DNA of 64,000 nt from Synechococcus sp. RS9916 (GTDB lineage: Bacteria > Cyanobacteriota > Cyanobacteriia > PCC-6307 > Cyanobiaceae). Positions 1 to 64,000 of this stretch are shown in pieces. The first letter of the stretch is position 1, and every line of letters begins with the position of its first letter. The stretch is taken from assembly GCF_000153825.1 (NCBI RefSeq), contig NZ_DS022299.1, positions 124,001 to 188,000 of the forward strand, written 5' to 3'. The notes under the pieces were generated by a model that did no database searches, was not told the DNA's origin, and saw only the letters and a program-made list of their open reading frames with translations. The translations under genes were made by a program, and so were the position numbers.

Positions 1-1
1 C

Positions 2-208
2 AAGTCGTTGGCGATTGATCTGGCGCCACGGGGCATTGCGGTGGCGATCCTTCATCCAGGATTGGTGCGAACGCGCATGATCAATTTCAATCCCAGTGGC
101 ATAGAGCCTGAGCAGGCCGTGCAGGGATTGCTGGCGCGGCTTGATGCCTTGACCCTGGAGACCAGCGGTGGCTTCTGGCATTCCAACGGTGAGCGGCTGC
201 CTTGGTGA
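2..208 (+). CDS. Short-chain dehydrogenase/reductase, C-terminal part only
   Basis: The gene runs in from the left edge, so the start and the Rossmann N-terminus lie outside the window. The visible part opens with Lys-Ser, which would be the end of the SDR YxxxK active-site helix. It continues with GIAVAILHPGLVRTRM, the usual SDR stretch after that helix (PG followed by a T that closes over the nicotinamide). It ends with a short C-terminus typical of small SDRs. The substrate cannot be told. Partial; the family call is fairly secure. Confidence 0.75.
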   Translation, partial: KSLAIDLAPRGIAVAILHPGLVRTRMINFNPSGIEPEQAVQGLLARLDALTLETSGGFWHSNGERLPW

Positions 209-307
209 GAGCAGGGTGGTGAGGACTAGGGGTTGCCGTCACGACCCACATCGGCAATAGTACGTGCGTACTGCCGGTGACTCGCTGGTGGTTCCTCCGA
301 TGTTGTT

Positions 308-517
308 GTGCATTTGAAGGCCATGCGTTCCGTGCCCCGAGCCTTTCCCGTTCCATCGCGTCAGGTCACCGCTCTCGACCTGGCCAATGCTCAGTTGATC
401 GAAGCGCTGTATGAGCTCACGGCTGCCATTGAGGAGCGAGGTGATGTCGGCGGGGCCAAGCGCAAGGTGATGTTGTGGGAGCAGCAGGTGCAGCAGGTCT
501 CCTGCTGTTTGGACTGA
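308..517 (+). CDS. Small hypothetical protein
   Basis: An open frame of 69 codons from a GTG, or 64 from the ATG at 323. The middle is helical (ALDLANAQLIEALYELTAAI), followed by a charged segment and a Cys-Cys pair near the end. No family recognised. It lies between the SDR end and repeat A copy 1 with no clear Shine-Dalgarno, so it may be a chance frame. Moderate to low certainty. Confidence 0.4.
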   Translation: MHLKAMRSVPRAFPVPSRQVTALDLANAQLIEALYELTAAIEERGDVGGAKRKVMLWEQQVQQVSCCLD

Positions 518-540
518 GGCCGGTGTTCCGCATCAACATG

Positions 541-994
541 AGGAAGGCCGCCTTCCCTGGTGGAAAGACGGCCTAAGTCGCTCGTTCGTGCATGGTTCAA
601 CCCCGTCACGTCTTGAGGAAGAGAGGAAGGGTCGAAGCGTTCTGGCGTTGGCAACCCTGGGGCCATGACGTCCAGGTGTGGGGCTGATGGAGCTCCGGGG
701 CACCTATGGCGAAGAACTCAGCCTGAGGCGGTGCAGTGGAGTGTCGATTCGCGTGGCGTACCGGAAAAGCAATGCCTGCGAAAGGACCAGCCTCACGGGT
801 GGGTGGAAACTGTTGGAGCAGGGGCCAGAAGTCAGTCTGCTTCTGGGTGTTGCTCAGGTGGAGTGTCGGCTGTCATCAGCGCCTCCGATCTCGATGCAGT
901 CACTTTGCGCTGGTTCTGGCGGCCTGCCTATCCGTGTAAAGGCGCATTGCCATTGAATGGAAAGGGCCCGAAAGTCAGAGCGGCGTGCCTGATG
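541..994. repeat. Repeat family A, copy 1 (about 454 bp, candidate structured RNA)
   Basis: The block is repeated without any gap at 9293-9746 (6 substitutions, all in its first half) and in diverged form at 41643-42109. It opens with an imperfect hairpin (GGCCGCCTTCC / GGAAAGACGGCC, 545-572 region). A second stem-loop lies near 815-860, with GAGCA/TGCTC outside and CCAGAAG/CTTCTGG inside. It ends in GGCGTGCCTGATG. In this copy the last ATG is in frame with the lipoprotein that follows. Long open frames cross it but do not look like protein and are kept only between the two near-identical copies. Confidence 0.85.
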
Positions 995-1402
995 CCATTC
1001 CCGCTTTTGATCTCGCGCCCGTTCCGATGCTTCTTGTTGCTCGTGAGCTTGCTGCTGCTGGCGGCGTGCGGAGGGGATGGATCGGAGGCTGAGGCTGAGC
1101 GGCAACGCGCCGCGGCGCAGGCACGCATTCAGCGTTGCCTTGAAGCCACAGGGGGGCGGATGCCAACCCTGTTTGCGATCGACTCATCGGATGAGCCCGC
1201 CATTCGCCCCACCCCCGCGCCTTGCCGCGGGATAGAGCGGCAGGCGCAGCAAGCGGTGTATGCCAAAACGATGCAGGATTGCACCAAGGCCACAGAGCTT
1301 CTGTCCGACCCTGCCTCTTCGCAGCCGGAGGAACAACGCCGATGGGCGCAGCAGCAGTTGCGCCGGTGTGTCGGGAGTGATCCCAAGATCTTTTATTGGT
1401 AG
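992..1402 (+). CDS. Putative lipoprotein, unknown function
   Basis: A 136-residue protein with a short N-terminus containing Arg, a very hydrophobic stretch (FLLLVSLLLLAAC) and a lipobox Cys at about residue 26, followed by GGDGSEAEAE. This predicts export and lipid anchoring. The mature part has five more Cys residues (RCLEATGG, PAPCRGI, DCTKATELL, RRCVGSD), which suggests disulfides. The ATG at 992 is the last codon of repeat A, so translation may start there or at a downstream TTG (1007). The repeat may have supplied or replaced the native leader. No family recognised. Confidence 0.65.
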   Translation: MPFPLLISRPFRCFLLLVSLLLLAACGGDGSEAEAERQRAAAQARIQRCLEATGGRMPTLFAIDSSDEPAIRPTPAPCRGIERQAQQAVYAKTMQDCTKATELLSDPASSQPEEQRRWAQQQLRRCVGSDPKIFYW

Positions 1403-1403
1403 C

Positions 1404-1419
1404 GGCCTGCGATCAGGCC
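1404..1419. terminator. Short hairpin between convergent genes
   Basis: GGCCTG-CGAT-CAGGCC forms a 6-bp perfect stem right after the lipoprotein stop and just before the end of the convergent mrpB. There is no U tract on either strand, so it is only a possible weak bidirectional terminator. Confidence 0.35.
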
Positions 1420-1425
1420 CGTCAG

Positions 1426-2085
1426 CTAGAGCAGCCCTCTGTGCTGGATGAAGCGCTGAATCATGGCCCAGGAGCCCAGGGTCACCTTGAGGGCCACCAG
1501 CAGGTTGAGAAGGGGAATCCAGCCCCCGCTCAGCAGACTGCCGAAGCGGCCCATCCCGGGGCTTAGGCCCTCCAGGGAGAGGAAGGCCAGCACCACAAAA
1601 CTGATCACGGCGGCTTCTTCCCAGCGGTTGGCGGATCCCCGTTGGTGGAGTCGATCCCGTTGCTGGCGTCCGCCGCTGATCAACACCAGGCCGATGGCGG
1701 TGCCACCGGCCACCCCAGCGGCAAATCCCCCTCCCGGACTGAGGTGACCGCGCAGAGCCGTTTCCACAGCCACCAGTGCTGCCAGGGTGGCCACCTGCTC
1801 ACAGACCACCCGGGACGGAATGTCGGTGAGGGTGCGGATGCGTTGACGCACGGGTTCGGCCCCGAGCATCTGCCGCACACCGATCGAGGCCAGGGTGAAC
1901 ACCAGCACTTCGCCGATGGTGTCGAACAGACGGGTGTGCAGGATCACGCCCGACACCAGATTGGGGATGCCGCTCTCCTTGGCTAGCTCCTGGATCAGAG
2001 GTGCCATGCCCCCCACCGGTGCGAACGGACCCGCCAGTGGTGCCAGTAGCAGGGCTACGGCGGAGAGCACATAGAGCCAGATCAT
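1426..2085 (-). CDS. mrpB: Mrp-type Na+/H+ antiporter subunit B (MnhB domain)
   Basis: The last gene of the minus-strand mrp cluster. The 219-residue protein has an N-terminal membrane helix, then GEVLVFTLASIGVRQML and SPGGGFAAGVAGGTAIGLVLI, the conserved core of MnhB/MrpB subunits, and about five membrane segments. The frame is open further upstream, but the start at 2085 overlaps the previous stop by 4 bases (ATGA) and begins MIWLYVLSAVALLLAPL, a natural membrane N-terminus. It should act in the cytoplasmic membrane with the other Mrp subunits in Na+ efflux against H+ influx. Confidence 0.85.
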   Translation of the reverse strand: MIWLYVLSAVALLLAPLAGPFAPVGGMAPLIQELAKESGIPNLVSGVILHTRLFDTIGEVLVFTLASIGVRQMLGAEPVRQRIRTLTDIPSRVVCEQVATLAALVAVETALRGHLSPGGGFAAGVAGGTAIGLVLISGGRQQRDRLHQRGSANRWEEAAVISFVVLAFLSLEGLSPGMGRFGSLLSGGWIPLLNLLVALKVTLGSWAMIQRFIQHRGLL

Positions 2086-2621
2086 GGCGTCAGCTCCTGC
2101 TCCTGCAGTTCCAGGCTTCCCCCTGCCGATCGCCACTGCTGATGACCGGGTTGGCTGCTGAGGTGACGTTCCAGATGGCGATGACGAATCACTAGTCGAC
2201 GTCCGTCCTCCAGCCATCCATGGGGTGCGGGACCATCACGCACCAGACGCAGGCGCAGATGCAGGGGTTGGATCCATTGGCGGAGCGGTTCGCTGTCGGG
2301 GTCGGGCTCCTCCTGGGGGAGTGATCCGGTTCGGCGGTCTTCGATGCGCAGGGTCATCGATGAGCGCAGGGCAATCACATAAAGCGTGGTCGACAGCAGC
2401 GTGCCCACCATCGCTTCGGTGAGTGCCACATCCGGTGCCCCCAGCAAGCCATAGAGCAACATCGCCACGGAGCCGAACACCCCGCGCAGCGGCAGGGTCT
2501 GATAGGGGTTGCTCTGGCTCACCATCAGCACCGCCACAAGTGGCATCAGGGCTGCGATCGGCAGCAGCAGTCCAAGCGAGCCGTCGAGGCTGAGCAGCGA
2601 TGGATCCGTCGGCATCGTCAT
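2082..2621 (-). CDS. mrpA: Reduced MrpA-like subunit (DUF4040 domain only)
   Basis: A 179-residue protein with three hydrophobic helices, including FGSVAMLLYGLLGAPDVALTEAMVGTLLSTTLYVIAL. The GAPDVALTEAMVG core is the DUF4040/MbhD signature found at the C-terminal end of full-length MrpA. The large NuoL-like part of MrpA is absent, as in other cyanobacterial mrp operons. The cytoplasmic tail is long, acidic and then Arg-rich. The start at 2621 follows the mrpG stop by 4 bases; the open frame extends 15 codons further. MrpA naming follows operon position; function inferred. Confidence 0.75.
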   Translation of the reverse strand: MTMPTDPSLLSLDGSLGLLLPIAALMPLVAVLMVSQSNPYQTLPLRGVFGSVAMLLYGLLGAPDVALTEAMVGTLLSTTLYVIALRSSMTLRIEDRRTGSLPQEEPDPDSEPLRQWIQPLHLRLRLVRDGPAPHGWLEDGRRLVIRHRHLERHLSSQPGHQQWRSAGGSLELQEQELTP

Positions 2622-2625
2622 GGCA

Positions 2626-2913
2626 TCAGGCCTCCGGGCGTCGATGACTGCCGGCCGCCACGACATAGCCGAAGATCGTGCTCCACAACAGCAGCCCGAA
2701 CATCGTCAGCCCGAACAGGGGCCACCAGCTCGGGCGCTGCAGCATCAGGCCCATCAGCATCAGCAGTGAGCCCAGGGCATCCGCCACCGTCAGTTTGTGC
2801 AGCCGCACCAACAGAGGCTGGGTTTCCAGCAATGGCCAGCTTCCCCAGAACCAGAGGAACAGCCCCAGGGCTTCCAGCACCAGGCTGACGGTGAAGAAGG
2901 GGGATGGGGTCAC
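2626..2913 (-). CDS. mrpG: Mrp antiporter subunit G
   Basis: A 95-residue protein with three membrane segments and the family motif RLHKLTVADALGSLLMLMGL (MrpG proteins carry RLHalgvaDTLGs here). It overlaps mrpF by 4 bases and is translationally coupled with it. The length is normal for the family. It is needed for assembly of the hetero-oligomeric antiporter in characterised Mrp systems. Confidence 0.85.
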   Translation of the reverse strand: MTPSPFFTVSLVLEALGLFLWFWGSWPLLETQPLLVRLHKLTVADALGSLLMLMGLMLQRPSWWPLFGLTMFGLLLWSTIFGYVVAAGSHRRPEA

Positions 2914-3158
2914 TGCTTCTGCTCCTCCAGCAGCCGCGCCAGCAGCAGCATCCCCGCATCCCCGGCGCTGATCATCAGGGCGCCCACCAGGGCGAGCATG
3001 CGATCACCGCGCATCACCGCCACCACCAGGGCGAGCATCGCCACCTTGGTGCCGATGCTGCCGAAGGCAGCCAGGCGTTCCCAGGCGTTGCATTGGCGGC
3101 AGAGCAGCGCGATTGGGATTAGCAGGGCCAGCACCATGCCGGTGGTGATCAGGGTCAT
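2910..3158 (-). CDS. mrpF: Mrp antiporter subunit F
   Basis: An 82-residue protein with three hydrophobic segments and the R-x-A-A-x-x-S-I-G-T-K stretch (RLAAFGSIGTKVAMLALVVA). This corresponds to the DR-x-x-A.D.ig.r pattern of MnhF, although the usual Asp before the helix is not kept. It overlaps neighbours on both sides by 4 bases. The call rests on operon position plus length and topology. Confidence 0.75.
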   Translation of the reverse strand: MTLITTGMVLALLIPIALLCRQCNAWERLAAFGSIGTKVAMLALVVAVMRGDRMLALVGALMISAGDAGMLLLARLLEEQKQ

Positions 3159-3592
3159 GGCTGGTCTCTCCCCGCCAGAGCCTTGGGAGCTGGGCGCAGG
3201 CGGTGAATGCGATAGCGCAGCTGGGGGTGGTGACCTGGACGTTCAACCCGGTGCAGATCCAGCACCAGCGTGAACGGGGTGATGGTGATGGCCAGCAGTT
3301 CGAGAAAGATCACCGCCGGTGTGGCCTTGCGGGCGGCGATGCGTTCGGTGCAATCGCATCGCTCGAGGCCTCCGGCAAGGATCAGCGCAAAGGCTTCGCC
3401 GTAGGCCATGGGAATGGCGATGGTGGCTTCGCCGAGAGCCCGAAGCAGTGGCCGAATCGGTACCCGTTGACGGTGGGCTCGTGGCAGCAGAACGGCAACG
3501 GCGAGGCCGATCAAGAGATTGAACGGCCTCAGGTCTCCGGTGAGCAGAACCCAGAGCAGCAGCCGCAGGCTGAGGCTGAACACGGTGATCAT
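3155..3592 (-). CDS. mrpE: Mrp antiporter subunit E
   Basis: A 145-residue protein: hydrophobic N-terminal pair (LSLRLLLWVLLTGDLRPFNLLIGLAVAVLL), a basic loop, then an amphipathic domain ending TITPFTLVLDLHRVERPGHHPQLRYRIHRL. MnhE proteins have this layout (S-x-T-x-T-P-G-T motif, here AITITPFTLVL). The open frame extends 53 codons upstream inside mrpD. The start at 3592 gives the standard 4-base overlap with the mrpD stop and a natural N-terminus. Confidence 0.8.
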   Translation of the reverse strand: MITVFSLSLRLLLWVLLTGDLRPFNLLIGLAVAVLLPRAHRQRVPIRPLLRALGEATIAIPMAYGEAFALILAGGLERCDCTERIAARKATPAVIFLELLAITITPFTLVLDLHRVERPGHHPQLRYRIHRLRPAPKALAGRDQP

Positions 3593-5097
3593 CCCGGCAC
3601 CTCCAACAGGTTCAGGGCCAGCAGCATCCCTGCGCCCACCACCGTGATCGCCCCGAGCAGATCCTGGAGGCTTTCCAGCTGTGGCATCCGCCGGGCCAGC
3701 GACCGGCGATGGCTGTTGTGATCCCGGCCCAGCAGGCGGTGGAGGAGCCATCCGGCAGCGAACACCACGCCCGTTTGAAGCACGCTGGTCAGAAGGTCAT
3801 TGGCCTGTAGGCCGTTGGCTTCCGCGGCGCTGACCACGGTGAGGATCAGGCCCGCGCCAACGAGGCTGATCAGGAGCAGGGCTGTGCCTGGAGGAATCCC
3901 TGGGGTGGGGGCACTGGATGGCGCCGGTGCGGGTGACCAAAGGCGGGCATAGACGGCGACGCTGCCGATGCCGATCAAGGTGAGGCTCAAGGCCCACGCA
4001 GGGGGGAGGTCGCTCCCCACGAGTTTCTTGGCGGCAAAGCCGGCCAGCCCCGGCAGGCCGGCGATCGAGAGCGAACCGAGCCACAGCGGTGTCTGCACGC
4101 TTTGCGGCAGCACCCGTTGCTCCCATCCCTCGAGCTGGCGCTCGCGGATGCGCCCGGCAGTGAGAAACAGGGGTGCTTTGGCCAGCCCGTGGGTCAGGGC
4201 TAGGGCACCACCGGCTGCTGGTGAGAGCACCACCAACCCCATCTGGGACACGGTGCTCCAGGCCAGCAGGCGTTTGAGGTCGGCGGCATTGAGAGCCTGC
4301 AGCACGCCAAGGACCGCGCTGCAGAGGCCGATCGAGCGGACCAACGGCAGCAGTGCAGGCTCAATGGCGGCCAGTCGCAGCAGGGGAGCCACCCCCGCTG
4401 TCACCACCACAGCCGAGAGCAGGGCTGAGACATCGGAAGGGGCTTCGGCATGGCTTCGGGGCAGCCAGAGGCCGGGAAGAAACAGCCCCCCTTTGGTGAA
4501 CAGTCCCAGCAGCAGCAGCACCTGGGCTGCACCGATGGGCAGTCCGGAGAGGGAGGAGAAGCGGAAGCTTCCTGTGATGGCGTAGGCCAGTGCAGCTCCC
4601 ACCAGGTAGAGCGTCATCGCTGTGTTGCTGATCAGCAGATAACGGAGGCCAATCCAGAGCCGCTGCGGACTGCCATCCCGCAGGATCAGCAGAAAAGCGA
4701 CGATGCCCACCAATTCCAGGGCCACGTAGAGGCTGATCAGGTCGCTCACCACGAAGCAGATGTTGAGGCCACCGAGCAGCACGGCCGGCAGCAGAGGGGC
4801 GGGTCGTTCGCTGTTGCCGCGCAGCTCCAGGCGCACTGCGACCATCACTACGGCATTCAGCAGCAGAAACCAGGCGGCGAGGGGATCGAGTTGGAGCACA
4901 ACGCCGTGATTCCCCAGCAGCATCAAGGTGGTGGTGCTGTCGCTCAGCAGGGTCTGCAGGGCGATCCCGCCTGTGGCGATGCAGCACAGCAGCAGCGGCA
5001 GGTCGCCGAGGATTGGCACCACGGCACCGAGAAACGCCACGGCAAAGGGGGCCTCCAGCCAGCCCACCAACAATGCATGGCTGAGGCCTTCGCTCAT
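3589..5097 (-). CDS. mrpD: Mrp antiporter subunit D (NuoM/NuoN-like ion translocating subunit)
   Basis: A 502-residue polytopic membrane protein of the proton-translocating Nuo/Mrp family. The membrane Glu is present in SLYVALELVGIVAFLL. The signature TKGGLFLPGLWLPRSHAEAP gives the channel Lys and the WLP-SHAEAP loop. The following helix reads SALLSAVVVTAGVAPLLRL: VTAG is the NuoL/MrpA-type form, where MrpD usually has a Lys. Since no full MrpA is encoded, this single large subunit probably carries the ion pathway. It is first or second in a tightly overlapping operon with mrpC. Confidence 0.85.
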   Translation of the reverse strand: MSEGLSHALLVGWLEAPFAVAFLGAVVPILGDLPLLLCCIATGGIALQTLLSDSTTTLMLLGNHGVVLQLDPLAAWFLLLNAVVMVAVRLELRGNSERPAPLLPAVLLGGLNICFVVSDLISLYVALELVGIVAFLLILRDGSPQRLWIGLRYLLISNTAMTLYLVGAALAYAITGSFRFSSLSGLPIGAAQVLLLLGLFTKGGLFLPGLWLPRSHAEAPSDVSALLSAVVVTAGVAPLLRLAAIEPALLPLVRSIGLCSAVLGVLQALNAADLKRLLAWSTVSQMGLVVLSPAAGGALALTHGLAKAPLFLTAGRIRERQLEGWEQRVLPQSVQTPLWLGSLSIAGLPGLAGFAAKKLVGSDLPPAWALSLTLIGIGSVAVYARLWSPAPAPSSAPTPGIPPGTALLLISLVGAGLILTVVSAAEANGLQANDLLTSVLQTGVVFAAGWLLHRLLGRDHNSHRRSLARRMPQLESLQDLLGAITVVGAGMLLALNLLEVPG

Positions 5098-5471
5098 CGC
5101 TGTGTCCCCGTTGATGGGGCATCGCTTTCGAAGCTGGCCACATCCAGCACAGGGTCGATGCTGGCTAGGCGGCTGATCACCACCAGCAACAACGCCTGGA
5201 TGGAGATGCCGATCACAATCGCGGTGAGGATCACGCCCTGGGGGATTGGATCAGCAATCGCGGCCAGGGAGACCGCCGTTTCATTGGTCGAGAGGATGGG
5301 GCTGCGAAGGCCGGTGCGGGCTGCCACCAGCACAAACAGCGCCACAACGGCACTGCCCATCACATCCATGGACAGCACCTTGAGCAGCAGATTTCTGCGC
5401 AGCAGCATGCCGAGGAATCCGCTGAGAATCGCCAGCAGGATCAGCAGCTCCAGCAGCCGGATCGCAGCCAT
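5094..5471 (-). CDS. mrpC: Mrp antiporter subunit C (NuoK-like)
   Basis: The first gene of the operon, 125 residues. It has three membrane helices including NLLLKVLSMDVMGSAVVALFVL and PIPQGVILTAIVIGISIQALLLVVI. The DP-x-PQ-x-L-x-L-T-A-I-V-I-G motif is diagnostic for MnhC/NuoK-like subunits. It has a polar C-terminal tail. The stop overlaps mrpD. The cyanobacterial order C-D-E-F-G-A-B is kept, with only one D gene. Confidence 0.85.
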   Translation of the reverse strand: MAAIRLLELLILLAILSGFLGMLLRRNLLLKVLSMDVMGSAVVALFVLVAARTGLRSPILSTNETAVSLAAIADPIPQGVILTAIVIGISIQALLLVVISRLASIDPVLDVASFESDAPSTGTQR

Positions 5472-5534
5472 CGAAGCTTGAACGGTTACCGCACAACTAG
5501 CTACGGCTTGGCGAGTGGGGGTGCGATGCGTTGA

Positions 5535-5681
5535 TCAGCGATTGCGACGGCTGGTTTTGAAGTAACGGCGCCGTCCGGCGCGTTGTTTGCCGGGCTGGCG
5601 GGGGAGCTGCAGTTGGGTCTCAGCCCAGTCCATGGCCAGGGCTTCGAGCAGGGACTCACGGGTGCCAAACAGCCGCATCAT
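5535..5681 (-). CDS. 48-residue basic protein, possibly iron-regulated
   Basis: A short frame starting MMRLFGTRESLLEALAMDW, then a Gln/Pro linker and a strongly basic tail (KQRAGRRRYFKTSRRNR). The N-terminal half is helical and acidic, the C-terminal half Arg/Lys rich. No family recognised. Upstream (5693-5750) are two dyads resembling Fur boxes, which argues that the gene is real and iron-responsive. No clear Shine-Dalgarno. It could interact with nucleic acid or an acidic partner; that is speculation from charge only. Confidence 0.5.
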   Translation of the reverse strand: MMRLFGTRESLLEALAMDWAETQLQLPRQPGKQRAGRRRYFKTSRRNR

Positions 5682-5692
5682 GGGTTTTGCAT

Positions 5693-5750
5693 TTGAGATT
5701 CACTCTCAATAAAGCACGGCCTTGCGGTTTTTGCAAGTGATTCTCAATAG
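5693..5750 (-). promoter_or_regulatory. Two Fur-box-like dyads
   Basis: 5693-5709 is a perfect inverted repeat TTGAGA-N5-TCTCAA. 5731-5750 reads, on the minus strand, CTATTGAGAATCACTTGCAA, again a TTGAGAAT/ATT-TCAA type element. Both resemble the TGAGAATnATTCTCA form of cyanobacterial Fur sites. They lie 12 to 70 bases upstream of the 48-residue protein start, where a promoter is expected. Confidence 0.5.
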
Positions 5751-5777
5751 CTGTTGCGCGGGGTTGTTGCCTGGCAA

Positions 5778-5802
5778 TAAAAAACCCCGCTCAAGCGGGG
5801 TT
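5778..5802 (-). terminator. Rho-independent terminator
   Basis: AACCCCGC-TCAA-GCGGGGTT, preceded on the plus strand by a run of A, so on the minus strand the stem is followed by a U tract. It terminates the DUF4278 gene at 5844-6029. Confidence 0.85.
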
Positions 5803-5843
5803 CGCGGGTTCTGGGAGTCCCGCTCAGGTTGTGCGCAGCGGCT

Positions 5844-6029
5844 TCAGGCGGCCTGTTGGCTGACGTTGTCTTGCTCTGGGCGCGCAAAGGGCACCACCTT
5901 GTTGTCTGTGTTGTCGCGGGCCTGGATGCGGGTCGTGTACTGCCGGCCGCGGTAGGTGAGCAAGCGCGTTTCCGTTGGGAATGACTTGTTTAAGGTGTGT
6001 TTGACGAAGCGGTATTGCATGTCGCTCAT
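5844..6029 (-). CDS. DUF4278 domain small protein
   Basis: A 61-residue protein with the DUF4278 hallmark LLTYRGRQYTTRIQ (hydrophobic-TYRG-x-x-Y), a short module common in cyanobacteria and especially marine Synechococcus. The open frame continues about 100 codons upstream, but the start at 6029 has a good Shine-Dalgarno (AGGGGAT) and yields MSDMQYRFVKHT. The tail is polar. Function unknown. A second DUF4278 module occurs in the protein at 37914-38345. Confidence 0.75.
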   Translation of the reverse strand: MSDMQYRFVKHTLNKSFPTETRLLTYRGRQYTTRIQARDNTDNKVVPFARPEQDNVSQQAA

Positions 6030-6330
6030 GAGAATCCCCTGAAAACGTTGTCGTTTATACACAAAATAGATCTCCCTTTGTGTGGCGACCGCTACAGACA
6101 TCTTTGAAGTGTCGGTTGCGGATGAGAATGGTTTCCCGTGCTGCCCTGCTTCTGCCGTGATCGCTGTGGGTGGAGGAGGTTGAGGCCGGTCTTTCTGTGT
6201 ACTGACTTCAGTGCTTTTCAAAGAATAATGTTCGGTAGGGCACAGTGTTGAGTATTGGCTCGCGACTGGTCTGAGCGTGAGTGATGCGTCATGCCCTCGC
6301 TGGTGGATGAGCGCTTGATGCAAAATCCGC
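6030..6330. other. Intergenic region
   Basis: About 300 bases between the DUF4278 start and the hli terminator. A minus-strand open frame crosses it but reads as low-quality protein (Pro/Thr/Gln rich, no homology I recognise). The stretch near 6055-6080 is AT-rich and probably holds the DUF4278 promoter. Nothing else seen. Confidence 0.5.
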
Positions 6331-6376
6331 AAAAAAATCGCCCGCTGGCAGCGACGTGGTGCTGGCGGGCGATTTT
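6331..6376 (-). terminator. Terminator of the hli operon
   Basis: AAAATCGCCCGC ... GCGGGCGATTTT forms a 12-bp perfect stem around a 19-base loop, with seven A upstream on the plus strand (U tract on the transcript). It closes the two-gene operon 6397-6716. Confidence 0.85.
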
Positions 6377-6396
6377 GGTTGGTATTGGAGATCAGA

Positions 6397-6516
6397 TCAC
6401 TGATCGCGTTTGAGATAAGGCAGGTCGGTTGGCTTGGAGAGGGTGTAAACGACGGCAGCAGTGATGGCTCCGCCGAACGCGAGCATTACGTAAATCCAGA
6501 TGGAGTAGTCGGTCAT
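6397..6516 (-). CDS. 39-residue single-helix membrane protein cotranscribed with hli
   Basis: A short frame starting MTDYSIWIYVMLAFGGAITA, one hydrophobic helix followed by a polar tail KPTDLPYLKRDQ. Its ATG overlaps the hli stop (ATGA), so the two are translationally coupled, and both end at one terminator. It lacks the Hli chlorophyll-binding motif. It may be a small thylakoid subunit that works with Hli; this is inferred from coupling alone. Confidence 0.75.
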   Translation of the reverse strand: MTDYSIWIYVMLAFGGAITAAVVYTLSKPTDLPYLKRDQ

Positions 6517-6716
6517 CAGTTCAATCCCAGAAGGCCAAAAGTGAGTTGTGAAACGATGCCGTGGCCGGTGATGGCTTCAGTCAGCACACCGATCACGAAG
6601 CCGAGCATGGCGACACGGCCGTTGAGGAGTTCAGCGCGAGACATCCGCTCGGTCTTGATCTGAGCTGCAGCGGCTTCTTGGAACCACTGGTCTTGGCTGG
6701 AGGAGGCGGAATCCAT
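6516..6716 (-). CDS. hli: High-light-inducible protein (Hli/Scp)
   Basis: A 66-residue single-helix chlorophyll a/b-binding-like protein. The motif ELLNGRVAMLGFVIGVLTEAITG carries the ExxNGRxAMxGF signature; the E and R form the intrahelical pair and N/E bind chlorophyll. The N-terminus is polar and serine-rich. Hli proteins sit in thylakoids and protect photosystems by binding chlorophyll and carotenoid under excess light. An HLR1-like site lies 34 bases upstream of the start, consistent with light-stress control. Confidence 0.93.
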   Translation of the reverse strand: MDSASSSQDQWFQEAAAAQIKTERMSRAELLNGRVAMLGFVIGVLTEAITGHGIVSQLTFGLLGLN

Positions 6717-6749
6717 GTCGTTTCTGCGTGTAAACGAATGTTAAGGCAC

Positions 6750-6767
6750 TTTGTAACGGATTGCAAA
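6750..6767 (-). promoter_or_regulatory. HLR1-like element (RpaB site) upstream of hli
   Basis: On the minus strand the sequence is TTTGCAAT-CC-GTTACAAA, matching the HLR1 direct repeat (G/T)TTACA(T/A)(T/A)-NN-(G/T)TTACA(T/A)(T/A) at 15 of 16 positions. HLR1 is the known site of the response regulator RpaB at high-light genes. A second weaker match (TTAACATT-CG-TTTACACG) lies at 6727-6744. Confidence 0.65.
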
Positions 6768-6786
6768 GTGCTGGCTCAAGTGCTGT

Positions 6787-7038
6787 TTAGCGCCTGCTGG
6801 GGCGGTGGCGGCTGCGGCCCAGGGGCTCCAGCCACTCTTCAGTCAGCGACTGGCGGCGTGCGCCGGGAATGCGGCAGCCCAGGTTGAGTTCGCCGCTGTC
6901 GAGCAGGCGGCCAAGGCGCAGGGCCGCGGCTTCTTCTTGCCTGTTGAAGCTGGCTTGGTGCGTGGTGAGCCAGTTCATTTCGGTTTCGGTGATCACCCCT
7001 GAGCTCAGGGACTGAAGGAAAACCTCGCCAACGGTCAT
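6787..7038 (-). CDS. Conserved-looking hypothetical protein
   Basis: An 83-residue protein starting MTVGEVFLQSLSSGVITETEMNW, helical throughout, with a basic tail (GRSRHRPSRR). The frame is open 21 codons further upstream, but the start at 7038 follows a strong dyad at 7048-7065 and gives a sensible N-terminus. It lies directly upstream of hli in the same orientation. No domain recognised. Confidence 0.6.
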   Translation of the reverse strand: MTVGEVFLQSLSSGVITETEMNWLTTHQASFNRQEEAAALRLGRLLDSGELNLGCRIPGARRQSLTEEWLEPLGRSRHRPSRR

Positions 7039-7047
7039 GAGGAAGCG

Positions 7048-7065
7048 TGTAACGATTTCGTTACA
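7048..7065. promoter_or_regulatory. Palindrome TGTAACG-ATTT-CGTTACA
   Basis: A perfect 7-bp inverted repeat only 10 bases upstream of the 7038 start, so it would overlap the promoter or 5' leader. The GTTACA arms are HLR1-like half sites but in inverted rather than direct orientation. Probable operator. Confidence 0.5.
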
Positions 7066-7101
7066 TCGTGCCGTCCGGGGCGTCTGACCGCGAGCAGGCA
7101 C

Positions 7102-7137
7102 AAAAAGCTCCTGAGGAGCGCGATCCCCTCAGGAGCT
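7102..7137 (-). terminator. Rho-independent terminator
   Basis: AGCTCCTGAGG ... CCTCAGGAGCT, an 11-bp perfect stem with a 10-base loop and a run of A on the plus strand at its left. It terminates the minus-strand DUF3598 gene. Confidence 0.85.
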
Positions 7138-7169
7138 GATGTCCCGTTGCGCGGGGCCTGAAACCCGCT

Positions 7170-7862
7170 TCAGATCGGGGTGTGGACTCGGAATGCGTCG
7201 CTTAAGCCCTTGGGTTCAGCGGGGTCCAGCTCGTCGAGTTCCCCGCGGGTGTCGTAGCGGCGCACGATTTGGGCCGTGCTCTGGTCGGCCTGGACCCAAC
7301 GCAGTCCGCAGGCGGTGGCATCTCCCGTTTGGCGATCTCTGCTGTCGAGCAACAGCTGCACCCCTGGCTCGGGTTGCCAGATCGTGAAATCGCCTACGCG
7401 TTCAATCGCGCATTGGAGCGGCTGATCGGGTTCAGCGGGTTGCTGCTGGGCGAGCGTTTCAACGACATACACCACCTGGTCCAGTCCACTGCCGCCATGG
7501 CGCACGATCATGCGCCGCCGTTGCCCCGTCAGCACAACACATAATTCCGCCACCCAGTGGAAGGGGGTGATGGATGCAGGCCCGAGGGACCAGCAGCCAT
7601 CTGTGGTGACCTGCATGGTGTGCGGGAGCGTGGTGAAGTTCATCGAACGCTGCTGGCCGCTGTTGCAGTAGGTCAGGCAGGTTTCGATGATGCCGCTGTT
7701 CTCCTGAACGCTCAGGGAGGTGGAGAAGCGCTCCTGCTCACGACCCTCGCCATCCATGCGGATGAAGCATCCGCTCCATTGTCCGCTGTTGTGCTTCAGC
7801 AGCGTGCTGCGGCGATCGTCGTGGGTTGTTTCGGGGGGCATCACGGGCTTCTCAACGGCCAA
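7170..7862 (-). CDS. DUF3598 family protein (lipocalin-like)
   Basis: A 230-residue cytosolic protein. The region from about residue 20 (LLKHNSGQWSGCFIRMDGEG) through a series of beta strands to the C-terminus matches my memory of the cyanobacterial DUF3598 family, a calycin-type barrel related in fold to the CpcS/CpcT bilin lyases. A ligand-binding role is plausible but not shown. It overlaps the 3' end of the upstream SPFH gene by 11 bases in the same direction and ends at a strong terminator, so the two form an operon. Confidence 0.65.
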   Translation of the reverse strand: MAVEKPVMPPETTHDDRRSTLLKHNSGQWSGCFIRMDGEGREQERFSTSLSVQENSGIIETCLTYCNSGQQRSMNFTTLPHTMQVTTDGCWSLGPASITPFHWVAELCVVLTGQRRRMIVRHGGSGLDQVVYVVETLAQQQPAEPDQPLQCAIERVGDFTIWQPEPGVQLLLDSRDRQTGDATACGLRWVQADQSTAQIVRRYDTRGELDELDPAEPKGLSDAFRVHTPI

Positions 7863-8631
7863 CGATCACTGGGGGCGTTGCTCCACCCGACAGACCAGGC
7901 ACGACCTGGGTTTGTCCGTCCCATTTGTCGAGGAAGAGCTTGTAGAGCACCTTCTCGTTGAGGCCCTTGTTGAGGGTTTCAAACTTGATCGCTTCTTGCT
8001 CAGCAATCTTGACTTCCGTTTCCGCTTTCAGGAGACGCTGTTCAGCAATCTGCTTCTGTTCAATGGCCGAGCGATATTCCTCGGCAATTTTCAAGCCGGT
8101 GAGGTCAAGGCCTTTGACCTCCACGTAATCGAATTTTTCAAGCTCTTTGGCAACGCTCTGTTCAACAATGGATGAGATCGTGTTCCAGTCCGTGGCGATT
8201 TCCACGAGTTCGTATTTGGAGAAGACGGATTTCAGTGATTTCAGTAGTGATGGCTGAATGATGCGGGCATAGATGCCTTCGTTGCCCGTGGAAATCGTGT
8301 TGTAGACCCTGGGTGCTTGCAGGGGTTTCACGGCATATTTCACCGTTGCGGTGGCTTCAATCACCTGAAGATCTTTGGTCAGGCTGGAGAACTCCTCCGG
8401 GCGAACTTGGGTCCTGACGTTGAAGTAATGAACCGATTGCACAAACGGCGTTTTGATGTTCAGGCCCGGGAGCCGCGGGGCATCACTCACCTTTCCGAGG
8501 GTAGTGATCACGCCCACCTCACCAGCGGGAACCACGAAAAAAGCGGCAATGGCCAGAACAAGCGCCGTGAAAATGCCAACGATGGCCAATGAGCTTCTGG
8601 TCCCTATGTCATCGGGAGTCACGTTCTGCAC
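7852..8631 (-). CDS. SPFH/prohibitin-like membrane protein
   Basis: A 259-residue protein: one N-terminal membrane anchor (SLAIVGIFTALVLAIAAFFVV) followed by a band-7 domain (VPAGEVGVITTLGKVSD, LPGLNIKTPF) and a long charged coiled coil (residues about 180-230, EYRSAIEQKQIAEQRLLKAETEV). The layout is that of bacterial prohibitins, which form large rings on the membrane and assist membrane-protein quality control. The length is typical. It is the first gene of an operon with the DUF3598 gene. Confidence 0.88.
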   Translation of the reverse strand: MQNVTPDDIGTRSSLAIVGIFTALVLAIAAFFVVPAGEVGVITTLGKVSDAPRLPGLNIKTPFVQSVHYFNVRTQVRPEEFSSLTKDLQVIEATATVKYAVKPLQAPRVYNTISTGNEGIYARIIQPSLLKSLKSVFSKYELVEIATDWNTISSIVEQSVAKELEKFDYVEVKGLDLTGLKIAEEYRSAIEQKQIAEQRLLKAETEVKIAEQEAIKFETLNKGLNEKVLYKLFLDKWDGQTQVVPGLSGGATPPVIVGR

Positions 8632-8782
8632 AGCATCTGATCACCTTCAGCTCAAATTATGGAGAGATTGCTGCCTCAACGGTTGAGCTGGTTCGATCCC
8701 ACAGCAAGAAGTGCGTGCGATCACAGCGACTGAACGTTGCTGGTTGGAGGCTGATGAAACGACTATCCACGCTTCGAATCGC

Positions 8783-9283
8783 ATGAGCTCGTTTGTTTTG
8801 AAAGCTTGGTCCCCGCTGTTGCTGCTTGCTGCCGTGGTCAGCGGCTGCAGCGAGGAGCCGTCGTTGATGCGCCTGGATTGCCTTGACTCCAAAACGGTGC
8901 GGCGCGATGTGGTGTTTGATCGCCACACCGGTCAGCTCTTTCACTTGGACCGGGTGCGTGAGGTTTATGTCCCCACACCTGTGGATCGCTTTACGGTGAA
9001 GACGCAGGGAGTGATCCAGGGCAAGGACTTGGTCATCCAAACCCGCGTTGGTGAGTGGCAAACCGTCGGTGGCAGGAAGTCACTGAAGCCACTGCATCCA
9101 CCGGTGGGGGATGACTTCAGGGTGAACGTCACCACGCTGAGCAGTACCTACACGCCGTTGCTGGGTTCGCGTCCCGGCCCTGTCCCTGGCTCAGCTCCTG
9201 TGTATGGGCAATGCAAATCTGTTGCGCTGGATTCTTCGTGGGTCGAGCAGACAATCCTGGCGCAACGTCCTTCAGGGTCCTGA
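8783..9283 (+). CDS. Putative lipoprotein, unknown function
   Basis: A 166-residue protein with a signal peptide ending LLLAAVVSGC and a lipobox Cys at about residue 22. The mature part contains LDCLDSKTVRRDVVFDRHTGQLFHLD and is beta-rich, with two further Cys that may bond. The start at 8783 is the first that gives a proper signal. It is transcribed divergently from the SPFH gene and followed 10 bases later by repeat A copy 2. No family recognised. Confidence 0.7.
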   Translation: MSSFVLKAWSPLLLLAAVVSGCSEEPSLMRLDCLDSKTVRRDVVFDRHTGQLFHLDRVREVYVPTPVDRFTVKTQGVIQGKDLVIQTRVGEWQTVGGRKSLKPLHPPVGDDFRVNVTTLSSTYTPLLGSRPGPVPGSAPVYGQCKSVALDSSWVEQTILAQRPSGS

Positions 9284-9292
9284 CCTGAATAG

Positions 9293-9746
9293 AGGAAGGC
9301 CGCCTTCCCGGGTGGAAAGACGGCCTAAGTCGCTCGTTCGTGCATGGTTCAACCCCGTCACGTCTTGAAGAAGAGAGGAAGGGGCGAAGCGTTCTGGCGT
9401 TGGCAACCCTGGGGCCATGACGTCCAGGTGTGGGGCTGATGGAGCTCCGGGGCACCTATGGCGAAGAACTCAGCCTGAGGCGGTGCAGTGGAGTGTCGAT
9501 TCACGTGGCGCACCGGAAAAGCAATGCCTGCGAAAGGACCAACCTCACGGGTGGGTGGAAACTGTTGGAGCAGGGGCCAGAAGTCAGTCTGCTTCTGGGT
9601 GTTGCTCAGGTGGAGTGTCGGCTGTCATCAGCGCCTCCGATCTCGATGCAGTCACTTTGCGCTGGTTCTGGCGGCCTGCCTATCCGTGTAAAGGCGCATT
9701 GCCATTGAATGGAAAGGGCCCGAAAGTCAGAGCGGCGTGCCTGATG
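9293..9746. repeat. Repeat family A, copy 2
   Basis: 454 bases aligned without gaps to 541-994 with six substitutions (loop C to G near 9309, and changes near 9369, 9384, 9503, 9512 and 9541). The last 200 bases are identical. It begins directly after a lipoprotein stop and ends at the degraded phosphatase fragment. It contains the same two hairpins as copy 1. The identity points to recent duplication or gene conversion. Confidence 0.88.
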
Positions 9747-9751
9747 GCTGA

Positions 9752-9925
9752 TCAGCGCTCCAAGGCTTGGCGCTCCAGCGTGCAATCGCCATTGGGCTGC
9801 GCCTGTTGCTTGCGCAGGGCTTCCACATCGCTGAACCAGTGCGCGTTGCAGATGTTGCGGCTTTGGCCGTAGGCGAGTCCATGGGCCAGTAGCTCATCGC
9901 CGCGTTCCGGGGGGATGAGCTGTCG
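9752..9925 (-). pseudogene. Fragment of a class A (PAP2) acid phosphatase
   Basis: The minus-strand frame encodes PPERGDELLAHGLAYGQSR, then NICNAHWFSDVE, then ALRKQQAQPNGDC. This matches the C-terminal SRx5HxxxD end of the intact phosphatase at 21530-22426 (PERRDQLVARGIDYGKSR, then NVHWLSDVQ). About 30 residues are missing after HWFSDV, and everything upstream (the KxxxxxxRP and PSGH motifs) is gone. It is therefore a remnant, abutting repeat A copy 2. The upstream 100 bases show no homology I can see. Confidence 0.75.
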
Positions 9926-10090
9926 ATCTGCGTTGCCCTCAGTGGGGTTGGAACTGTGCATAGTTCGGATCGCTCGAGCCGCCTTTGGCTGCCTTTTCTG
10001 ATACCCATCATGTTGACTTCGGTGCGACTGCAGTGGATGCAGTTCCATGAATGAGCCTGGCTCGACTGCATTGTTGGCCTGATATTTTGC

Positions 10091-10120
10091 AATAAAAAAG
10101 CCCCGCAGATTGCGGGGCTT
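10091..10120 (-). terminator. Rho-independent terminator
   Basis: AAGCCCCGCA-GAT-TGCGGGGCTT with a run of A at its left on the plus strand. It closes the minus-strand CP12-tail gene. Confidence 0.87.
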
Positions 10121-10138
10121 GTTGATGGATTGGACAGT

Positions 10139-10333
10139 TCACTCGTCGAAAACTTTGCACATCGGCGAACCGGGATGGGTGTCGCAGAGTTTGTCGAGAA
10201 GCTTGTCGCGGTGACGACTCTCAGGGTTGTTGATGCCGGCGTCGTGCTTCGGGTCGAACTCTTCAGGGCTGTGCTTTTCGTTCGTGCTGAAGGGCACTTC
10301 GTACTCGTCGTACTTGTGTTTGACAGCAGTCAT
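10139..10333 (-). CDS. CP12-tail-like small protein, copy 1
   Basis: A 64-residue protein, very polar and acidic. It ends LCDTHPGSPMCKVFDE, which has the C-x3-P-x4-C-x-x-(Y/F)-(D/E) layout of the CP12 C-terminus that docks into GAPDH and forms a redox disulfide. The N-terminal CP12 half that binds PRK is missing; instead there is DEYEVPF and an INNPESRHRDK stretch. A close paralogue lies at 25849-26082. A redox-sensing or GAPDH-binding role is inferred. The start at 10333 (MTAVKHKYDEYE) is preferred over an upstream one. Confidence 0.65.
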   Translation of the reverse strand: MTAVKHKYDEYEVPFSTNEKHSPEEFDPKHDAGINNPESRHRDKLLDKLCDTHPGSPMCKVFDE

Positions 10334-10448
10334 TGGCTCAATCCCTCCTTGGCTGAGGATTTGCTGCCCTGACCCTAGGTCGCTCAAGCAGAAGAAGTCG
10401 CTTCTTTGGCAAGTTTTCCACTCGCGTTCTGATTTCAGAACCGTTTGA

Positions 10449-11129
10449 TCAGTCGGGGTTGATCACCACGTCATCGCCGTAGAAATGACAAAGCTGACGC
10501 AGGGATTGGTGCGGTACATCGGTGCTCACCCACTCCTCTCCCTCGGGGCGTGTGATCCAGCAACGTGCCGTTGTGGAGTCTTTCTCGATCGGACCACTCA
10601 CGGTGATGTCGTAAGCCAGATCCTGTGCAGTGATTTCCCGTTCGCTGGTGGGGATGCGATACACCTGATGCACCCAGGAGCAGCAACTCGATCGTCCTGC
10701 TGTCACGACAAAGTTGTCGATCCGGCGGATGGAAAAAAATCCTCCGTGCAGAAAGCGCCAGGCCTTTCTCTGCAGCGGGTTCACTTTGAAAATCGTTTTG
10801 GTGCAGTTCGGGCCTGCGCCGCAGTATTTCGTTTCCACAATCTCCATCAGGCCATCGCCGTCGATGTCTGCCAGGCGGCCCCTCCCCTGGGGGAATGTGG
10901 CCAGCGACTGATGGCGTTCCAGCACAGGGGCGTAAGGCGATGCATCCGAATCGCGCAGCTCCACCCTGATCGTGCGTTGCTCCGTCGCCGGGTTCTCCAG
11001 CTGGGTGAGCCGAAGCCAGGATCCGTCGCTGTTGCGCTGCTCCTGGAGCAGCGGTCGCCCCCCTGCATGCCCAGCGGTTGCGGCGCCGGTCAGGGCCATC
11101 AAGGCAGCCGGCATGAGCAGCAGGCGCAT
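10449..11129 (-). CDS. Secreted hypothetical protein
   Basis: A 226-residue protein with a clear signal peptide (MRLLLMPAALMALTGAATAGHA). The mature part has an FG-GAP/dockerin-like acidic loop DIDGDGLMEIVETKYC, which may bind Ca2+, and several Cys pairs (YCGAGPNC, SSCCSW, RCW, LCHFYGDD). Predicted periplasmic or exported. The frame is open further upstream but the signal peptide fixes the start. No family recognised. Confidence 0.65.
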   Translation of the reverse strand: MRLLLMPAALMALTGAATAGHAGGRPLLQEQRNSDGSWLRLTQLENPATEQRTIRVELRDSDASPYAPVLERHQSLATFPQGRGRLADIDGDGLMEIVETKYCGAGPNCTKTIFKVNPLQRKAWRFLHGGFFSIRRIDNFVVTAGRSSCCSWVHQVYRIPTSEREITAQDLAYDITVSGPIEKDSTTARCWITRPEGEEWVSTDVPHQSLRQLCHFYGDDVVINPD

Positions 11130-11269
11130 GGTCTGGCATGGGGTGGACTTTCCTGAAGCCTGGCAGTGATGGGCTGGTGAGTCAGCCTTGATGCTGTCAG
11201 TCGCAGTGGGTGCTCCACCGGCGGTAGAACGTCCGCGATGGTGATTTGCGACTGCAACGGAGGCTGAGG

Positions 11270-11434
11270 GTGACGATTCCGTTTGGTGATCCTGAACCGT
11301 CTGATGCACTGCTGAGAAAGTCGGTTTCGTCAACGCGAATGCGAGCGTGGATTAACACGCGCCTGCGTGAGCTCGCCCAGGCCCAACGCATCCAGGATGC
11401 GCGGGCATTGCGCAGCGAATTCCTGGTGGAGTGA
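11270..11434 (+). CDS. Small hypothetical protein
   Basis: A 54-residue frame from a GTG: VTIPFGDPEPSDALLRKSV, then a basic helix (RMRAWINTRLRELAQAQRIQDARALRSEFLVE). It ends 4 bases before the FAD oxidoreductase start, so it may be cotranscribed and coupled. Not recognised; the start is uncertain. Confidence 0.45.
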   Translation: MTIPFGDPEPSDALLRKSVSSTRMRAWINTRLRELAQAQRIQDARALRSEFLVE

Positions 11435-11438
11435 GTCC

Positions 11439-13046
11439 ATGTCGGTGTCTTCGGTGGTGGTGATCGGTGGAGGCTGGGCCGGCTGGGGTGCAGCCAAAGC
11501 CCTTTGCGAAGCGGGAGTGGCCGTCACCTTGCTGGATGGCCAGCCGGATCCCACCGGCAGCACGCCGCTCATCACCGCCAGCGGTAAACCGTTTGAGCCG
11601 GGCACCCGGGGCTTCTGGAAGGACTACCCCAACATCAATGCCCTCACCGCTGAGTTGAACCTGGGGGAGGTGTTCACTCCGTTCACCACCAGCGCGTTCT
11701 GGTCGCCCGAGGGCTTGGAGGCCACCGCCCCGGTGTTTGGCGATTCGCTCCCATTGCCGAGCCCCCTGGGCCAGATGTTCGCCACCCTCAGCAACTTCCG
11801 GCTCCTGCCGGTTGCCGATCGCCTGAGTATCGCCGGGCTGCTGGTGGCGATGCTGGATCTCAACCGCAATCCCGAGGTGTTTGCGCGTTACGACGCCATC
11901 AGCGCCCAGACCCTGTTCAACAAGCTAGGGGTCAGCGATCGGATGATCAACGACTTCCTACGCCCCATCCTGTTGGTGGGGTTGTTCAAACCGCCCGAGG
12001 AGTTGTCGGCGGCGGTGACGATGGAGTTGCTGTACTACTACGCCCTTGCCCATCAAGATGCCTTTGATGTTCGCTGGATCAAGGCCGGCAGCATCGCGGA
12101 GCAGTTGATCGCACCCTTGGCTCAGCGCCTGATCAGCACCAGGGGTTTGCAGGTGCTGGGGGGCACGCTGGCGACACGGCTAAACCTCTGCCCGGACACT
12201 GGGCAGCTGCAATCGGTGGGAACCCGCTCGGTGGTAACCGGAGAAGAGGCGGTTCTGGATCAGGTGGATGCGGTGGTGCTGGCGGTGGGTGCCAAAGGGA
12301 TGCGGGCGCTGATGGCCCAGTCGCCCGCCTGCGCCACGGCGGCACCTGAACTGCAGGCTGCTGGGAGTCTTGGCGCGATTGATGTGGTGTCGGTGCGGTT
12401 GTGGCTGAACGCCTACGTGCCGGTGGTCGACCCCGCCAATGTGTTGTCGCGATTTGCGGGATTGCGCGGGGCCGGCGGCACCTTCTTCATGCTCGATCAG
12501 CTGCAGAAGGATGCGGAACGCGATCTATGGGGAGGCGGGCAGCCTCAGGGGTCGGTGGTTGCCAGCGACTTTTACAACGCATCGGCAGTGGCAGCCCTGA
12601 GCGATCAGCAGATCGTGGATCTGTTGATGCAGGAGTTGCTGCCCGTTGCCCACGCCGGCTTCCAGGCGGCGGAGGTACTCGAGGCGGAGGTGCGTCGCTA
12701 TCCCGGTTCGGTGTCGTGGTTCTCTCCCGGCAGCGCCCGCAAGCGGCCACCGCTGGAAACCAGTGTGGAGTCGATTGTTTGTGCCGGCGACTGGGTGCGC
12801 ATGGGCCCGCGGGAGCATGGCGCCAAGGGGCTGTGTCAGGAGCGGGCTTACGTGTGCGGGCTTGAGGCTGCCAATTCACTGCTGGAGCGGGGCATCGTTC
12901 ACGGCGGTGAAGGCTTAGCTCCCCGCACCCATGCGGTGCTGCCCGTCAGACCGGATGAACCTCAGGTGCTGCTGGGCCGTGCGCTGACCGCAGCGGTGAT
13001 GGACCCGCTGGAGGCCTTGGGGTTCCGCTGGCCCTGGTTGGCTTGA
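11439..13046 (+). CDS. FAD-dependent amine oxidase/carotenoid-desaturase-like oxidoreductase
   Basis: A 535-residue flavoprotein. The N-terminus VVVIGGGWAGWGAAKALCEAG is a Rossmann dinucleotide motif (GxGxxG variant) with an acidic end (LLDGQPD). A C-terminal FAD-closing motif, VCAGDWVRMGPREHGAKGL, is followed by an AxxxGLEAAN helix. This pattern is typical of the phytoene/zeta-carotene desaturase and amine oxidase superfamily. The substrate is not evident; pigment or quinone-ring chemistry is plausible in this host. The start at 11439 puts the motif at the N-terminus; the upstream extension is not credible. Confidence 0.82.
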   Translation: MSVSSVVVIGGGWAGWGAAKALCEAGVAVTLLDGQPDPTGSTPLITASGKPFEPGTRGFWKDYPNINALTAELNLGEVFTPFTTSAFWSPEGLEATAPVFGDSLPLPSPLGQMFATLSNFRLLPVADRLSIAGLLVAMLDLNRNPEVFARYDAISAQTLFNKLGVSDRMINDFLRPILLVGLFKPPEELSAAVTMELLYYYALAHQDAFDVRWIKAGSIAEQLIAPLAQRLISTRGLQVLGGTLATRLNLCPDTGQLQSVGTRSVVTGEEAVLDQVDAVVLAVGAKGMRALMAQSPACATAAPELQAAGSLGAIDVVSVRLWLNAYVPVVDPANVLSRFAGLRGAGGTFFMLDQLQKDAERDLWGGGQPQGSVVASDFYNASAVAALSDQQIVDLLMQELLPVAHAGFQAAEVLEAEVRRYPGSVSWFSPGSARKRPPLETSVESIVCAGDWVRMGPREHGAKGLCQERAYVCGLEAANSLLERGIVHGGEGLAPRTHAVLPVRPDEPQVLLGRALTAAVMDPLEALGFRWPWLA

Positions 13047-13050
13047 GACC

Positions 13051-13089
13051 AACAAAAAGCGCCTGGTCAATGAGGCCAGACGCTTGTTG
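13051..13089 (-). terminator. Terminator of the second hli gene
   Basis: CAACAAAAAGCG-CTGG ... CCAG-CGCTTGTTG, with A5 on the plus strand giving a U tract on the minus transcript. It lies between the convergent oxidoreductase and hli genes and may work in both directions. Confidence 0.75.
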
Positions 13090-13130
13090 CTACAACGAAT
13101 CAGCTCGAAGAGCTGAGGTTGAAAAGTCGA

Positions 13131-13274
13131 TCAGCCGAGGCCGATCTGGGTCAGGATGCCCTGGCCGGTCAGCAGCTCAGTGCCGAGGCCGATCACGAAG
13201 CCGAGCATGGCCAGGCGACCGTTCCAGGTCTCAGCGAAGTTGACGAAGCCAAAGCGGGTGTTGGAGTCAGCCAT
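13131..13274 (-). CDS. hli: High-light-inducible protein (Hli), short form
   Basis: A 47-residue Hli: FGFVNFAETWNGRLAMLGF gives ExxNGRxAMxGF, followed by VIGLGTELLTGQGILTQIGLG. It shares the helix with the 6516 gene but lacks the long N-terminal extension and the coupled partner. Thylakoid photoprotection is expected. Longer upstream frames are not Hli-like; the start at 13274 gives MADSNTRFGF, the usual short-Hli N-terminus. Confidence 0.93.
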   Translation of the reverse strand: MADSNTRFGFVNFAETWNGRLAMLGFVIGLGTELLTGQGILTQIGLG

Positions 13275-13289
13275 CGGTTGTGTGAATTG

Positions 13290-13307
13290 ATGTGAAGCAA
13301 CTGTAAA
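13290..13307 (-). promoter_or_regulatory. Imperfect HLR1-like element upstream of hli
   Basis: The minus strand reads TTTACAGT-TG-CTTCACAT, a direct repeat of the HLR1 type with several mismatches. The repeat continues toward the start as TTCACATC-AA-TTCACACA. It is only 16 bases upstream of the ATG. Consistent with RpaB control but weaker than the 6750 site. Confidence 0.4.
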
Positions 13308-13406
13308 GCAATGTTGAGCCTTTGGGGAAGTCGCGGAGGGTCGGTTTTCTTCCTCACACCATCCTGGCGGTGCTCGCCACAGTCGTGCCAGTGAATGGGC
13401 GGGCCC

Positions 13407-13637
13407 ATGGCTGAGACAACACTCTCGATGGAGCAGCGGTTCCGGGTCGAAGCGGCTTGCCGAAAGATCGATGCCTGCGACGACATCGAGGTGATCCGCA
13501 CCCTCGCTAAGCAGTTGCTTCACGCCCTGGAAACCGAACGGGCCTCGACCCGGCAGGCGATTGCTGATCTCAAGCAGAAGGGAGAGCAGAAGCCGACCTT
13601 GGCCCAGCGTTTTGGGTTCAATACCGATCAGATGTGA
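13407..13637 (+). CDS. Small conserved-looking helical protein
   Basis: A 76-residue protein: MAETTLSMEQRFRVEAACRK, then KIDACDDIEVIRTLAKQLLHALETERASTRQAIADLKQKGEQ, a continuous amphipathic helix likely to dimerise. The tail reads AQRFGFNTDQM. The last codons overlap the GTG of the following reductase gene (4 bases), so the two are translationally coupled. Not recognised as a named family. Confidence 0.7.
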   Translation: MAETTLSMEQRFRVEAACRKIDACDDIEVIRTLAKQLLHALETERASTRQAIADLKQKGEQKPTLAQRFGFNTDQM

Positions 13638-14617
13638 GTGCTGTGGTGCTGGCTGGATCCCACGTTCTGATCACCGGGGCAAGTTCTGGAATCGGCCTGG
13701 AGGCGGCCCGGCATCTGGCGGCCCGTGGTCACCGGCTCACGCTGGTGTGTCGCGACAGCGAGCGCTGCGCGTCCACCCGGCAGCAGTTGATCGAGGCCGG
13801 TGCTGTGCCTGATCGCCTCGAGGGCATCGCTGCTGACCTGGCCGATCTCGCCAGCGTGGAGCAGGCCTGCCAGCGGCTGCTGGATCAAGGCCAGCCCATC
13901 GATGCGTTGGTGCTCAATGCGGGTCAGCAGAGGGCTGGTGCGTCGGAGCCTGTCTTCTCACCCCAGGGCATTGAGATCACCTTTGCCGTTAATCAGCTGG
14001 CGCATCAGCTGATGGCCAGCCGATTGCTGCCGTTGTTGCGGGCTGGGAAGCAGCCTCGCCTTGTGATCACGGCATCGGATGTGCACGATCCCGCCACGGG
14101 TGGGGGCAAGGTTGGCCAACCTGCCGATCTCGGTGATCTGGCGGGTCTGCGAGCTGGCAGGGGGTTTGTGATGCTCGATGGCAGTGGCCGTTTTGATGGC
14201 GATAAGGCTTACAAAGACAGCAAGCTCTGCAACGTGTTGTTGGCCCGTGAGCTTGCTCGTCAGCTGGAGGGGGCCATGCCGGTGATCGCCTGGAGTCCGG
14301 GCCTGGTGATCCCCCGAAGCCGTGAGGGCTTCTTCCGCTACAACCGCCAGAACAATCCGGTGGGGATGGCGCTGTTTGCTGCCGTGGCGCGGGATCTGCT
14401 GCGGGTGACCGAATCCGTGCAGACGGCCGGGCGGTTGCTGGCGGAGTTGGTCGTTGATCCCGCTTACGCAAGCCCTGGCTTCGCCTATTTCAGTAACCGG
14501 CTGATGCGGCCAGGGGTGCATCGTTTTTCAGCCCAAGCCACCAGCCCCGACGGCGCTGACCTTTCTCGCGCGGCGGAGTTATGGCGCCTGTCTGAGCAAT
14601 TGATCGAAGCCTGCTGA
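13634..14617 (+). CDS. POR-like short-chain dehydrogenase/reductase
   Basis: A 327-residue SDR. The cofactor motif is VLITGASSGIGLEAARHLAARGH, the NAG motif is VLNAGQQ, the Ser is in LVITASDVHDP, and the catalytic pair is in AYKDSKLCNVLLARELARQ. AYKDSKxCN is the form seen in light-dependent protochlorophyllide oxidoreductase and its close paralogues. It probably uses NADPH. Whether it reduces protochlorophyllide or another ring is not shown; a chlorophyll- or quinone-related role is inferred. It starts with GTG, overlapping the small helical protein gene. Confidence 0.75.
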   Translation: MSAVVLAGSHVLITGASSGIGLEAARHLAARGHRLTLVCRDSERCASTRQQLIEAGAVPDRLEGIAADLADLASVEQACQRLLDQGQPIDALVLNAGQQRAGASEPVFSPQGIEITFAVNQLAHQLMASRLLPLLRAGKQPRLVITASDVHDPATGGGKVGQPADLGDLAGLRAGRGFVMLDGSGRFDGDKAYKDSKLCNVLLARELARQLEGAMPVIAWSPGLVIPRSREGFFRYNRQNNPVGMALFAAVARDLLRVTESVQTAGRLLAELVVDPAYASPGFAYFSNRLMRPGVHRFSAQATSPDGADLSRAAELWRLSEQLIEAC

Positions 14618-14639
14618 GGTTTCTTGTGCAAACAACAGC

Positions 14640-15395
14640 TCAAACCTGGTGTGTGGAGTGGTCATGCGCGTGTTGTGCTTCCGCGTGTTGTTCGGCTTCC
14701 CAGGCATTCAGGACTTCTGGGAAGTGCTCCTCGATGCAGCTGTCGCAGATGCCATGGGAGAAGTGCAGATCACTGTGCTCGCCAAGGTATTGATCGAGAA
14801 AAACCCATTGCCCTCGATCATTTTTGGCTTTGCGGCAGTAGCTGCAGGTCGAAATCATCCCCAGGGGTTTGTCTGAGGAGCAGAACGATTCCATCAGCCG
14901 GAGTGAGCGTTTCCTCAGATCGAGAAACGTCATCACCTGGCGGGCGAGGGCGGTCATGATTGCCAACTGATTGTCTGACAAGTGCTTGGGTTGGCGATCT
15001 ATCACGCACAGGGTGCCGATGCGCTCCTGGGTGTCATTCGTGAGCGGGAAGCCCGCATAGAAGCGAATCTTCGGGTCCCCGCAGACCAGGGGGTTGTCGT
15101 GAAAACGCTCATCCCAGAGAGCGTCGTGGACGATCAGGGGGTCGGGGGTGTGAATGGCATGGGCACAAAACGACCAATCCCTGGGTGTTTCGTCAACGTT
15201 GACGCCCACTTTGGATTTGAACCATTGCCGTTCAGCATCGACCAGGCTGAGAAGGGCGATGGGTGTCCCGCACACCAGCGATGCGATCGCGGTGATGTCG
15301 TCGTAGGAGCGCTCGGGCTTTGTTCCCAGAATTCTGTATTCGCTCAGGGCTTTGAGCCGCGCCGATTCGTTGTCAGGAATGATGGGCTTTTTCAC
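14640..15395 (-). CDS. GAF domain protein with C-terminal Cys-rich sensor module
   Basis: A 251-residue soluble protein. Residues 1-165 form a GAF domain (ESARLKALSEYRILGT, RQWFKSKVG, FCAHAI, FYAGFPL, GTLCVID), the type at the N-terminus of cyanobacterial sensor kinases and cyclases. It is followed by a module with CSYCRKAKNDRGQW and HGICDSCIEEHFPE, often found after PAS/GAF domains, then a His/Glu-rich tail that could bind metal. No kinase or GGDEF output is present, so it may act through a partner. Full start, good length. A decayed homologue lies at 38505. Confidence 0.82.
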   Translation of the reverse strand: MKKPIIPDNESARLKALSEYRILGTKPERSYDDITAIASLVCGTPIALLSLVDAERQWFKSKVGVNVDETPRDWSFCAHAIHTPDPLIVHDALWDERFHDNPLVCGDPKIRFYAGFPLTNDTQERIGTLCVIDRQPKHLSDNQLAIMTALARQVMTFLDLRKRSLRLMESFCSSDKPLGMISTCSYCRKAKNDRGQWVFLDQYLGEHSDLHFSHGICDSCIEEHFPEVLNAWEAEQHAEAQHAHDHSTHQV

Positions 15396-15448
15396 GCATC
15401 AAGCACTGGTTCTTGAAACCTATGCAGGCTTGATTCGGTGATTCGAGA

Positions 15449-15469
15449 AGGCAATAAAAATTATTGCCT
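15449..15469. promoter_or_regulatory. Palindrome AGGCAATAA-AAA-TTATTGCCT
   Basis: A perfect 9-bp inverted repeat in the AT-rich intergenic region, 54 bases upstream of the GAF gene start (minus strand). Likely an operator or a short hairpin. The rest of 15396-15687 is AT-rich with a short TTG-rich run near 15511-15530 and no gene. Confidence 0.45.
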
Positions 15470-15639
15470 GTCGGTATTTTGATGCTTGAGCTTTATATTA
15501 CTTCAGGATGCGCAATTGTTGTTGTTGTTGGGATGTTTTGAATGCGGTTTGGTTGTTGGTTGCTGCAGCCTTTGTCTTGTTGATTGGGTTGAGGTGCCGT
15601 TGAGTGGTTGAGGCTCGTGCTCTCAGATCGATGTTGAGA

Positions 15640-15675
15640 GACTGTGGCTCCATCGCGTTTGACAAAGCCACAGTC
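15640..15675 (-). terminator. Possible terminator of the cupin gene
   Basis: ACTGTGGCT ... AGCCACAGT, a 9-bp perfect stem with a loop of about 16 bases, 13 bases downstream of the cupin stop. There is no strong U tract, so it is tentative. Confidence 0.4.
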
Positions 15676-15687
15676 CTGGCAAAACCG

Positions 15688-16125
15688 TCAGCGGTTGCCG
15701 GCGATCAACGCTTCCCACTGCGTGAGAAGGGAGCGGGGAACTGGGCGCGGCAGGTAGTCGCGAGGGTCGCTGGGGCCGTGTTGCAAGACTGCGTTCACGA
15801 TGACCACCGATTGGCAGCTGCGGTTGATCGCGCCGTGGGGAACGCCTGCGGGAATGCGGACCCAGGTGGCTTCGTCCTCGCGCAGCGTGATTCTGCGCAA
15901 CTGACGGTTTTGCAACACGATCAGATCGAAACTGCCGCGCAGCACCATCAGTTGATCGGTTTGCCTGCGGTGGCAGAACAATTGGGGTTGTTCTGATGGG
16001 GGCACTTCAGCGATCAGGGTTGCATCGCTTGGCAAGGGGTCGCTGAAAAAGGCCACGCCGGCCTGAAGGCCGGATCGGGGCAGAATTTCAACACATCGAT
16101 GGCTCAACATCGCCTTAATGGTCAA
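15688..16125 (-). CDS. Cupin-fold protein
   Basis: A 145-residue single-domain beta-barrel protein. It has a cupin-like pattern: RQTDQLMVLRGSFDLIVL and WVRIPAGVPHGAINRSCQSVVIVN, where the second half has the P-x-G-x-P-H-x-x-x-N motif. The first-motif His pair of metal cupins is poorly kept. It resembles the sugar-epimerase-like cupins (RfbC/FdtA-type), but the catalytic His-Asp cannot be assigned. Start could also be the Met at 16110. Confidence 0.65.
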   Translation of the reverse strand: MTIKAMLSHRCVEILPRSGLQAGVAFFSDPLPSDATLIAEVPPSEQPQLFCHRRQTDQLMVLRGSFDLIVLQNRQLRRITLREDEATWVRIPAGVPHGAINRSCQSVVIVNAVLQHGPSDPRDYLPRPVPRSLLTQWEALIAGNR

Positions 16126-16249
16126 GTGATCGCACCATCGCGAAACGCTCTTTGCGTCAGGCGTGTTGGTTGGTACGAAAGCAGGCTGCTGTCAGCAAGA
16201 GCTGATCGTTGCTCTTTGGTGATGGGTGATTGGAAACCTGCGCGATGGC

Positions 16250-16350
16250 CTCAGTCAGAGGTTCTGCTTGTCTCGGTGATTTCTCGCACTCGGATGTCGG
16301 CCTCAGCCTGTGGTGGCGCTCACCGATGGTTGTGGCGTTATTCACGGCAG
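16250..16350. repeat. Repeat family B, degenerate copy
   Basis: The 3' half aligns with the family B copy at 19513-19689 (AGCCTGTG-x-T-x-GCGCTCAC-x-GATGGTTGTGG-x-GTT). The CRP-like palindrome is damaged (TGTGGTGGCGCTCACC). It sits in the 16126-16427 gene-free stretch, which holds nothing else I recognise. Confidence 0.55.
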
Positions 16351-16427
16351 GCTCAAGGTCGTGCCGCCGCCAATGCTGGGGCTCTGATTGAGCTTGTTGC
16401 TGGCCGAACTTCTAGCGACTCGCTTCA

Positions 16428-16477
16428 AGACAACAAAAAGGAGCCCCTACTTCGGCAGGGGCTCCTTTTTGTTGTCT
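16428..16477 (-). terminator. Very long perfect hairpin terminator
   Basis: A 21-bp perfect inverted repeat (AGACAACAAAAAGGAGCCCCT and its complement) around an 8-base loop with TTCG. It lies 13 bases downstream of the small membrane protein gene at 16491-16670. The central AAAAAGG.../...CCTTTTT makes it a bidirectional terminator. Confidence 0.88.
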
Positions 16478-16490
16478 TGCTGGAATTGGA

Positions 16491-16670
16491 TCAAAGACCA
16501 AGGAATTTGGCAGGAATGCTATCCAAGCTGTTGTTTCCCATCATTTGGAAAATAATGTTGGTGAGCATCCCCCCTAGGTGGATAGCTCCAACCAGTGCCA
16601 AGCCTCTCCAGAGCTTTTCGAAAGCTGCTGGCGGCTGATTGTTAACCCAAGTTCCGGATTCGTTGGCCAT
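16491..16670 (-). CDS. Small single-helix membrane protein
   Basis: A 59-residue protein: MANESGTWVNNQPPAAFEKL, then a membrane helix (WRGLALVGAIHLGGMLTNIIF) and a short tail. It resembles Hli proteins in size and layout but has no NGR motif. The start at 16670 is preferred; the longer frame begins in unlikely sequence. Its own strong terminator supports real expression. Function unknown. Confidence 0.65.
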   Translation of the reverse strand: MANESGTWVNNQPPAAFEKLWRGLALVGAIHLGGMLTNIIFQMMGNNSLDSIPAKFLGL

Positions 16671-16779
16671 TCGGTCCGTTGAGAGTTCGTTGATCCTGGC
16701 CCAAGAGGGGGTTCGGGTCCAGCATTCGTCACTGAGATTCATGGCCGTATGGGTGGCGCCAGCGGCCTGGAGTGCTGAG

Positions 16780-16890
16780 CCTCATGGGAACGCCCCAGAA
16801 CAGGGGCTGGGCTCTCGGATCTCTTTGGCCCTGATGCAAGGGATCGCCAGGTGGTTGGCCTCAGCCTGTGATCGCCTTCACGTCAGGAGC
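16780..16890. repeat. Repeat family B, degenerate copy with CRP-like palindrome
   Basis: It contains GGGCTGGGCTCTCGGATCTCTTTGGCCCTGATG, aligned with GGGCGGGGCTCTCGGATATCTCTGGCGCTGATG of the full copies, and ends in TGTGATCGCCTTCACG at 16867-16882. The central 50 bases are deleted compared with the copies at 20847 and 22587. Confidence 0.6.
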
Positions 16891-16908
16891 TGGGGTTGAT
16901 GGTGCCGT

Positions 16909-17340
16909 TTAGCGCTTGCGTCGCCAGGTTTCAGTAGAGCCATCGGCCCCTTTGAGCTCGATGCTGTTTCCTGAGGCGGAAACGTGGCCTTCAATGCTCG
17001 ATCCACTCCGGTCGGTGTAGGTGAAGCGGTCAGTGCTCGACCACTGGGCTGTGGTGTCAAATCGAGGATCAATGCGCTCCGGTTTGGGGAACATCTGGAT
17101 CCAGAGACTGTTGGGTTTGCCTGTGTAAGCGAGGGTGATGCCGGCACCTGAGGAAGAGGTCCAGTAGCCGACAACGCGATCACTGCGCGGTTGCTCGGTT
17201 GGTGACACCAGCACCGGAGTGGGGGTGGCTGGGTTGGTGGGTTCCGCCGGCTTTTGCGCTTCGGTGGAGGGATTGCAGGCCGTTGTTGCCAAGGCTGCAG
17301 AGCTGAGCATGGCTGCCAGCAGTGGCACGTTCGCTTTCAT
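16909..17340 (-). CDS. Putative lipoprotein
   Basis: A 143-residue protein with signal peptide and lipobox (LLAAMLSSAALATTAC, Cys at about 22), a Pro/Thr-rich linker, then a beta-rich domain from VVGYWTSSSGAGITLAYTG to GSTETWRRKR. The linker suggests an anchored domain held away from the membrane. No family recognised. It follows the convergent repeat B remnant. Confidence 0.68.
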   Translation of the reverse strand: MKANVPLLAAMLSSAALATTACNPSTEAQKPAEPTNPATPTPVLVSPTEQPRSDRVVGYWTSSSGAGITLAYTGKPNSLWIQMFPKPERIDPRFDTTAQWSSTDRFTYTDRSGSSIEGHVSASGNSIELKGADGSTETWRRKR

Positions 17341-17389
17341 GGTCGACCTGCGATCGGCGTTTTCAACGTAGCCCTGGGATTTAGGTCCG

Positions 17390-19207
17390 CTAGGGCAATG
17401 CCAGCGCGGTGCCCTCCCGGCGCGGGTCAGCTGCCCCTTGCCACTGGCCGTTGCTCCGTTGCACCAGGGCGGTGCCGCTGCCGATGGCTTGCAGCCGTAT
17501 GGGTTGATCGTTGCTATTGAGTTGCTCCACCACGAAGGGCCAGGCCAGGGGAGGGGTGCTCTCCAGCACCAGTGTTCCGCGGCGATTGGAGAGGTGGGGT
17601 AGGCCCACGGCCCGCTCGGCGGGTTCGTTCCAGATCAGCGAAGCCAGCAGCACCCGGCTGAGTAGGTGGGGAATGGTGCGACCGCCTGGGCTGCCCAGGG
17701 CCAGCACCGGATGCCCTCCCCGGAACACCAGTGTCGGCGCCATCGACGACATCGGCCGGCGGCCCGGCAGGCGCCGGTTGGCCACCGGCAGCCCCTGCAG
17801 CGTGGGGACAAAGGCGAAGTCGGTGAGCTGATTGTTCAGCACCATGCCGGCCACCAGGTGCCGACTCCCGAAGATCGTCTCCACCGATGCGGTGTAGGCG
17901 GCGATGTTGCCGCTGGCATCCACGATCGTGATCTGGGTGGTGCCCTCTTCCTTGCTGGGTGCGGGCCGGCCAAAGGGATAGCGGCTTACGCCCGGGGGCA
18001 GACCAGGTTCGGGTGTGGCATCGCCAGCACCTTGCAGATGTGCGGCGCGCTCCTTGATGTAGGCCGGATCCAGCAGGGCCGCGGCGGGCACGCTGCCACC
18101 CACCGGGTCATGCACCCAATAGAGGCGATCGGCATCGGCCCAGGCCTGGGCTTTGCCCAGTTGCCGCCAGACCGTGGGATCGTCTGGCGCCGATTCCGCC
18201 AGGGGCGTGCTCTGGTTGAGCAAGGCCAGGGTCTGCAGCAGCCCAATCCCGCCGCTGCTGGGTGGCGGCATTGTGCAGATCCGGTGCCCCAGCTGCTGGC
18301 TGCAGAGGGGGGCGCGGCGCACCACGGCATAGCTGCTCAGATCGGATGCGCTCCAGCCCCGGAAATTGGGCGTGGTGGTCTTCAAGGCATTCACGCCGCC
18401 CAGGATCTGTTGCGCCAGCGGCCCTGCGTAGAAGGCTGGCCCGCCCTCGCGGGCCAGGGTGCTGAGGGTGCGGGCTAAGGCCGGGTTGCGGAAGGGTTGA
18501 TCTGCTGGTGGCGGTTGACCGCTTGGGAGATAGAGGGCCTGAAAGGCGGGGCTATGGGCCACCCCAAAGCGCTTGGCCAGGTGCAGGGAACGCAGAAAGC
18601 GGGGACTGGGCTTGAACCCATCGGTGGCTGTGCGGATGGCTGGTGCCAGGGTCTGGGCCCAGGGCAATTGTCCATGGCGTTGGTGGGCGTCCCACAGCAG
18701 GGCCACCGTTCCTGGGATGCCGATGGCCTGGGGGGTGCTGGTGGCATCACGCCAGGGCAACGGTGCCCCCGACGTGCTGAGCAAGTCGCTGTGCTGGCTG
18801 CGCTGCGGGGCCACTTCCCGGCCATCGAGCACCGCCAGGGTTTTCGCGTTGGCATCCCAGTAGAGAAGGAATCCGCCACCCCCCAGCCCGGAGCTCTGGG
18901 GTTCCACCACCGCCAGCACCGCCTGGGCGCTCACCAGGGCATCGATGGCACTGCCACCCGCTTGCAATGCAGCGATTCCCGCTTCTGTGGCGAGGGGATT
19001 GGCGGTCACCACCACCGCGCGGCCGCTGGCGGTGACACTTCGTTTGCGGCCGAGATCAGCGGTTTCCGGATCGTCGCGGCTGATCGGTGCTGCTGTGGCT
19101 GGAGCGGTGCCGCCGAGGGTCAGCACCAGCGCCAGTGCGTTGAGGATTGGGAAACGCGGGCGCAAGCGGAGCGGGTTGCTGGCTCCAAGTTTGAAGGGAG
19201 TCGCCAA
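17390..19207 (-). CDS. ggt: Gamma-glutamyltransferase (glutathione hydrolase)
   Basis: A 605-residue N-terminal-nucleophile hydrolase with signal peptide (NALALVLTLGGTAPATAA). Family features: ANPLATEAGIAALQAGGSAIDALVSAQAVLAVVEPQSSGLGGGGFLLY near the start, the autocleavage and nucleophile region EEGTTQITIVDASGN (Thr-Thr), GRRPMSSMAPT for the oxyanion Ser pair, and LGSPGG. The precursor would cleave before the nucleophile Thr into large and small subunits in the periplasm and release glutamate from glutathione or gamma-glutamyl peptides. The length is normal. It is divergent from a small secreted protein gene. Confidence 0.92.
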   Translation of the reverse strand: MATPFKLGASNPLRLRPRFPILNALALVLTLGGTAPATAAPISRDDPETADLGRKRSVTASGRAVVVTANPLATEAGIAALQAGGSAIDALVSAQAVLAVVEPQSSGLGGGGFLLYWDANAKTLAVLDGREVAPQRSQHSDLLSTSGAPLPWRDATSTPQAIGIPGTVALLWDAHQRHGQLPWAQTLAPAIRTATDGFKPSPRFLRSLHLAKRFGVAHSPAFQALYLPSGQPPPADQPFRNPALARTLSTLAREGGPAFYAGPLAQQILGGVNALKTTTPNFRGWSASDLSSYAVVRRAPLCSQQLGHRICTMPPPSSGGIGLLQTLALLNQSTPLAESAPDDPTVWRQLGKAQAWADADRLYWVHDPVGGSVPAAALLDPAYIKERAAHLQGAGDATPEPGLPPGVSRYPFGRPAPSKEEGTTQITIVDASGNIAAYTASVETIFGSRHLVAGMVLNNQLTDFAFVPTLQGLPVANRRLPGRRPMSSMAPTLVFRGGHPVLALGSPGGRTIPHLLSRVLLASLIWNEPAERAVGLPHLSNRRGTLVLESTPPLAWPFVVEQLNSNDQPIRLQAIGSGTALVQRSNGQWQGAADPRREGTALALP

Positions 19208-19256
19208 CGCCCGGGGATCTCAGCAAGATGACATTGTCTGGCTGGCAGCGGTGTCG

Positions 19257-19502
19257 ATGAAGCCCATCAGTGCGTTTGGCTGGTCGTTGGGCATCGCACT
19301 GCTCTGCGGGTCCCAGGCCTTGGCCCAAACGAACCAACAGCTTTTGCAAGACGGCTTGATCAGCCCACTGGTGTTTGAGCTGTTGGAGCGACGTGGTGCC
19401 AAGACTCCTGAGCAGCGCTTCGCTGTGATCCGAGAAGCCTGCAGCGCGCGTCAGCTGCCCGACATCGACTGTGGGACTTCGAGGCGCCGAAGGAGCGATT
19501 GA
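19257..19502 (+). CDS. Small secreted hypothetical protein
   Basis: An 81-residue protein with a signal peptide (MKPISAFGWSLGIALLCGSQALAQ). The mature helical part is NQQLLQDGLISPLVFELLER, followed by two Cys (EACSARQLPDIDC) that can bond. The start at 19257 is the one that gives a signal peptide. It is transcribed divergently from ggt with about 50 bases between. The last codons are basic (TSRRRRSD). Not recognised. Confidence 0.6.
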   Translation: MKPISAFGWSLGIALLCGSQALAQTNQQLLQDGLISPLVFELLERRGAKTPEQRFAVIREACSARQLPDIDCGTSRRRRSD

Positions 19503-19512
19503 TCACCCGGCG

Positions 19513-19689
19513 GCCTGAAGGGCTGTGGGCCATGGGAAAGCCCCACCAAGGGGCGGGGCTCTCAGATCTCTCTGGCGCTTATAAAACGGCGATGACGTTT
19601 TTTGGGTTGTCCTTCACCGTGATTTCACGATCGCCCGGTTGCTGCGTTGAGCCTGTGATCGCGCTCACGGATGGTTGTGGGGTTGGTCA
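19513..19689. repeat. Repeat family B, copy 1
   Basis: About 177 bases, starting GCCTGAAGGGCTG and ending TGTGGGGTTGGTCA. It contains the GC-rich hairpin (AGCCCC-ACC-AAGGGGCGGGGCT), the core GGCGATGACGTTTTTTGGGTTGTCCTTCACCGTGATTTCACGA and the CRP-like palindrome TGTGATCGCGCTCACG at 19654-19669. It aligns over most of its length with the copies at 20847 and 22587 but is visibly diverged. Confidence 0.8.
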
Positions 19690-19723
19690 CAGCAGCATCA
19701 GAGCAGCGGATCAGCCGTTGAAG

Positions 19724-19760
19724 CAAAAAAAGACCCCTGGAATCCCACTTCCAGAGGTCT
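19724..19760. terminator. Hairpin terminator
   Basis: AGACCCCTGGAA-TCCCAC-TTCCAGAGGTCT with eight A at its left. On the minus strand this is a standard terminator, although no minus-strand gene ends here; on the plus strand it follows repeat B copy 1. Confidence 0.7.
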
Positions 19761-19949
19761 CGTTCCTCTTCATGACTCGACTGCATCAGCATCCTGCCGG
19801 TGGTTGCTGGCGAGAAGCAGGAGAACCGCCCTGCTTGGTTCGGTCGAGACCACTCACCCCAGAAAACCGCCCGTTTCGGATTCCAATGCAGACGGCCCCG
19901 GCTAACGGCAACAGTCGTTAACCTTTCTTCATGTTTGGTTGGGTGGTCT

Positions 19950-20174
19950 GTGCTTTTCTCTCTTGCTTACGCCGCGGTCCTGGCATGCCTGCTTCTGCAA
20001 GCATTCAGGATGATGCGTTTGTCGTCTGCTTCAACAGCCAGCGCGAAGAGCGATCGCACTGGGCTTAAAACCGTTCACCCAGAATTGTTGGACGAGAATG
20101 GTTTGGTGACGACTGAAGAGCTTTGGTCTGTGCGCTTCTCAGACAACGAAGGCGTTGTGGTTCCGGAGGCCTGA
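19950..20174 (+). CDS. DUF2973-like small membrane protein
   Basis: A protein of about 74 residues starting from a GTG (or TTG at 19935). It has a membrane helix (LFSLAYAAVLACLLLQAF), a basic/Ser linker and the motif HPELLDENGLVTTEELWSVRF. The HPELLDE-x-G-x-V-x-x-E-x-L motif is that of DUF2973, a cyanobacterial membrane family of unknown role. The longer open frame upstream has no credible protein features. It is followed 2 bases later by the next gene, so they form an operon. Confidence 0.68.
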   Translation: MLFSLAYAAVLACLLLQAFRMMRLSSASTASAKSDRTGLKTVHPELLDENGLVTTEELWSVRFSDNEGVVVPEA

Positions 20175-20176
20175 AC

Positions 20177-20377
20177 ATGACCATCGATTCCCGTTGCCAG
20201 GAGCAAAAAAACATCGCCGACAAGATGTTTATGGACTTCAAGTACACGAAGCCAGGGTCTGATGCTCAGCTCAAAGCCCTCAAGACCTTGAGTTTTCTGA
20301 TCGGCATGTGGGGCGACTTTCTGTCCCATGAAGAACGGCGCATGGCGTCTGCCCTCACCCTCGAATCCAGCAGTTGA
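20177..20377 (+). CDS. Small hypothetical protein
   Basis: A 66-residue soluble protein: MTIDSRCQEQKNIADKMFMD, then KYTKPGSDAQLKALKTLSFLIGMWGDFLSHEERRMASAL, with a moderately hydrophobic helix in the middle. Coupled to the DUF2973-like gene and followed by a terminator at 20538. Not recognised. Confidence 0.6.
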   Translation: MTIDSRCQEQKNIADKMFMDFKYTKPGSDAQLKALKTLSFLIGMWGDFLSHEERRMASALTLESSS

Positions 20378-20395
20378 ACAGCACACCCTCGCTTA

Positions 20396-20415
20396 GGCCT
20401 GAACAAGGGAAAGCC
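20396..20415. repeat. Repeat family B, 5' end fragment
   Basis: The 20 bases GGCCTGAACAAGGGAAAGCC match the first bases of the family B copies at 20850 and 22590 exactly; the rest of the element is absent. It shows that pieces of the element scatter. Confidence 0.6.
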
Positions 20416-20537
20416 TCAGTTCAGCCACCTGAAGCGCCATGCCTATGAAGGACAGACCCCTTGTTGACTGGACCCCGCAGTGGAACCGGGAAGGCTTGCT
20501 GCTATCGGCTCGGCACCGTGATCACATCAACGCAACG

Positions 20538-20560
20538 CCCCGCAATCCGCGGGGTTTTTT
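20538..20560 (+). terminator. Rho-independent terminator
   Basis: CCCCGC-AATCC-GCGGGG followed by six T. It closes the plus-strand DUF2973/20177 operon. The following 20561-20846 stretch has an open frame but no coding signs and no feature I can name. Confidence 0.85.
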
Positions 20561-20846
20561 ATTGCCCGATCCGTAGACAGAGGTCATCACCCCGTCTAGC
20601 CAATAAAGCGGGGGTGATGACCAAAGCGGTGGGGCGTTTCGACGCAACCGCACCAGACGACCCGGTGTCCCACCTCGGTCGCCTTCACTTCCTAGCCACG
20701 GCTGCTCAGGACGTCAGCATCGACGGCTATCGGCAATGCGCCAGTCGATCTTCCCATTGCCGAATCGCATTGAGCTTCTCAAAGCTGCTTTTCGACCGAG
20801 GTCAGTGACTCCGGGACATTGCGACTTAGATCCATGGCCTCTGCCC

Positions 20847-21016
20847 TGAGGCCTGAACAAGGGAAAGCCCCGCCACTGGGGCGGGGCTCTCGGATATCTC
20901 TGGCGCTGATGGAACGGCGATGACGTTTTTTTGGTTGTCCTTCACCGTGTTTTCACGATTGCCCGGTTGTTGAGCAGAACCTGTGATCGGGCTCACGGCT
21001 GGCTGTGAGGTTGGTC
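20847..21016. repeat. Repeat family B, copy 2
   Basis: 170 bases with only 2 differences from 22587-22756. It contains the hairpin AGCCCCGCC-ACTG-GGGCGGGGCT, the T-rich core, and the palindrome TGTGATCGGGCTCACG at 20982-20997. It lies in a gene-poor stretch upstream of the phosphatase gene. No open frame is conserved between copies. Confidence 0.88.
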
Positions 21017-21529
21017 AATTCCCGCATTGACAGCTTCAAGGCCATAGGAGGCCATTTCACCACTGGGCCTGACATTGGAGACACAGCATGTGGTGCTTTC
21101 ATCACCCATGAGGAGAACATTCAGCAAGTCACGCCCAGGGCTCGTGCCTGAAAGTGATGGGGACTCAGGCACTGGCTTCCTGAGTTGATCCGGTGAGTAG
21201 GAGCGTTCCACCACGCTTCTGCTCTCCTCCGGGTGATGCAGAAGCGGTTCACACAGCGCCTTTGCTTTCCCCGGGTGATGGGTTGTGAGCTGTTAGTTCT
21301 TTGAAGAGGGCGCTAACAGTTCATCACTCGTGAGTTTGTGCTGGTGAGGGCTTGGATGGGTTTCACCAGTACGACTTTCTTTCAGATCCACAAATTGTTG
21401 GCTAAGGCCAATCAAGCAACGCGAGATCAGATGATTACTGCATCGAGGACCATTTCTCTTTGGCGGATCTAGCCCTTGAGGGCGTTGTGGCGGAGCATCC
21501 CCTTAGGGGAGATGGGCGATTCGTAGCCA
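21017..21529. other. Gene-free region upstream of the phosphatase
   Basis: About 510 bases. It holds two short direct repeats (CCGGGTGATG near 21231 and 21272) and a hairpin CTGTTAG ... CTAACAG near 21291-21320. Open frames here are short and overlap repeat B. The phosphatase promoter and leader probably lie in the last 200 bases. Nothing else seen. Confidence 0.45.
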
Positions 21530-22426
21530 ATGGCTCCAGGCATTGCTACCTACAAAAAAGTGAAACACCAAGCCATGGCTTCAAGCAGCATCGCCGGGAG
21601 CATGCTTGCCATCGCAGCAACCCTCTCACTGTTGGCAGGTCCGGCCTTCGCTGAGCCGGCACAGCATTGCGAATCCAATATTGGCTCTCCAGACAATCTC
21701 AAAGAGTTGAAGCATGGCTTGGTGGAGGGATACCTGCCCCCGAGCTCACAGCCGAATTCACTTGAATTGCTTCCCGCCCCACCACAAGCAGGCTCTACTG
21801 CTTATGCGCTCGATGTAGAGACAGCAGAAGCCACATTTCCCCTTCGAGGCACGCCGCGTTGGGACCTGGCGGCACGCGATGCCAACTTGAATTTTCCAGC
21901 TGCCGCATCGATCTATTCCTGCGCCTTGGGCGTTCCAATCTCCAAGGAGGAAACGCCGCGTCTCTACACCCTGTTGCACCGAACGCTCACCGATGCCGGT
22001 CTGGCAACTTATAGCGCCAAAAATCACTACCAACGACCTCGCCCCTTCACTGTCAACAATCAGCCCATGTGCACACCTGAGGATGATGAACTCCTCCGAA
22101 ATGATGGGTCTTATCCATCAGGGCACACCGCCGCAGGCTGGGCGTGGGCATTGGTGTTGAGTGAAGTGGCGCCCGAACGGCGTGATCAATTGGTGGCACG
22201 CGGTATTGACTATGGCAAGAGCCGCAGCATCTGCAATGTGCATTGGCTCAGTGATGTGCAGGCCAGTCAGATTATTGGGTCTGCTGCCGTGGCACAGCTC
22301 CACGCTGATCCTGTCTTCAGAGCCGATCTACGTGCAGCGGCCTTGGAAGTGAAGGCTTTGCGTGAACAAGGCCGCAAGCCTGATAGCACCTACTGCTCAC
22401 TGGAGATCAAGGCATTAAGTCAATAA
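21530..22426 (+). CDS. Secreted class A acid phosphatase (PAP2/vanadium-haloperoxidase fold)
   Basis: A 298-residue protein with a signal peptide (SMLAIAATLSLLAGPAFAEPA). It has all three phosphatase motifs: KNHYQRPRPF (KxxxxxxRP), GSYPSGHTAAGWA (PSGH) and SRSICNVHWLSDV (SRx5HxxxD). These residues hold phosphate and form the phospho-His intermediate, so it should release phosphate from monoesters in the periplasm, useful in phosphate-poor seawater. The start could be 21530, 21560 (GTG) or 21575; all leave the signal intact. A fragment of a relative lies at 9752. Confidence 0.87.
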   Translation: MAPGIATYKKVKHQAMASSSIAGSMLAIAATLSLLAGPAFAEPAQHCESNIGSPDNLKELKHGLVEGYLPPSSQPNSLELLPAPPQAGSTAYALDVETAEATFPLRGTPRWDLAARDANLNFPAAASIYSCALGVPISKEETPRLYTLLHRTLTDAGLATYSAKNHYQRPRPFTVNNQPMCTPEDDELLRNDGSYPSGHTAAGWAWALVLSEVAPERRDQLVARGIDYGKSRSICNVHWLSDVQASQIIGSAAVAQLHADPVFRADLRAAALEVKALREQGRKPDSTYCSLEIKALSQ

Positions 22427-22586
22427 CAACAACAAGCGATCTGGTTTGGATGGCTCGCAAGTGATTTTTATTTTTTGAAGATGGTTTTGAGCCTGTGTTG
22501 AGCGGTGCAGGCTTGTGCACTCGTCATGGTGCGAACATGACGGGTGGCTAGCCAGGCACCGCTGATCAACGTGTCGGTTATGGCCT

Positions 22587-22756
22587 TGAGGCCTGAACAA
22601 GGGAAAGCCCCACCACTGGGGCGGGGCTCTCGGATATCTCTGGCGCTGATGGAACGGCGATGACGTTTTTGTGGTTGTCCTTCACCGTGTTTTCACGATT
22701 GCCCGGTTGTTGAGCAGAACCTGTGATCGGGCTCACGGCTGGCTGTGAGGTTGGTC
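22587..22756. repeat. Repeat family B, copy 3
   Basis: 170 bases nearly identical to 20847-21016 (2 differences), with the CRP-like palindrome at 22722-22737. It lies downstream of the phosphatase gene, so the phosphatase is bracketed by two direct copies about 1.57 kb apart. The 22427-22586 stretch before it holds no gene. Confidence 0.88.
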
Positions 22757-22837
22757 ATGCGCTGATCACTGAGCTGAGGGATCAGCTCGCTTGGGGCCAT
22801 TCGTTGCAGAGGGTGCGGTAAAGCTCCTGCTCGATGG

Positions 22838-23029
22838 TCATGCCGGCATGCCCAGCGCCTGGGCCACATGGGTTTCCCAAAGCGTTTCTGCATTGGCGGG
22901 AGACAGATCGAACCAGCGGCTGGTGGGAGTTAAGTCTTTCAGGCGCCGGTAGGGGCAGTGCGGCACCGGTCGCCAGTGCGGTCTCTGGTGCAACGGCACG
23001 CTTTGGTTGCCGTAGGTAATCGAGCTCAT
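22838..23029 (-). CDS. Small hypothetical protein
   Basis: A 63-residue protein with MSSITYGNQSVPLHQRPHWR, a Cys/Arg stretch (PVPHCPYRRLKDLTPTSRWFDLS) and a helical end (ANAETLWETHVAQALGMPA). It follows the HD hydrolase gene by 7 bases in the same direction, so probably one operon. Not recognised. A 19-codon frame overlaps its stop (22782-22841) but is too short to support. Confidence 0.5.
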   Translation of the reverse strand: MSSITYGNQSVPLHQRPHWRPVPHCPYRRLKDLTPTSRWFDLSPANAETLWETHVAQALGMPA

Positions 23030-23036
23030 CGCAAGG

Positions 23037-23678
23037 TCAGCGGTCATGGCGTTCGGGGTAGCTATTGGCCCACTGCTCGGCGTTGGATCCAGCCGGAATC
23101 AGGTGTTGATAGGCGTTGCTGCTGAGGATTTCGCTCACTGCTTCCCCCAGCCGTTCCACTGATCGGCTGCTGGGGAGGCGCTTCTCCAGCGCCTGATGCA
23201 TCTGCAGCAGATACCAGGCACTGCCATCGAGGCCGGCATTGAACTTGCTCCACATGGCTGGATCACGCCGCGCATCCAGCACCATGTCGCCGGCGTTGTG
23301 GGCCTTATCGGCGGCGGTCACCAGAAGGGAGCTGATCGGTTTGCTGGCCAGGGAGTCGAGGTAGCGGGTTTTGCGCAGCAACCAGGGTTCTTTCGCGCCC
23401 GGTCTGGCCTCGGGGGAGGTGTCGGTGCAGTCGCGCACGATGTCGGCCACTGCCACCCCAAAGCGCTCGGCGATTGATGCATGGGTCTGGCCCGCGTCTT
23501 CGATGGCGTCGTGTAGAAGGGCTCCGATTGCCTGATCTTCATTGCCGCCGTCTTCCCACACCAAGGCGCTGACGCTGATCAAATGCGCGATGTAGGGAAT
23601 CGGCTTGCCTTTGCGTCGCTGCTGGCGATGCAGCTCCTCGGCCCATTGCAGTGCTTCGCCGTAGCGGGGAGTGGTCAT
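23037..23678 (-). CDS. SpoT/MESH1-type HD hydrolase
   Basis: A 213-residue protein with the HD-hydrolase layout of (p)ppGpp hydrolases: ALQWAEELHRQQRRKGKPIPYIAHLISVSALVWEDGG, HDAIEDAG (HD metal pair plus ED), then TAADKAHNAGDMV (late D-K-x-H-N). RRKGKPIPYIAHL matches the R-K-x-x-x-P-Y-x-x-H start of RelA/SpoT hydrolase domains. There is no synthetase or TGS domain, so it is a small alarmone hydrolase type; it may instead act on other nucleotides. The start at 23678 is preferred to one 15 codons earlier. Two palindromes lie upstream (23745-23795). Confidence 0.82.
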   Translation of the reverse strand: MTTPRYGEALQWAEELHRQQRRKGKPIPYIAHLISVSALVWEDGGNEDQAIGALLHDAIEDAGQTHASIAERFGVAVADIVRDCTDTSPEARPGAKEPWLLRKTRYLDSLASKPISSLLVTAADKAHNAGDMVLDARRDPAMWSKFNAGLDGSAWYLLQMHQALEKRLPSSRSVERLGEAVSEILSSNAYQHLIPAGSNAEQWANSYPERHDR

Positions 23679-23744
23679 CACTGGCTTGCTATTGAACCCA
23701 TCGGCGCGCTCCTCCACTGTCAAGCCAACCCGTCTGCACGCAAA

Positions 23745-23795
23745 CCCTCAGTTGAGGGATTGAGGCCGAGCGATGCCTCCCTCAGTTGAGGGATT
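23745..23795. promoter_or_regulatory. Tandem palindromes upstream of the HD hydrolase
   Basis: CCCTCAGTTGAGGGATT occurs at 23745-23761 and again at 23779-23795. Each contains a perfect CCCTCA-GT-TGAGGG dyad. GAGGC ... GCCTC pairs between them. The spacing is 34 bases (about three helical turns), as for two operator sites. They lie 67 and 101 bases upstream of the HD gene start. Confidence 0.55.
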
Positions 23796-23904
23796 TGGAT
23801 TTCCGCTGGTTCCGTATGCCTGAAGCAAGGCAATTTGGTGCTCTTGGGCACATCAAGTGGCCACCGCGACGATTTACGAGTGACTTGCTGATTGCCTTCT
23901 GGTG

Positions 23905-24093
23905 ATGTCTTTCGACAAGCTTGACCGCACCACTCAGTACATCGTCAACGCAAAAACGCGTGCCTCTGCGCTGCTGCATGAGAAAGAGCCAAAGCTCACG
24001 GCTTTGGAGAAAGCGTTGTGGCTGAAATTGAAGCGGGGGCAGCACACCTCAGGCTTAAAGAGAGGTCGCTCCGGTGACCGCTTTGGCGCATGA
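23905..24093 (+). CDS. Small basic hypothetical protein
   Basis: A 62-residue frame: MSFDKLDRTTQYIVNAKTRA, then SALLHEKEPKLTALEKALWLKLKRGQHTSGLKRGRSGDRFGA. Helical, then basic and Gly-rich at the end, as in small nucleic-acid-binding proteins; not recognised. The stop is followed by a 138-base gap. Confidence 0.45.
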   Translation: MSFDKLDRTTQYIVNAKTRASALLHEKEPKLTALEKALWLKLKRGQHTSGLKRGRSGDRFGA

Positions 24094-24231
24094 CGCTCTG
24101 CCATGAAATAGCTGTCTTCCTGTGAAGATGCTTGCGCTAAGTGGAATCACCTAACGCATCAGGCCTGTGTTGTTTGCAACATCACTGGCTGGTGAGCTGA
24201 GGCCATAACCAAAGTTCTGTTGTCCTCAGTG

Positions 24232-24672
24232 ATGGATTCGTTAACTGCATTTGCGGCTGTTGGCTTGGCCGCTGTGTCTTGGGATAGCCATTTCACCCCA
24301 GCGGGCACGCGGGCATTTCGCCATGCCTTGGATTACCGCGAGCCGTTCTGCCAGATGAGCGATGGCGAAATGATTGCCCTTCTGGACGATCTTTTGGACT
24401 TGCGACGCTCCTTAGGGGCTCACGAGATGATGCTGAAGGCCGCGAAATGTCTCACGAATGCGCAGTGCATGACGGCCTATGCCATGGCCTCCGAATTGAT
24501 GCGCTCCGATGGCCCCTTCGAGCCAGAAGAGCGCCGCTTTCTGGATCACCTTGCGGTGGTTTTGGAGATTTCAAAATTCGAAGCGCAGCGTATCGATGCG
24601 GTGTTTGAAATCTTTCATGCCCGGCTCACCCTCAGCAGCACGCTTGAGCTGAATCCTGTTGTCTCTGTCTGA
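24232..24672 (+). CDS. TerB-like/DjlA-like helical protein
   Basis: A 146-residue protein (from ATG; a TTG at 24220 is possible). The central part reads MSDGEMIALLDDLLDLRRSL, then MASELMRSDGPFEPEERRFLDHLAVVLEIS, matching the TerB fold, where an acidic pair (DG-x-x-x-x-E-E) can bind metal. In cyanobacteria TerB-like proteins accompany stress functions; the exact role is unknown. It ends 1 base before the convergent gene end. Confidence 0.68.
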   Translation: MDSLTAFAAVGLAAVSWDSHFTPAGTRAFRHALDYREPFCQMSDGEMIALLDDLLDLRRSLGAHEMMLKAAKCLTNAQCMTAYAMASELMRSDGPFEPEERRFLDHLAVVLEISKFEAQRIDAVFEIFHARLTLSSTLELNPVVSV

Positions 24673-24673
24673 A

Positions 24674-25006
24674 TCACTGCGCTGCTTGCTTCTGCTGATT
24701 CAGGAGCTCAGCCAGCAGGGCGGTGTCGATGCAGCTGACCATTTGCTCGATGCATCCATAGGTGTGCCCGTGGCCGATTTCAAACCGCTCGGCAAAGGCC
24801 TCGGCATCGAGGTTGTCTTGCCAGTGCAGCGCGTTCTGGCGACCCCAACGCTCCACCGCTTCGGCTGAAGCGCAGTTCAGCGCCTCTTCATCACTGGTTG
24901 GTTCGCGTGCGTTGAGTAGATCCAGCCCGCAGCGATGGGTGGCGGGCTCGATCTCGCCCTGCTCCAGCAGTTGATCGAGGCGGTGTCGGGCTTGGCTGCA
25001 ATCCAT
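24674..25006 (-). CDS. Hypothetical helical protein
   Basis: A 110-residue acidic protein: MDCSQARHRLDQLLEQGEIE, PATHRCGLDLLNAREPTSDEEALNCASAEAVERW, ending with a Gln/Ala tail (LLNQQKQAAQ). Cys residues are spread (4). The start at 25006 is chosen because the upstream extension overlaps the divergent gene. Not recognised. Confidence 0.55.
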   Translation of the reverse strand: MDCSQARHRLDQLLEQGEIEPATHRCGLDLLNAREPTSDEEALNCASAEAVERWGRQNALHWQDNLDAEAFAERFEIGHGHTYGCIEQMVSCIDTALLAELLNQQKQAAQ

Positions 25007-25052
25007 TTCGTCAGTCTGCCGGGGGCTTGAGAGGCCTTGGCTGCAGGCGTGT

Positions 25053-25256
25053 TTGCCCACCCTGCGCACCTCCTCCCGCAAATACCTGCAGGTGATCGAG
25101 CGCGAACAGCCGGTGATGGTGGTGAAGGTGGCAGACCTCAAAGGCGTGAGCCTCGGCGATTCCATTCCCGCCTGGCGCTGGCGCGGTGGCGAGTACTTCC
25201 AGTACCCGGTGCTGGAACGCAAAGCCGCCTCACACAGCGGTGCTGCCGTTGGTTAG
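25053..25256 (+). CDS. Small hypothetical protein
   Basis: A 67-residue frame from a TTG: SRKYLQVIEREQPVMVVKVADLKGVSLGDSIP, then AWRWRGGEYFQYPVLERKAA. A compact alpha/beta pattern ending in aromatic and basic residues. It is followed 9 bases later by the next gene. The start is uncertain and the family unknown, but the residue pattern looks like a real protein. Confidence 0.5.
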   Translation: MPTLRTSSRKYLQVIEREQPVMVVKVADLKGVSLGDSIPAWRWRGGEYFQYPVLERKAASHSGAAVG

Positions 25257-25265
25257 AAGGGCGCC

Positions 25266-25499
25266 ATGACCCAGTTCGAGCGCAACCAGATCCGCTCCCG
25301 GCTCTACCGGTTGGAGCTTGATGAGCAGTTTGTGGAGCGCTACCTCGCCAAGCTCGACCGCAATTGCGAGTGCTACGCAATGGCGTGCCGCACCATCGAT
25401 CGCTGGGAGAAACCCGACCCCGCCGCCACCGTGCTCCAGGCGCTGGTGTGCGGTCTGTTGGCAGCAGGGTTTGGGGCCTGGCTGGCGCTTGTGGGTTAG
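25266..25499 (+). CDS. Small membrane-anchored hypothetical protein
   Basis: A 77-residue protein: a charged N-terminal domain (MTQFERNQIRSRLYRLELDE, QFVERYLAKLDRNCECYAMACRTIDRW) with three close Cys, then a C-terminal membrane helix (VLQALVCGLLAAGFGAWLALVG). A tail-anchored layout. Convergent with the 54-residue gene, with a 1-base gap. Not recognised. Confidence 0.55.
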   Translation: MTQFERNQIRSRLYRLELDEQFVERYLAKLDRNCECYAMACRTIDRWEKPDPAATVLQALVCGLLAAGFGAWLALVG

Positions 25500-25500
25500 G

Positions 25501-25665
25501 TCAGCCGTCCATGGATGGGAGCATGCCTTGCGGCCCGGTCGGCAACGGGTCGGGCTTGCCATCAGCGATGGCTTTGGCCCGTTGATAGAAGCCACTTTCG
25601 GTGACGCCACTCTTTTCCAGCTCTGCGGCGATTCTGGCCCAGTTGTCGCGTTCAACTTGATCCAT
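25501..25665 (-). CDS. 54-residue conserved-looking protein
   Basis: A short frame: MDQVERDNWARIAAELEKSG, then VTESGFYQRAKAIADGKPDP and LPTGPQGMLPSMDG. The pattern RIAAxLExSGxTxSxFYxRAKAIAxGxPDP is one I recall from small proteins of marine Synechococcus. A helix-turn-helix-like pair is possible. The stop adjoins the convergent gene. Function unknown. Confidence 0.65.
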   Translation of the reverse strand: MDQVERDNWARIAAELEKSGVTESGFYQRAKAIADGKPDPLPTGPQGMLPSMDG

Positions 25666-25778
25666 GGGCTCTTCTCTGGAAGGCCCATTGTCTTGGTTTC
25701 AATCCGTGGCTGACGTGCCAATTCACACTGCGGCGTCCCATGCGCTGTGCTGGGTTTGAAGGTCCTGACGATGGCCAA

Positions 25779-25806
25779 CAAAAAAGCCCCGCCATCAGGC
25801 AGGGCT
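25779..25806 (-). terminator. Rho-independent terminator
   Basis: AGCCCCGCC-ATCA-GGCAGGGCT with seven A at its left on the plus strand. It closes the second CP12-tail gene. Confidence 0.85.
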
Positions 25807-25848
25807 CCGAAGCTTGGAAGCAACAGAGGCTTCCTGTCGTGCAGAGGC

Positions 25849-26082
25849 TCAGTCGTCGAACACTTTGCACATCGGCGAACCGGGATGGGTGTCGCAGATC
25901 TGATCGAGAATCTTGTCGCGGTGGCGGCTCTCGGGGTTGTTGATTCCGGCATCGTGCTCAGCATCAAACTCTTCTTTGCCGTGCTTTTCGAGGGTGTGGA
26001 ACGGCACCTCGTACTTGCCGTATTTGTCGTCGGTGTTCGACGGTGACTCAAATTCGTCGTACTGCTGAGTGTTTTCACTCAT
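25849..26082 (-). CDS. CP12-tail-like small protein, copy 2
   Basis: A 77-residue acidic protein ending ICDTHPGSPMCKVFDD, with the C-x3-P-x4-C pair of CP12 tails. It shares EHDAGINNPESRHRDK and YEVPF with the copy at 10139 but has a longer N-terminus (MSENTQQYDEFESPSNTDDK). The very acidic, disorder-prone sequence and the terminal Cys loop are CP12-like; the PRK-binding half is absent. Likely a redox-dependent partner of GAPDH or a similar enzyme (inference). Confidence 0.65.
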   Translation of the reverse strand: MSENTQQYDEFESPSNTDDKYGKYEVPFHTLEKHGKEEFDAEHDAGINNPESRHRDKILDQICDTHPGSPMCKVFDD

Positions 26083-26244
26083 CGTTCAACGTCCCCGCGG
26101 AAGTTTTACGTCTTTTCGAAGTTAAACCGTTCTGAGCACTAATGAAGGGTTTGGGCGGACAGTTCTGAACATCACCCGTGCCCAGGCCAGTTGTTGCGGT
26201 GAAGCGGTGAGCAGTTGCTGACATGGCCAAGGGCCGAGCTCAGG

Positions 26245-26445
26245 TCAACGCATCACCAGCCATGTCAGAGAAGCTCCCAGCCCCAAACCCTTGAAGAACT
26301 GCGCCCAGGTCAGCCCGTAGGTGTCCAGCCCCAGGCTGCGCATCATCCAATTCAGCACCTCTTTGTGCTTGCGAACCAGCAAGGAGCTGTCGGCGGTGTT
26401 CAGCTGTTGAAAACGCTTCAGGTTCAGTTCCGCCAGCTTGGCCAT
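26245..26445 (-). CDS. Small hypothetical protein
   Basis: A 66-residue protein: MAKLAELNLKRFQQLNTADS, SLLVRKHKEVLNWMMRSLGLD, then a hydrophobic end (FFKGLGLGASLTWLVMR). A basic helical body with a C-terminal membrane-like helix. It lies downstream of the BBE oxidase gene in the same direction (48 bases). Not recognised. Confidence 0.5.
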   Translation of the reverse strand: MAKLAELNLKRFQQLNTADSSLLVRKHKEVLNWMMRSLGLDTYGLTWAQFFKGLGLGASLTWLVMR

Positions 26446-26493
26446 CGCCTCTCATCCCGGTTGCTCCGGACTGTAAGGACGCTGGCTGAGGCG

Positions 26494-28233
26494 TCAGCTG
26501 TTGAGAGTGCCGATGCCGTTGTGCACCCGGAACAGGTTGCTGGGATCCACCCGCCGTTTGATCGCTTGCAGCCGCTTCAGGTGCGGCCCCCACTGGGCCG
26601 GGCCCGCCTGCTTGAGGAAGAAATCGGTTTCATTGCTGTAGGTGCCCGCCTCGGGGAAAAGCTGGCGCAGGGTGGCCAGCACCTGCTGCACTTGATTGGC
26701 GTCTCGCCGCCCCTGCGCGATGTCGGGTTCATGACCCGCCAGGCCCGGGTAGCGGTATTGCTGAGCTGAAGCGCAGATCACCAGCGCTGCGGCCTCGTAG
26801 CAATCCGGATGCAGGGCGGTATCTAGATCGCGCTGCCGGGCTTCCGTGGCTTCCCCTGAAAGGCCCTTGTTGATCTGGAACGTGAAGCCGCGATGGCGTG
26901 AGGCGTTAAAGAAGGCATCCGCCACCTGATCTGGTCGTTGCTTCAGCGCCTGGGTCGGAATCCAGAGCGAGTCGTAGCTGTTCCAGAAAGCGCCCACTTC
27001 CCCCTGATTGCCGTCCCACCAGAACCGCCCTTGCGGGGCCCCTGGTTGGTCGTCGCGGGTCACCATTCCCGGCTTCATGCGCTCCCAGGCCTCGGCATTC
27101 CAGATATCTGCAAAGGGCATGAAGGTGAACTCCGGTGCCACGCGGAAGCGGTCGGGCTGGGCCCGGAACGGGGCCAGCAGCGTCTCCAGACTGCTGCGCA
27201 CCTGCGCGTCCGGCAGATCGAGGGCGGTGAGCAGGAAGCCCAATCTGTTGTCGGGGTTGAACTGGATCTGCTCTCCCCAGTGGGGATTGTCGAGATGGCT
27301 TGGGTAGAAGCGCAGCACCGCTTCGATCAGCTCGCGGTAGGCCGCGTCATCGCTGGCCTGCACCCCACCGGTTACCAGCCCCAGCCGTGTGGGGATCGGG
27401 TGGCTCAGGAGCGTGATCGAGCTCAGCACAGCGAAACTGCAGGCGCCGCCGCCGCGCAACGCAAAAAACAGATCGGGATCCTGGTGACTGTTCACCCGCC
27501 GGATCTGGCCGTCGGCGGTGACCACTTCCGCTTCCAGTAACCCGGCGGCACCACTCCCGTAGCGCTTCGAGAAGCTGCCGAAGCCACTGCCGAGGATGAA
27601 GCCACCGCAGGCCCCCACGCTGGTGCAACCGCCCCCCTGCACATAACGCCCCGCTGCGGTTGCGGCGGCATACACATCCAGCCAGCGCACGCCTGCCTGC
27701 ACCGTGATCGCTTGCAGCGGAGCCGTTCCCGCTGGTGCTCCCTGGGGCATAAATGCCTCGTGCACCCTGATGCCCTGCATCGGCTGCGTCCACAGCAGCA
27801 GCGAATCGGGAGCGCAGTTGCGGCCCAGGTAGTCGTGTCCGGCGCCTTTCACCACCAGCCGCAGTCGATGCTGCCGGGCAAATCGCACCCCAGCGGCGAG
27901 ATCAGCAGCTGATTCTGCGGCGATGGCGCGGGTGCTGGCCACTGCTGTCCAGCCCCCGAGCCAGCCGGTGGATTGCAGCCCCTCCGGCTGCTCCTGGATC
28001 CAGAAGGGATTGCGTAGTTTCTTCAGCACGGCTGCGGTGGCGTTGCGCCACGGCAGCTGGGGGGTCAGCAGTCGGCCCTGCAGCTGCTGCTCCAATGCGG
28101 CCCAGGCCCCGCGCCCCGGTTGGCTGCCCGCGTGCGCCGCCCGGGGCAGGATGCGCACTGCGCTGGCGGTGGCCAGAGTCGTCCCCACCAGTTGCAGCAG
28201 CGCTCGCCGCGTCCATCGGCCCTGCCTGGTCAT
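26494..28233 (-). CDS. Tat-exported FAD-linked oxidase with BBE domain
   Basis: A 579-residue protein. The N-terminus has a twin-Arg signal (RWTRRALLQLVGTTLATASAVRI). Residues about 110-250 form a PCMH-type FAD domain (RLRLVVKGAGHDYLGRN, VQGGGCTSVGACGGFILGSGFGSFSKRYG); the C-terminus is a BBE domain (NETDFFLKQAG, WGPHLKRLQAIKRRVDPSNLFRVHNGIG). Such enzymes oxidise sugars or alkaloid-like substrates with O2. The His in GHDY and the Cys in GGGCTSVGACGG are where bicovalent flavin is held in relatives. The substrate is unknown. The length is normal. Confidence 0.85.
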   Translation of the reverse strand: MTRQGRWTRRALLQLVGTTLATASAVRILPRAAHAGSQPGRGAWAALEQQLQGRLLTPQLPWRNATAAVLKKLRNPFWIQEQPEGLQSTGWLGGWTAVASTRAIAAESAADLAAGVRFARQHRLRLVVKGAGHDYLGRNCAPDSLLLWTQPMQGIRVHEAFMPQGAPAGTAPLQAITVQAGVRWLDVYAAATAAGRYVQGGGCTSVGACGGFILGSGFGSFSKRYGSGAAGLLEAEVVTADGQIRRVNSHQDPDLFFALRGGGACSFAVLSSITLLSHPIPTRLGLVTGGVQASDDAAYRELIEAVLRFYPSHLDNPHWGEQIQFNPDNRLGFLLTALDLPDAQVRSSLETLLAPFRAQPDRFRVAPEFTFMPFADIWNAEAWERMKPGMVTRDDQPGAPQGRFWWDGNQGEVGAFWNSYDSLWIPTQALKQRPDQVADAFFNASRHRGFTFQINKGLSGEATEARQRDLDTALHPDCYEAAALVICASAQQYRYPGLAGHEPDIAQGRRDANQVQQVLATLRQLFPEAGTYSNETDFFLKQAGPAQWGPHLKRLQAIKRRVDPSNLFRVHNGIGTLNS

Positions 28234-28320
28234 CGCGCTACGACTGGATCCTTGCCATCAGTGTTGGCAGCATCAGCGCTGCTGGCCACTGACGCCTGCG
28301 CAATCGCAATGCCTGATCGC

Positions 28321-28593
28321 TCAGCGCACAGGCCCATGCACGCGCTGCCAGCCGCCCTGCTGCAGCGTTGACCAGCGATCAAGGGCTTGCGTCAGGGGGA
28401 TCACCTGCCGTCCCTGAGGCTCAGGGAGATGGGGCGGCACCCAGTGAAAACGTCGCACCTCGATCAAGGCGTCGCCACGCGGTGTGCTGTGGGCGCGAAA
28501 GTGGAGCAGCTGGTTGTTCTGGCCGTGGGCCAGCCAGTCCCCCGAGGCTGCAAATCCCCCGTGTTGGCTTGGTGCTGGGATAAGCATTGCCAT
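28321..28593 (-). CDS. Small hypothetical protein
   Basis: A 90-residue protein starting MAMLIPAPSQHGGFAASGDW, with QLLHFRAHSTPRGDALIEVRRFHWVPPHLP and a C-terminal TLQQGGWQRVHGPVR. Trp/His rich, beta pattern. An upstream start (28716) gives an unlikely N-terminus. Not recognised. Confidence 0.5.
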   Translation of the reverse strand: MAMLIPAPSQHGGFAASGDWLAHGQNNQLLHFRAHSTPRGDALIEVRRFHWVPPHLPEPQGRQVIPLTQALDRWSTLQQGGWQRVHGPVR

Positions 28594-28702
28594 GTCTGCA
28601 TGCTCGCCAACCCAGTCGCGGACGGTGGTCCCGTTTGTGCATTGTTTGGATGTCACGACCGCTGCATTCGGTTCGTAGCGTCGTGGCCAATCGCGATCAC
28701 TT

Positions 28703-28966
28703 GTGGCGGTGCCCAATTCCGTGAATGTGGCGGCCCTGTCCGATCAAGACCTGGATCGAGTGATTGAGATGGCCTGGGAAGACCGCACCAGCTTTGAGGC
28801 GATCCACTACCAGTTCGGTCTTTCGGAAGCGCAGGTGATTGCCCTGATGCGCGCTGAGCTCAAGGCGTCGTCGTTTCGAGCTTGGCGCAAGCGGGTGAGT
28901 GGGCGCCCCACCAAGCACGCCATCACCAATCCGTCCAACCGCTTTCGGGCCAGCTGCCAGCGCTGA
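28703..28966 (+). CDS. DUF2805 (TIGR03643) family protein
   Basis: An 87-residue protein from a GTG. It contains LDRVIEMAWEDRTSFEAIHY, QFGLSEAQVIALMRAELKAS and SFRAWRKRVSGRPTKH, the complete signature of the TIGR03643/DUF2805 family (a DNA-binding-like helical domain, DRxxFExIxxxFGLxExxVIxLMR). The function is unknown; a helix-turn-helix role is suggested by the fold. Start could be the GTG at 28709. Confidence 0.85.
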   Translation: MAVPNSVNVAALSDQDLDRVIEMAWEDRTSFEAIHYQFGLSEAQVIALMRAELKASSFRAWRKRVSGRPTKHAITNPSNRFRASCQR

Positions 28967-29009
28967 TCAGCATTTCTGGGGGAACTCCACCAGCAGGTTG
29001 GCGTTGCCT

Positions 29010-29216
29010 TCAGCAGAAGCGATCGTCGAGCGAGCACAGCTTCTGATTGGCAAACCAGGCGCGCCAGGTTTCCTGGGGCCGCCGGTAGATCAGCTTTAGC
29101 GGCCAGAGCACCAGGGTGAGCAGGGTTTGGATCAGAGTGGTCTCAAGCCAGCAAGCCAGACGGATCCCTAGGCCGGGGGCCGCGGCAGAGCCGGCGGTTG
29201 TGGAGGGATGCAGCAC
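29010..29216 (-). CDS. Small membrane protein
   Basis: A 68-residue protein with a hydrophobic stretch (LACWLETTLIQTLLTLVLWPLKLIYR), then RPQETWRAWFANQKLCSLDD. One membrane helix followed by a basic/aromatic cytosolic tail. Start uncertain (several Ala/Gly residues before the helix). Not recognised. Confidence 0.5.
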   Translation of the reverse strand: MLHPSTTAGSAAAPGLGIRLACWLETTLIQTLLTLVLWPLKLIYRRPQETWRAWFANQKLCSLDDRFC

Positions 29217-29338
29217 TGCAGTGGCCCTGGTGTCTTGTTTTTAATTAGCCGTCTTTTTCGGGAGCGGCATCGGTGCTTTCACTCTGATTTCAACGTGAAA
29301 ACAACCTGATTTCAGCGTTGAAGCGCGAGTCTCTGGGA

Positions 29339-29515
29339 TCAGTCGTCGAAGGCGAAGCGACTTTGTGGTTCCAGGTTGTTGCTATTGCGGCTCAGGTATT
29401 GGGCGTTGCTCCAACCTTTCACGATCATGCAGCCCTTGTTCCCGCAGACGCGGAAGTGGTTGTCGCCAAGGGCTTCGATGCTGCAGGCCGCGGAGCGTGG
29501 TGGACGGGTTTGCAT
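29339..29515 (-). CDS. Small Cys-containing protein
   Basis: A 58-residue protein starting MQTRPPRSAACSIEALGDNH, then FRVCGNKGCMIVKGWSNAQYLSRNSNNLEP. The start at 29515 has a perfect Shine-Dalgarno (AGGAGG) 4 bases upstream, so it is preferred. CxxxxC spacing (CGNKGC) and an earlier Cys might bind metal. The following gene-free stretch 29540-29796 has only a 26-codon frame at 29640. Confidence 0.6.
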   Translation of the reverse strand: MQTRPPRSAACSIEALGDNHFRVCGNKGCMIVKGWSNAQYLSRNSNNLEPQSRFAFDD

Positions 29516-29796
29516 TGGCCTCCTAATGAATTCAGCCATTTAGTTAGCTAACACGAACCGTTGGTCCCATTGGGTCTTGGGAGAAGAATCGCAAGGTGGG
29601 AATCGGCGTGGCAGCGTGTTGTTGTTGCCTGAGGTGTGATGGCGTCGACCGCCAGCAGCTGGCTGATGCCCACGCGCCTCTGGGATGCGCTGGTGCGTCA
29701 ACGCATGATCGGCCGCTGAGCTCTGTCAGCCCCCAGTCGTATTGAGTCGTATTTCAGTGCTTCCCTTGATCCCGGGTGGGGCCCTATGAAGGTGGG

Positions 29797-29867
29797 CGGA
29801 AGGGCCCGAGCAGGGCTTTTCTCCTCACACCCCCCAAGAGGCTGCCGGAAGGGGCCTCTTTTTTTTG
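29797..29867 (+). ncRNA. yfr1: Yfr1-like small regulatory RNA
   Basis: Three parts in order. A 5' hairpin AAGGGCCC-GAGCA-GGGCTTTT (29801-29821) is followed by an unpaired stretch TCTCCTCACACCCCCC (29821-29836), then a terminator hairpin AAGAGGC ... GCCTCTT (29837-29861) with a T tract. The middle matches the invariant 11-base Yfr1 motif ACUCCUCACAC at 10 of 11 positions. Yfr1 is a roughly 55-65 nt sRNA found across cyanobacteria that binds Shine-Dalgarno regions of porin mRNAs. A TATGAA box at 29786-29791 would serve as -10. 5' end estimated. Confidence 0.75.
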
Positions 29868-29941
29868 CCCTGGTGTTGATGCCTCGTCAGCAGCGCTGGC
29901 ACCAGGGCAAAAAGAAACCCCCGCCGAAGGCAGGGGTTCCG
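29866..29941. other. Two further hairpins behind the Yfr1-like RNA
   Basis: An 11-bp perfect inverted repeat (TTGCCCTGGTG at 29866-29876, CACCAGGGCAA at 29900-29910) is followed by AACCCC-x-GCC-GAA-GGC-x-GGGGTT (29914-29938). The second stem has A-rich sequence on its left, so it would end a minus-strand transcript, yet no minus-strand gene lies to the right. The 29942-30142 stretch holds no clear feature. Confidence 0.5.
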
Positions 29942-30142
29942 AAAGCTGCTCAGGAGTGTGACCTTGTTTCCACCCCGAGAAGCTTTATCTCCTCACGAAC
30001 GAATACTAGCCAGACGAACTGGCACTGTGACAGTTGGGTCTGGACCAGAAGCTGGGTTGGCACAGCTGCTGGTGGGGCTTTGTTGCAGGCCGTGCAACTC
30101 CCGCCATCCTCGCCAGGATGGCGTCAGCGCTTCCGCTTCAGC

Positions 30143-30799
30143 ATGCGACGTTCCCATCCGTTCGCAGCCCTGGCCTTGGCGGCTGTGCTGGCAGGTTGCA
30201 GTGGTGACAAGACTGCGGCAGAGGGTCCCTCGGCGTTGAGCGGCCCGATCACCATCGCCATTGATCTCAAGGCGCCTGGCAAGAGTGAAGGCGAGATCCT
30301 CCGGGGTGATCAGCGCACCGCGTTTCAGGTGGGCTTTGGGCGCTACGGCGTCACCTGCGCAGGCACCCGCTTTGAGGAGGGATACACCCCCCTAGGGCGT
30401 TTCAAGGTGAACGCAATCCTGAGTAAGGATCAGTTCGTGATGGATCCGAACTTGATCAAGCAGTCCGGTAAGAGCGAAGCCGAGCTCAAGGCCAGTCTGT
30501 TCAAGAACATGAATGCCATCGATTTCAGTGGTGATGGCGAGACAGGCGAATATGGGATTGGTTACATCAGTCTGGAGCCGATCGATAGCGTCAAGCAGCC
30601 GTTCAAGTTCAACACCTACGACGGCAAGTTTCGTTGGTATAGCTTTGCGATCCATGGCAGCAACAATGAGAAGCGCATCGGTGAGAAGGTCACCGGTGGC
30701 TGTCTCAATGTCAAGGAGTCTGTGCTCCGGGAGTTGCTCGAGACCTTGAAGTTGGGGGATGAAGTGGTGGTGACCGCCAACGGTCCCTGCACGCCGTGA
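30143..30799 (+). CDS. L,D-transpeptidase-like lipoprotein
   Basis: A 218-residue protein with a lipobox signal (MRRSHPFAALALAAVLAGCSG). The C-terminal half holds the YkuD catalytic pattern: SFAIHGSNNEKRIGEKVTGGCLNVKE, giving His-Gly ... (S/T)-G-G-C with the nucleophile Cys, then LETLKLGDEVVV. L,D-transpeptidases cross-link peptidoglycan or anchor lipoproteins. A family-typical N-rich residue follows the Cys (CLNV rather than CxR), a variation worth noting. The start is set by the signal peptide; the long upstream frame includes the Yfr1 region. Confidence 0.7.
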   Translation: MRRSHPFAALALAAVLAGCSGDKTAAEGPSALSGPITIAIDLKAPGKSEGEILRGDQRTAFQVGFGRYGVTCAGTRFEEGYTPLGRFKVNAILSKDQFVMDPNLIKQSGKSEAELKASLFKNMNAIDFSGDGETGEYGIGYISLEPIDSVKQPFKFNTYDGKFRWYSFAIHGSNNEKRIGEKVTGGCLNVKESVLRELLETLKLGDEVVVTANGPCTP

Positions 30800-30950
30800 T
30801 CGCAGCGCTCCGCCTTGCACTGTTGATAAGCCAATGTTGATCAGTCGTTAATCTTCAAGCGGCGAATCTTCTCTCCTGAACTGTCGTCATTGCTGCAGTC
30901 GGTTGTGGGTTTTGTGTAGTGTTTTTGGGATAGGATTGCTTAGAAATTAG

Positions 30951-31196
30951 ATGTCGCGTGCAACACGTCTGATCAAACGCCTCGATCGAGCCCTCGAGGC
31001 TTACGACAGTTTCGGCGATTCCCCTGAAGCGTTTGTGGATGCGGTCTATGCCGAAGTTGAAGACGATGTTGAAACCCTGGTGGGCAAATCCAAGCCGTCC
31101 CACTGGGCTGAGCTGTATGTGGAACGGGATCGGGCGCTGATCAAGCAGCAGGTGCTCAACCGGGCCATGTCGCTTGGTGCCTACGGCCAGAAGTAA
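30951..31196 (+). CDS. Small conserved-looking soluble protein
   Basis: An 81-residue protein: MSRATRLIKRLDRALEAYDS, FGDSPEAFVDAVYAEVEDDVETLVGKSKPSHWAELYVER, DRALIKQQVLNRAMSLGAYGQK. Helical, with a basic start and acidic middle. A clean start after a 150-base AT-rich intergenic stretch that should hold its promoter. Not recognised as a named family. Confidence 0.7.
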   Translation: MSRATRLIKRLDRALEAYDSFGDSPEAFVDAVYAEVEDDVETLVGKSKPSHWAELYVERDRALIKQQVLNRAMSLGAYGQK

Positions 31197-31248
31197 GTCG
31201 GGGCAAGCTGGCGCTCAGTTTCATCCGTGCAACGGACGCCCACAGCCA

Positions 31249-31602
31249 TCACCGTGATGCGCGATCCGTTCTGCCCTGTTGCCAAGCCAGGAAATCGTTC
31301 ACCAGGCTGCCGATTGATTCCACAATCACGCCTGCGCTGAGCAAGGCCATGGCGAACTGCAGGATGGGATCGAGCCGCCATCCCTGGAAAAACAGAATGC
31401 CACCGACCAGTGGCAACGCCAGGGCGCGGCCCAAGCCCTGCACCACGGTGGTCAGGGTGTTGAACACCACCTGGGGGGTGAGATCGGCCCGGCGCTGAAG
31501 TTTGAAGATCAATTGGGGCACGGTGAGAGCCGCAGCCACCACCCCATAGCCAAAGCAGACGATCCCGATCAGGGACGCCCAGTTGAGGCTTGCGTTGACC
31601 AT
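31249..31602 (-). CDS. Ycf66-like membrane protein
   Basis: A 117-residue protein with four hydrophobic segments. The stretch GGILFFQGWRLDPILQFAMALLSAGVIVESI matches the FQGWRLDPILxFxQLLLxGxxxxFxxES core of Ycf66, a membrane family conserved in cyanobacteria and some plastids. The N-terminal half (ADLTPQVVFNTLTTVVQG) differs from typical Ycf66. Function unknown. Confidence 0.65.
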   Translation of the reverse strand: MVNASLNWASLIGIVCFGYGVVAAALTVPQLIFKLQRRADLTPQVVFNTLTTVVQGLGRALALPLVGGILFFQGWRLDPILQFAMALLSAGVIVESIGSLVNDFLAWQQGRTDRASR

Positions 31603-31818
31603 CGCTTCAGCGTGCTGCTCGCCTCACTGTGCTTGGGCTGCAACGTTTTGCCCACGGCGCTACATCTGAGTTCGCGACAATTCACGCAATCGATCGACGC
31701 CTGGGCGATGTTGCTCAATCCGTTTTGCCCCATCAGCGCTGCCAAGATCGCAAGCCTGAAGGCCACCGTGGCGCTGTTGTTGCTGCTCCTGATCAAGAGC
31801 AAGCTGCTGCGCGTAAAG

Positions 31819-31944
31819 ATGTCGTTATTCGGCAGTCTCCTTGCCCTTCACATGTTGGTGGGTTTCCTGATCACCTCAGGGCTGCTCACGCTCGTGGCCG
31901 GTGGTGCTGTGGCCTATGCGGCGACCCAGCGCAAAACCGCTTGA
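31819..31944 (+). CDS. Small membrane protein
   Basis: A 41-residue protein starting MSLFGSLLALHMLVGFLITS, continuing GLLTLVAGGAVAYAATQRKTA: a single hydrophobic helix with a short basic tail. The open frame extends back to 31513 and includes another hydrophobic stretch (ASLKATVALLLLLLIKSKLL), so a longer protein from 31711 is possible. Start uncertain. Confidence 0.42.
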   Translation: MSLFGSLLALHMLVGFLITSGLLTLVAGGAVAYAATQRKTA

Positions 31945-31983
31945 GCAAGCCCTGGCTAGTTCTGGTGAAGCGGTGGATGAGCT

Positions 31984-32445
31984 ATGCGTTGTCGATCTGT
32001 GCCTGGTTGGGGCGTCACCATTGGATGCCTGAGCCTTTTGACAGGCTGTATGGGAGGCGAGCTGCTCCATCGCTTTACGTTTTCACCCGAGGCGATTGAG
32101 GCTCAGCAAACGAGCCTCAGCTTGCGCAAGGGAGAACGCTTGCAGTTCTGGAACAGTCTCGATGTCAGTTACCAGAAGGGAACAGCGCTGACCTTCAAGA
32201 TCGAGGTGAAACCTGACAACGGCAAAGAAGAGTCGACCGTTATCTGCGATGCCCTGAATCCCTCGCTCACGATCATGAGCGCAACGGTGGAACACAACAG
32301 CAGCATCAGCAAGTCGTGGAAGCAGGCGCGGATGAATTGCAGTTTTGGTCCTCTCTCGGAAACCCAAACCGTCTCGATCACTGCATTGCCAGCCGCCTCA
32401 GGGCCGGTCCAAGTCAAGCGTTTGATCCTGGAGGTGAAGCGCTGA
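31984..32445 (+). CDS. Putative lipoprotein
   Basis: A 153-residue protein with a lipobox signal (VTIGCLSLLTGCMGG). The mature part reads HRFTFSPEAIEAQQTSLSLRKGERLQFWNSLDVSY, then KGTALTFKIEVKPDNG: an all-beta domain with two Cys (VICDAL, RMNCSFG). Not recognised. Confidence 0.65.
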   Translation: MRCRSVPGWGVTIGCLSLLTGCMGGELLHRFTFSPEAIEAQQTSLSLRKGERLQFWNSLDVSYQKGTALTFKIEVKPDNGKEESTVICDALNPSLTIMSATVEHNSSISKSWKQARMNCSFGPLSETQTVSITALPAASGPVQVKRLILEVKR

Positions 32446-32460
32446 ATGATCGCTCGCAGA

Positions 32461-32565
32461 TCAGCGGTTCGCTGCAGGTTTGGAGGCGGGTTTTGCAGCT
32501 AAGGCTGCTTCCAGTCGCTGAAGTTCGGCTTCGCGTTTGGAGGTGGCTGTGCTGGATTGAGCCAT
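32461..32565 (-). CDS. 34-residue Ala/Lys-rich peptide
   Basis: MAQSSTATSKREAELQRLEA, then ALAAKPASKPAANR. One helix followed by a Lys-Pro-Ala tail. Convergent with the lipoprotein gene. Not seen elsewhere in the window. The codon pattern is consistent with a gene but the length leaves doubt. Confidence 0.4.
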   Translation of the reverse strand: MAQSSTATSKREAELQRLEAALAAKPASKPAANR

Positions 32566-32799
32566 GGATTGGCGTTCCCGCTGCTTGGCCAGAGGCCTAG
32601 GCGTTGGGAGGGGGGCCACTTCGTTAGAGACCCGCAAACCCTACTGACCTGTCAGGGAATGGCAAGTGTTTTTGGCCTTTTGAAGTCCGTCTCCCTGGAG
32701 TGGGGGATCACACAGCCCGCGATCGCACCCAGCTGGCGGTGATGGCCCTGCTCTATGGCCTGATCGATCCCTCGGGTAAGGGGCTTCTAGCCTGAACCG

Positions 32800-33024
32800 A
32801 TGGGACTCCAACTGCATTCCGCCGACTTCCTCCACGACGACGGCATCACTTATTGCATCAAGCGCGACGCGCTGGACCAGGACTTCACGATCTATGAGTT
32901 GCGCGACGGCGAGTGGGTCGACAGCGGTTTGGATCAGGCTGTGCAGGACATGAACTTCGCTGAGTTCAAACGCCTGGGTCTGTTGATCAAACGGATCATG
33001 GACGCCGACCAGTGGGTCGCTTGA
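32800..33024 (+). CDS. Small conserved-looking acidic protein
   Basis: A 74-residue protein: MGLQLHSADFLHDDGITYCI, KRDALDQDFTIYELRDGEWV, DSGLDQAVQDMNFAEFKRLGLLIKRIMDADQWVA. A compact alpha/beta pattern with a clean ATG. Likely soluble. Not recognised. The 32566-32799 stretch before it contains only short frames. Confidence 0.68.
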   Translation: MGLQLHSADFLHDDGITYCIKRDALDQDFTIYELRDGEWVDSGLDQAVQDMNFAEFKRLGLLIKRIMDADQWVA

Positions 33025-33051
33025 CCGCATCAATGGAATGACGGGTTTGCG

Positions 33052-33510
33052 TCAGCGGTAGCGCTGCCAATAATGCTCGAGCAGCTCCATCAGATCGTCT
33101 GGTTTTTTGCCAAACCCACTTGGCAGGGAATGCGGCGTGTTGTTGGGGCCCACCCAGAAGGTCACCAGCCGGCTCTTGTTGCCGTAACCGGTGTGCAACG
33201 TTGTGATTCCGAAGCCGTTGATGTCACCCCAGCGGTGGTGAGAGTCTCGAAACAGGACGCGCAGACGGATGCCATCAGGCCCCAATTTGATCCAGCTGCT
33301 GTTCGGCCACAGCATCAGCAGAGACACCAACAGTCCAGTGCCGCCGAGCAGGATGCCGAGCGGAACCGCCCAAGCGGCTGTGTCGCTATCGCTGCCCAGC
33401 CATTGCAATCCCAGCATCCCCAGACCGGCGCTCCCCAGCATCACCAGCAGCCAGTTGATTGTGCTGGGTTTGAGCGTCATCGACTCCGGAAGTGCATCAG
33501 AGGATGTCAT
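33052..33510 (-). CDS. PH-domain-like membrane protein
   Basis: A 152-residue protein: two close membrane helices (INWLLVMLGSAGLGMLGLQWL, WAVPLGILLGGTGLLVSLLML), then a beta domain (WIKLGPDGIRLRVLFRDSHHRWGDINGFGITTLHTGYG) and a short helix. This matches small bacterial PH-like proteins (two helices followed by DGI-x-x-R...W-x-DI). Function unknown. Start could be the Met at residue 11. Confidence 0.6.
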   Translation of the reverse strand: MTSSDALPESMTLKPSTINWLLVMLGSAGLGMLGLQWLGSDSDTAAWAVPLGILLGGTGLLVSLLMLWPNSSWIKLGPDGIRLRVLFRDSHHRWGDINGFGITTLHTGYGNKSRLVTFWVGPNNTPHSLPSGFGKKPDDLMELLEHYWQRYR

Positions 33511-33589
33511 CGCGTGCCACTGCAGTCGTGAGGATGCTCAGGTTTGCACGCCTGTCTCGATGTGATTAGGTGGAATCAGCAGTCAAAGC

Positions 33590-34303
33590 GTGATGAAACG
33601 TTGGCCTTTGATGGTCGCGGCCTGGTTTGGTCTGCTGGGTCCCATGCCTGCTCTCGCCCAGCAATGCGACATGCGGCCAACGGTGAGAGCCCTTGTTGCA
33701 CCTTGGAGTTTCGGCGACAAACAATTTCTTGGTGGTCGCACAACGATCAACTATTTCATTGAAATGGAGCCACGTCGTTACACCGTGGTGGTCGGCGATC
33801 TTGAAGGAAATGTTGGGGCTGGTAGCCCACGGAAGAGCTTTCGCGCCGATCCTTTTTACGCCCATGAGAAAGCATTGGCGAAGAAGCTAATCAGGGCCAC
33901 TGATCGCCTGATTGCTCTCGATTTTCGCGAGGTGCGTCGGCAGCAGGATGCCGATCTCGTCATTGTTGGTTATTGCGATCAAAACGACCGCTTAGAAGGT
34001 TCAGCGCGTCAAAACCTTGCCGGCACGCAATACATCATGATTCTCAACGGATGCCTTGGGATTGCAACGGGTCAGACGGATGCTGTTTACCTGTTTCTGC
34101 ATGAATTTGGCCATACGCTCGGACTTGAGCATCCCTTCAGCAATGTTGATGGAGATTGCCTCTACGACGACAAGCCCTTCTCAGCGGCTTCGGCCCACGC
34201 CGGCATCACGGTGATGGCTTACAAGCCTCGTCCGGGTGGGCCGCCACGGTTTTTCACCGACTACGACATTGAGGTGTTGCGCCGCATCTGGGGACCGGAA
34301 TAA
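33590..34303 (+). CDS. Secreted matrixin/metzincin-like zinc protease
   Basis: A 237-residue protein with a signal peptide (KRWPLMVAAWFGLLGPMPALA). The zinc-binding motif FLHEFGHTLGLEHPF (HExxHxxGxxH) is followed by a Met-turn (GITVMAYKP), which together define metzincins. Before it, DADLVIVGYC and TQYIMILNGC are the edge strands of matrixin domains. Serralysin-type Ca repeats are missing, so it is a single catalytic domain. Presumably acts outside the cytoplasm. Confidence 0.87.
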   Translation: MMKRWPLMVAAWFGLLGPMPALAQQCDMRPTVRALVAPWSFGDKQFLGGRTTINYFIEMEPRRYTVVVGDLEGNVGAGSPRKSFRADPFYAHEKALAKKLIRATDRLIALDFREVRRQQDADLVIVGYCDQNDRLEGSARQNLAGTQYIMILNGCLGIATGQTDAVYLFLHEFGHTLGLEHPFSNVDGDCLYDDKPFSAASAHAGITVMAYKPRPGGPPRFFTDYDIEVLRRIWGPE

Positions 34304-34311
34304 ATTCGGTT

Positions 34312-35160
34312 TCAGACCTTCACGGCCTCCAGCATCGAAGGTGAGCTGAATCGGAAGCCTGCGTCCTTGATCTTGCGGTTCGACACCCGGGCATTGAGCA
34401 TGCGCGATCCATTCGGTTCTGAGTGACCCCACAGAACGGGTGGCAGCCCATCGCGGTCACAGATCAGGGTCGAAAGCTCTCTTCGGCTGAGCTGCATATC
34501 GTCCACCAGGTTGTAGATCCCCCGCAGGTTGTGCCTGAAGGCAAACGCCACGCCTTGGGTGATGTCGAGGATTCCGCTCCATGCAGGCACGGCATTGCCG
34601 TTTTTGGGCACCTGTTGCCCCGCAGCCCGTTGAATCATCGCCACCATGTCGCGTCCTGGTCCGTAGATCCCGCCCAGGCGGAGCACGCAAATGCCGGTGT
34701 CGGGGCGATCAATGCTCAGCAGCTGGTCTTCGGCGGCGGCCAGCAGGGCGTTGATGGGATTGCTGGTGTCGAGCCGGCTCTCTTCGTCGACGGCCTGGCC
34801 TTGCTGGTCGCCGTACACCCCCGTGCTGCTGATCAGGGTCACGTGCAGCGGACGATGACTGGTTCGGCGCCGCAAGGCGCGACCCAATCTGCTGATGCCC
34901 TGAGCAAACACGCTTCGATAGCCCTCTCCTTGCTGGGTTGGCGCCACGCTGATCAGCAGGCCATCCAAGTCATCCACAAAGCTCAGGTCCCCATCGGGAT
35001 CGGTGAGATCAACTTGATGGGCTTCGTGCACCAGCTCTTGCAACTCTGGGATGCGTTCCGCTGAACGGGTGGTGCCCACCACGTGATGGCCTCCGGCCTT
35101 CATCAGAACCGCCACATCGCTACCCACATAGCCGCAGCCGATCACGCCGTAGGTCGCCAT
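34312..35160 (-). CDS. NAD(P)-binding epimerase-like protein (YeeZ family)
   Basis: A 282-residue Rossmann protein: MATYGVIGCGYVGSDVAVLM (GxGxxG), GTTRSAERIPEL for cofactor discrimination, SSTGVYGDQQGQAVDEES (S-T-x-V-Y-G-x-x-x-G), and RLGGIYGPGRDMVAMIQRAAGQ. The YxxxK is degenerate, as in the YeeZ-type extended SDRs. Substrate unknown. It ends 8 bases from the convergent protease gene. Confidence 0.8.
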   Translation of the reverse strand: MATYGVIGCGYVGSDVAVLMKAGGHHVVGTTRSAERIPELQELVHEAHQVDLTDPDGDLSFVDDLDGLLISVAPTQQGEGYRSVFAQGISRLGRALRRRTSHRPLHVTLISSTGVYGDQQGQAVDEESRLDTSNPINALLAAAEDQLLSIDRPDTGICVLRLGGIYGPGRDMVAMIQRAAGQQVPKNGNAVPAWSGILDITQGVAFAFRHNLRGIYNLVDDMQLSRRELSTLICDRDGLPPVLWGHSEPNGSRMLNARVSNRKIKDAGFRFSSPSMLEAVKV

Positions 35161-35372
35161 GGTGATTGCACAAGTGGAGATGTTTTAACGGTTTTGCGCG
35201 GTTGACCTGTGCAGCTGATCTGACGGTTTTCCAACCCAGCTGTCAGTTTTTTCTGACGTCGTGCTCTGTAGTGTTCATCAGGAACAGATGGATTATTTCA
35301 GGAGCGGTAAAGCTTGGTCTGCGAAGTAATTCTGTTTTGATTACTGATACCCTGCTGGTCTCAATTCATCGC

Positions 35373-35558
35373 ATGGCGACGCGTCTCAATAGGCCAATTT
35401 CTTGGCATGATGTCAGCAACCATGGCTCACGATCGCTGTTGATTTCAGAGCAGCGCGCGAAGGCCTGTTTTCACACCTTGGAAATGCTCGGGGCAGGATC
35501 GGTCACGACCGATGGCCGAGGCACCCTGCAGTTCTGCGCTCTCGGCCAGTTCGGTTGA
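35373..35558 (+). CDS. Possible small protein
   Basis: A 61-residue frame from the ATG at 35373: MATRLNRPISWHDVSNHGSR, then SLLISEQRAKACFHTLEMLGAGSVTTDGRGTLQFCALGQFG. The upstream 35166-35372 is AT-richer and probably regulatory. Not recognised; may be chance. Confidence 0.35.
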   Translation: MATRLNRPISWHDVSNHGSRSLLISEQRAKACFHTLEMLGAGSVTTDGRGTLQFCALGQFG

Positions 35559-35574
35559 GTCCCGTTGATGGCGT

Positions 35575-35862
35575 TTACTGAGAGCGTTCCAGCTGCTGCC
35601 GGCTGAACTGTTCCAGCACGGCCAGGAAATCGGCTTCGATCGGTGGAGTGCTGAAGCGCGTGGTGCACTGCACGCAGAAGCGGATCCAGGTGGCGGCGAT
35701 AGGACCGCCCGAGGCCATCACGGTGGCGTAGGCCTGCTCAAAATCAGCGCCGGAGTTCAACTGCTCCGCGATCGCTGCGTAGAGCGCTTCCATTCCCTCG
35801 ATCTGAGGATCGTTGTACACCGCATGGATTGCGGTCAGGTCGGGGGTGTCGGTCATGGTCAA
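35575..35862 (-). CDS. Small conserved-looking protein
   Basis: A 95-residue helical protein (start 35862 or 35856): DTPDLTAIHAVYNDPQIEGME, ALYAAIAEQLNSGADFEQAYATVMASGGPIAATWIRFCVQC. A Cys-x-x-Cys pair (CVQC) sits near the C-terminal third. Not recognised. Confidence 0.6.
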   Translation of the reverse strand: MTMTDTPDLTAIHAVYNDPQIEGMEALYAAIAEQLNSGADFEQAYATVMASGGPIAATWIRFCVQCTTRFSTPPIEADFLAVLEQFSRQQLERSQ

Positions 35863-35958
35863 AATCCTGTCACCACGACAGTCGTGGGGTGCCTCACCAT
35901 GGCGGTGATCTGTTGCTGCTGACTTTGGCTACCTCTGGAGTAGCGCGCGCCCGTCTCC

Positions 35959-36249
35959 ATGTGTCTGATCGCGTTTCTGGGGCTTCTTGCGCCCCGGGTG
36001 ATCCTGCTGTTGTGCTGGTTGTTCAACAGTGCCTTCGTGCTGGCACCGTTCGCTGGCTTTGGTGTTCCCAACCCTCTGATTCCTCTGTTGGGCTTGGTGC
36101 TGCTGCCCACCACGACCCTGGGGTATTGCTGGGCGGTGGCGGGTTTCGGAGGCCTGTCGAGTTTCAGTGGCGTGCTGGTGGTGGCCGTGGGTCTGGCCAT
36201 TGATCTGGGGTTGATCGGTAATGGCCGCGGTGCAGCCCGCCGTTCATGA
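35959..36249 (+). CDS. Small four-helix membrane protein
   Basis: A 96-residue very hydrophobic protein: MCLIAFLGLLAPRVILLLCW, LFNSAFVLAPFAGFGVPNPLIPLLGLVLLPTTTLGYCWAVAGF, and GVLVVAVGLAIDLGLI. About three to four membrane helices with a PNPLIPLLGLVLLPTTTLGYCW loop pattern common in small actinobacterial and cyanobacterial membrane proteins. Divergent from the 35862 gene. Function unknown. Confidence 0.68.
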   Translation: MCLIAFLGLLAPRVILLLCWLFNSAFVLAPFAGFGVPNPLIPLLGLVLLPTTTLGYCWAVAGFGGLSSFSGVLVVAVGLAIDLGLIGNGRGAARRS

Positions 36250-36612
36250 GCGGACGCAGACACACATCGGCCTGCCGCATTCAATCCAAAGAAAATGTGA
36301 AAGAGAAAATTGATTTTGCTTGGTGATTAATACTCAAAAATACTGATTGATCTTTAGCTTTCCTTTCTAGTCGTCAGGATTTAGTGACCGTAATGTGTCG
36401 GTCATCGGACCGTACATAGCTATGAAGGCAATACCTGCTTCGCCGCTCTCCTGTTTGAAGTGGAGAGACGATGGCGATCTGTCAGACCACGACACTGCAG
36501 CTCTGGTGGCTCGCTTGGTTCGTGTGGAGAAATCCAGGCGCAGCCTCCAGGACCACCACAACCACAAGCTCGGAAAAGCGGCGAAGCCAGTGATTCCGGC
36601 GCCGTTGGCGAT
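36250..36612. other. Gene-free region with weak frames on both strands
   Basis: About 360 bases, AT-rich near 36280-36370. Both strands have open frames of about 70 codons (36395-36616 plus, 36367-36567 minus) that exclude each other and show no family. The minus frame ends in AGIAFIAMYGPMTDTLRSLN, which reads protein-like and may be a gene remnant. Confidence 0.4.
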
Positions 36613-36924
36613 TTAGGCGTCGCTGTTCAGCTGCTCACGCACCCGCTTCACCGCCAGGCCCGCTTCGCTGGCGGTCACACCACTGAGCAGCACCAGGCCC
36701 AGCAGTCCGATCAGCTGGTTCTGGGGGGCTTCCGGTCCCGAGGTGCCTCCACCAAGGGCAGCGCCCACTACAAACCAGGCCGTGGAGAGGATCGAGGTGA
36801 TCCAGTAGGCCTTCCAGCGGCGTTGGTAGAGATAGCCCGCACCCAGGCCGGGCAACACGTTCAACAGGGCACCCACCCAGCCGGCGGACGCAGCAAGCAC
36901 CTGATCGCGGCTGGGAGGGGTCAT
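36613..36924 (-). CDS. Small membrane protein
   Basis: A 103-residue protein: helix pair LAASAGWVGALLNVLPGLGAGYLYQRRWKAYW, then TSILSTAWFVVGAALGG and LIGLLGLVLLSGVTASEAGLAVKRVREQ. It resembles the TM2-like PGLGxGYLYxxRWxxxxxT pattern of small bacterial membrane proteins. Function unknown. Confidence 0.65.
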   Translation of the reverse strand: MTPPSRDQVLAASAGWVGALLNVLPGLGAGYLYQRRWKAYWITSILSTAWFVVGAALGGGTSGPEAPQNQLIGLLGLVLLSGVTASEAGLAVKRVREQLNSDA

Positions 36925-36968
36925 GGGTGTTGTTCTGAGGCCCCGCACTCTGGCGGATTTCGGACCGC

Positions 36969-37433
36969 TCAGGGGGTGAGCACCGTCACTGGCAGTCCTG
37001 GAGTGCCGGCGTAGAACACGATCACCTCCACCTCGCTGCCCGGCAGAGCTCTGCCGAAATGCACCCTATTCACGACTTCAATCAGGGCTTCTCCGGCGCC
37101 GAATTCACGTGTGCCGCCGCCCTTGAGTTGCACTTCGAGCCGCCCTTTGGTGATCACCGCAGCATTAATCACCGGATGGGTGTGCAGCGGCAAGGTGACG
37201 CCGGCGGGGATGGTGATGCGCAGGATCTGGATCTCGGGCTGGCTGCGTGGATAGGCCGGCAGGGTGTCGCCATCCCACTCCTGGGTGGATTTCGCCAGGG
37301 TTTCCACCTGAATGCCCAACGCCTTTTCCTTGCTGCCACCGTGGGCAAGGGCGGCCGGGCTTTGGAGCATCGTGTTGGCCAGCAGCGCAAGGAAGGCCGA
37401 CACGAAGGCAGTTGTTGGCTGGATCCTGGCCAT
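36969..37433 (-). CDS. Secreted cupin-domain protein
   Basis: A 154-residue protein with a signal peptide (FVSAFLALLANTMLQSPAALAHG). The mature part is one cupin: IPAGVTLPLHTHPVINAAVITKGRLEVQL (HxH-x-x-x-x-x-x plus G of motif 1) and FGAGEALIEVVNRVHFGRA (motif 2). Metal is likely bound by the His pair. Exported single cupins often act on small molecules; the substrate is unknown. Start from the signal peptide. Confidence 0.78.
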   Translation of the reverse strand: MARIQPTTAFVSAFLALLANTMLQSPAALAHGGSKEKALGIQVETLAKSTQEWDGDTLPAYPRSQPEIQILRITIPAGVTLPLHTHPVINAAVITKGRLEVQLKGGGTREFGAGEALIEVVNRVHFGRALPGSEVEVIVFYAGTPGLPVTVLTP

Positions 37434-37913
37434 GGTGCTCTGCTGGCTTCGATCAGTCTGGCGAGCTTCTCCGAACTGTCCTCGGATGGGGATCGTCAGT
37501 GGTGTGGTGGCAGGGGGATGCTGAAGCTCATCCAGGCCGAATGGGTCTACCCGACTTGCCGACCATGAAGCTTGATCACGCTCGCGCCGAACCGATGGGA
37601 ACCTTGATCGTGGATGGTCGCCATCAGCCATTCCGAGCTTTGGCCTGCGCACTGGGTCCTTCGGCGATTTCTATCCTTAGCGCTCGCTGAACAGGATTGC
37701 GTTTGAGATGCAGTCAGGTTTTTAACTTGGATCGGTCTTGGCTCTGAAAATCTTCCGATCCAAGGTCGCGCTGTGGTGCGTGTTTGTGCTCAGATTGGAT
37801 TGAAGCATCATTGCTCCTTCTTGATCTGATCCAACACATGCAAAGTAGAGCATATGTTGGATGTCGCTGTCTTTAAAGAAGGGTTTCATGCCGTGAAAAC
37901 GACGCTGAAGGCA
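37434..37913. other. Gene-free region with a strong inverted repeat
   Basis: About 480 bases. A 41-codon plus-strand frame at 37565-37690 is the only candidate gene and is weak. At 37829-37862 ATCCAACA-C-ATGC and GCAT-A-TGTTGGAT form a near-perfect dyad with an 8-base loop, 52 bases after the stop of the DUF4278 fusion gene. It may be an operator or a terminator without a U tract. Confidence 0.5.
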
Positions 37914-38345
37914 TCAAGCGTGATGAGCCGCTAAAAACTCCTCGTCGGCTTCGCGCATGGCTTCGGCATCATCTTGGAACCAGCAGCCATAGAGGAGATG
38001 GGTGATGCGATCGACGTCCATCCCACGATCTCCCACTTCTTCCCATAATCGCTTGGCCAGTTCTGCGTCACCGCGCTGGAACTGGGCCTCGGCCAGGTCG
38101 CGGGCCACGGCCAGATACGCCTGCCGGTCGTTACGCAGTCGCGCTTCGGCACTCGCGCACTCTGATTTGGGGGCGTCCTTGATGTATTGGATTCCGCGGT
38201 AGTTCAGCTGGGGATGGTGATCGCGCTTCAGCTGGGCGCGGCAGGTGTTGTAGTGCTGTTGGTGGTAATTCAGTTCCCGGCAAGCCTTGGGTGCAGGCTC
38301 GTGGTGAGTGGTGTACGTCTTGCCCCGATACAGAAGAGTCGTCAT
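37914..38345 (-). CDS. DUF4278-containing two-module protein
   Basis: A 143-residue protein. The N-terminus has TTLLYRGKTYTTHH and LNYRGIQYIKDA, two YRGxxY-type DUF4278 motifs. The C-terminal half (ARLRNDRQAYLAVARDLAEA, LAKRLWEEVGDRGMDVDRITHLLYGCWFQDDAE) is closely similar to the separate protein at 42986-43285. The fusion links DUF4278 with that unnamed helical domain. Start at 38345 is the natural one; function unknown. Confidence 0.7.
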   Translation of the reverse strand: MTTLLYRGKTYTTHHEPAPKACRELNYHQQHYNTCRAQLKRDHHPQLNYRGIQYIKDAPKSECASAEARLRNDRQAYLAVARDLAEAQFQRGDAELAKRLWEEVGDRGMDVDRITHLLYGCWFQDDAEAMREADEEFLAAHHA

Positions 38346-38504
38346 GAGTTGTTCCGGAGAAAGCTCAGGTCCCCGTTCCATGGCCTGAGTCGAGCTGCGC
38401 CCCGCATGGGCGGGGTGAACGTTGGTAGCGATTGCTACAAAGTATTCAAGCAAGCTTGGCTCTCGGAGTCCGAGTTGTTGTGATTTTCTTTATCACCCTT
38501 GGTT

Positions 38505-38783
38505 TTAAGTGCTAATGCTTAGGTCTTGCAAAGGTCTTGCATCCTGCTGTTCCAATTGATGGGTCGCTCTTGGATCTTGCCGGTTGGATGTATTGCCTTG
38601 TCTCTTTCGCAGTTGGCAATGTCTCGGAGGTTTTCCAGCAGCCGCAAACTGGGTGTTGCTAATTTTTCTGGGGTTGGTGTCGATGACACAGAGGGTTTTA
38701 AGCTTGTGTCCGTTTTCTTCTTTGAGCCGATAGCCCACGTCGATGCGATTATTGGGCTGATTTGTTGCTCTATCGTGAGTCAT
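38505..38783 (-). pseudogene. GAF domain remnant
   Basis: The frame includes GYRLKEENGHKLKTLCVIDT, then NPRKISNTQF and HCQLRKRQ. This aligns with the GAF domain of the 14640 protein (FPLTNDTQERIGTLCVIDRQ, PKHLSDNQL, LDLRKRS). The upstream half of the domain and any partner domain are absent, and the sequence after SNTQF has drifted. The region is AT-rich. A decayed copy of a GAF sensor gene. Confidence 0.6.
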
Positions 38784-39268
38784 TCGTTCGTTTGCGGATA
38801 GTGCTCATAAACGGTTGTGTGGCTGTTTTTGTCAATGGCCAGCACTGCGTAGGGCTCCGGCGTGATGCCGTCATCGTCCATCCCTGGTGAGCCCATCGGC
38901 ATGCCAGGAGCTGTAAGGCCGCGAATGGAGAGATGTTCTGTTAGTAGGCGGCGAATGGCGGCGGCTGGCACATGCCCTTCGATGACGTAGCCCTCCACCA
39001 GGGCGGTGTGGCAAGACTCCAGCTCCGGGATGATTCCGTTGGAGGATTTCACTGCGTCCAGGTTGTTGCTCACTACATCAGTGATGACAAAACCAGCAGC
39101 GCTGAGGTGGTTCTCCCAGGAGGTGCAGCAGTCGCAGCTGGCGGAGCGATGCACCACCACCTTGGGGTTGGTTTGTGCCTGCGCACTGGCCGCAGCAACC
39201 AGCAGCACCAGCAGGCTGCTGAGCAGATAGCCGGTCATGCGCAGGAGCAGGGATTGCAGCGAAGTCAT
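38780..39268 (-). CDS. DUF411 family metal-binding-like protein
   Basis: A 162-residue secreted protein with a signal peptide (MTGYLLSSLLVLLVAAASAQA). The DUF411 signature is complete: VVVHRSASCDCCTSWENHLSAAGFVITDV, with CxCC, then SCHTALVEGYVIEGHVPAAAIRRLL and APGMPMGSPGM. DUF411 proteins accompany copper resistance and are thought to bind metal through the Cys cluster. Here no Cu genes flank it. Start at 39268 or a few codons later. Confidence 0.87.
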   Translation of the reverse strand: MTSLQSLLLRMTGYLLSSLLVLLVAAASAQAQTNPKVVVHRSASCDCCTSWENHLSAAGFVITDVVSNNLDAVKSSNGIIPELESCHTALVEGYVIEGHVPAAAIRRLLTEHLSIRGLTAPGMPMGSPGMDDDGITPEPYAVLAIDKNSHTTVYEHYPQTNE

Positions 39269-39348
39269 GCAGCCGCTTGGGGAGTGAAAATGCTGATGTG
39301 AGCACCCATGCATCCTGGCTAGGGAATGGGGCAGATGCCGCTGGACCC

Positions 39349-39474
39349 ATGGTCACACGCACCCCCACACTTCATGAGATTGATCAGCACAGTATTGGCT
39401 TGATGTTGATCTGGTCATTCATCGTCCTGACCCTGGTGGTCACTGCATTTCCATTGATCGCTGTGTTCAGCTAA
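39349..39474 (+). CDS. 41-residue single-helix membrane protein
   Basis: MVTRTPTLHEIDQHSIGLML, then IWSFIVLTLVVTAFPLIAVFS. A short polar N-terminus and one membrane helix. A plausible small photosynthetic or regulatory membrane peptide. Not recognised. Confidence 0.5.
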   Translation: MVTRTPTLHEIDQHSIGLMLIWSFIVLTLVVTAFPLIAVFS

Positions 39475-39512
39475 ATTCAGAGGGATTTGGAAGGAGTTAG
39501 GTACAACAACGT

Positions 39513-39532
39513 GGGTACTTTGTTCTTCGCAA
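39513..39532 (+). promoter_or_regulatory. Shared upstream element (copy 1)
   Basis: GGGTACTTTGTTCTTCGCAA ends 64 bases before the start of the twin-CX3C protein at 39597. The same 20 bases with one change occur at 45047-45066, 65 bases before the paralogous start. Conserved position and sequence while the surroundings differ: promoter, operator or leader element. Confidence 0.6.
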
Positions 39533-39596
39533 TCTGAGGAGGATTTCTCCCGCATTCGTTTTAGTGTCATCGCACTGTGACGGGTGGAGTTCTCTG

Positions 39597-39761
39597 ATGG
39601 CGACCCTGGCTCTGGCGAGTGTGACTAATCCTGCTCTTGAGGAACGCGATGCGATCGAGTCGTATTTCGAATGCATCACCAGTTGTGATTTGAATGACGG
39701 TGTTTGTGTGGAGCACTGCGTGGTGGTGCATCTGCGTGCGGAGCCTGACGACGACGGATGA
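39597..39761 (+). CDS. Small twin-CX3C protein, copy 1
   Basis: A 54-residue protein: MATLALASVTNPALEERDAI, then ESYFECITSCDLNDGVCVEH, then CVVVHLRAEPDDDG. Four Cys in the pattern C-x3-C-x6-C-x3-C, which could form two disulfides or hold a metal. It ends in an acidic tail. Paralogue at 45132-45296 shares DAIESYFECITSCD. An exciting but unassigned family; function unknown. Confidence 0.68.
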   Translation: MATLALASVTNPALEERDAIESYFECITSCDLNDGVCVEHCVVVHLRAEPDDDG

Positions 39762-39857
39762 CGGACGTTGTTGCCGTAGCGGCCCCTGATCGCTGAGTAA
39801 CCCCACTGGGGTGGAATGCTCCTGTCAGAGATGACTGGGCGCCCTAAAGTGATCTCA

Positions 39858-40145
39858 ATGAGAGAGGTGCTGATGACTCTTCTTCTCGTGTTCAACCTGC
39901 TGCTGGTTGCAGTGATCCTCACCGACTATGTGGTGCGGCAGGTGCTGGAGCGTGTCGGGGACTGGCGCCGGGTGCAGAAGATGCTCTCCGGTCACCCTGA
40001 GATGAAAGGGGTCCACCCTGACCAGGATGGCTTGGTGGTCTTTGATATCGACGAAGACCTCGGGTCCTTCATCCTCGATAACGAGGACCCTGGAGAAAAC
40101 CGACCTTTTCGCGTGGTGGTGCCCGACTTCGACGACGAAGACTGA
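39858..40145 (+). CDS. Membrane-anchored acidic protein
   Basis: A 95-residue protein (from 39858): a membrane helix (LMTLLLVFNLLLVAVILTDYVV), a basic stretch (RQVLERVGDWRRVQKMLSG) and a very acidic C-terminus (FDIDEDLGSFILDNEDP, VVVPDFDDED). A longer start (39816) is possible. The length and layout suggest a small conserved membrane protein; function unknown. Confidence 0.6.
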   Translation: MREVLMTLLLVFNLLLVAVILTDYVVRQVLERVGDWRRVQKMLSGHPEMKGVHPDQDGLVVFDIDEDLGSFILDNEDPGENRPFRVVVPDFDDED

Positions 40146-40153
40146 CGCTCGGC

Positions 40154-40975
40154 TCAGGTCACTGGGTCAGGCAAGTGCAGGGTCCCGCGCAGAAAGGGCA
40201 CGACCCGGCCGCTGATGAGCACCCGCGTGCCATGCATCTGGCAGTGCAACGTTCCTCCCCGTGCCGACAGTTGGCGCGCATGCAGCGACTGCTTCCCCAA
40301 ACGCTGGACCCAGTAAGGCACCAGGCTGCAGTGGGCGGAGCCAGTGACCGGATCCTCCGGGATGCCGATTTTGGGTGCGAAAAAGCGGCTCACCAGATCC
40401 ACGTGTTCACCTGGCGCGGTCACGATCACCCCCCGGCCATCCAGCTGTTCCAGGGCCTGAAGGTCGGGTCTGAGGGCGCGGATCTCCGCCTCGCTGGCCA
40501 ACACCGCCATCCAGTCGGCACCGCGATAACAGCTTTCAGGTACGCGTCCTAGACCTTGGATCAGGGCGTCGGGTGCGGTGCAGGGTTCGCTGTGCTGCAC
40601 CGGGAAGTCCAGCGTCAGCAGTGGGCTGTTGTTCAGTGACGCGTTGTCTGGTGACCCGTTCCGCATCACTTGCAAGGCACCACTGTGGGTGTCGAAGTGG
40701 AGGGCTTTGCGCTCCGGAGCCAGGCCAAACATCACCTGGGCGGCGGCCAGGGTGGCGTGTCCGCAGAGATCCACTTCGCATCGGGGCGTGAACCAGCGCA
40801 GATCGTGGCGCTCCGTTCCGCATCTCACAAACGCCGTTTCCGAGAGATTCAGCTCAGCGGCGATGGCCTGCAGCAGGGCATCGGGAAGCCACTGGTCGAG
40901 GACGCAAACGGCGGCCGGGTTGCCTGTGAAAGGTCCCTCCGCGAAGGCGGCCAGTTGTTCGATCGGAATCTGCAT
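40154..40975 (-). CDS. PhzF-family isomerase-like protein
   Basis: A 273-residue protein with the PhzF signatures: QLAAFAEGPFTGNPAAVCVL, ELNLSETAFVRC (catalytic Glu), RWFTPRCEVDLCGHATLAAA and EDPVTGSAHC. PhzF proteins are diaminopimelate-epimerase-fold enzymes that isomerise small dihydroaromatic acids; most cyanobacterial members have unknown substrates. The fold is complete with normal length. It ends 8 bases after the convergent gene. Confidence 0.9.
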   Translation of the reverse strand: MQIPIEQLAAFAEGPFTGNPAAVCVLDQWLPDALLQAIAAELNLSETAFVRCGTERHDLRWFTPRCEVDLCGHATLAAAQVMFGLAPERKALHFDTHSGALQVMRNGSPDNASLNNSPLLTLDFPVQHSEPCTAPDALIQGLGRVPESCYRGADWMAVLASEAEIRALRPDLQALEQLDGRGVIVTAPGEHVDLVSRFFAPKIGIPEDPVTGSAHCSLVPYWVQRLGKQSLHARQLSARGGTLHCQMHGTRVLISGRVVPFLRGTLHLPDPVT

Positions 40976-41037
40976 GGGCTGTGCCTGCCGCAGGCCGACG
41001 GAGATGCAGTTGAATCATCTCCTGCGATCAGGAGGCG

Positions 41038-41265
41038 ATGGAGACGACACCGCTGCAGCGTTTTCTCGATCACCTCAGCCGCGACCCGGTGCTCCAGGTG
41101 AAGGTGCAGGCCGCCGTCACAGCCGATGAGGTGGCCTTGCTGGCCCAGGAGCTCGGCTACGCCGTCTCGGGCAGTGATCTGCTGCGCTCGTCTGGCGACG
41201 CCGTGAAGGGTGTGCGCGTCACTCGCGTGGATCACCCCGGTGAATATCCCGGTCGTTACTACTGA
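41038..41265 (+). CDS. Nif11-like small protein, copy 1
   Basis: A 75-residue protein: METTPLQRFLDHLSRDPVLQ, VKVQAAVTADEVALLAQELGYAVSGSDLLR, ending GVRVTRVDHPGEYPGRYY. The first 55 residues match the Nif11 domain (LxxFLxxxxxDxxLxxxVxxAxTxDEVxxLAxELGYxxSxxDLL), which serves as a RiPP leader in other cyanobacterial peptides. There is no double-Gly cleavage site; the tail shares PGEY with copy 2 (42748). A good Shine-Dalgarno (AGGAGG) precedes it. Confidence 0.8.
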   Translation: METTPLQRFLDHLSRDPVLQVKVQAAVTADEVALLAQELGYAVSGSDLLRSSGDAVKGVRVTRVDHPGEYPGRYY

Positions 41266-41283
41266 CGGCTCCTTGATGCCAAC

Positions 41284-41309
41284 AAAAAACCCCACCGCAG
41301 GTGAGGTTT
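41284..41309 (+). terminator. Hairpin terminator
   Basis: AAACCCCACC-GCA-GGTGAGGTTT, followed by GTGTTTG and preceded by six A. It closes the Nif11-like gene on the plus strand, perhaps in both directions. The 41310-41642 stretch after it holds no gene or feature I can support. Confidence 0.7.
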
Positions 41310-41642
41310 GTGTTTGAAGTGTTCTGCCGGGGGATGGATCAGCCTCACAACACCACAGACCGCCCTGCCTTCCCCTTCAAGGGTTTTGTATGGCTTTCAG
41401 CTCAGCAACAGGGCTGAGCATCAGGCTCCCCGGCGTGGATTATTGAAGCGAAGTCTGGCGGTTTGGCCATTCACTGGCTTGTGATCGATTGCGTGTCATG
41501 GCGAGGTGGTGTGGATGGTGATGGCGTTGAGGGGCTGTTCCCTTCGATGCATTCACCATCGCTCTTCAGCCGGGGGCGGGTGATGACGGCTGGCAGGATC
41601 GCCGGTGATCTTGCTCACCAGAAGACGGACCCGTGTCAAAAG

Positions 41643-42109
41643 AGGAGGCCGCCCCTCCCGGATGGAAGAGACGGCCTAAATCGCTCGTTTGTTCATAACG
41701 ACCAACCTGAATTCAGTGTTGCCGTGGAAGTGGTTCCTCAAGCAATGGGACTGAATGAATGTGGTCGAAGCAACTGGCTGTGGCGCCTGGGGCCAGGTTC
41801 TTAAGGGGGAGGGCGGTGAAACTCCTTAGGGCACCTCGGACGGTGCAGATGGAGTGCCGATCGACGTGGCGAAACCTGATTCAGTGCCTGCCGAAGGGCT
41901 GTCCCTCTCGAATGCGTGAAGACTGTTGGAGCAGGGGCCAGAAAGTCAGCGTGCTTCTTAGCTCTGCTCGGGTGGAGCGTCGGCCGTCATTGGCGCCTCC
42001 GATCTCGTTGACATCAGTGTTGATCCAACGCTGTCAAAGGGCAATCGGTGCAATGGCGCATTGCACCGATGACGCAGCACCGCCGATCATGGAAGAGGCG
42101 TGCCTGATG
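41643..42109. repeat. Repeat family A, copy 3 (diverged)
   Basis: It starts with the same hairpin (GGCCGCCCCTCC-CGGAT-GGAAGAGACGGCC, loop region 41657). It keeps CTGTTGGAGCAGGGGCCAGA at 41924-41943 and GCGCCTCCGATCTCG, and ends GAGGCGTGCCTGATG. GAGCA/TGCTC pairing of the second stem is maintained. It adds an 11-bp perfect hairpin (ATCGGTGCAAT-GGCGC-ATTGCACCGAT, 42044-42070). It ends 6 bases from the doxX stop. Diverged sequence with retained hairpins argues for an RNA element. Confidence 0.75.
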
Positions 42110-42115
42110 CCTGAA

Positions 42116-42604
42116 TCAGTTCTGAAATTCCGCCGCATTGGGCGTCAGCAGGGCATCAAGTTTCTCGGCCTGGGCGCGTGCACTAGGAGCGATTTTGCGC
42201 ACCAGCAGTTCATCCAAGGAGAAACGACCTGGTCCTGCGGCCAGCACCATCGCTGCAGCAGCGAAGTACAGACCCAGCAGTTCGAGCAGATAGATGTTGA
42301 AGCCGTTCACCACGATGGCGTGATAGATCGCCACGCTGATGGTTCCCGCAATCGCCAGGGCCCCAAAACGGGTCAGCAGTCCGGTGATCAGCAACCAGCT
42401 GCCGATGATCTCTGAAAAGGCAGCCAGATAAGACAGGGTGATGGGGAAGGGCAGGTGCAGTGGGCGCACGAAAGCTGCCGCGAAGTTTTCGATGTTGGCG
42501 AGCTTTTCGTAGCCGTGATGAATCAACAGCACACCGGTAAAAACCCGCAGAATCAACAACCCGAAGTCCGTGAGGAATGGGCGGGTAAGAACGGAACGCA
42601 GCAC
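42116..42604 (-). CDS. DoxX-family membrane protein
   Basis: A 162-residue protein (from a GTG at 42604; a TTG at 42706 extends it). Four membrane helices: FLTDFGLLILRVFTGVLLIHHGYEKLAN, LPFPITLSYLAAFSEIIGSWLLITGLLTRFGALAIAGTISVAIY and LLELLGLYFAAAAMVLAAGPGRFSLDELL. GPGRFSLDxL is the DoxX C-terminal motif and RxxxGxxxxxHGxxKL the N-terminal one. The family supplies small quinol-oxidase-like or stress functions. It is divergent from the Nif11-like gene. Confidence 0.82.
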   Translation of the reverse strand: MLRSVLTRPFLTDFGLLILRVFTGVLLIHHGYEKLANIENFAAAFVRPLHLPFPITLSYLAAFSEIIGSWLLITGLLTRFGALAIAGTISVAIYHAIVVNGFNIYLLELLGLYFAAAAMVLAAGPGRFSLDELLVRKIAPSARAQAEKLDALLTPNAAEFQN

Positions 42605-42747
42605 GTTCGAGAGGACAGCTTCGAGAAAGTTAACGATTTCCTTGGCGCTGTCGTGAGCGCTGCGGTCAGCGCTCGCCCACCGACCGACCTCAGCCGCCTT
42701 CGTCAATGATGGGTGGCTCCCTGAACAGCTCAGCTGCTTGTCGTGCC

Positions 42748-42963
42748 ATGGCCCTGGATCAGTTGAAGGCGTTCCTGGTGCGCATGCAAGACGATGAAGC
42801 CCTGAAGCAAACTGTGCTTTCGGCCTCCACGGCCGACGATGTGGCCAAGATCGCCGCAGGTCTTGGTTACGAGTTTTCGGGCGATGAATTGCTGCGCCTG
42901 TCGGGCAAGAAAGTGGGCCGGGTGACGGTGTCCAAGCAGGACACCCCCGGCGAATACAACTGA
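42748..42963 (+). CDS. Nif11-like small protein, copy 2
   Basis: A 71-residue protein: MALDQLKAFLVRMQDDEALK, QTVLSASTADDVAKIAAGLGYEFSGDELLR, ending VGRVTVSKQDTPGEYN. A complete Nif11 helical domain; the tail PGEYN resembles copy 1 (41038). No Gly-Gly site, so it is unlikely to be a cleaved RiPP precursor of the usual kind. A longer frame starts at 42706 but the Nif11 domain begins here. Confidence 0.8.
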   Translation: MALDQLKAFLVRMQDDEALKQTVLSASTADDVAKIAAGLGYEFSGDELLRLSGKKVGRVTVSKQDTPGEYN

Positions 42964-42985
42964 TTCGGTTGCGTGGACGGCTGCC

Positions 42986-43285
42986 TCAATCGACGCCCAT
43001 TGAGAGATAGGTCTCGTCAACATCCACCATCTCGGCTTCGTCGTGGTGGCATCCACAGCCATAGAGCAGGTGGAGAATGCGTCCCACCTCAAGATCCCGA
43101 TCCGCCACGTCCTGCCAGAGGCGTCGGCTCAACTCCATGTCGGCCAGTTCGAACTGGGCCCGCACCAGCTCGCGGGTGATGGCGAAATAGCTCTGGCGGT
43201 CATTGCGGGCCCTGCATTCCTCGGCGGCGCTCACCGACATCAGCAGCGGCGTGGTTTTGAGGAAGGCGTTCGCGAGGTTGGGCAT
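42986..43285 (-). CDS. Helical protein paralogous to the C-terminus of the DUF4278 fusion
   Basis: A 99-residue protein: CRARNDRQSYFAITRELVRA, ELADMELSRRLWQDVADRDL, EVGRILHLLYGCGCHHDEAE. The same helical domain makes up the C-terminal half of the protein at 37914-38345 (NDRQAYLAVARDL, AKRLWEEVGDRGMDVDRITHLLYGC). The His/Cys/Glu cluster (YGCGCHHDEAE) could bind metal. Convergent with the Nif11-like gene. No named family known to me. Confidence 0.68.
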   Translation of the reverse strand: MPNLANAFLKTTPLLMSVSAAEECRARNDRQSYFAITRELVRAQFELADMELSRRLWQDVADRDLEVGRILHLLYGCGCHHDEAEMVDVDETYLSMGVD

Positions 43286-43416
43286 GACACCTCCAAAGCA
43301 TTGCCCACACTTTCAGCGCTTTGCTCGCCTCTGCCTACCCGTGCAGTTGCTTATTGCCTTTTGAGCAGGGGTCGGTGGAAAGTGATTTCGGCTTGTCTCA
43401 AGTCAGCGGTGGGCAT

Positions 43417-43773
43417 TCAACGCAGTGCCGTGACACTGCCGTCTGGGGCGCGCTGGGTGAGCTCCACCACCGGAGGGAAGGCCAGGAAGGCCAGACAGGT
43501 GAGGATTTCATCAAGCCCTTCGTCATCCAACGGCTGACGGTTCGTTTCTCCAGCGATCGAAAGCCAGGCCAGCAGCGTGGAGCCGTCGCTATGCACCACC
43601 TGGGTCATCACCCCATTGGCGTGGTCGCGTTCTTCCATGCCATGGCGATCTTCGAGGATGGCCAACACGCGCTCCAGCAGCTGCTGTCGGTTGAGGGTGT
43701 CGTTTGACAGCAGTTCAACGAAAAGGTCGGCGCCGTCGGCTTCAAAACGAACGCCGTAGCTGTGGGTGGTCAT
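43417..43773 (-). CDS. Small conserved-looking protein
   Basis: A 118-residue protein: MTTHSYGVRFEADGADLFVE, LLSNDTLNRQQLLERVLAILEDRHG, TQVVHSDGSTLLAWLSIAGETN, PPVVELTQRAPDGSVTAL. An alpha/beta pattern typical of a soluble regulator-sized protein. The long upstream frame overlaps sodC and is not credible. It follows sodC in the same direction by 16 bases, so likely one operon. Confidence 0.6.
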   Translation of the reverse strand: MTTHSYGVRFEADGADLFVELLSNDTLNRQQLLERVLAILEDRHGMEERDHANGVMTQVVHSDGSTLLAWLSIAGETNRQPLDDEGLDEILTCLAFLAFPPVVELTQRAPDGSVTALR

Positions 43774-43789
43774 GGAGTTCTGCAAACGA

Positions 43790-44323
43790 TTAGCGGCCCA
43801 CCACCCCGCAGGCGATTCGGGCACCGCCGCCACCAAGGGCGGGGGTATCGCTGTAGGTGTCCCCGCCGGCATGGACGACGAGAGCCTTGCCGCGTAAATC
43901 GGCAGTGCTGAGTCGCGGGGCGACAACGCTGGTGGGAGTGGTGCCGTCGTCGTTCACCACCAAACGGCTGAGGTCCCCGCGGTGACCATTGCCGAACGGA
44001 CCGAGGTGTTCGCCGGTCTCATCAGGATCCCAATGCCCTCCTGCAGCCAGCCCGGCCACCATGGCGCCATCCGCATTGGCTGCGCTGTCGCAGCTGCCGT
44101 TGGCGTGCAGGTGGAAACCGTGTTCACCGGGGGTGAGGCCGCTGAGGCTCGGAATGATCTCCAGGCCTTGATCGCTGTCGCGGGCAGACACCCTGCCGAT
44201 CGACTCGCCGACCCCATCGGCGCTGATGCGGTGCAATGTCACCTCCACGGCAGCGGCTTTGGCGATCCCAGGCCAGATCAGAACGGCCGACACCACAAGC
44301 ATCAGTGCGATCAGGCGGCGCAT
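43790..44323 (-). CDS. sodC: Cu/Zn superoxide dismutase, secreted
   Basis: A 177-residue protein with a signal peptide (MRRLIALMLVVSAVLIWPGIAKA). SOD signature: GEHGFHLHANGSCD (Cu-binding HxH), GGHWDPDETGEHLGPFGNGHRGDL (Zn and Cu ligands), ALVVHAGGDTYSD (Cu His), GGGGARIACGVV (disulfide Cys and the electrostatic Arg). Complete active site and normal length, so it should remove superoxide in the periplasm. The start at 44323 is chosen for the ideal signal peptide. Confidence 0.93.
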   Translation of the reverse strand: MRRLIALMLVVSAVLIWPGIAKAAAVEVTLHRISADGVGESIGRVSARDSDQGLEIIPSLSGLTPGEHGFHLHANGSCDSAANADGAMVAGLAAGGHWDPDETGEHLGPFGNGHRGDLSRLVVNDDGTTPTSVVAPRLSTADLRGKALVVHAGGDTYSDTPALGGGGARIACGVVGR

Positions 44324-44522
44324 GGAGGTGCTGCAGAACGCCACCATTCTGCGCCAATTTCTGGTGTTCAGAGGCTCATGCGGGTGTGAAGGGTTTCTTT
44401 CTGTTTGCACTCTTCCGCTTGTGGGTGTGTGCGTTTTGATTCGCCCACAGGGAACCGTTTCTGTCGTGGCGGCCACAGTGATGGGATCCCGCTCTGCCTA
44501 TCAGAGGTCAAAGGAGGGATGC

Positions 44523-44822
44523 ATGCTCACCACCACCACGCGACTCAAGTTGCAGGAAATTCTCGGGCGCGTTGCCCGCAGCGAACCGGTCAGCCTCCAG
44601 GAGCGGGTTCTGCTCCAAAAATACGCCGACCGTGATCGCACCGTTAGCAGCTGGGTGCATCGCGCTGAGCGGTTGCGTCAACGCGGCTGCGCGGCGCCTG
44701 GGTTGGATGGTCTTCTCGATGATCTCGACCTTGGTAGCAACGATGCCGGTGATCGCCATCGCCCTGGGGATGATCTGGGTGACTGGTTTGGCGGCGCTTC
44801 CCCCTGGCTGCGCCGTGACTGA
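44523..44822 (+). CDS. Small conserved-looking protein
   Basis: A 99-residue protein with a strong Shine-Dalgarno (AAAGGAGGGAT) just upstream. It reads MLTTTTRLKLQEILGRVARS, EPVSLQERVLLQKYADRDRTVSSWVHRAERL, ending DLGDWFGGASPWLRRD. Helical and charged with a Trp-rich tail. It overlaps the next gene by 8 bases (GTG inside the stop). The frame past residue 60 also reads as another frame of the following gene, but the tail looks protein-like. Confidence 0.65.
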   Translation: MLTTTTRLKLQEILGRVARSEPVSLQERVLLQKYADRDRTVSSWVHRAERLRQRGCAAPGLDGLLDDLDLGSNDAGDRHRPGDDLGDWFGGASPWLRRD

Positions 44823-44991
44823 AGCCGGGCCCTTTCCCGAAAGGGGCGGTCGCCTGGTGGTGATCAATGGTCGCCTGTATCGGCGTGTGGAGCTGTCGGG
44901 TTTGCCCGCGCGTCGCTGGCGTCTGGAGGCTTTGGAGCTTTCTGAGGCCATCGCCTGGTTGATTCGTGAACAGCAGCCCCCTGCGGCTTGA
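44815..44991 (+). CDS. 58-residue hypothetical protein
   Basis: From a GTG overlapping the previous stop: MTEAGPFPERGGRLVVINGR, LYRRVELSGLPARRWRLEALELSEAIAWL, IREQQPPAA. A beta-then-helix pattern. The open frame extends back to 44572 with a hydrophobic stretch (MVFSMISTLVATMPVIAIAL), so a membrane-anchored form from 44707 is possible. Coupled to the gene at 44523. Confidence 0.52.
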   Translation: MTEAGPFPERGGRLVVINGRLYRRVELSGLPARRWRLEALELSEAIAWLIREQQPPAA

Positions 44992-45046
44992 GCTGTTGTG
45001 CTGTTCGCCAGGTCTGCTGAATGCAGGTCAATAGGTATTTACTGCT

Positions 45047-45066
45047 GGGTACTTTGTTCTTCTCAA
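45047..45066 (+). promoter_or_regulatory. Shared upstream element (copy 2)
   Basis: GGGTACTTTGTTCTTCTCAA ends 65 bases before the ATG at 45132. Identical to 39513-39532 except one base. Flanking bases differ, so the element rather than the whole region is conserved. Confidence 0.6.
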
Positions 45067-45131
45067 CCTCCATCAATCTGTCCCTTCAATTGCGATAGGT
45101 TCGCCTTATCGGTTCATGGAGGAGACAACGC

Positions 45132-45296
45132 ATGATGCAAGGAATGACGTCCTTGAATGGATCAGACCAGCGGGATCAGGTTGACGCGATTGAGTCCTAT
45201 TTCGAGTGCATCACCAGCTGCGATATCGATGATGGTGTGTGTGTGCAGCGCTGCGTGCTTGTGCATCTGAAGCAGGGAGATGATGGTGGTGGATGA
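45132..45296 (+). CDS. Small twin-CX3C protein, copy 2
   Basis: A 54-residue protein: MMQGMTSLNGSDQRDQVDAI, ESYFECITSCDIDDGVCVQR, CVLVHLKQGDDGGG. The same C-x3-C-x6-C-x3-C pattern as copy 1 (39597) and 18 identical residues around it; the N- and C-termini differ. It starts with ATG-ATG, with GGAGG 11 bases upstream. The next gene starts inside its last codons. Confidence 0.68.
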   Translation: MMQGMTSLNGSDQRDQVDAIESYFECITSCDIDDGVCVQRCVLVHLKQGDDGGG

Positions 45297-45498
45297 CGGT
45301 GAACGGGTTCAGGTTGAGGGTGTCTTGGTGCATCGCTTTTCGGGTCATGATGGACCGATCGATCGGCCTTGCACCGGTGCCCACTGCGTTTACTGCGCCG
45401 ATGTGTCGATTGCGCGCTCTTATCTGAGTTTCTGGAGGCGTTCGCCCGACCATCGCTGCCGCAGTCAGACTGCCCATCGTCCGGGACGGCGCCATTGA
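45283..45498 (+). CDS. Hypothetical protein overlapping the CX3C gene
   Basis: A 71-residue frame from an ATG inside the previous gene: MVVDDGERVQVEGVLVHRFS, GHDGPIDRPCTGAHCVYCADVSIARSYLSF, then a basic end (WRRSPDHRCRSQTAHRPGRRH). A CxxxxCxxC arrangement suggests metal. Overlaps the previous gene by 14 bases and the next by 4. Not recognised; may be a real overlapping gene or chance. Confidence 0.42.
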   Translation: MVVDDGERVQVEGVLVHRFSGHDGPIDRPCTGAHCVYCADVSIARSYLSFWRRSPDHRCRSQTAHRPGRRH

Positions 45499-45686
45499 CT
45501 GGATCTCAGCTCAACCATCGCATCGTGCGCGACGACGGTGTTGAGGACGCGATCACCCGTCTGCGATTTTCCAGCTACGACGAGGCCTATGACGAGCTGG
45601 AGCGTTTTTACGGAGACCTGTGCTGTTCCGATGATCGGATCGAGTATGCGATCCAAGAGATTGAGATGCCCGTTGGTGACGCCTGA
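45495..45686 (+). CDS. Small acidic protein
   Basis: A 63-residue frame from a TTG that overlaps the previous stop (TTGA): SQLNHRIVRDDGVEDAITRL, RFSSYDEAYDELERFYGDLC, CSDDRIEYAIQEIEMP. A beta-alpha-beta pattern with a Cys-Cys pair. The sequence looks like a conserved cyanobacterial small protein, but the start is uncertain (the frame is open to 45369). Confidence 0.52.
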   Translation: MTGSQLNHRIVRDDGVEDAITRLRFSSYDEAYDELERFYGDLCCSDDRIEYAIQEIEMPVGDA

Positions 45687-45752
45687 ACGTGTTGTTGCTG
45701 CAAAGGCTTAGGGGAAGTTCTTCTTCGCAGCAGATTCAGGCAATCGGTGGGG

Positions 45753-46043
45753 TCAAGCCGCGAGGCCGTCCATCCCCCAGAGCACATGGCTCACTTGATC
45801 AGCGTTGACCCACCTGATCTCGCCGTCGTCCACGTCTGCAATCTGGAAGCGGCTGTTCACCTTCGGGGCCCTGGCTTTCTCACAAAACACCACCTGCCCC
45901 ATCCACCAGTTTTTGCTTTCCTCCTGGCCAAGAGCTGCCGTGTCCTGGACCACCACATACTGACCAGGCCTCACGCTCAAGAACGCAGGTGGTGCCTGGT
46001 TTTTGATCGGGTCAGGGACGCCCGAGGGGTGCTGCTCGCCCAT
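45753..46043 (-). CDS. DUF3104 family protein, copy 1
   Basis: A 96-residue protein: PPAFLSVRPGQYVVVQDTAA, NWWMGQVVFCEKARAPKVNS, RFQIADVDDGEIRWVNADQV, ending SHVLWGMDGL. This is the DUF3104 family, a single domain found in marine Synechococcus and Prochlorococcus; function unknown. Paralogue at 58858-59148 with the same motifs. Possibly a beta-barrel (SH3-like) domain judging from the alternating strands. Confidence 0.83.
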   Translation of the reverse strand: MGEQHPSGVPDPIKNQAPPAFLSVRPGQYVVVQDTAALGQEESKNWWMGQVVFCEKARAPKVNSRFQIADVDDGEIRWVNADQVSHVLWGMDGLAA

Positions 46044-46270
46044 GAGTACACCTGTGCTGTTCTTGGTTCTAACCCTGGTCGCTGGGCAAAGGGCAAGTGG
46101 ACAGGTTCATAACTGTGAGCAGATGCGTCTATCCACAGATCAGGCGACTATCCCGTGACTCTCCACAACTGCTTGCCACTTGGATCTGAGGCTGCTGCAG
46201 AAAGGGACTGGAAGCCCTGGCCTACTGGCCCGAAATGGCTGCTAAGACTGAAGGAGTCCTGGAGACGCTG

Positions 46271-46423
46271 ATGCCTGCAGACAAAGACAAGAAGCAACAG
46301 CTGAAGGACGAGATCACTAAGGCCAAGCAGGCCATACAAGAGTTGTCTGATAACGAATTGAAGGGTGTCAGCGGCGGTGTTCGCGGAGGTCGTGTCAAGG
46401 ATCTGCCGGGTGTTCGCTACTAA
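46271..46423 (+). CDS. Double-glycine leader peptide (RiPP precursor candidate) 1
   Basis: A 50-residue peptide: MPADKDKKQQLKDEITKAKQ, AIQELSDNELKGVSGG, then VRGGRVKDLPGVRY. The leader ends in ELSDNELKGVSGG, the classical double-Gly cleavage site for C39-type exporters (PCAT), seen in bacteriocins and prochlorosin-type RiPPs. The core of 14 residues is short, basic and without Cys/Ser/Thr to modify. The first gene of a two-gene set; 34 bases before the next. No transporter or modification enzyme is in the window. Confidence 0.72.
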   Translation: MPADKDKKQQLKDEITKAKQAIQELSDNELKGVSGGVRGGRVKDLPGVRY

Positions 46424-46457
46424 CCCAGAAACTTCAACACCGAAACCCAAGGAAACA

Positions 46458-46709
46458 ATGACTGAAAAACAAGACAAGAAGCAGGAAGTCAAAGAGGAGC
46501 CAACTACGGCGGAGCAGGTGAAACAAGAACTCTCTGATGAAGCCCTTGAAGGCTTGAGTGGCGGCCTCGGCGAAGGAAAGGATTTCAAAGCCTCAGAGCC
46601 TTATATGGTTTATGCGGATGACTCCTTATTCTACGGAAAATCTGCGGCAACAATAAAGCTGAGCTGTGTGCTTTTGTCCAGTTCTGGCGATGCCTCTGTT
46701 GGGGTATAG
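46458..46709 (+). CDS. Double-glycine leader peptide (RiPP precursor candidate) 2
   Basis: An 83-residue peptide: MTEKQDKKQEVKEEPTTAEQ, VKQELSDEALEGLSGG, then a 47-residue core LGEGKDFKASEPYMVYADDS ... KLSCVLLSSSGDASVGV. The leader shares DKKQ and ELSDxxLxGxSGG with the gene before it. The core has many Ser/Ala/Asp and one Cys. A good Shine-Dalgarno (AAGGAAAC) precedes it. Probably exported as a bacteriocin- or signal-like peptide (inference). Confidence 0.72.
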   Translation: MTEKQDKKQEVKEEPTTAEQVKQELSDEALEGLSGGLGEGKDFKASEPYMVYADDSLFYGKSAATIKLSCVLLSSSGDASVGV

Positions 46710-46808
46710 CCTCTACCTGTAGGCCATTTGTAATTTACAGTCGCTAATCCTTTTGAGCGCAGATTGTTCTGGATCAAAGCTGGGTGGCTCTTCTTCTTGT
46801 AGTTCGAC

Positions 46809-47165
46809 ATGATTATCCACGCAAATGTTCATTTTTTGATAGCCACTCTGCTTGCTATCTCAAGAATTTTGACTACTAGCTCTGCAGCTCATTCCCAAGA
46901 AAGAGTCATAAGTGCGAATTGTGGCAAGGCCGGAATTGTCACACTAAAGATATCTAATAACCAAGCTCACTTAAAAATACCGAAATTACGTCTTTTGATT
47001 GGAGGCTCAGTCTTCAGCTCTTGGGGTGGGCAATCCACCTCGTTTTCCTCTTCTGATAATAAGGTTTCCTTTGTGACAACAAGGGGCCATGGTGCTGGTC
47101 AATTGATAGATCACACCGAACTAAAAATGGAGAGTGGTGTCTTCTCGTGTATAGCATTAAACTAA
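46809..47165 (+). CDS. AT-rich secreted hypothetical protein
   Basis: A 118-residue protein with a signal peptide (HANVHFLIATLLAISRILTTSSAAHS). The mature part is beta-rich (NCGKAGIVTLKISNNQAHLKIPKLRLLIGG, SSDNKVSFVTTRGHGAGQ) with two Cys. The sequence is far more AT-rich than its surroundings, as is the next gene, pointing to horizontal acquisition. Not recognised. Confidence 0.62.
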   Translation: MIIHANVHFLIATLLAISRILTTSSAAHSQERVISANCGKAGIVTLKISNNQAHLKIPKLRLLIGGSVFSSWGGQSTSFSSSDNKVSFVTTRGHGAGQLIDHTELKMESGVFSCIALN

Positions 47166-47286
47166 ATCAACTTCATTGTGCCCTAACTCTCACTAGTTAT
47201 TTGCGAAAATGATATACACAATGACAGAAAAGGCACTTTGCGCTAAGATTAGTTCGCTATTCGCTTTTCAAAGAAAAGCCAAATAC

Positions 47287-47766
47287 ATGAATATCCAAAA
47301 AAAGTTTGCAATGCCTCTTGTTTGTGTTTCTATTCTTTGCACGGCCTGTGTGGAATCCCCGTCGCCCGATCAGCAAAGTAGAGCTAAATCTGCAAACCTC
47401 GATCAACCCGTACATAGCGAATATCTTTGGAACATTGCCAAGGAATTTGAGAATAACTCTATAGTTGCAGAGGATAAATATCTATTCAAACCGATCGAAC
47501 TAAAGGGATTAAAGGTTACTGATATAGACGATGGAGTCAGAAACGAATCTGTTGAGATTGACCTATCGGCAACTATTCCTCCTGGTGGTTCATGGCAACT
47601 CTTTGCACCTTCCTCTTCATGCGAAGTTGAAAGAAGCCATCCAGCAGTCAGAGCACTACAAAAAGGCGATAATGTGACAGTTAGAGGTGTTTTCGTTAGT
47701 GAATCTATGGGGCTAAGGATGAATCCGTGTAAGTTTTTTATCCCAAGAACAGGCCAATGGCATTAA
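47287..47766 (+). CDS. AT-rich lipoprotein, OB-fold-like
   Basis: A 159-residue protein with a lipobox signal (MPLVCVSILCTACVES). The mature part is acidic with a beta pattern: KPIELKGLKVTDIDDGVRNE, PPGGSWQLFAPSSSCEVERSH, QKGDNVTVRGVFVSESMGLR, resembling the OB-fold tRNA_anti-like lipoproteins (G-D-x-V-x-V-R-G-x-F/V). Function unknown. AT-rich like its neighbour. Start set by the signal peptide; the upstream frame is not credible. Confidence 0.6.
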   Translation: MNIQKKFAMPLVCVSILCTACVESPSPDQQSRAKSANLDQPVHSEYLWNIAKEFENNSIVAEDKYLFKPIELKGLKVTDIDDGVRNESVEIDLSATIPPGGSWQLFAPSSSCEVERSHPAVRALQKGDNVTVRGVFVSESMGLRMNPCKFFIPRTGQWH

Positions 47767-47909
47767 ACCAAAAACCACAAGAATGGTTTCGCGTCATTAC
47801 TTATAGCTCGTACAAATTCATGCTAAATCTGCAGATTCATTTGCCAAAGCGATGACGCGTAAGGAGACCAAGACGATGTAGTCGGTGTCGATCGTGGACT
47901 TGTGCCTAT

Positions 47910-48347
47910 TTAATAACGCGTGCAGGCACCCTGAGCTGTGACTAAAAACTTTGGAAATTCCCTGCTTTGCGATGTCAGGAAATAAAATTTTCCGCTCTTC
48001 CTGAAGATCGTTACTTCTGTTTTTGTGTGCAGGATCTGCTGATAGAGCTGAACTCCTTCTCCGTCAAAGATTGCTGCACCCCAGGGGCCCCAAGGATCCC
48101 AAGTGTCTTCATCAACAGGCTCCCGAATTCGGGCATTTCCGTTTGACTCGTTGACCATGGCCATCAATCGGATGTCGACCTTTTCTGTCGCGGGTTGATC
48201 TCCTGGTGCGTCAGTGAATGTGGTAGTGCCTTTTGCTTCGCACCAAAAATGCTCAAGCCCGGTCTCCTCAGCGTTTGCAGTGAGTAGAGGATTCGCAAGA
48301 GCGATTGCCAGGAGAGAGACGGAAGACGCAATGGCGGAACGAAGCAT
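47910..48347 (-). CDS. Secreted hypothetical protein
   Basis: A 145-residue protein with a signal peptide (SVSLLAIALANPLLTANAEE). The mature part is beta-rich (HFWCEAKGTTTFTDAPGDQP, EDTWDPWGPWGAAIFDGEGV, SGKFYFLTSQSREFPKFL) with two Cys. Possibly a small exported binding domain. Not recognised. Confidence 0.6.
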   Translation of the reverse strand: MLRSAIASSVSLLAIALANPLLTANAEETGLEHFWCEAKGTTTFTDAPGDQPATEKVDIRLMAMVNESNGNARIREPVDEDTWDPWGPWGAAIFDGEGVQLYQQILHTKTEVTIFRKSGKFYFLTSQSREFPKFLVTAQGACTRY

Positions 48348-48500
48348 TGTCTTTGATCTCGCAAACAGTGACGATCTCAGGCCACTCTATGAGGATCAAT
48401 ATGAGTGTGTGCTTGCAGGTATGTAGCGCATAGATCATGAATAGCTTGAAACCATCCAGCCCTCAGTCGAACCAGTGCGTGAGCTTGTGGCTGCCCGACT

Positions 48501-48803
48501 TCAGATACAACAAATCACCAGGGCATGGGCAACCCTTTGCCCCACCTGATTGTGGCTCAGCTCTTTAAGCGGCGGCACCTCTGACGGTGACTTCGCGCGC
48601 ATCAAAAGGGCGCGCCTGCTCGGGCTCCCCTTAGGTCCGCACGCGTCCTTGTCGCTGACGCCCATTGGCACCAGGAGGACTGGCTTGCGCCCCACTTTGA
48701 TTTCGAGCTCATCACCGGCGGTGACCTTAAGCATTGCGGTGTAGGCCTTGCCGACGAGCTTCAAATTTGTATTAGTGATCTCAGTGGGCTTTGTCGTGAA
48801 TGG
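48501..48803 (-). pseudogene. Truncated cyAbrB transcription factor
   Basis: The frame reads FTTKPTEITNTNLKLVGKAY, then TAMLKVTAGDELEIKVGRKP and VLLVPMGV. This aligns with the C-terminal domain of cyanobacterial AbrB (RKLSxTTKVxFNGNLLIGKAY, TxMxxxxPGDEFEIKLGRKxIxLIPVG). The N-terminal half is missing and an in-frame stop lies just upstream of the FTTK stretch; no ATG begins the domain. Past the domain the frame runs on into unrelated sequence. A decayed copy or a free C-terminal domain. Confidence 0.68.
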
Positions 48804-48894
48804 CTTCTCTCAGGGGGCATGCAATTCATTCCCATCGTTCAATCTCTACCAATGCCGGTGTTGTGGCTCTACCCTCTCTCAAGAAGGAGGGCAA

Positions 48895-49242
48895 ATGGAG
48901 ACTTCTTTCTCTCGATTTGAGGTTGTATTCATGTTCGTGCTGCTTCTTCTTTTGGTTCTATTGCTCGTTCTTTTTGTTGCGAGCCTGGTGGCCTCTGTCT
49001 TGATGCTTTATATGGGCTGGCGCGTAGGGCCTGTGCTGAGGAAAGACAGTATTTTTTGCTTCTTGAGCATCGTCCTTGGAGTTTTTCTATGGGTGGTTGT
49101 GTTGTCATTCTTGTTTGAACCGATGTTTGCGAGGGCCGATAATCCTATTTATTATGTGTTTTATACAGCTGCTGCAGGTGCTACTCCATTTGCCGCATTC
49201 CCTGGAATCGTCTTATTCAGTGGCAAAAAAACCAAACCGTAA
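48895..49242 (+). CDS. Membrane protein with three to four helices
   Basis: A 115-residue very hydrophobic protein with a strong Shine-Dalgarno (AAGGAGGG) 6 bases upstream. Helices: FEVVFMFVLLLLLVLLLVLFVASLVASVLML, FCFLSIVLGVFLWVVVLSFLF, YYVFYTAAAGATPFAAFPGIVLF, with a basic end (GKKTKP). AT-rich. Not recognised. Confidence 0.58.
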   Translation: METSFSRFEVVFMFVLLLLLVLLLVLFVASLVASVLMLYMGWRVGPVLRKDSIFCFLSIVLGVFLWVVVLSFLFEPMFARADNPIYYVFYTAAAGATPFAAFPGIVLFSGKKTKP

Positions 49243-49403
49243 GAGGCACTGGGATGTCAGCTTGGTGTCCCAGGCAATGCTTGTGCCGATGAAGCCTGGC
49301 GTTTTCAGGAGCTGTCCTGAGGTGTTTCCTTTGAAGCGGGTTAGGGCTGCTGGTTGTCACCTGGCAGCCCTGTCGTTCTGATCAACGCTCCCGTGATGGG
49401 TGG

Positions 49404-49919
49404 TCAGCCCCCATCCACCTGGCAGCCGATCAATGCGCCCGCTGCCCCCCCGACGGGAACACCGATCCAGCGGCCGTCGCCCCGAGACAGGGCAGCCCCC
49501 AATCCAGCCCCCACTAGACCCCCGATCACGCTGCCTTCAATGCAGCTGTTGGTGTCAGGGTTGTTGACCCGAGTGCCATGGCGATCGTCGTGATTGTGGC
49601 GATTCCAGTTGGCGCGCTGCCAATTGGCTCGCTCCCATTGCTGTCGACGCCAAGCGTTTCGTCTCCAGTGGCTGCGTTGCCAGTCGTGCCGTCGCCCTTG
49701 GTTGTGGTGCCAGTGGGCGCGGCGCCAATCGGACTGTCTCCAGTGGCGGTGGCCTGCCGGCTGGTGCGCAGGGGCGACGTTCGTCCGCACCACGGTGCGT
49801 TCGATGGTCCGTTCCACTGGGCGGTTGTCACCCACCGCGTGGCTTGCGAAGGGGTGAGCCAGGGATGGTGTGGCCGATGAGGCCATTAACAACGCCACCG
49901 CAATCGGAGTTTTGGTCAT
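49404..49919 (-). CDS. Secreted glycine-zipper protein with Trp/Arg/His-rich repeats
   Basis: A 171-residue protein with a signal peptide (MTKTPIAVALLMASSATPSLAHP). Residues about 60-110 are a low-complexity run rich in Trp, Arg and His (WRRAHWHHNQGRRHDWQRSH, WRRNAWRRQQWERANWQRAN). The end is a glycine-zipper helix pair (SVIGGLVGAGLGAALSRGDG, VPVGGAAGALIGCQV) typical of small membrane-inserting outer-membrane lipoproteins. A striking and unusual combination; function unknown. Confidence 0.68.
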   Translation of the reverse strand: MTKTPIAVALLMASSATPSLAHPFASHAVGDNRPVERTIERTVVRTNVAPAHQPAGHRHWRQSDWRRAHWHHNQGRRHDWQRSHWRRNAWRRQQWERANWQRANWNRHNHDDRHGTRVNNPDTNSCIEGSVIGGLVGAGLGAALSRGDGRWIGVPVGGAAGALIGCQVDGG

Positions 49920-50023
49920 GGCTTATCTGCCGTTGCTCCATCACCCTGCTGGTTGTTGCCCCCCTGGAGGTGACTGAGTGTCTGCAGGAATGCGGCCAGA
50001 TGTGACTGTTGCGTCTGGGGCCC

Positions 50024-50131
50024 TCAGCGTCGGCGGCCGAGCATTGCAATCCAGAGGGCGAACAGGGTGCCCACAGGCACCACGATCACCAGCAGCTGAA
50101 CAATCACGAATTGGCGAACGTCGGGGTCCAT
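50024..50131 (-). CDS. 35-residue single-helix membrane protein
   Basis: MDPDVRQFVIVQLLVIVVPV, then GTLFALWIAMLGRRR. One hydrophobic helix with a basic C-terminus, a plausible small membrane subunit or regulator. Same strand as the next gene upstream, with 7 bases between. Not recognised. Confidence 0.5.
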   Translation of the reverse strand: MDPDVRQFVIVQLLVIVVPVGTLFALWIAMLGRRR

Positions 50132-50138
50132 CTCCGAT

Positions 50139-50303
50139 TCAGGAGGCTTCTCCAAACATGCGACGAATGTCGCTCAACTGCAGAAGATTGATCTTTTTGC
50201 GAATGCTTTTGCAGGCCTCGCAGAAACAGAGGTTGTTCAGTGAATCGTTGCGATGCAACTGGTAGGACAAAATTAATGCTTCGTCTTTCAGGGAACGTTC
50301 CAT
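50139..50303 (-). CDS. 54-residue protein with CxCxxC motif
   Basis: MERSLKDEALILSYQLHRND, then SLNNLCFCEACKSIRKKINL, LQLSDIRRMFGEAS. CFCEAC could bind metal or be redox-active. Coupled in a short operon with the 35-residue membrane protein. Not recognised. Confidence 0.55.
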   Translation of the reverse strand: MERSLKDEALILSYQLHRNDSLNNLCFCEACKSIRKKINLLQLSDIRRMFGEAS

Positions 50304-50405
50304 CACAAGACGACAGGGCTGAGTTCACTCACAACACCCTGTCTGTGAGGGTGCGTCAAGGTGTGTGATGTCAGCAAATCCCAAATTCAATCTGTGCTTT
50401 TGGAT

Positions 50406-50687
50406 TCACTTTGTGTGCGCCTGATCAGGGCTGGTTGTGGTGGTGCGCAGTTGATGCATGGCCAGGTCTAGGGCCGCACGACTGCGCAACAACAACTGGT
50501 GTTGCTCGGGGTTAAAGGCAGCAAAAGCCGGGCTGTTCAGCTCTCCCAGAATCAATTCCAGGTCGTTGCAGATGTAATGCACTTTGGAAGCTAGATCCCG
50601 GCGTGCTTCGCGTTGTCGTTGGAGGGTGGCGTCCGCTGCATAAGCCGCGAGCCAGGCTCGCGACACCGCATCGGGAATTGGGCTCAT
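50406..50687 (-). CDS. Small helical protein
   Basis: A 93-residue protein: MSPIPDAVSRAWLAAYAADA, TLQRQREARRDLASKVHYICNDLELILGELNS, HQLLLRSRAALDLAMHQLRTTT. All helical and Ala/Arg/Leu rich. Start at 50687; the longer frame is not credible. Not recognised. Confidence 0.55.
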   Translation of the reverse strand: MSPIPDAVSRAWLAAYAADATLQRQREARRDLASKVHYICNDLELILGELNSPAFAAFNPEQHQLLLRSRAALDLAMHQLRTTTTSPDQAHTK

Positions 50688-50889
50688 GGTCGGTGTGTTC
50701 TCGGCTGCCGACGACGCTATGAACGGCTTTGGTTGGTCACTGTGCGTTGGATCAACCGTGGGCCTTGGATCGGTCACAGGAGTGCTCCTGGGCCCGACCA
50801 TTCAATCGGGAGCGTGGCGTTCCGTCGTTATCAACCGGTTAGCAGTCGGTTGGCATCGGTTGAACAGGCACCGCTCATGTGGGCCGGGT

Positions 50890-50988
50890 TCAGTTGATCG
50901 GACTCAGTCCCCGCACCAGCACGGATTCGTAGATCGCGACTCCAAGCAGTGAGGTGAGCATTCCGATCACCAGCAGCTTGCCGCTCAT
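50890..50988 (-). CDS. 32-residue single-helix membrane peptide
   Basis: MSGKLLVIGMLTSLLGVAIY, then ESVLVRGLSPIN. One short hydrophobic helix; directly upstream of a metallopeptidase gene on the same strand. May be a small subunit or a chance frame. Not recognised. Confidence 0.42.
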   Translation of the reverse strand: MSGKLLVIGMLTSLLGVAIYESVLVRGLSPIN

Positions 50989-51011
50989 TGCTCACGCTTC
51001 AATTGCGCGGA

Positions 51012-52130
51012 TCATGACGCGTCCGTCTCCGCTTGCCCACGCATTGGTTGGCAGGAACGGGCTGCGATCACCGCGGCTTGCTTCTTGCGGTCGCCTTTCA
51101 GGGGTTGCCGTCGGATGCCATCTCCATCGATGTCGAACGTGCCGCGTTGGCAATCGATCCGCATCGTGCGCAGTCGGTACCAGCCCTCAGGCTTGGCTTT
51201 GCCCTGTTGTTGCAGGGCATTGGCGCATGAGGATGAACTACCGGTTCCGCAACTCACGACTCCGAGAACAGCGCTGAACAGATTGCCGGCGATCTGTCGG
51301 CCCCGTTCGATTTCAAAGCGATACACCTCCGCTGTGACCCGACGGGGGCCACGGGGTGTGTTGTCGCCCATGGCAGTGCTTCTGCTGCCGCGGCGGTTGG
51401 TCACCCGTGAGAACGTCTCTGGAGTGTCCATGCTCCAGTCCCCATGGATCATTCCCGGTGCCCAGTCGTCGGCGACGCCGGCGATGAAGGCCTGATATCG
51501 GGCTTTGGGGTTGTTGTGGGGGGAGTTGATGTGGAAATCGCCGATGCTGAAAAACAGATTGGCGGCATCGGTGAAGCCCTTGACGCTGAGAGCGTCGTTT
51601 TGCATCAGCCAGGCCAGGTAACGACCGGCGCGCCAATCCGCAGCATCCTCCTCTCGCCTGCTGTAAGTGCCTCGATTGCTGTGGTGGTTCACGTGATGGC
51701 CCCATTCATGGGCCAGCACCGTCAACGCCAGCAGTTGCTCGCGGGTTTGAGAAAACCTCTGGGTGCGCTGCATCCCCCGGGTGCTGAGGCTGATCTCATT
51801 GGATTCCGGGCAGTAGGCGTTCGGCCTCCGCCCTTTGCCGCAGCCGGAGAAGCGTGCGTTGCCGTGCAACAGGGTCACAGCCGGGAGGTCTTCCACCCGG
51901 TCCTTGGCCACCTGGCGCCAATAGAGGCCCAGCATGGTGTGGTGGGCTTCCAAATAGCTTGTCTGGGTGCGTCCTTCGCTGATGTCGAGGCGAAAGTGAC
52001 GCAGGGTTTCCAGTTGCTCCTCGACGCTGATACCAGGGCTGCTGTTGTTGGTTTGGGCGTTGGCCGGAAACACCAGCAGCTGGCTGAGGCTGAAGGCCAG
52101 GAACAGGCGCAGTCCGAGTGCAGGTTGCAT
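51012..52130 (-). CDS. Neutral zinc metallopeptidase (YpfJ family), secreted
   Basis: A 372-residue protein with a signal peptide (LFLAFSLSQLLVFPANAQ). The zinc motif is LALTVLAHEWGHHVNHHS (HEWGH) followed by YSRREEDAADWRAGRYL (the Glu/Asp third ligand region) and CPESNEISLSTRGM before it, which is the YpfJ pattern (C-P-x-x-x-x-I-x-L). A roughly 130-residue C-terminal extension holds Cys pairs and an acidic FDIDGDGIRR loop like an FG-GAP/Ca site. Function: unknown exported peptidase. Confidence 0.85.
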   Translation of the reverse strand: MQPALGLRLFLAFSLSQLLVFPANAQTNNSSPGISVEEQLETLRHFRLDISEGRTQTSYLEAHHTMLGLYWRQVAKDRVEDLPAVTLLHGNARFSGCGKGRRPNAYCPESNEISLSTRGMQRTQRFSQTREQLLALTVLAHEWGHHVNHHSNRGTYSRREEDAADWRAGRYLAWLMQNDALSVKGFTDAANLFFSIGDFHINSPHNNPKARYQAFIAGVADDWAPGMIHGDWSMDTPETFSRVTNRRGSRSTAMGDNTPRGPRRVTAEVYRFEIERGRQIAGNLFSAVLGVVSCGTGSSSSCANALQQQGKAKPEGWYRLRTMRIDCQRGTFDIDGDGIRRQPLKGDRKKQAAVIAARSCQPMRGQAETDAS

Positions 52131-52213
52131 CCGTGCTGGGGCGAACAGCCCAAGGTCACTGCCCCGAATTCAATCATCGTTGCTATGAACGAAACAGCTG
52201 CTTTGGTGTTGCG

Positions 52214-52378
52214 ATGTCCGTCTTCACCTCCGCGTTGTCGTCGTTGATCGCCGATCCATCAGCCCTGAGGGACACGGCTGTGATCACCGGTGTCTCGACC
52301 CTCACCCTGATTGGCCTGTTGTATGGACTGCGGGAACTGGGTCGTGAGATTCGACTGTTCCGCAAAGTCAAAGCCTGA
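52214..52378 (+). CDS. 54-residue single-helix membrane protein
   Basis: MSVFTSALSSLIADPSALRD, then TAVITGVSTLTLIGLLYGLRELGREIRLFRKVKA. A hydrophobic helix followed by a basic amphipathic tail. Divergent from the YpfJ gene. Start chosen at 52214; not recognised. Confidence 0.5.
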   Translation: MSVFTSALSSLIADPSALRDTAVITGVSTLTLIGLLYGLRELGREIRLFRKVKA

Positions 52379-52405
52379 TGTGGTGAACAAGATTCGCGCT
52401 GTTCA

Positions 52406-52654
52406 TCAGGGCTGATTCCTGTTCAGGCGCTGGTTGTGTTGCGCTTTCCAGCGCCGCCTCAGCTTCCGGATCTGGGGTATGGCGAGAAAGTCCATGAAGG
52501 CAAAGGTGGCAACGCAGGGCCAGAAGCCTTTGGCGATCAGAGAGCAGATCAGTCGCGAGCTGTCGTGCTGACAGATCACCAGTTCAGCCAACCAATAGAT
52601 CGCGATCTTGATCGCGAACATGCAGCACCCCTTGATCAGATCATCCCTGTTCAC
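52406..52654 (-). CDS. Small membrane protein
   Basis: An 82-residue protein: MNRDDLIKGCCMFAIKIAIY, WLAELVICQHDSSRLICSLIAKGFWPCVATFAFMDFL, and a basic tail (IPQIRKLRRRWKAQHNQRLN). About two membrane segments and several Cys. Its ATG overlaps the stop of the preceding gene (ATGA), so they form an operon with trpF upstream. Not recognised. Confidence 0.55.
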   Translation of the reverse strand: MNRDDLIKGCCMFAIKIAIYWLAELVICQHDSSRLICSLIAKGFWPCVATFAFMDFLAIPQIRKLRRRWKAQHNQRLNRNQP

Positions 52655-52815
52655 AGCTGCAGCACCAACCAGGCCAGTCCGCAGCTCACCACCAGCGAAA
52701 CCACCCCCACCAAGGCCTTCCAGAACCGGGGGTCATTGGGTTGAAACACCAGGGTGGTGCGCAGGTCGCTCATCACGCTATCGGCGCTGGCTTGGTTGGT
52801 TGTTCCTTCCTTCAT
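52651..52815 (-). CDS. Small membrane protein
   Basis: 54 residues from 52815 (or 40 from 52773): MKEGTTNQASADSVMSDLRT, TLVFQPNDPRFWKALVGVVS, LVVSCGLAWLVLQL. The C-terminal half is a membrane helix. From 52815 it overlaps the trpF end by 38 bases; from 52773 it follows the stop by 4. Coupled to the next gene. Not recognised. Confidence 0.5.
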   Translation of the reverse strand: MKEGTTNQASADSVMSDLRTTLVFQPNDPRFWKALVGVVSLVVSCGLAWLVLQL

Positions 52816-53458
52816 CGCTCTTGGCAAGAGCAATGAATTCAGCCATGCGCTTGAGGCATTGAAAACCGTCACTGCCTTTGACGCCGCTGTTCACATCCAC
52901 GCCCCAGGGGTTCACCCTGGCAATGGCCTGGCGCACATTGTCGGGGTTGAGTCCACCGGCCAGCAGCACTGGGGTGGAGCTTTGCTGCACCAGGCGAGCG
53001 GTCTGGTTCCAGTCATGGGTCAGGCCGGTGCCGCCAACCTGGCCGGTGCTGGGATTGCTGCTGTCGGCCACAACGCCATCCACCACGGCGGCGTAGCGCT
53101 CCACCAGCGCCACGGGGTCAGCCTGATCACAATGCACGGCTTTGATCAGCGTCAGCCCTGGGTGCAGGCGACGCACCTGGGCCACCGCATCCACAGCCAT
53201 CGGGCTGTGAATCTGCACGGCTGCCGGGCGCACCTGGTTGATCAGCGCCAGCAGTGCGCTGGGCTCGCTGAGGTGGCTCACCAGAACGCCACTGACGAAA
53301 GGCGGAAGCGTCGCAAGAATCGCGCGTGCATCGGCTGCGCTGACGAAATGGGCGCTGGGGTGGAGCTGGCCCACCAGCACTCCCACTGCATCGGCTCCCA
53401 GCCGTGCTGCCGTAAGGGCGTCGTCGGGGCGACGGATACCGCAGATCTTCACGCGCAT
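52778..53458 (-). CDS. Phosphoribosylanthranilate isomerase family (TrpF-like)
   Basis: A 226-residue (beta/alpha)8 protein. MRVKICGIRRPDDALTAARL contains the KICGI catalytic-Cys motif; ADSSNPSTGQVGGTGLTHDW has the catalytic Asp and phosphate-binding GGTG; PVLLAGGLNPDNVRQAI and GVDVNSGVKGSDG complete the signature. It catalyses the Amadori rearrangement in tryptophan synthesis in standard members. The middle (LVGQLHPSAHFVSAADARAI) is more diverged than usual, so a paralogue with another substrate is possible. Start at 53458; the upstream frame overlaps the MIF gene. Confidence 0.8.
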   Translation of the reverse strand: MRVKICGIRRPDDALTAARLGADAVGVLVGQLHPSAHFVSAADARAILATLPPFVSGVLVSHLSEPSALLALINQVRPAAVQIHSPMAVDAVAQVRRLHPGLTLIKAVHCDQADPVALVERYAAVVDGVVADSSNPSTGQVGGTGLTHDWNQTARLVQQSSTPVLLAGGLNPDNVRQAIARVNPWGVDVNSGVKGSDGFQCLKRMAEFIALAKSDEGRNNQPSQRR

Positions 53459-53518
53459 CTGCTGTTTTGCATGCCCCCAACACGATGGCAGGATGCCGAA
53501 ACTGCCGCTCGGTCGCCC

Positions 53519-53857
53519 GTGCCCCTGATCAACGTGCGCACCTCCCTTGCCTCTGTTGACGATGCCGAGGTTCTGCTCAAACAGTTGTCGGCCCTGCTTG
53601 CTGAGCAGACCGGCAAGCCTGAGGCCTACGTGATGACGCTGATGGAGACCGGAGTGCCCATGACCTTCGCGGGCAGCACCGATCCCTGCGCTTATGTGGA
53701 GGTCAAGTCGATCGGAGCACTGAAGCCACCGGCGATGACGGCGGTCTTCAGTGAGCTGATCAGTGCGCGCACCGGCATCCCCGCCAATCGCATCTACATC
53801 GGTTTCGACGATGTGCAGGCCAGTGCCTGGGGGTGGAACGGCCGCACCTTTGGTTGA
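53519..53857 (+). CDS. MIF/tautomerase superfamily protein
   Basis: A 112-residue protein from a GTG: the sequence begins MPLINVRTSLASVDDAEVLL, so Pro-2 (the catalytic proton-transfer Pro) is present. KPEAYVMTLMETGVPMTFAGSTDPCAYVEVKSIG and IPANRIYIGFDDVQASAWGWNG, with the final NG motif of MIF, complete the fold. Phenylpyruvate-tautomerase-like activity is expected; the physiological role in cyanobacteria is unknown. Only the GTG at 53519 gives the Pro. Confidence 0.9.
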   Translation: MPLINVRTSLASVDDAEVLLKQLSALLAEQTGKPEAYVMTLMETGVPMTFAGSTDPCAYVEVKSIGALKPPAMTAVFSELISARTGIPANRIYIGFDDVQASAWGWNGRTFG

Positions 53858-53874
53858 CCCTGGTTTGCGCCAAT

Positions 53875-53902
53875 AAAAAAGCCGAGGCCCCCACCTCGAC
53901 TT
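53875..53902 (-). terminator. Rho-independent terminator
   Basis: GCCGAGG-CCCCCA-CCTCGaC with six A at its left. It would end the minus-strand gene at 54050-54223 or act between the convergent pair. Confidence 0.65.
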
Positions 53903-54049
53903 TGCCCCCATCCCATTCAGGCTTGATGCCCGTGGACCCAGGATGGTTCCCCTGCATCCCGTTGGCTCTGGGCGATTGTGCTTATTTTTTGGCCGCAGAA
54001 AATTCCCTCCCGGGCGGGTGAACGATCGCTACGGAATCGCCCTCCCCTC

Positions 54050-54223
54050 TTAGGCAGAGGTGGCTGCGGTGTCGAGCCGTATGGAGCCGACATCGATCAA
54101 CTGCAGCAGGGTTTGCCGCAACTTCTGCTCTTGGTGGTCAAGGTCCTGACGCAACAACAGAGCGCGGTAATCGGCATCGGAGATGCGGTTGTGGAGGCGC
54201 GCCTCCAGGTAGAGCTCCACCAT
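54050..54223 (-). CDS. Small helical protein
   Basis: A 57-residue protein: MVELYLEARLHNRISDADYR, ALLLRQDLDHQEQKLRQTLL, QLIDVGSIRLDTAATSA. Continuous charged helix. Start at 54223 (54253 gives 10 more residues). Not recognised. Confidence 0.5.
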   Translation of the reverse strand: MVELYLEARLHNRISDADYRALLLRQDLDHQEQKLRQTLLQLIDVGSIRLDTAATSA

Positions 54224-54377
54224 GAATCGGCCCGACGGGGCTGAGCAGGGCATGACCCTATGTGCTGGGCGTTGCGGTCGTGATCGCCGTTGGTTCGGCT
54301 AACCGGCAGCAGGCTGCTGGGCCTCTCGGTTGCCGGCTTGCTTGCGTCACAATCACGATCCGATCGGCACTCAGGCG

Positions 54378-54665
54378 ATGAAAGCGATTGTCAAGGGCAC
54401 TGTGATTGCGGAGAGCACCGATCTTGAAATGGTCGATGGCAATCCCTATTTCCCCCGTGCAGCGATGCGGGCTGCGTACTTCCGTGATTCCAGACTCACC
54501 ACGGTGTGTGGGTGGAAAGGAACCGCCCGTTACTGGGATGTGGTGGTCGATGGAGAGGTTCTCCAGAATGTGGTCTGGAGTTACGAAACCCCCAAGCCGG
54601 CTGCGGAGGCCATCCGTGAACGCTTCGCCTTCTACCGCGGCAAAGGGGTCGACCTGGTGGATTGA
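54378..54665 (+). CDS. DUF427 family protein
   Basis: A 95-residue protein: MKAIVKGTVIAESTDLEMVD, GNPYFPRAAMRAAYFRDSRL, CGWKGTARYWDVVVDGEVLQNVVWSYETPKP. This is the complete DUF427 signature (YFPxxDV/AMxxLxxSxxxTxCxWKGxAxYxxVxVxG, W-x-Y-x-x-P). A small beta protein of unknown function, widespread in bacteria. Start at 54378. Confidence 0.9.
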   Translation: MKAIVKGTVIAESTDLEMVDGNPYFPRAAMRAAYFRDSRLTTVCGWKGTARYWDVVVDGEVLQNVVWSYETPKPAAEAIRERFAFYRGKGVDLVD

Positions 54666-54772
54666 TGGATCCGGTCGATTCGCCGCGGTGGCTGCGTTGC
54701 TGCTTGTGATCGCGTGCAGGCGGTGTCAACGGGTGTGACTCGTAGGATCGGCGGCGCTGTCCATCGCCCCCC

Positions 54773-55360
54773 ATGGCCAATCTCGACCAGGCTCCGAGCC
54801 GCAGCATGCCCAACCTGCTGCACGTGCTGCCGGCCTTCGCCGATGAGGCGGAGCTGCGCCTGAACACGATCGTGGAGCTCAACTCCAACACGATCAACAA
54901 ATACGAGCTGATCACCGAGACCGGTCACCTCAAGCTCGACCGCGTTGGCTATTCCTCCCTGGCGTATCCGTTTGCCTACGGCTGCATTCCCCGCACCTGG
55001 GACGAAGATGGCGATCCTCTCGACATCGAGATCGTGGGCGTGACTGAGCCCCTGATCCCCGGCTCCATCGTTGAAGCCCGCATCATCGGCATCATGACCT
55101 TCGATGACGGCGGTGAAGTCGACGACAAAGTGATCGCCGTGCTTGCGGATGACAAGCGCATGGATCACATCAAGAGCTGGGAAGACCTTGGCGACCACTG
55201 GAAGAAGGAAACCACCTACTACTGGGAGCACTACAAGGATCTGAAGAAGCCTGGCACCTGCAGCGTCAACGGCTTCTTCGGCACTGAGAAGGCTGTGGAG
55301 ATCATCAAGAGCTGCGAGGCCCGTTATATGGCTGAGATCGACCCCAAGCTGGTCGACTGA
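54773..55360 (+). CDS. ppa: Inorganic pyrophosphatase (family I)
   Basis: A 195-residue soluble enzyme. VVELNSNTINKYELITETGHLKLDRV matches the EIP.gs..KYE.....g...vDR family pattern; YGCIPRTWDEDGDPLDIEIVG has the Asp ligands D-x-D-x-x-D; DDKVIAVLADDKRMD has the last Asp/Lys. It removes PPi made by biosynthesis. Length and motifs are normal. A terminator follows. Confidence 0.95.
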   Translation: MANLDQAPSRSMPNLLHVLPAFADEAELRLNTIVELNSNTINKYELITETGHLKLDRVGYSSLAYPFAYGCIPRTWDEDGDPLDIEIVGVTEPLIPGSIVEARIIGIMTFDDGGEVDDKVIAVLADDKRMDHIKSWEDLGDHWKKETTYYWEHYKDLKKPGTCSVNGFFGTEKAVEIIKSCEARYMAEIDPKLVD

Positions 55361-55389
55361 GTTCAGGCGCAGGCGTCTTGATACAGAAC

Positions 55390-55412
55390 AGGCGGGGGAG
55401 ACCCCGCCTTTG
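55390..55412 (+). terminator. Terminator of ppa
   Basis: AGGCGGGG-GAGA-CCCCGCCT followed by TTGCTTTG. Plus-strand intrinsic terminator 30 bases after the ppa stop. Confidence 0.8.
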
Positions 55413-55488
55413 CTTTGTCTTCATGCCGTCAGTGCTGTTTTTTCTCTGACCGATATTTAGGTTGAGACCAGCGGGTCTAGCGGGTCTC

Positions 55489-56016
55489 ATGTCAATTCGC
55501 GTTGTGTCGGTTTTCCGTTCGTCTGCGGCTGTGTTGGCGGCGTCCCTGGTGGTGTCTGTGGCAGCTCCAGTCGTGACCAGAGCGGCTGATCCCCAGGTGG
55601 CGAGTCTCACCGTGGGAGCAGAAACCCGCATTCATCTCGATCTGGCCAGCCGCAGGATCAGCGTGATCCGTGATGGCCAGCAACTGGGCCTGTGGCCTGT
55701 GGCCATTGGAGATCCCAAGACCCCCACCCCGGCAGGGGTCTTCAAGGTGGAGAACATGCGGATCAATCCGCAGTACCAGAGCACCAAGTCGGGCAAGGTG
55801 CATCCTGTCACCGGTCCTGGTGGTCCCCTGGGGCACCGCTGGATCGGGTTCCTGCAGCAAGGGGAGAATCAGTTCGGAATCCACGGCACCCCTTGGCCTC
55901 ACTGGGTGAAGATCCGCGCGGCTGTCTCCAATGGGTGTGTCCGCATGCTGAATGCCCACGTCCAGCAGCTCTATGACCTGGTGGACGTGGGCACTCCAGT
56001 GATGATCACCCGCTGA
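55489..56016 (+). CDS. L,D-transpeptidase (YkuD family), secreted
   Basis: A 175-residue protein with a signal peptide (SSAAVLAASLVVSVAAPVVT). The YkuD domain has LDLASRRISVIRDGQQLG, IGDPKTPTPAGVFKV, and the catalytic stretch FGIHGTPWPHWVKIRAAVSNGCVRM (His-Gly-Thr ... Ser-x-Gly-Cys-x-Arg). It forms 3-3 peptidoglycan cross-links in relatives. No LysM or other binding domain. Convergent with hemC, 19 bases apart. Confidence 0.93.
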   Translation: MSIRVVSVFRSSAAVLAASLVVSVAAPVVTRAADPQVASLTVGAETRIHLDLASRRISVIRDGQQLGLWPVAIGDPKTPTPAGVFKVENMRINPQYQSTKSGKVHPVTGPGGPLGHRWIGFLQQGENQFGIHGTPWPHWVKIRAAVSNGCVRMLNAHVQQLYDLVDVGTPVMITR

Positions 56017-56035
56017 CGCGGGGATCAGTTGTTGA

Positions 56036-56986
56036 TCACTGAGGGCGCATTTCCTCGAAAATCTCCTTGAGGATTTCGCCGGCGCCCTGGCCTTTGAGGG
56101 TGTCTGCCAGTTGTTTGCCGATCGCCTCAGCATCAGCGGTCGTGCCGCTGGCCTGATCGCGGATCAGACGTTTGCCATCGAGGCTGGCCACCATGCCGGT
56201 GAGCGTCAGGGTGTCGCCGTCGATCACGGTGTTCACACCGATCGGCACCTGGCAGCCTCCTTCGAGTTCGCGCAGGAACGACCGTTCCGCCAGGCAGCGG
56301 GCGGCGGTGGGAGCGTGCTCCAGCACCTTGATCAACTCGAGCACTTCCGGGCTGCCTTCCACGCATTCGATGCCCAGGGCCCCTTGGCCCACGGCATGCA
56401 GTGAGATCTCGCTGGGAATGATCTGGTGAATGCGATCGCCGAAGCCCAGGCGGGTCAGGCCTGCAGCAGCAAGGATCAGGCAGTCGTATTCGCCGGAATC
56501 GAGCTTCTCGAGGCGGGTGATCACATTGCCGCGCACATCCTTGAACTCAAGGTGGGGGTAGTGGTGACGCAGCTGCGCCAGGCGACGCAGGGAGCTGGTG
56601 CCCACCACCGAGCCCGCAGGCAGGGTGTCCAGCTTGTATTGCGCGTTCTTGGCGTTCACCGCCAGGGCGTCAGCGGGATCTTCCCGTTCTGTGATGCAGC
56701 CCAGCATCAGGCCTTCCGGCAGGTTGGTGGGGAGATCCTTGAGGGAGTGAACGGCGATCTCGGCCCGGCCCACCAGCATCTGGGCTTCCAGTTCCTTGGT
56801 GAACAGGCCCTTGTCGCCGATCTTGGCCAGCGCCACATCCAGGATCTTGTCGCCCTGGGTCGCCATGGCTTCCACGGAAATGGCCAAGCCGGGGTGAGCC
56901 TTCTCCAGCTCGGCTTTCACCCAATTGGTCTGCACCATGGCCAGCTGGCTTCGGCGGGAGGCGATGCGCAGTTGCTCGAGGGCCAT
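56036..56986 (-). CDS. hemC: Porphobilinogen deaminase (hydroxymethylbilane synthase)
   Basis: A 316-residue enzyme of tetrapyrrole synthesis (four PBG to hydroxymethylbilane). [20 protein letters not shown] at the start, [71 protein letters not shown], and [17 protein letters not shown] with the Cys that carries the dipyrromethane cofactor. Complete and of normal length. It supplies chlorophyll, haem and bilin pathways. Confidence 0.97.
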
Positions 56987-57069
56987 GAACAGTCACTAGC
57001 AGCCGCCCAGACTACGCAGTCGAGCTCTCAGCTTTACGATTCGCCATATGTCGAGATGAGGTCGTCTCC

Positions 57070-57558
57070 ATGCCAGGTCCGGTGGTGAACGGCGTCCGTC
57101 AGAACGGCTCCGTCAATCCAGTGCCGCAGCAGCCCGCCGCCGCAGAGGATGCACCTTTTCTTCCCCTGCTGGCTGAAGGCACGATCAAGCTGTTGTTGCT
57201 CTGCAGCGGTCAGCTTGTGATCGCCCGCCTGCGCAACACCACCGATCGGGACGGTGCGCCGGCCTATCAGTTGCTGCGGCCTCTTGAGGTGCAACCCAAG
57301 CGCGCCATCGATGCCGATGAGGCTGCTGCTGGGGCCAATGCGTCGAGTGGATGGCTGCTGTCTCCGTTTCTGGCTGGTCTCACGTCCCAGAGCAACCTGG
57401 TGCTGTTTAAAGGTGCTGTGGCCTCCATCCTCGACCCGGAGCCTCGTTTGATTCAGGCCTACACCACGCGTACCAATCAGGAATGCCCTCCTTCCGACAC
57501 CCCTGTGGAGCGGTTGAAGCGCGCCTTTCAGGAATTCACCGACAGCATTGAGGCTTGA
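57070..57558 (+). CDS. Conserved cyanobacterial-type hypothetical protein
   Basis: A 162-residue protein: FLPLLAEGTIKLLLLCSGQL, VIARLRNTTDRDGAPAYQLL, RPLEVQPKRAID, then WLLSPFLAGLTSQSNLVLFKGAVASILDP, TRTNQECPPSDTPVERLKRA. The first half looks Sm-like (beta strands around a G-D-like turn). It is likely conserved near hemC in this group. Function unknown. Confidence 0.68.
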   Translation: MPGPVVNGVRQNGSVNPVPQQPAAAEDAPFLPLLAEGTIKLLLLCSGQLVIARLRNTTDRDGAPAYQLLRPLEVQPKRAIDADEAAAGANASSGWLLSPFLAGLTSQSNLVLFKGAVASILDPEPRLIQAYTTRTNQECPPSDTPVERLKRAFQEFTDSIEA

Positions 57559-57603
57559 GGGTTGGCGTTCGTTGCTGGGGCGGCCGCCCCTTAAGCCGTC
57601 GCC

Positions 57604-57942
57604 TCAGGGGCGTTGTTCGACCGCCAGCATCTGGGTGGTGGCCTCCTCTTCCGCGGTAAATGCCACGTCGGGGATTGCCGCGTCGATCGACCTGCGGAAA
57701 TAGAGCAGCACCTGGTCGCCGATCTTGCCTTCGTAGTAGTGCTGCCAGCCCCGCTTCCCGTAGATGTTCAGCAGGTTCTGGACCTGCAAGGGTGTGTTGG
57801 TGGCCTGACTGTTTTGGTAGTGGCTGGCAAATTCCTTTTCAAGGAATTCCTTCGACACCTTGAGTTGTTCGCTGGCCTTCACCGGATCAGGGGCCGGAAT
57901 CGGCGTCACGTTCACACCCACCACCCGGTACTCGTAGGCCAT
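57604..57942 (-). CDS. Small conserved-looking protein
   Basis: A 112-residue protein: MAYEYRVVGVNVTPIPAPDP, VKASEQLKVSKEFLEKEFAS, NIYGKRGWQHYYEGKIGDQVLLYFRRSID. The GKRGWxxxxxxxxxxxLLYFRR end resembles DUF4177-type small proteins. Function unknown. Confidence 0.65.
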   Translation of the reverse strand: MAYEYRVVGVNVTPIPAPDPVKASEQLKVSKEFLEKEFASHYQNSQATNTPLQVQNLLNIYGKRGWQHYYEGKIGDQVLLYFRRSIDAAIPDVAFTAEEEATTQMLAVEQRP

Positions 57943-58020
57943 CGCTCTCCACCAAAAGTGGCCTCACCCTAAGGGCTTTTTTGGGGGCTTCTTGGGCTTT
58001 GTGGCCGTGTCACCGCGCGG

Positions 58021-58036
58021 TGTGATCGTGCTCACG
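58021..58036 (+). promoter_or_regulatory. CRP-like palindrome upstream of 58088
   Basis: TGTGATCGTGCTCACG (TGTGA-N6-TCACG) lies 52 bases before the start of the secreted protein gene. It differs by one base from the palindrome that ends each full repeat B copy. CRP-family regulators of cyanobacteria recognise TGTGA-N6-TCACA. Confidence 0.5.
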
Positions 58037-58087
58037 GTGTGCACCCTGCGCTCTCCATAGCTTGCGGCTGTGATCAGGAGCGGCTGG

Positions 58088-58831
58088 ATGAATCGGTTCG
58101 GTTTCGTTTTGGCGGCGATGGTGGCCTTGCTGCCGCTGGCTCATGCAATCCCCGCTCAGTCGGGCCCTGCTCAGACGGTGTCCGCCTGTGGTTCTTCCGG
58201 TGACTTCCTCGTCCCGCCGCCATCGGGTTCCGGGAGCGGCGTGCCGCTGGGGCGTCTGGTGGTGCGGGATGGCCGTGTTGACCAGCGGGTTTGGCAGCAG
58301 CCACAGCAGCGCTGTGGTCTTGCCTTCAAAGGCGTGTTGGGCCAAGAGCAGCAGGGCTTGGCGTTGGGTGCATTTCGTTATCGCCTTCTGCCTGATGAGC
58401 AGGTGCTTGTGCTCGAATCGTGGGCTCTGTTCGGGCCGGTTGGTCGCGCTTACTACCGTCCCGAGCCGCGTCAGCAGAAGCCGCTTCCCCTTCAGACCCT
58501 GCAGCGCTGGGAAGAGCAGTGTCTCGTGCAGGCCAACTACCGCCCGGTGGATCTGGCGCCCATCAAGGGCCGCCCCCTGCACTACCGCCTTGTGAAGAAC
58601 GGCTGGGTTTATCGCGTCAGCTGGGATGCACAGCAGCTGCGGTGCAGGACCGGTTCGCTTGGGCGACTCGAGGAGGGCCCGTCGCCCCTTGTCTCTTCCC
58701 ATGGGTTTCGGCTTGAACAGGATCAGCTGATCGAAACCGTTCGCTTGGGCGGCTCTCGGGGTGCCAGTGCCCGTTACGCAACCCGTCGCTACCTGCCGGT
58801 CACCGCTGACAACCCACAGAAGGAGCGCTAG
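58088..58831 (+). CDS. Secreted hypothetical protein
   Basis: A 247-residue protein with a signal peptide (MNRFGFVLAAMVALLPLAHA). The mature part carries 6 Cys and repeats of a beta motif (SGVPLGRLVVRDGRVDQRVW, FRYRLLPDEQVLVLESWALF, LHYRLVKNGWVYRVSWDAQQ, HGFRLEQDQLIETVRLGGSR). Possibly a beta-propeller-like or binding protein. Not recognised. A CRP-like site lies upstream. Confidence 0.62.
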   Translation: MNRFGFVLAAMVALLPLAHAIPAQSGPAQTVSACGSSGDFLVPPPSGSGSGVPLGRLVVRDGRVDQRVWQQPQQRCGLAFKGVLGQEQQGLALGAFRYRLLPDEQVLVLESWALFGPVGRAYYRPEPRQQKPLPLQTLQRWEEQCLVQANYRPVDLAPIKGRPLHYRLVKNGWVYRVSWDAQQLRCRTGSLGRLEEGPSPLVSSHGFRLEQDQLIETVRLGGSRGASARYATRRYLPVTADNPQKER

Positions 58832-58857
58832 AACATTTGTATTGATAGAGGTGTCTG

Positions 58858-59148
58858 GTGAGCGTTGATCGTGCTGCTCGTCCCCGTCCGGACGCTTTGG
58901 ATGTCCCGCCGGTGTTTCTCAGTGTGCGTCCTGGCGATTTTGTGATTGTGGCCAAAGCCACGCAGGTCGCCCTGCACGACGACGGCGATTGGTGGATGGG
59001 GCAGGTGGTGTTTTGCGAGGGCGGTGCCCGAGACCCCCGGGTGAACAGTCTGTTTCAGATCGCGGACGTGGACGACGGTTGCATTCACTGGGTCAATGCT
59101 GACCAGGTCACCCATGTGCTCCATGGGATGGACGGTCTGATCGCCTAG
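58858..59148 (+). CDS. DUF3104 family protein, copy 2
   Basis: A 96-residue protein: PPVFLSVRPGDFVIVAKATQ, DWWMGQVVFCEGGARDPRVN, SLFQIADVDDGCIHWVNADQ, VTHVLHGMDGLIA. Same DUF3104 family as 45753-46043, with a different N-terminus and an extra Cys. The family is typical of marine picocyanobacteria; function unknown. The next gene starts 9 bases after its stop. Confidence 0.83.
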   Translation: MSVDRAARPRPDALDVPPVFLSVRPGDFVIVAKATQVALHDDGDWWMGQVVFCEGGARDPRVNSLFQIADVDDGCIHWVNADQVTHVLHGMDGLIA

Positions 59149-59157
59149 CGCCTGGGG

Positions 59158-59868
59158 GTGGCCCGTTGCTGGAGCCTTGGGCGCCAGCATGGACGCAGCA
59201 GCAGCGCCCTGGTGGTGGATCTTCCCTTTGGTTTGATCATCGAATCCTCCGCGGATGGGCGATTGCGGGTGGGCCAGTCCCCGTCATTGGGGTCGCCCAT
59301 CGCGCTGCGTTTTGACGACAACGGTGAACTCCAGCCTGTCGCGACGGCTGGCAACGGGGAGGAGGAGGTCGGGGCTTCCGCCAAGAATGCTGCGGCGCTG
59401 ATTGAGCAGGCCTGTCGCTTTGATCGCTATTCCGCTGCGCTGCGGGCGATCGAAGAATTGCTGGCGCTGCAGCTGGAGGCTGGGGTCAAGCATCTGCAGC
59501 GAACGCAGCAGGAGGGCCATTCCCAGGGGCAACGGATGCTGCCGATCCTGGCGGCCCAGAAAGCGGCCAAGCGTCAGCTGCATCAGGCGCTCGTTTTGCT
59601 GCACGGCGATGAGCAGGCCGCGACGCGTTTTGCCGTTGGGATCAAGTCGCTGTGTTCGAACTACAGCGAGGAGATCGAGCTCTGCATTCGTGTGCTGGCG
59701 GCTGTGGAAACGTTTCTGGTGCGGGCCGGAACTTGGTTCGCGGCCCAGGCCATGGACCAGTGCTTGGACTCTTCAACGGTGGCGGCTTTGGTCACCTTCA
59801 GTGCAGCAGGCTCGCAAGCCAATGCAGCCAGGGGGCTGTTGCAGGACGCTTTGCAGTATTGGGAGTGA
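59158..59868 (+). CDS. Hypothetical helical protein
   Basis: A 236-residue protein from a GTG. The first 60 residues are a beta pattern (SALVVDLPFGLIIESSADGR, PIALRFDDNGELQP), then long helices (AALIEQACRFDRYSAALRAI, EELLALQLEAGVKHLQ, QKAAKRQLHQALVLLHGDEQ). Probably a two-domain soluble protein; follows the DUF3104 gene closely. Not recognised. Confidence 0.58.
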   Translation: MARCWSLGRQHGRSSSALVVDLPFGLIIESSADGRLRVGQSPSLGSPIALRFDDNGELQPVATAGNGEEEVGASAKNAAALIEQACRFDRYSAALRAIEELLALQLEAGVKHLQRTQQEGHSQGQRMLPILAAQKAAKRQLHQALVLLHGDEQAATRFAVGIKSLCSNYSEEIELCIRVLAAVETFLVRAGTWFAAQAMDQCLDSSTVAALVTFSAAGSQANAARGLLQDALQYWE

Positions 59869-59963
59869 AATCCTGCAAGTCGAGCGGCCTGAGGGGCTGG
59901 CATGGCGATCGGTTGCCCCGCCTGGTGGCCATGGCCAACCTGTGATCAGCCGTTTGCGATGTC

Positions 59964-60443
59964 ATGGCCTCGGATCAGGATCAAACACTGATGCGTGAGG
60001 CGATCCGGCTGATGCGCGACGCCGGTGTGGTGAAGAAAACAGGAGGGCCTTTCGGTGCTGTGGTCGCTAAGGACGGAGAGGTGGTGGCAGCAGCAGGAAA
60101 CAGTGTGGTGAGGGATCTTGACCCCAGTGCTCACGCAGAGGTCAACGCGATCCGGGCGGCTTGCAAAAAACTTGGAACCTGGGATCTCAGTGGTTGTGTG
60201 ATGTACACAAGCTGTGAGTGTTGTCCAATGTGTTACGCCACCGCGTATTGGGCTGGGATTCGCACGGTGTTCTATGCCGCTGCATGGTCGGATTACAGCG
60301 ATTTGTTCTCGGATCAGGCGATCAATGAGGACATGCAACAGCCCAAAGACAAGCGCGATATCAAGCTCATGCAACTTCTTCAGGGTGAGGCCTGTGAGGT
60401 CTGGAAAGAATTCCGTTTGCTCCCTGATGGGGCGCGTTACTGA
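59964..60443 (+). CDS. Cytidine/guanine deaminase-like nucleoside deaminase
   Basis: A 159-residue zinc enzyme. LDPSAHAEVNAIRAACKKLG gives the HAE proton-shuttle and zinc His, and MYTSCECCPMCYATAYWAGI the C-x-x-C zinc pair. The length and the AVVAKDGEVVAAAGNSVVRD start match GuaD/CodA-like deaminases (guanine or cytosine nucleoside). The substrate cannot be fixed from sequence. It is followed 5 bases later by the ABM-like gene, probably one operon. Confidence 0.85.
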   Translation: MASDQDQTLMREAIRLMRDAGVVKKTGGPFGAVVAKDGEVVAAAGNSVVRDLDPSAHAEVNAIRAACKKLGTWDLSGCVMYTSCECCPMCYATAYWAGIRTVFYAAAWSDYSDLFSDQAINEDMQQPKDKRDIKLMQLLQGEACEVWKEFRLLPDGARY

Positions 60444-60448
60444 ATGCT

Positions 60449-61111
60449 ATGGCTCCGTTGAGTGATTCCGAATTGTTTGATTCGGGTCATTTTGTGTACA
60501 CCATTCATAGTGTGATTCCTTGCGAGAGTCGGCAGTCATTTGAAGACTTTCAGCGTGAAATGAATGAGGTCGCCAATCGTTTTGAGGGATACCGCGGTCA
60601 ATCCATTTCATTTCAGGAAAAAGAGGATGGCCAGCATGTGCTGGCAACAACGCGGATTGTGTTCGAGGCTCTGGATCAATGCCTGCATTGGCTAGACAGT
60701 CCACAGCGACGGGGGTTGTTGCATCAGGCTGAAACCTTGATGAATTATCGCTATCAAGGAACTCTTGAGGCGGATTCCTTTGATCAGTGGATTCAGATGA
60801 GGCAGCCTAAAAAGGTTCCGATCTGGAAGGTCAATCTGCTGGTTTGGTTAGCGCTATATCCCTCGGTAATGTTATTAACGGTTTTTGGCAGCTCTAGCCT
60901 TGGTCGATTGCCTTTGCCATTGAATATGTTGATTGGCAATCTGATCACTGTTCTGCTGACCGGTCATTTTTTGGTTCCATGGCTTAGTCGTCTTTACGGG
61001 AATTGGCTTCACTCGCAGTCTCTCCGCCTGGCTTGGCTTGGGACTGTTTCGGTGTTTGTGATGCAGGTCGTTCTTCTAGGCCTTTTTTCATCCTTGCCTG
61101 GGATGTTGTGA
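60449..61111 (+). CDS. ABM-like domain fused to membrane helices
   Basis: A 220-residue protein. The first 110 residues look like an antibiotic-biosynthesis-monooxygenase fold (VYTIHSVIPCESRQSFEDFQ, REMNEVANRFEGYRGQSISF). The rest has membrane helices (VNLLVWLALYPSVMLLTVFG, LNMLIGNLITVLLTGHFLVPWLSRLYGNW, LGTVSVFVMQVVLLGLFSS). Similar ABM-membrane fusions occur in bacteria with unknown roles. Coupled to the deaminase gene. Confidence 0.68.
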   Translation: MAPLSDSELFDSGHFVYTIHSVIPCESRQSFEDFQREMNEVANRFEGYRGQSISFQEKEDGQHVLATTRIVFEALDQCLHWLDSPQRRGLLHQAETLMNYRYQGTLEADSFDQWIQMRQPKKVPIWKVNLLVWLALYPSVMLLTVFGSSSLGRLPLPLNMLIGNLITVLLTGHFLVPWLSRLYGNWLHSQSLRLAWLGTVSVFVMQVVLLGLFSSLPGML

Positions 61112-61306
61112 GATGTTTCGTTGCTCAGGTTTCAAGTGCCCTAGCTTCTCCAATCGAGATTGTTGCGGGCATACTTTCCTGAGCACATCGCTTCTTGAAG
61201 CCGTGTTGTCTTGCAACCTTGCCGTGATGCGCTGCAGATGGTCTGCTTCCCCTGTCAGTTGTTTGCCGATGTGAGCTAGGTGCAGGTTGGTCAGGCTCTT
61301 GGTGGG

Positions 61307-62307
61307 ATGGTGATCCGCGCTTTGATCGCATCGGTCTGGCTTGGGGCTGCGCCACTGATGGCTCAGCCGAGCCCCCCTACGAGTAACCCGGCTGCATCGC
61401 AAAAAGCTCCTGGCACCGGGGAGTTGGGGCGTTTGTTGGGCCTGCCTGCTGATGGTGCTCTGCGCATCAGCGGTGTTTGGGTTGGCAATGGCACCTCCCA
61501 GTGGGCAGGAGGTGTGTCCGACCAGAACGGCGTCAATGGTGCTCAGGAATTCCTGCTGGAAGCGAGTTTGGATCTGGGTAAAGCCATCGGTCTGGATCAC
61601 ACCTGGATCTGGGTTCAGGGTCTGCAGGTGAACACCACAAGCGATGCAGGTTTGGTGACAGGCAGTGTGCAGGGGTCTAACAGCCTCACAACACCACCAC
61701 CTTGGAATCGTTCGGAATTGTTTGAGTTCGCGGTCCGCAAGGATTTTTGGGATGGACGGCTCCGTTTGATTGCAGGAAAGCAGTCAGCCAGTATCACGTT
61801 TGCCAACATCAACCGCCCTGATCAAACGACAGACCCTCGTTATCAGGTGGTGAATCTGTGGTCTGCCAAGACAGCGTTCCCACCAATTGCTTTGCCGAAC
61901 TGGGTGCATGGGGGGTGTATGCATTGCTGACTCAGCGTTTGTCCAGTTTTCGCCCCGAGCAAGACAGCAGTGGGATCACGAGTTTTCTCAGTGCTGGATG
62001 GTCGCCATCGATCAGCAATCACATGGGTGCGTCTGTCACGGCCGGACTCACGGCGATTGGGCCTTTGGAAAGCCGCCCGAATGACAGCATTGGTGTTGGC
62101 CTGGCCTGGGCTGAGATCAACCGAACTCAGCCATTTCTGGAGGCTGAGTTCAATGCCAATGAGTTGATGTTGCAGGGGTATGTGCAAGTCGCTCTTGCTG
62201 ACTGGCTGTATCTGCAACCCACGATCACCGTGCTTCCTCTGGTGGGGGATCGCGATGCTGAGGATGACTCGCTGAGCGGCTTGCTTCAACTCACGATGCT
62301 GTTTTAA
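61307..62307 (+). pseudogene. OprB-like porin, frameshifted and internally deleted
   Basis: Two frames make up one gene. The first has a signal peptide (MVIRALIASVWLGAAPLMAQ) and porin sequence (ASLDLGKAIGLDHTWIWVQGL, FEFAVRKDFWDGRLRLIAGK), ending prematurely at 61930. The second frame, open from about 61900, continues ELGAWGVYALLTQRLSSFRP to the C-terminal strand LSGLLQLTMLF. In OprB carbohydrate porins the segment between these parts is much longer, so about 100 or more residues are missing. Likely not functional. Start and end are natural. Confidence 0.75.
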
Positions 62308-62350
62308 GTGGACGGTGAGTTTGGCCGATTTCTATTGTTTTCTAGGCATT

Positions 62351-62374
62351 AAAAAACCCAGTGCATGACTGGGT
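62351..62374 (-). terminator. Terminator of rpoD
   Basis: ACCCAGT-GCATG-ACTGGGT with six A at its left; U tract on the minus strand. It ends the rpoD transcript and separates it from the porin remnant. Confidence 0.85.
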
Positions 62375-62419
62375 GAAGTGGAGAGGATGGGAAGAGCCGG
62401 GGTGGCTCTTGCTCCTTGA

Positions 62420-63859
<1,440 letters not shown>

Positions 63860-64000
63860 AACGTCGAGAAGGTCAGCAGGGTTAGCGGTAACGACGGCTC
63901 CTGCCGAAACCAAGTTCGGCAGCAGGCCAGTTCAATGCAGTTCAGGCGTGCTTCAGCACCGAATCCAACGAGAAGCGGTGACGCAACTGAATTAACAAGG
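63860..64000. other. rpoD upstream region
   Basis: About 140 bases to the right window edge. It should contain the rpoD promoter and leader on the minus strand, but no clear -10/-35 pair, dyad or Shine-Dalgarno could be identified. An inverted repeat near 63902-63915 (GCCGAACTTGGTTTCGGC on the minus strand) is the only structure seen. Confidence 0.35.

Follow-up and report, generated by a model that had tools for sequence, protein, structure and literature searches.

Two mini-protein genes and their upstream element

The window analysed here, i.e., the whole stretch of 64,000 nucleotides from Synechococcus sp. RS9916, contains two genes for twin-CX3C mini-proteins, located on the + strand at 39597..39761 (gene 1) and 45132..45296 (gene 2). 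Both encode proteins of 54 amino acids with the pattern C-x3-C-x6-C-x3-C, and both belong to subfamily F of the protein family described below. The two reading frames, the shared DAIESYFECITSCD and the cysteine pattern were all confirmed where a preliminary description of this DNA had placed them. A relative of gene 1 occurs in the same setting in genome G015 (contig C196, locus L010), and the protein of gene 2 is 76% and 74% identical to its counterparts in genomes G008 and G012, respectively. The end of gene 2 is overlapped by a small cysteine-containing reading frame (45280..45498, + strand) that is found at the same place in G008 and G012 (69% and 67% identity over 52 amino acids); this frame had no match in NCBIfam and only a chance-level match in Pfam (E = 0.17), and it is possibly an operon partner of gene 2. 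Among the neighbouring genes in the window are those for a DUF411 protein (38780-39313) and, at 43790-44476, a Cu/Zn superoxide dismutase. A search against Rfam yielded just a sub-threshold RAGATH-8 match (42410-42613) and no RNA element otherwise.

The two genes share an upstream 20-mer, GGGTACTTTGTTCTTC[G/T]CAA, at 39513-39532 and 45047-45066, 64 and 65 bases before the respective ATG codons. When up to 3 mismatches were allowed, these were the only two sites in the window, as compared to none in 100 dinucleotide shuffles, and they were also the only two in the 2.66-Mb genome, where a reversed control pattern gave none. Reading of the sequence further revealed, for both genes, a TAGGTA half-site located exactly 14 bp 5' of TGGGTAC (39498/39512 and 45032/45046). 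The element of gene 1 (39498..39532, + strand) thus consists of TAGGTA at 39498-39503 and TGGGTACTTTGTTCTTCGCAA at 39512-39532, and that of gene 2 (45032..45066, + strand) of TAGGTA at 45032-45037 and TGGGTACTTTGTTCTTCTCAA at 45046-45066; our motif model R1 matched them at 39496-39534 (29.2 bits) and 45031-45068 (26 bits), respectively. Candidate -10 boxes, likewise read by us, lie 50 nt past the second half-site on the same strand (TAGTGT at 39562..39567 for gene 1; TAGGTT at 45096..45101 for gene 2). A LexA box was considered and rejected; the cyanobacterial LexA operator is RGTACNNNDGTWCB, in which GTAC-N4-GTWC has a spacing one base longer than the GTAC-TTT-GTTC of the window element, and many versions of the element in subfamilies B and C have no GTAC.

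A picocyanobacterial family and the distribution of the element

The window proteins are members of an unnamed family of picocyanobacteria (Synechococcus, Prochlorococcus and relatives) with approx. 50-70 amino acids. Members were found at 85 places, in 37 of 37 genomes of the same taxonomic family and in 0 of 23 other genomes. All four cysteines are kept in 84 of the 85 host copies, the single loss being that of C3 at locus L105, so that the constant cysteine core proposed in the preliminary description is borne out. The pattern is also kept at 57 of 60 further places, where the three misses comprise two weak matches and one copy with an in-frame stop. Between the fixed CX3C pairs the loop ranges from 6 to 10 residues, with a spacer of 6 in 79 of the 85 copies. 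For the members in alignment A2 (80 of the 85 host copies, i.e., the distinct proteins), there was no significant match in Pfam or NCBIfam; 1 of the 80 members touched zf-Tim10_DDP (E = 0.021). The literature matches listed, which lay mostly outside the subscription journals, contained nothing recognisable on the family. As inspection of the translations by eye gave no sign of a signal peptide, the host proteins are presumably cytosolic, a location in which disulfides need oxidation.

The source genome carries a third family copy (C1:1636993), which belongs to subfamily A and has no element. Subfamily A is the largest and is widespread, with a different upstream region; the element is also absent from subfamilies D, E, P1, P3 and P4, while B, C and F have a degenerate form of it at nearly one position. 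The literal 20-mer is exact in G008 and G012 and present with one mismatch in G015, where most of it is also present at a second copy that is truncated by a contig end; matches with 2-3 mismatches in other genomes were about as frequent as those of the reversed control. The conserved upstream element claimed in the preliminary description thus stands as a degenerate form shared across other subfamilies and genomes, but its literal 20-mer is confined to the closest relatives and subfamily A differs.

Among 40 genomes, 29 of the 30 R1 matches at E < 0.05 precede family genes, and the 30th lies at a contig end that is syntenic with the window. In 25 genomes of the same genus, 18 of which have the element, R1 matched at 29 of 29 B, C and F genes, and there was no match at E < 0.05 in the 7 genomes without such genes. 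The element therefore appears to be an operator that serves these family genes alone. No wider regulon was detected at E < 0.05 in the 40 genomes; 18 further matches (E = 0.1-5.4) were not at family genes, and 12 of these came from other taxonomic families. As the first look scored at most 150 candidates per genome, weak sites may be missed. Weak R1 matches approx. 1 kb 3' of the gene at four Prochlorococcus loci (E = 0.0085-0.18) were taken as chance, being T-rich and followed by no long frame. Alignment A1 covers 22 of 35 distinct sites; the site listing omits L098 and L118, and it includes L028, L090 and L108 at positions assigned by hand.

With a matrix built from B and C sites only, the two window sites (that of gene 1 first, that of gene 2 second) ranked 1 and 2 of approx. 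128,000 positions (scores 15.9 and 14.1; next 8.8), a test that is not wholly blind since the B and C sites were first located with a matrix seeded by the window sites. A matrix built on just four F sites ranked the remaining sites first in 12 of 34 loci. Of 133 copies that contributed to no matrix, 12 reached a score of at least 12, with sites that all lie between -149 and -158 relative to the first cysteine. Seven of the 15 VHL/IHL-type copies reached this score; the 8 below it are five small-genome Prochlorococcus-like copies, L451, L469 and L484, and L475 and L207 likewise fall below 12. A related site is visible at L469 and L484 by eye only. Downstream, a strict TANNNT at offset 50-52 occurs in 5 of 33 element-bearing promoters (chance approx. 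3% each), these being 5 of the 6 F sites that entered the count; boxes read by eye in subfamilies B and C are TATAGA and TAATCA at offset 52-53. For the upstream region of subfamily A (alignment A3, 18 of 28 distinct blocks), model R2 gave one strong match, at the A gene, in each of 16 genomes of the same family; the other R2 matches in these genomes had E >= 0.046 and indicated no regulon.

Cyanophage relatives, cysteine loss and predicted fold

The preliminary description knew of no bacterial counterpart to such proteins, a statement overturned not only by the bacterial family but also by a phage counterpart. The same hairpin is found in cyanophages as phrog_665 ('T4-LIKE GC 363', Syn9 gp134), with relatives in 351 of 50,697 phage records. 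Host and pure phage alignments matched each other over 30 columns (hhalign probability 94.9%, E = 4.7e-8), and the phrog_665 profile matched the protein of gene 2 at E = 8.8e-4. In 36 genomes, all 23 matches of this profile at E < 0.01 are family genes, while at E <= 1, 2 of 14 control genomes also match. The link between host and phage came via this profile; tblastn searches of isolate phages with the gene 2 protein, a host-like phage protein and two other host proteins found none. Like the host family, phrog_665 has a [YF][FY]EC-x3-C-loop-C-x3-C core and a predicted helical hairpin; it differs in its own conserved N-terminus, MHNLxSxNQL, within one long helix, in a basic second helix and in the occasional loss of inner cysteines. 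The MHNLxSxNQL segment was not seen in host proteins, and the alignment covers the cysteine core only.

AlphaFold models predict a two-helix hairpin for both versions, with helices at residues 11-29 and 35-50, one CX3C on each, in the host protein (pLDDT approx. 90 over residues 21-40) and at 4-38 and 42-56 in the phage protein (mean pLDDT 85). Foldseek searches with the two models returned nothing at E <= 0.001 (maximum VIA Z 4.5), and a search of PDB sequences with the family profile returned no chain at E <= 10.

In 160 phage proteins (L440 corrected by hand), C1 and C4 are always kept, C3 alone is lost in 40 and C2 together with C3 in 7. As the losses affect the inner pair only, they make a helical hairpin stapled by disulfides more likely than a metal site formed by four cysteines; the 40 proteins that retain C2 without C3 show that inner pairing is not strict in phages. 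One alternative, which we consider unlikely, is that the two helices enclose a metal site, in which the four cysteines bind Zn, Cu(I) or an Fe-S cluster, and that the proteins, induced by metal stress, buffer or deliver the metal. Four cysteines on two facing helices could form such a site, the DUF411 and superoxide dismutase genes are neighbours in the window, and single members match Fe-S subunits weakly, at chance level (E = 0.03-0.09). The loss of C3 alone or of C2 and C3 in phage proteins that keep C1 and C4 is, however, unlike a four-ligand site, and neither DUF411 nor superoxide dismutase was recognised, by eye, among neighbour clusters common to at least four genomes.

It appears still less probable that the proteins serve phage infection as such, with host copies acting for or against phages and the cyanophage version mimicking or blocking them. 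This would fit the many phage records with relatives, a host-like second version, present in 6 contigs of IMG/VR, and the position of the phage gene directly after the major capsid gene gp23 in 4 of 14 viewed records (Syn9, Syn2, S-RIM2 and P-RSM4). However, in the other 10 it does not immediately follow gp23, the R1 element is absent from the 22 phage loci tested, and the homology may reflect merely an old acquisition. Moreover, unlike a defence island, the host copy that is widespread has a single, constant position, and PADLOC gave no match for the two window proteins.

Proposed role and comparison with known systems

Our preferred explanation, to which we assign a probability of roughly 0.5, is that the two window genes are inducible paralogues of the picocyanobacterial family that encode a disulfide-stapled thiol-redox protein. 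The predicted fold would be a pair of helices, each with one CX3C and connected through a short turn, in which the outer cysteines C1 and C4, aided by the inner pair C2 and C3, would staple the hairpin through disulfides in an oxidised cell. Stapled in this way, the small protein may serve some host partner as an adaptor or as a thiol-redox switch. Upstream of the -35 region, a putative transcription factor would bind the bipartite element, whose TAGG-type half-sites are spaced by 14 bp, probably for activation rather than repression, and would control only these paralogues; the widespread subfamily A copy would be under separate control, and cyanophages would carry their own version of the hairpin protein. 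That the element is a mere remnant of gene duplication without a regulatory role is very improbable; it could be simply inherited because all carriers found are paralogues, but the upstream sequence on its flanks has diverged, whereas the element itself is retained in different subfamilies and in Prochlorococcus-like genomes, as is its spacing of 50-53 nt (read partly by eye) from the candidate -10 box. The constant cysteine core and the survival of the element in degenerate form make a defined, regulated function likely, as the preliminary description had argued.

More tentatively, these genes might represent an undescribed redox mini-protein system common to picocyanobacteria and T4-like phages, in which a widespread hairpin is joined by extra copies under one exclusive regulator and by a diverged phage version, in some phages beside the capsid gene, whose target during infection would be the same host partner. 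The family occurs in every genome of the window's family first searched and has relatives in hundreds of phage records, yet has gone without a Pfam or NCBIfam entry that matches it, and its host group includes the ocean's commonest photosynthetic cells. Small size, a sharp regulatory handle on some copies and natural phage variants without inner cysteines make both the chemistry and the role in infection directly testable.

Two groups of known proteins invite comparison. Alpha-hairpinins and other disulfide-stapled helical hairpins have a short, cysteine-rich two-helix design like the one predicted here. Such stapled hairpins are secreted eukaryotic peptides, the alpha-hairpinins being of plant origin, whereas the genes described here are bacterial and their products show no signal peptide by eye. 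The top Foldseek row was acrorhagin I, which is not significant (E = 1.4; VIA Z 4.5, rmsd 4.6, 48 aligned) and is tied by an unrelated kinase chain (Z 4.5). Small Tim chaperones of the Tim9/Tim10 type have a spacer of approx. 11-16 residues between their CX3C pairs, longer than the loops found here, and the present family is bacterial, presumably cytosolic and without a significant match to the zf-Tim10_DDP profile (PF02953). The likeness to these small chaperones suggested in the preliminary description does not extend to membership, but the AlphaFold helices and the pattern of cysteine loss make it a fair analogy, in that both groups would place twin CX3C motifs on two helices with a proposed C1-C4 and C2-C3 pairing.

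Distribution of the family and setting of the window pair

Both 54-residue twin-CX3C proteins (genes 39597..39761 and 45132..45296, both on the forward strand), their common core C-x3-C-x6-C-x3-C and both copies of the 20-mer (39513-39532 and 45047-45066) were found where the preliminary description had placed them. With up to 3 mismatches allowed, the 20-mer occurred at two places in the window (0/100 in a shuffled control) and at two places in the entire genome; in both window copies, a TAGGTA half-site is located exactly 14 bp 5' of TGGGTAC.

When the 45132 protein was used as query, 85 places were found in 60 genomes (1-4 per genome), with relatives in 37/37 genomes of the window's family as compared to 0/23 of other families (genomes grouped as supplied by the search tool). 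A profile search of 291 genomes of the class matched 37, i.e., one outside the family (E 0.008, with an internal stop) and 36 within it, the latter being a count rather than a share as the families of 234 non-matching genomes were not listed. Among the best 80 of 100 relatives in a scan of named genomes, titles were Prochlorococcus, Synechococcus or uncultured picocyanobacteria. Searches of 80 members against Pfam and NCBIfam yielded nothing significant (best E 0.0035, an unrelated DUF, and 0.033).

Sorted by motif, the 85 copies fell into subfamilies A (37), B/C (29, the boundary between B and C in the sorting script being arbitrary), D (4), E (4) and F (10, including the window pair), with one other. 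We also observed a Prochlorococcus-like subfamily of eight very similar copies (L446, L456, L460, L467, L473, L476, L497 and L503) with a 10-residue loop, a core like NPIDEYFQCLSYCDIHPKGIDNDCEVIC and a KANYW or KTNYW end.

Neighbors of the window pair include DUF411 and Cu/Zn-SOD genes, and metal or oxidative stress is thus a fair first guess for its context. A small Cys-containing ORF (45280-45498) overlaps the end of the 45132 gene, with which it is possibly co-translated; it shows 69% and 67% identity over 52 aa in two relatives. Two Nif11-like leader ORFs (41038-41265 and 42706-42963; named by eye from translations) and a further pair of ORFs (46235-46423 and 46365-46709; also named by eye), in which the GG motifs LKGVSGG and LEGLSGG occur, may possibly encode peptide precursors.

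Upstream elements of the subfamilies

Alignment of upstream regions showed a degenerate version of the 20-mer common to B/C and F genes, located 149-167 bp 5' of the codon for the first Cys and, in B/C, upstream of a -35-like box; T5, G22, A24 and A39 are invariant in alignment A1 (22 of 35 distinct sites). R1, a sequence-only model of the element, gave 30 matches at E < 0.05 on 40 genomes, 29 of them upstream of family genes by coordinates; the 30th (G015, contig C84) runs up to the end of its contig, where the sequence shows synteny with window 42.5-45.1 kb. All 29 B/C/F genes in 25 same-genus genomes had an R1 match, a recall that is partly circular as many of these promoters belonged to the training set of R1. 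The absence of other R1 targets is not circular, and seven same-genus genomes without B/C/F genes (G004, G006, G009, G010, G018, G022 and G024) had no match at E < 0.05. Loci L068 and L098 carry the element in weak form only (R1 E 0.0024 and 0.048).

A matrix built from B/C sites alone ranked the window sites first and second on both strands of the 64 kb (scores 15.9 and 14.1; next 8.8). This test is more independent than the R1 recall, and is not wholly blind since the window sites had served as seed for the matrix that located the B/C sites. The reverse test was weak, as a matrix of four F sites put the sites at rank 1 in 12/34 loci. Among 133 later copies outside all matrices, 12 scored at least 12, all at -149 to -158 (best 14 per group); 8/15 VHL/IHL-type copies, loci L475 and L207, and groups P1, P3 and P4 failed the matrix score.

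No such element site was seen in the upstream regions compared for subfamilies A, D and E. Subfamily A (L003, L007 and other A-type loci) has a strongly conserved upstream block of its own, 22 columns of which are invariant across 18 sequences. The block was found by pattern in 34/37 A loci and occurred once per genome in the 16 same-family genomes searched. The setting of the A gene is fixed: in 35 A loci it follows a gene for an ABC-type ATPase, and in 35 genomes a gene of opposite orientation, perhaps HtrA-like, lies downstream of it (names assigned by eye from translations).

The element is most likely the binding site of a dedicated regulator, which would control the extra copies of a thiol-redox hairpin protein, with the widespread copy under separate control beside them; we infer the disulfide, direction of control, signal and partner in this scheme.

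Relatives in phages

The 45132 protein weakly matched phrog_665 (E 8.8e-4), a cyanophage protein family of unassigned function that includes Syn9 gp134. In 36 genomes, all 23 phrog_665 matches at E < 0.01 were family genes; at E ≤ 1, matches also appeared in 2/14 control genomes. The profile matched Syn9, P-SSM2 and five virus contigs tested, and gave no match in S-PM2, P-HM2 and P-SSP7. When profiles were compared, the host alignment A2 matched the phage alignment A4 (14 sequences) at 94.9% (E 4.7e-8, 30 columns) and A5, in which one row is a host-like phage protein, at 96.5% (E 8.2e-10).

Syn9 gp134 as query matched 351/50,697 phage records at E ≤ 0.01 (by name, Synechococcus 283, Cyanophage 46, Prochlorococcus 16 and Marine 6); for scale, 468 records, not necessarily including these 351, encode a capsid protein with 60% or more identity to Syn9 gp23. 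Neighbors of the phage gene vary among the 14 records viewed: it lies directly after gp23 in Syn9, Syn2, S-RIM2 and P-RSM4, and one gene from gp23 in Syn33, the remaining records having it at other places or where no annotation exists. The gene is unannotated in P-SSM2 (L269, 48382-48516) and in many of the best 40 gp134-matching records, among which are many ACG-2014 records.

With a subfamily A query, six IMG/VR contigs carried a host-like copy (L160-L165) 59-65% identical to subfamily A. In the single contig examined (L162), this copy adjoins a gene for DNA polymerase I, which among isolates comes closest to Roseobacter and Pseudomonas phages (about 46%).

Cysteine pattern and predicted structure

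Two CX3C pairs with four cysteines were present in 84/85 host copies, the exception (L105) having lost the third cysteine (C3); the loop between the pairs has 6 residues in 79 copies and 8-10 in the other five. Four cysteines were also found in 57/60 further places fetched, the remaining three being L483 (in-frame stop) and the weak matches L485 and L504. Among 160 phage proteins read from 163 IMG/VR loci, 113 have four Cys (including L440, mis-binned by the sorting script), 40 lack C3 (39 of one type plus L441) and 7, of three sequence types, lack C2 and C3; these shares are not population frequencies as they come from the best 80 per list and one query (L360) lacks the inner pair. C1 and C4 were retained in 160/160, which marks this outer pair as indispensable. 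The loss pattern agrees better with C1-C4/C2-C3 disulfides in an antiparallel hairpin than with a Cys4 metal site, although the inner pair is shown to be dispensable by the 40 proteins with an orphan C2.

AlphaFold predicted helices at residues 11-29 and 35-50 of the host protein (pTM 0.47; pLDDT about 90 over residues 21-40, with poor ends) and at 4-38 and 42-56 of the phage protein (mean pLDDT 85; pTM 0.57). Fold searches with both models returned nothing significant; the top row for the host model, itself not significant, was acrorhagin I, a disulfide-rich helical peptide, and the predicted likeness may be taken as a hint rather than as a test.
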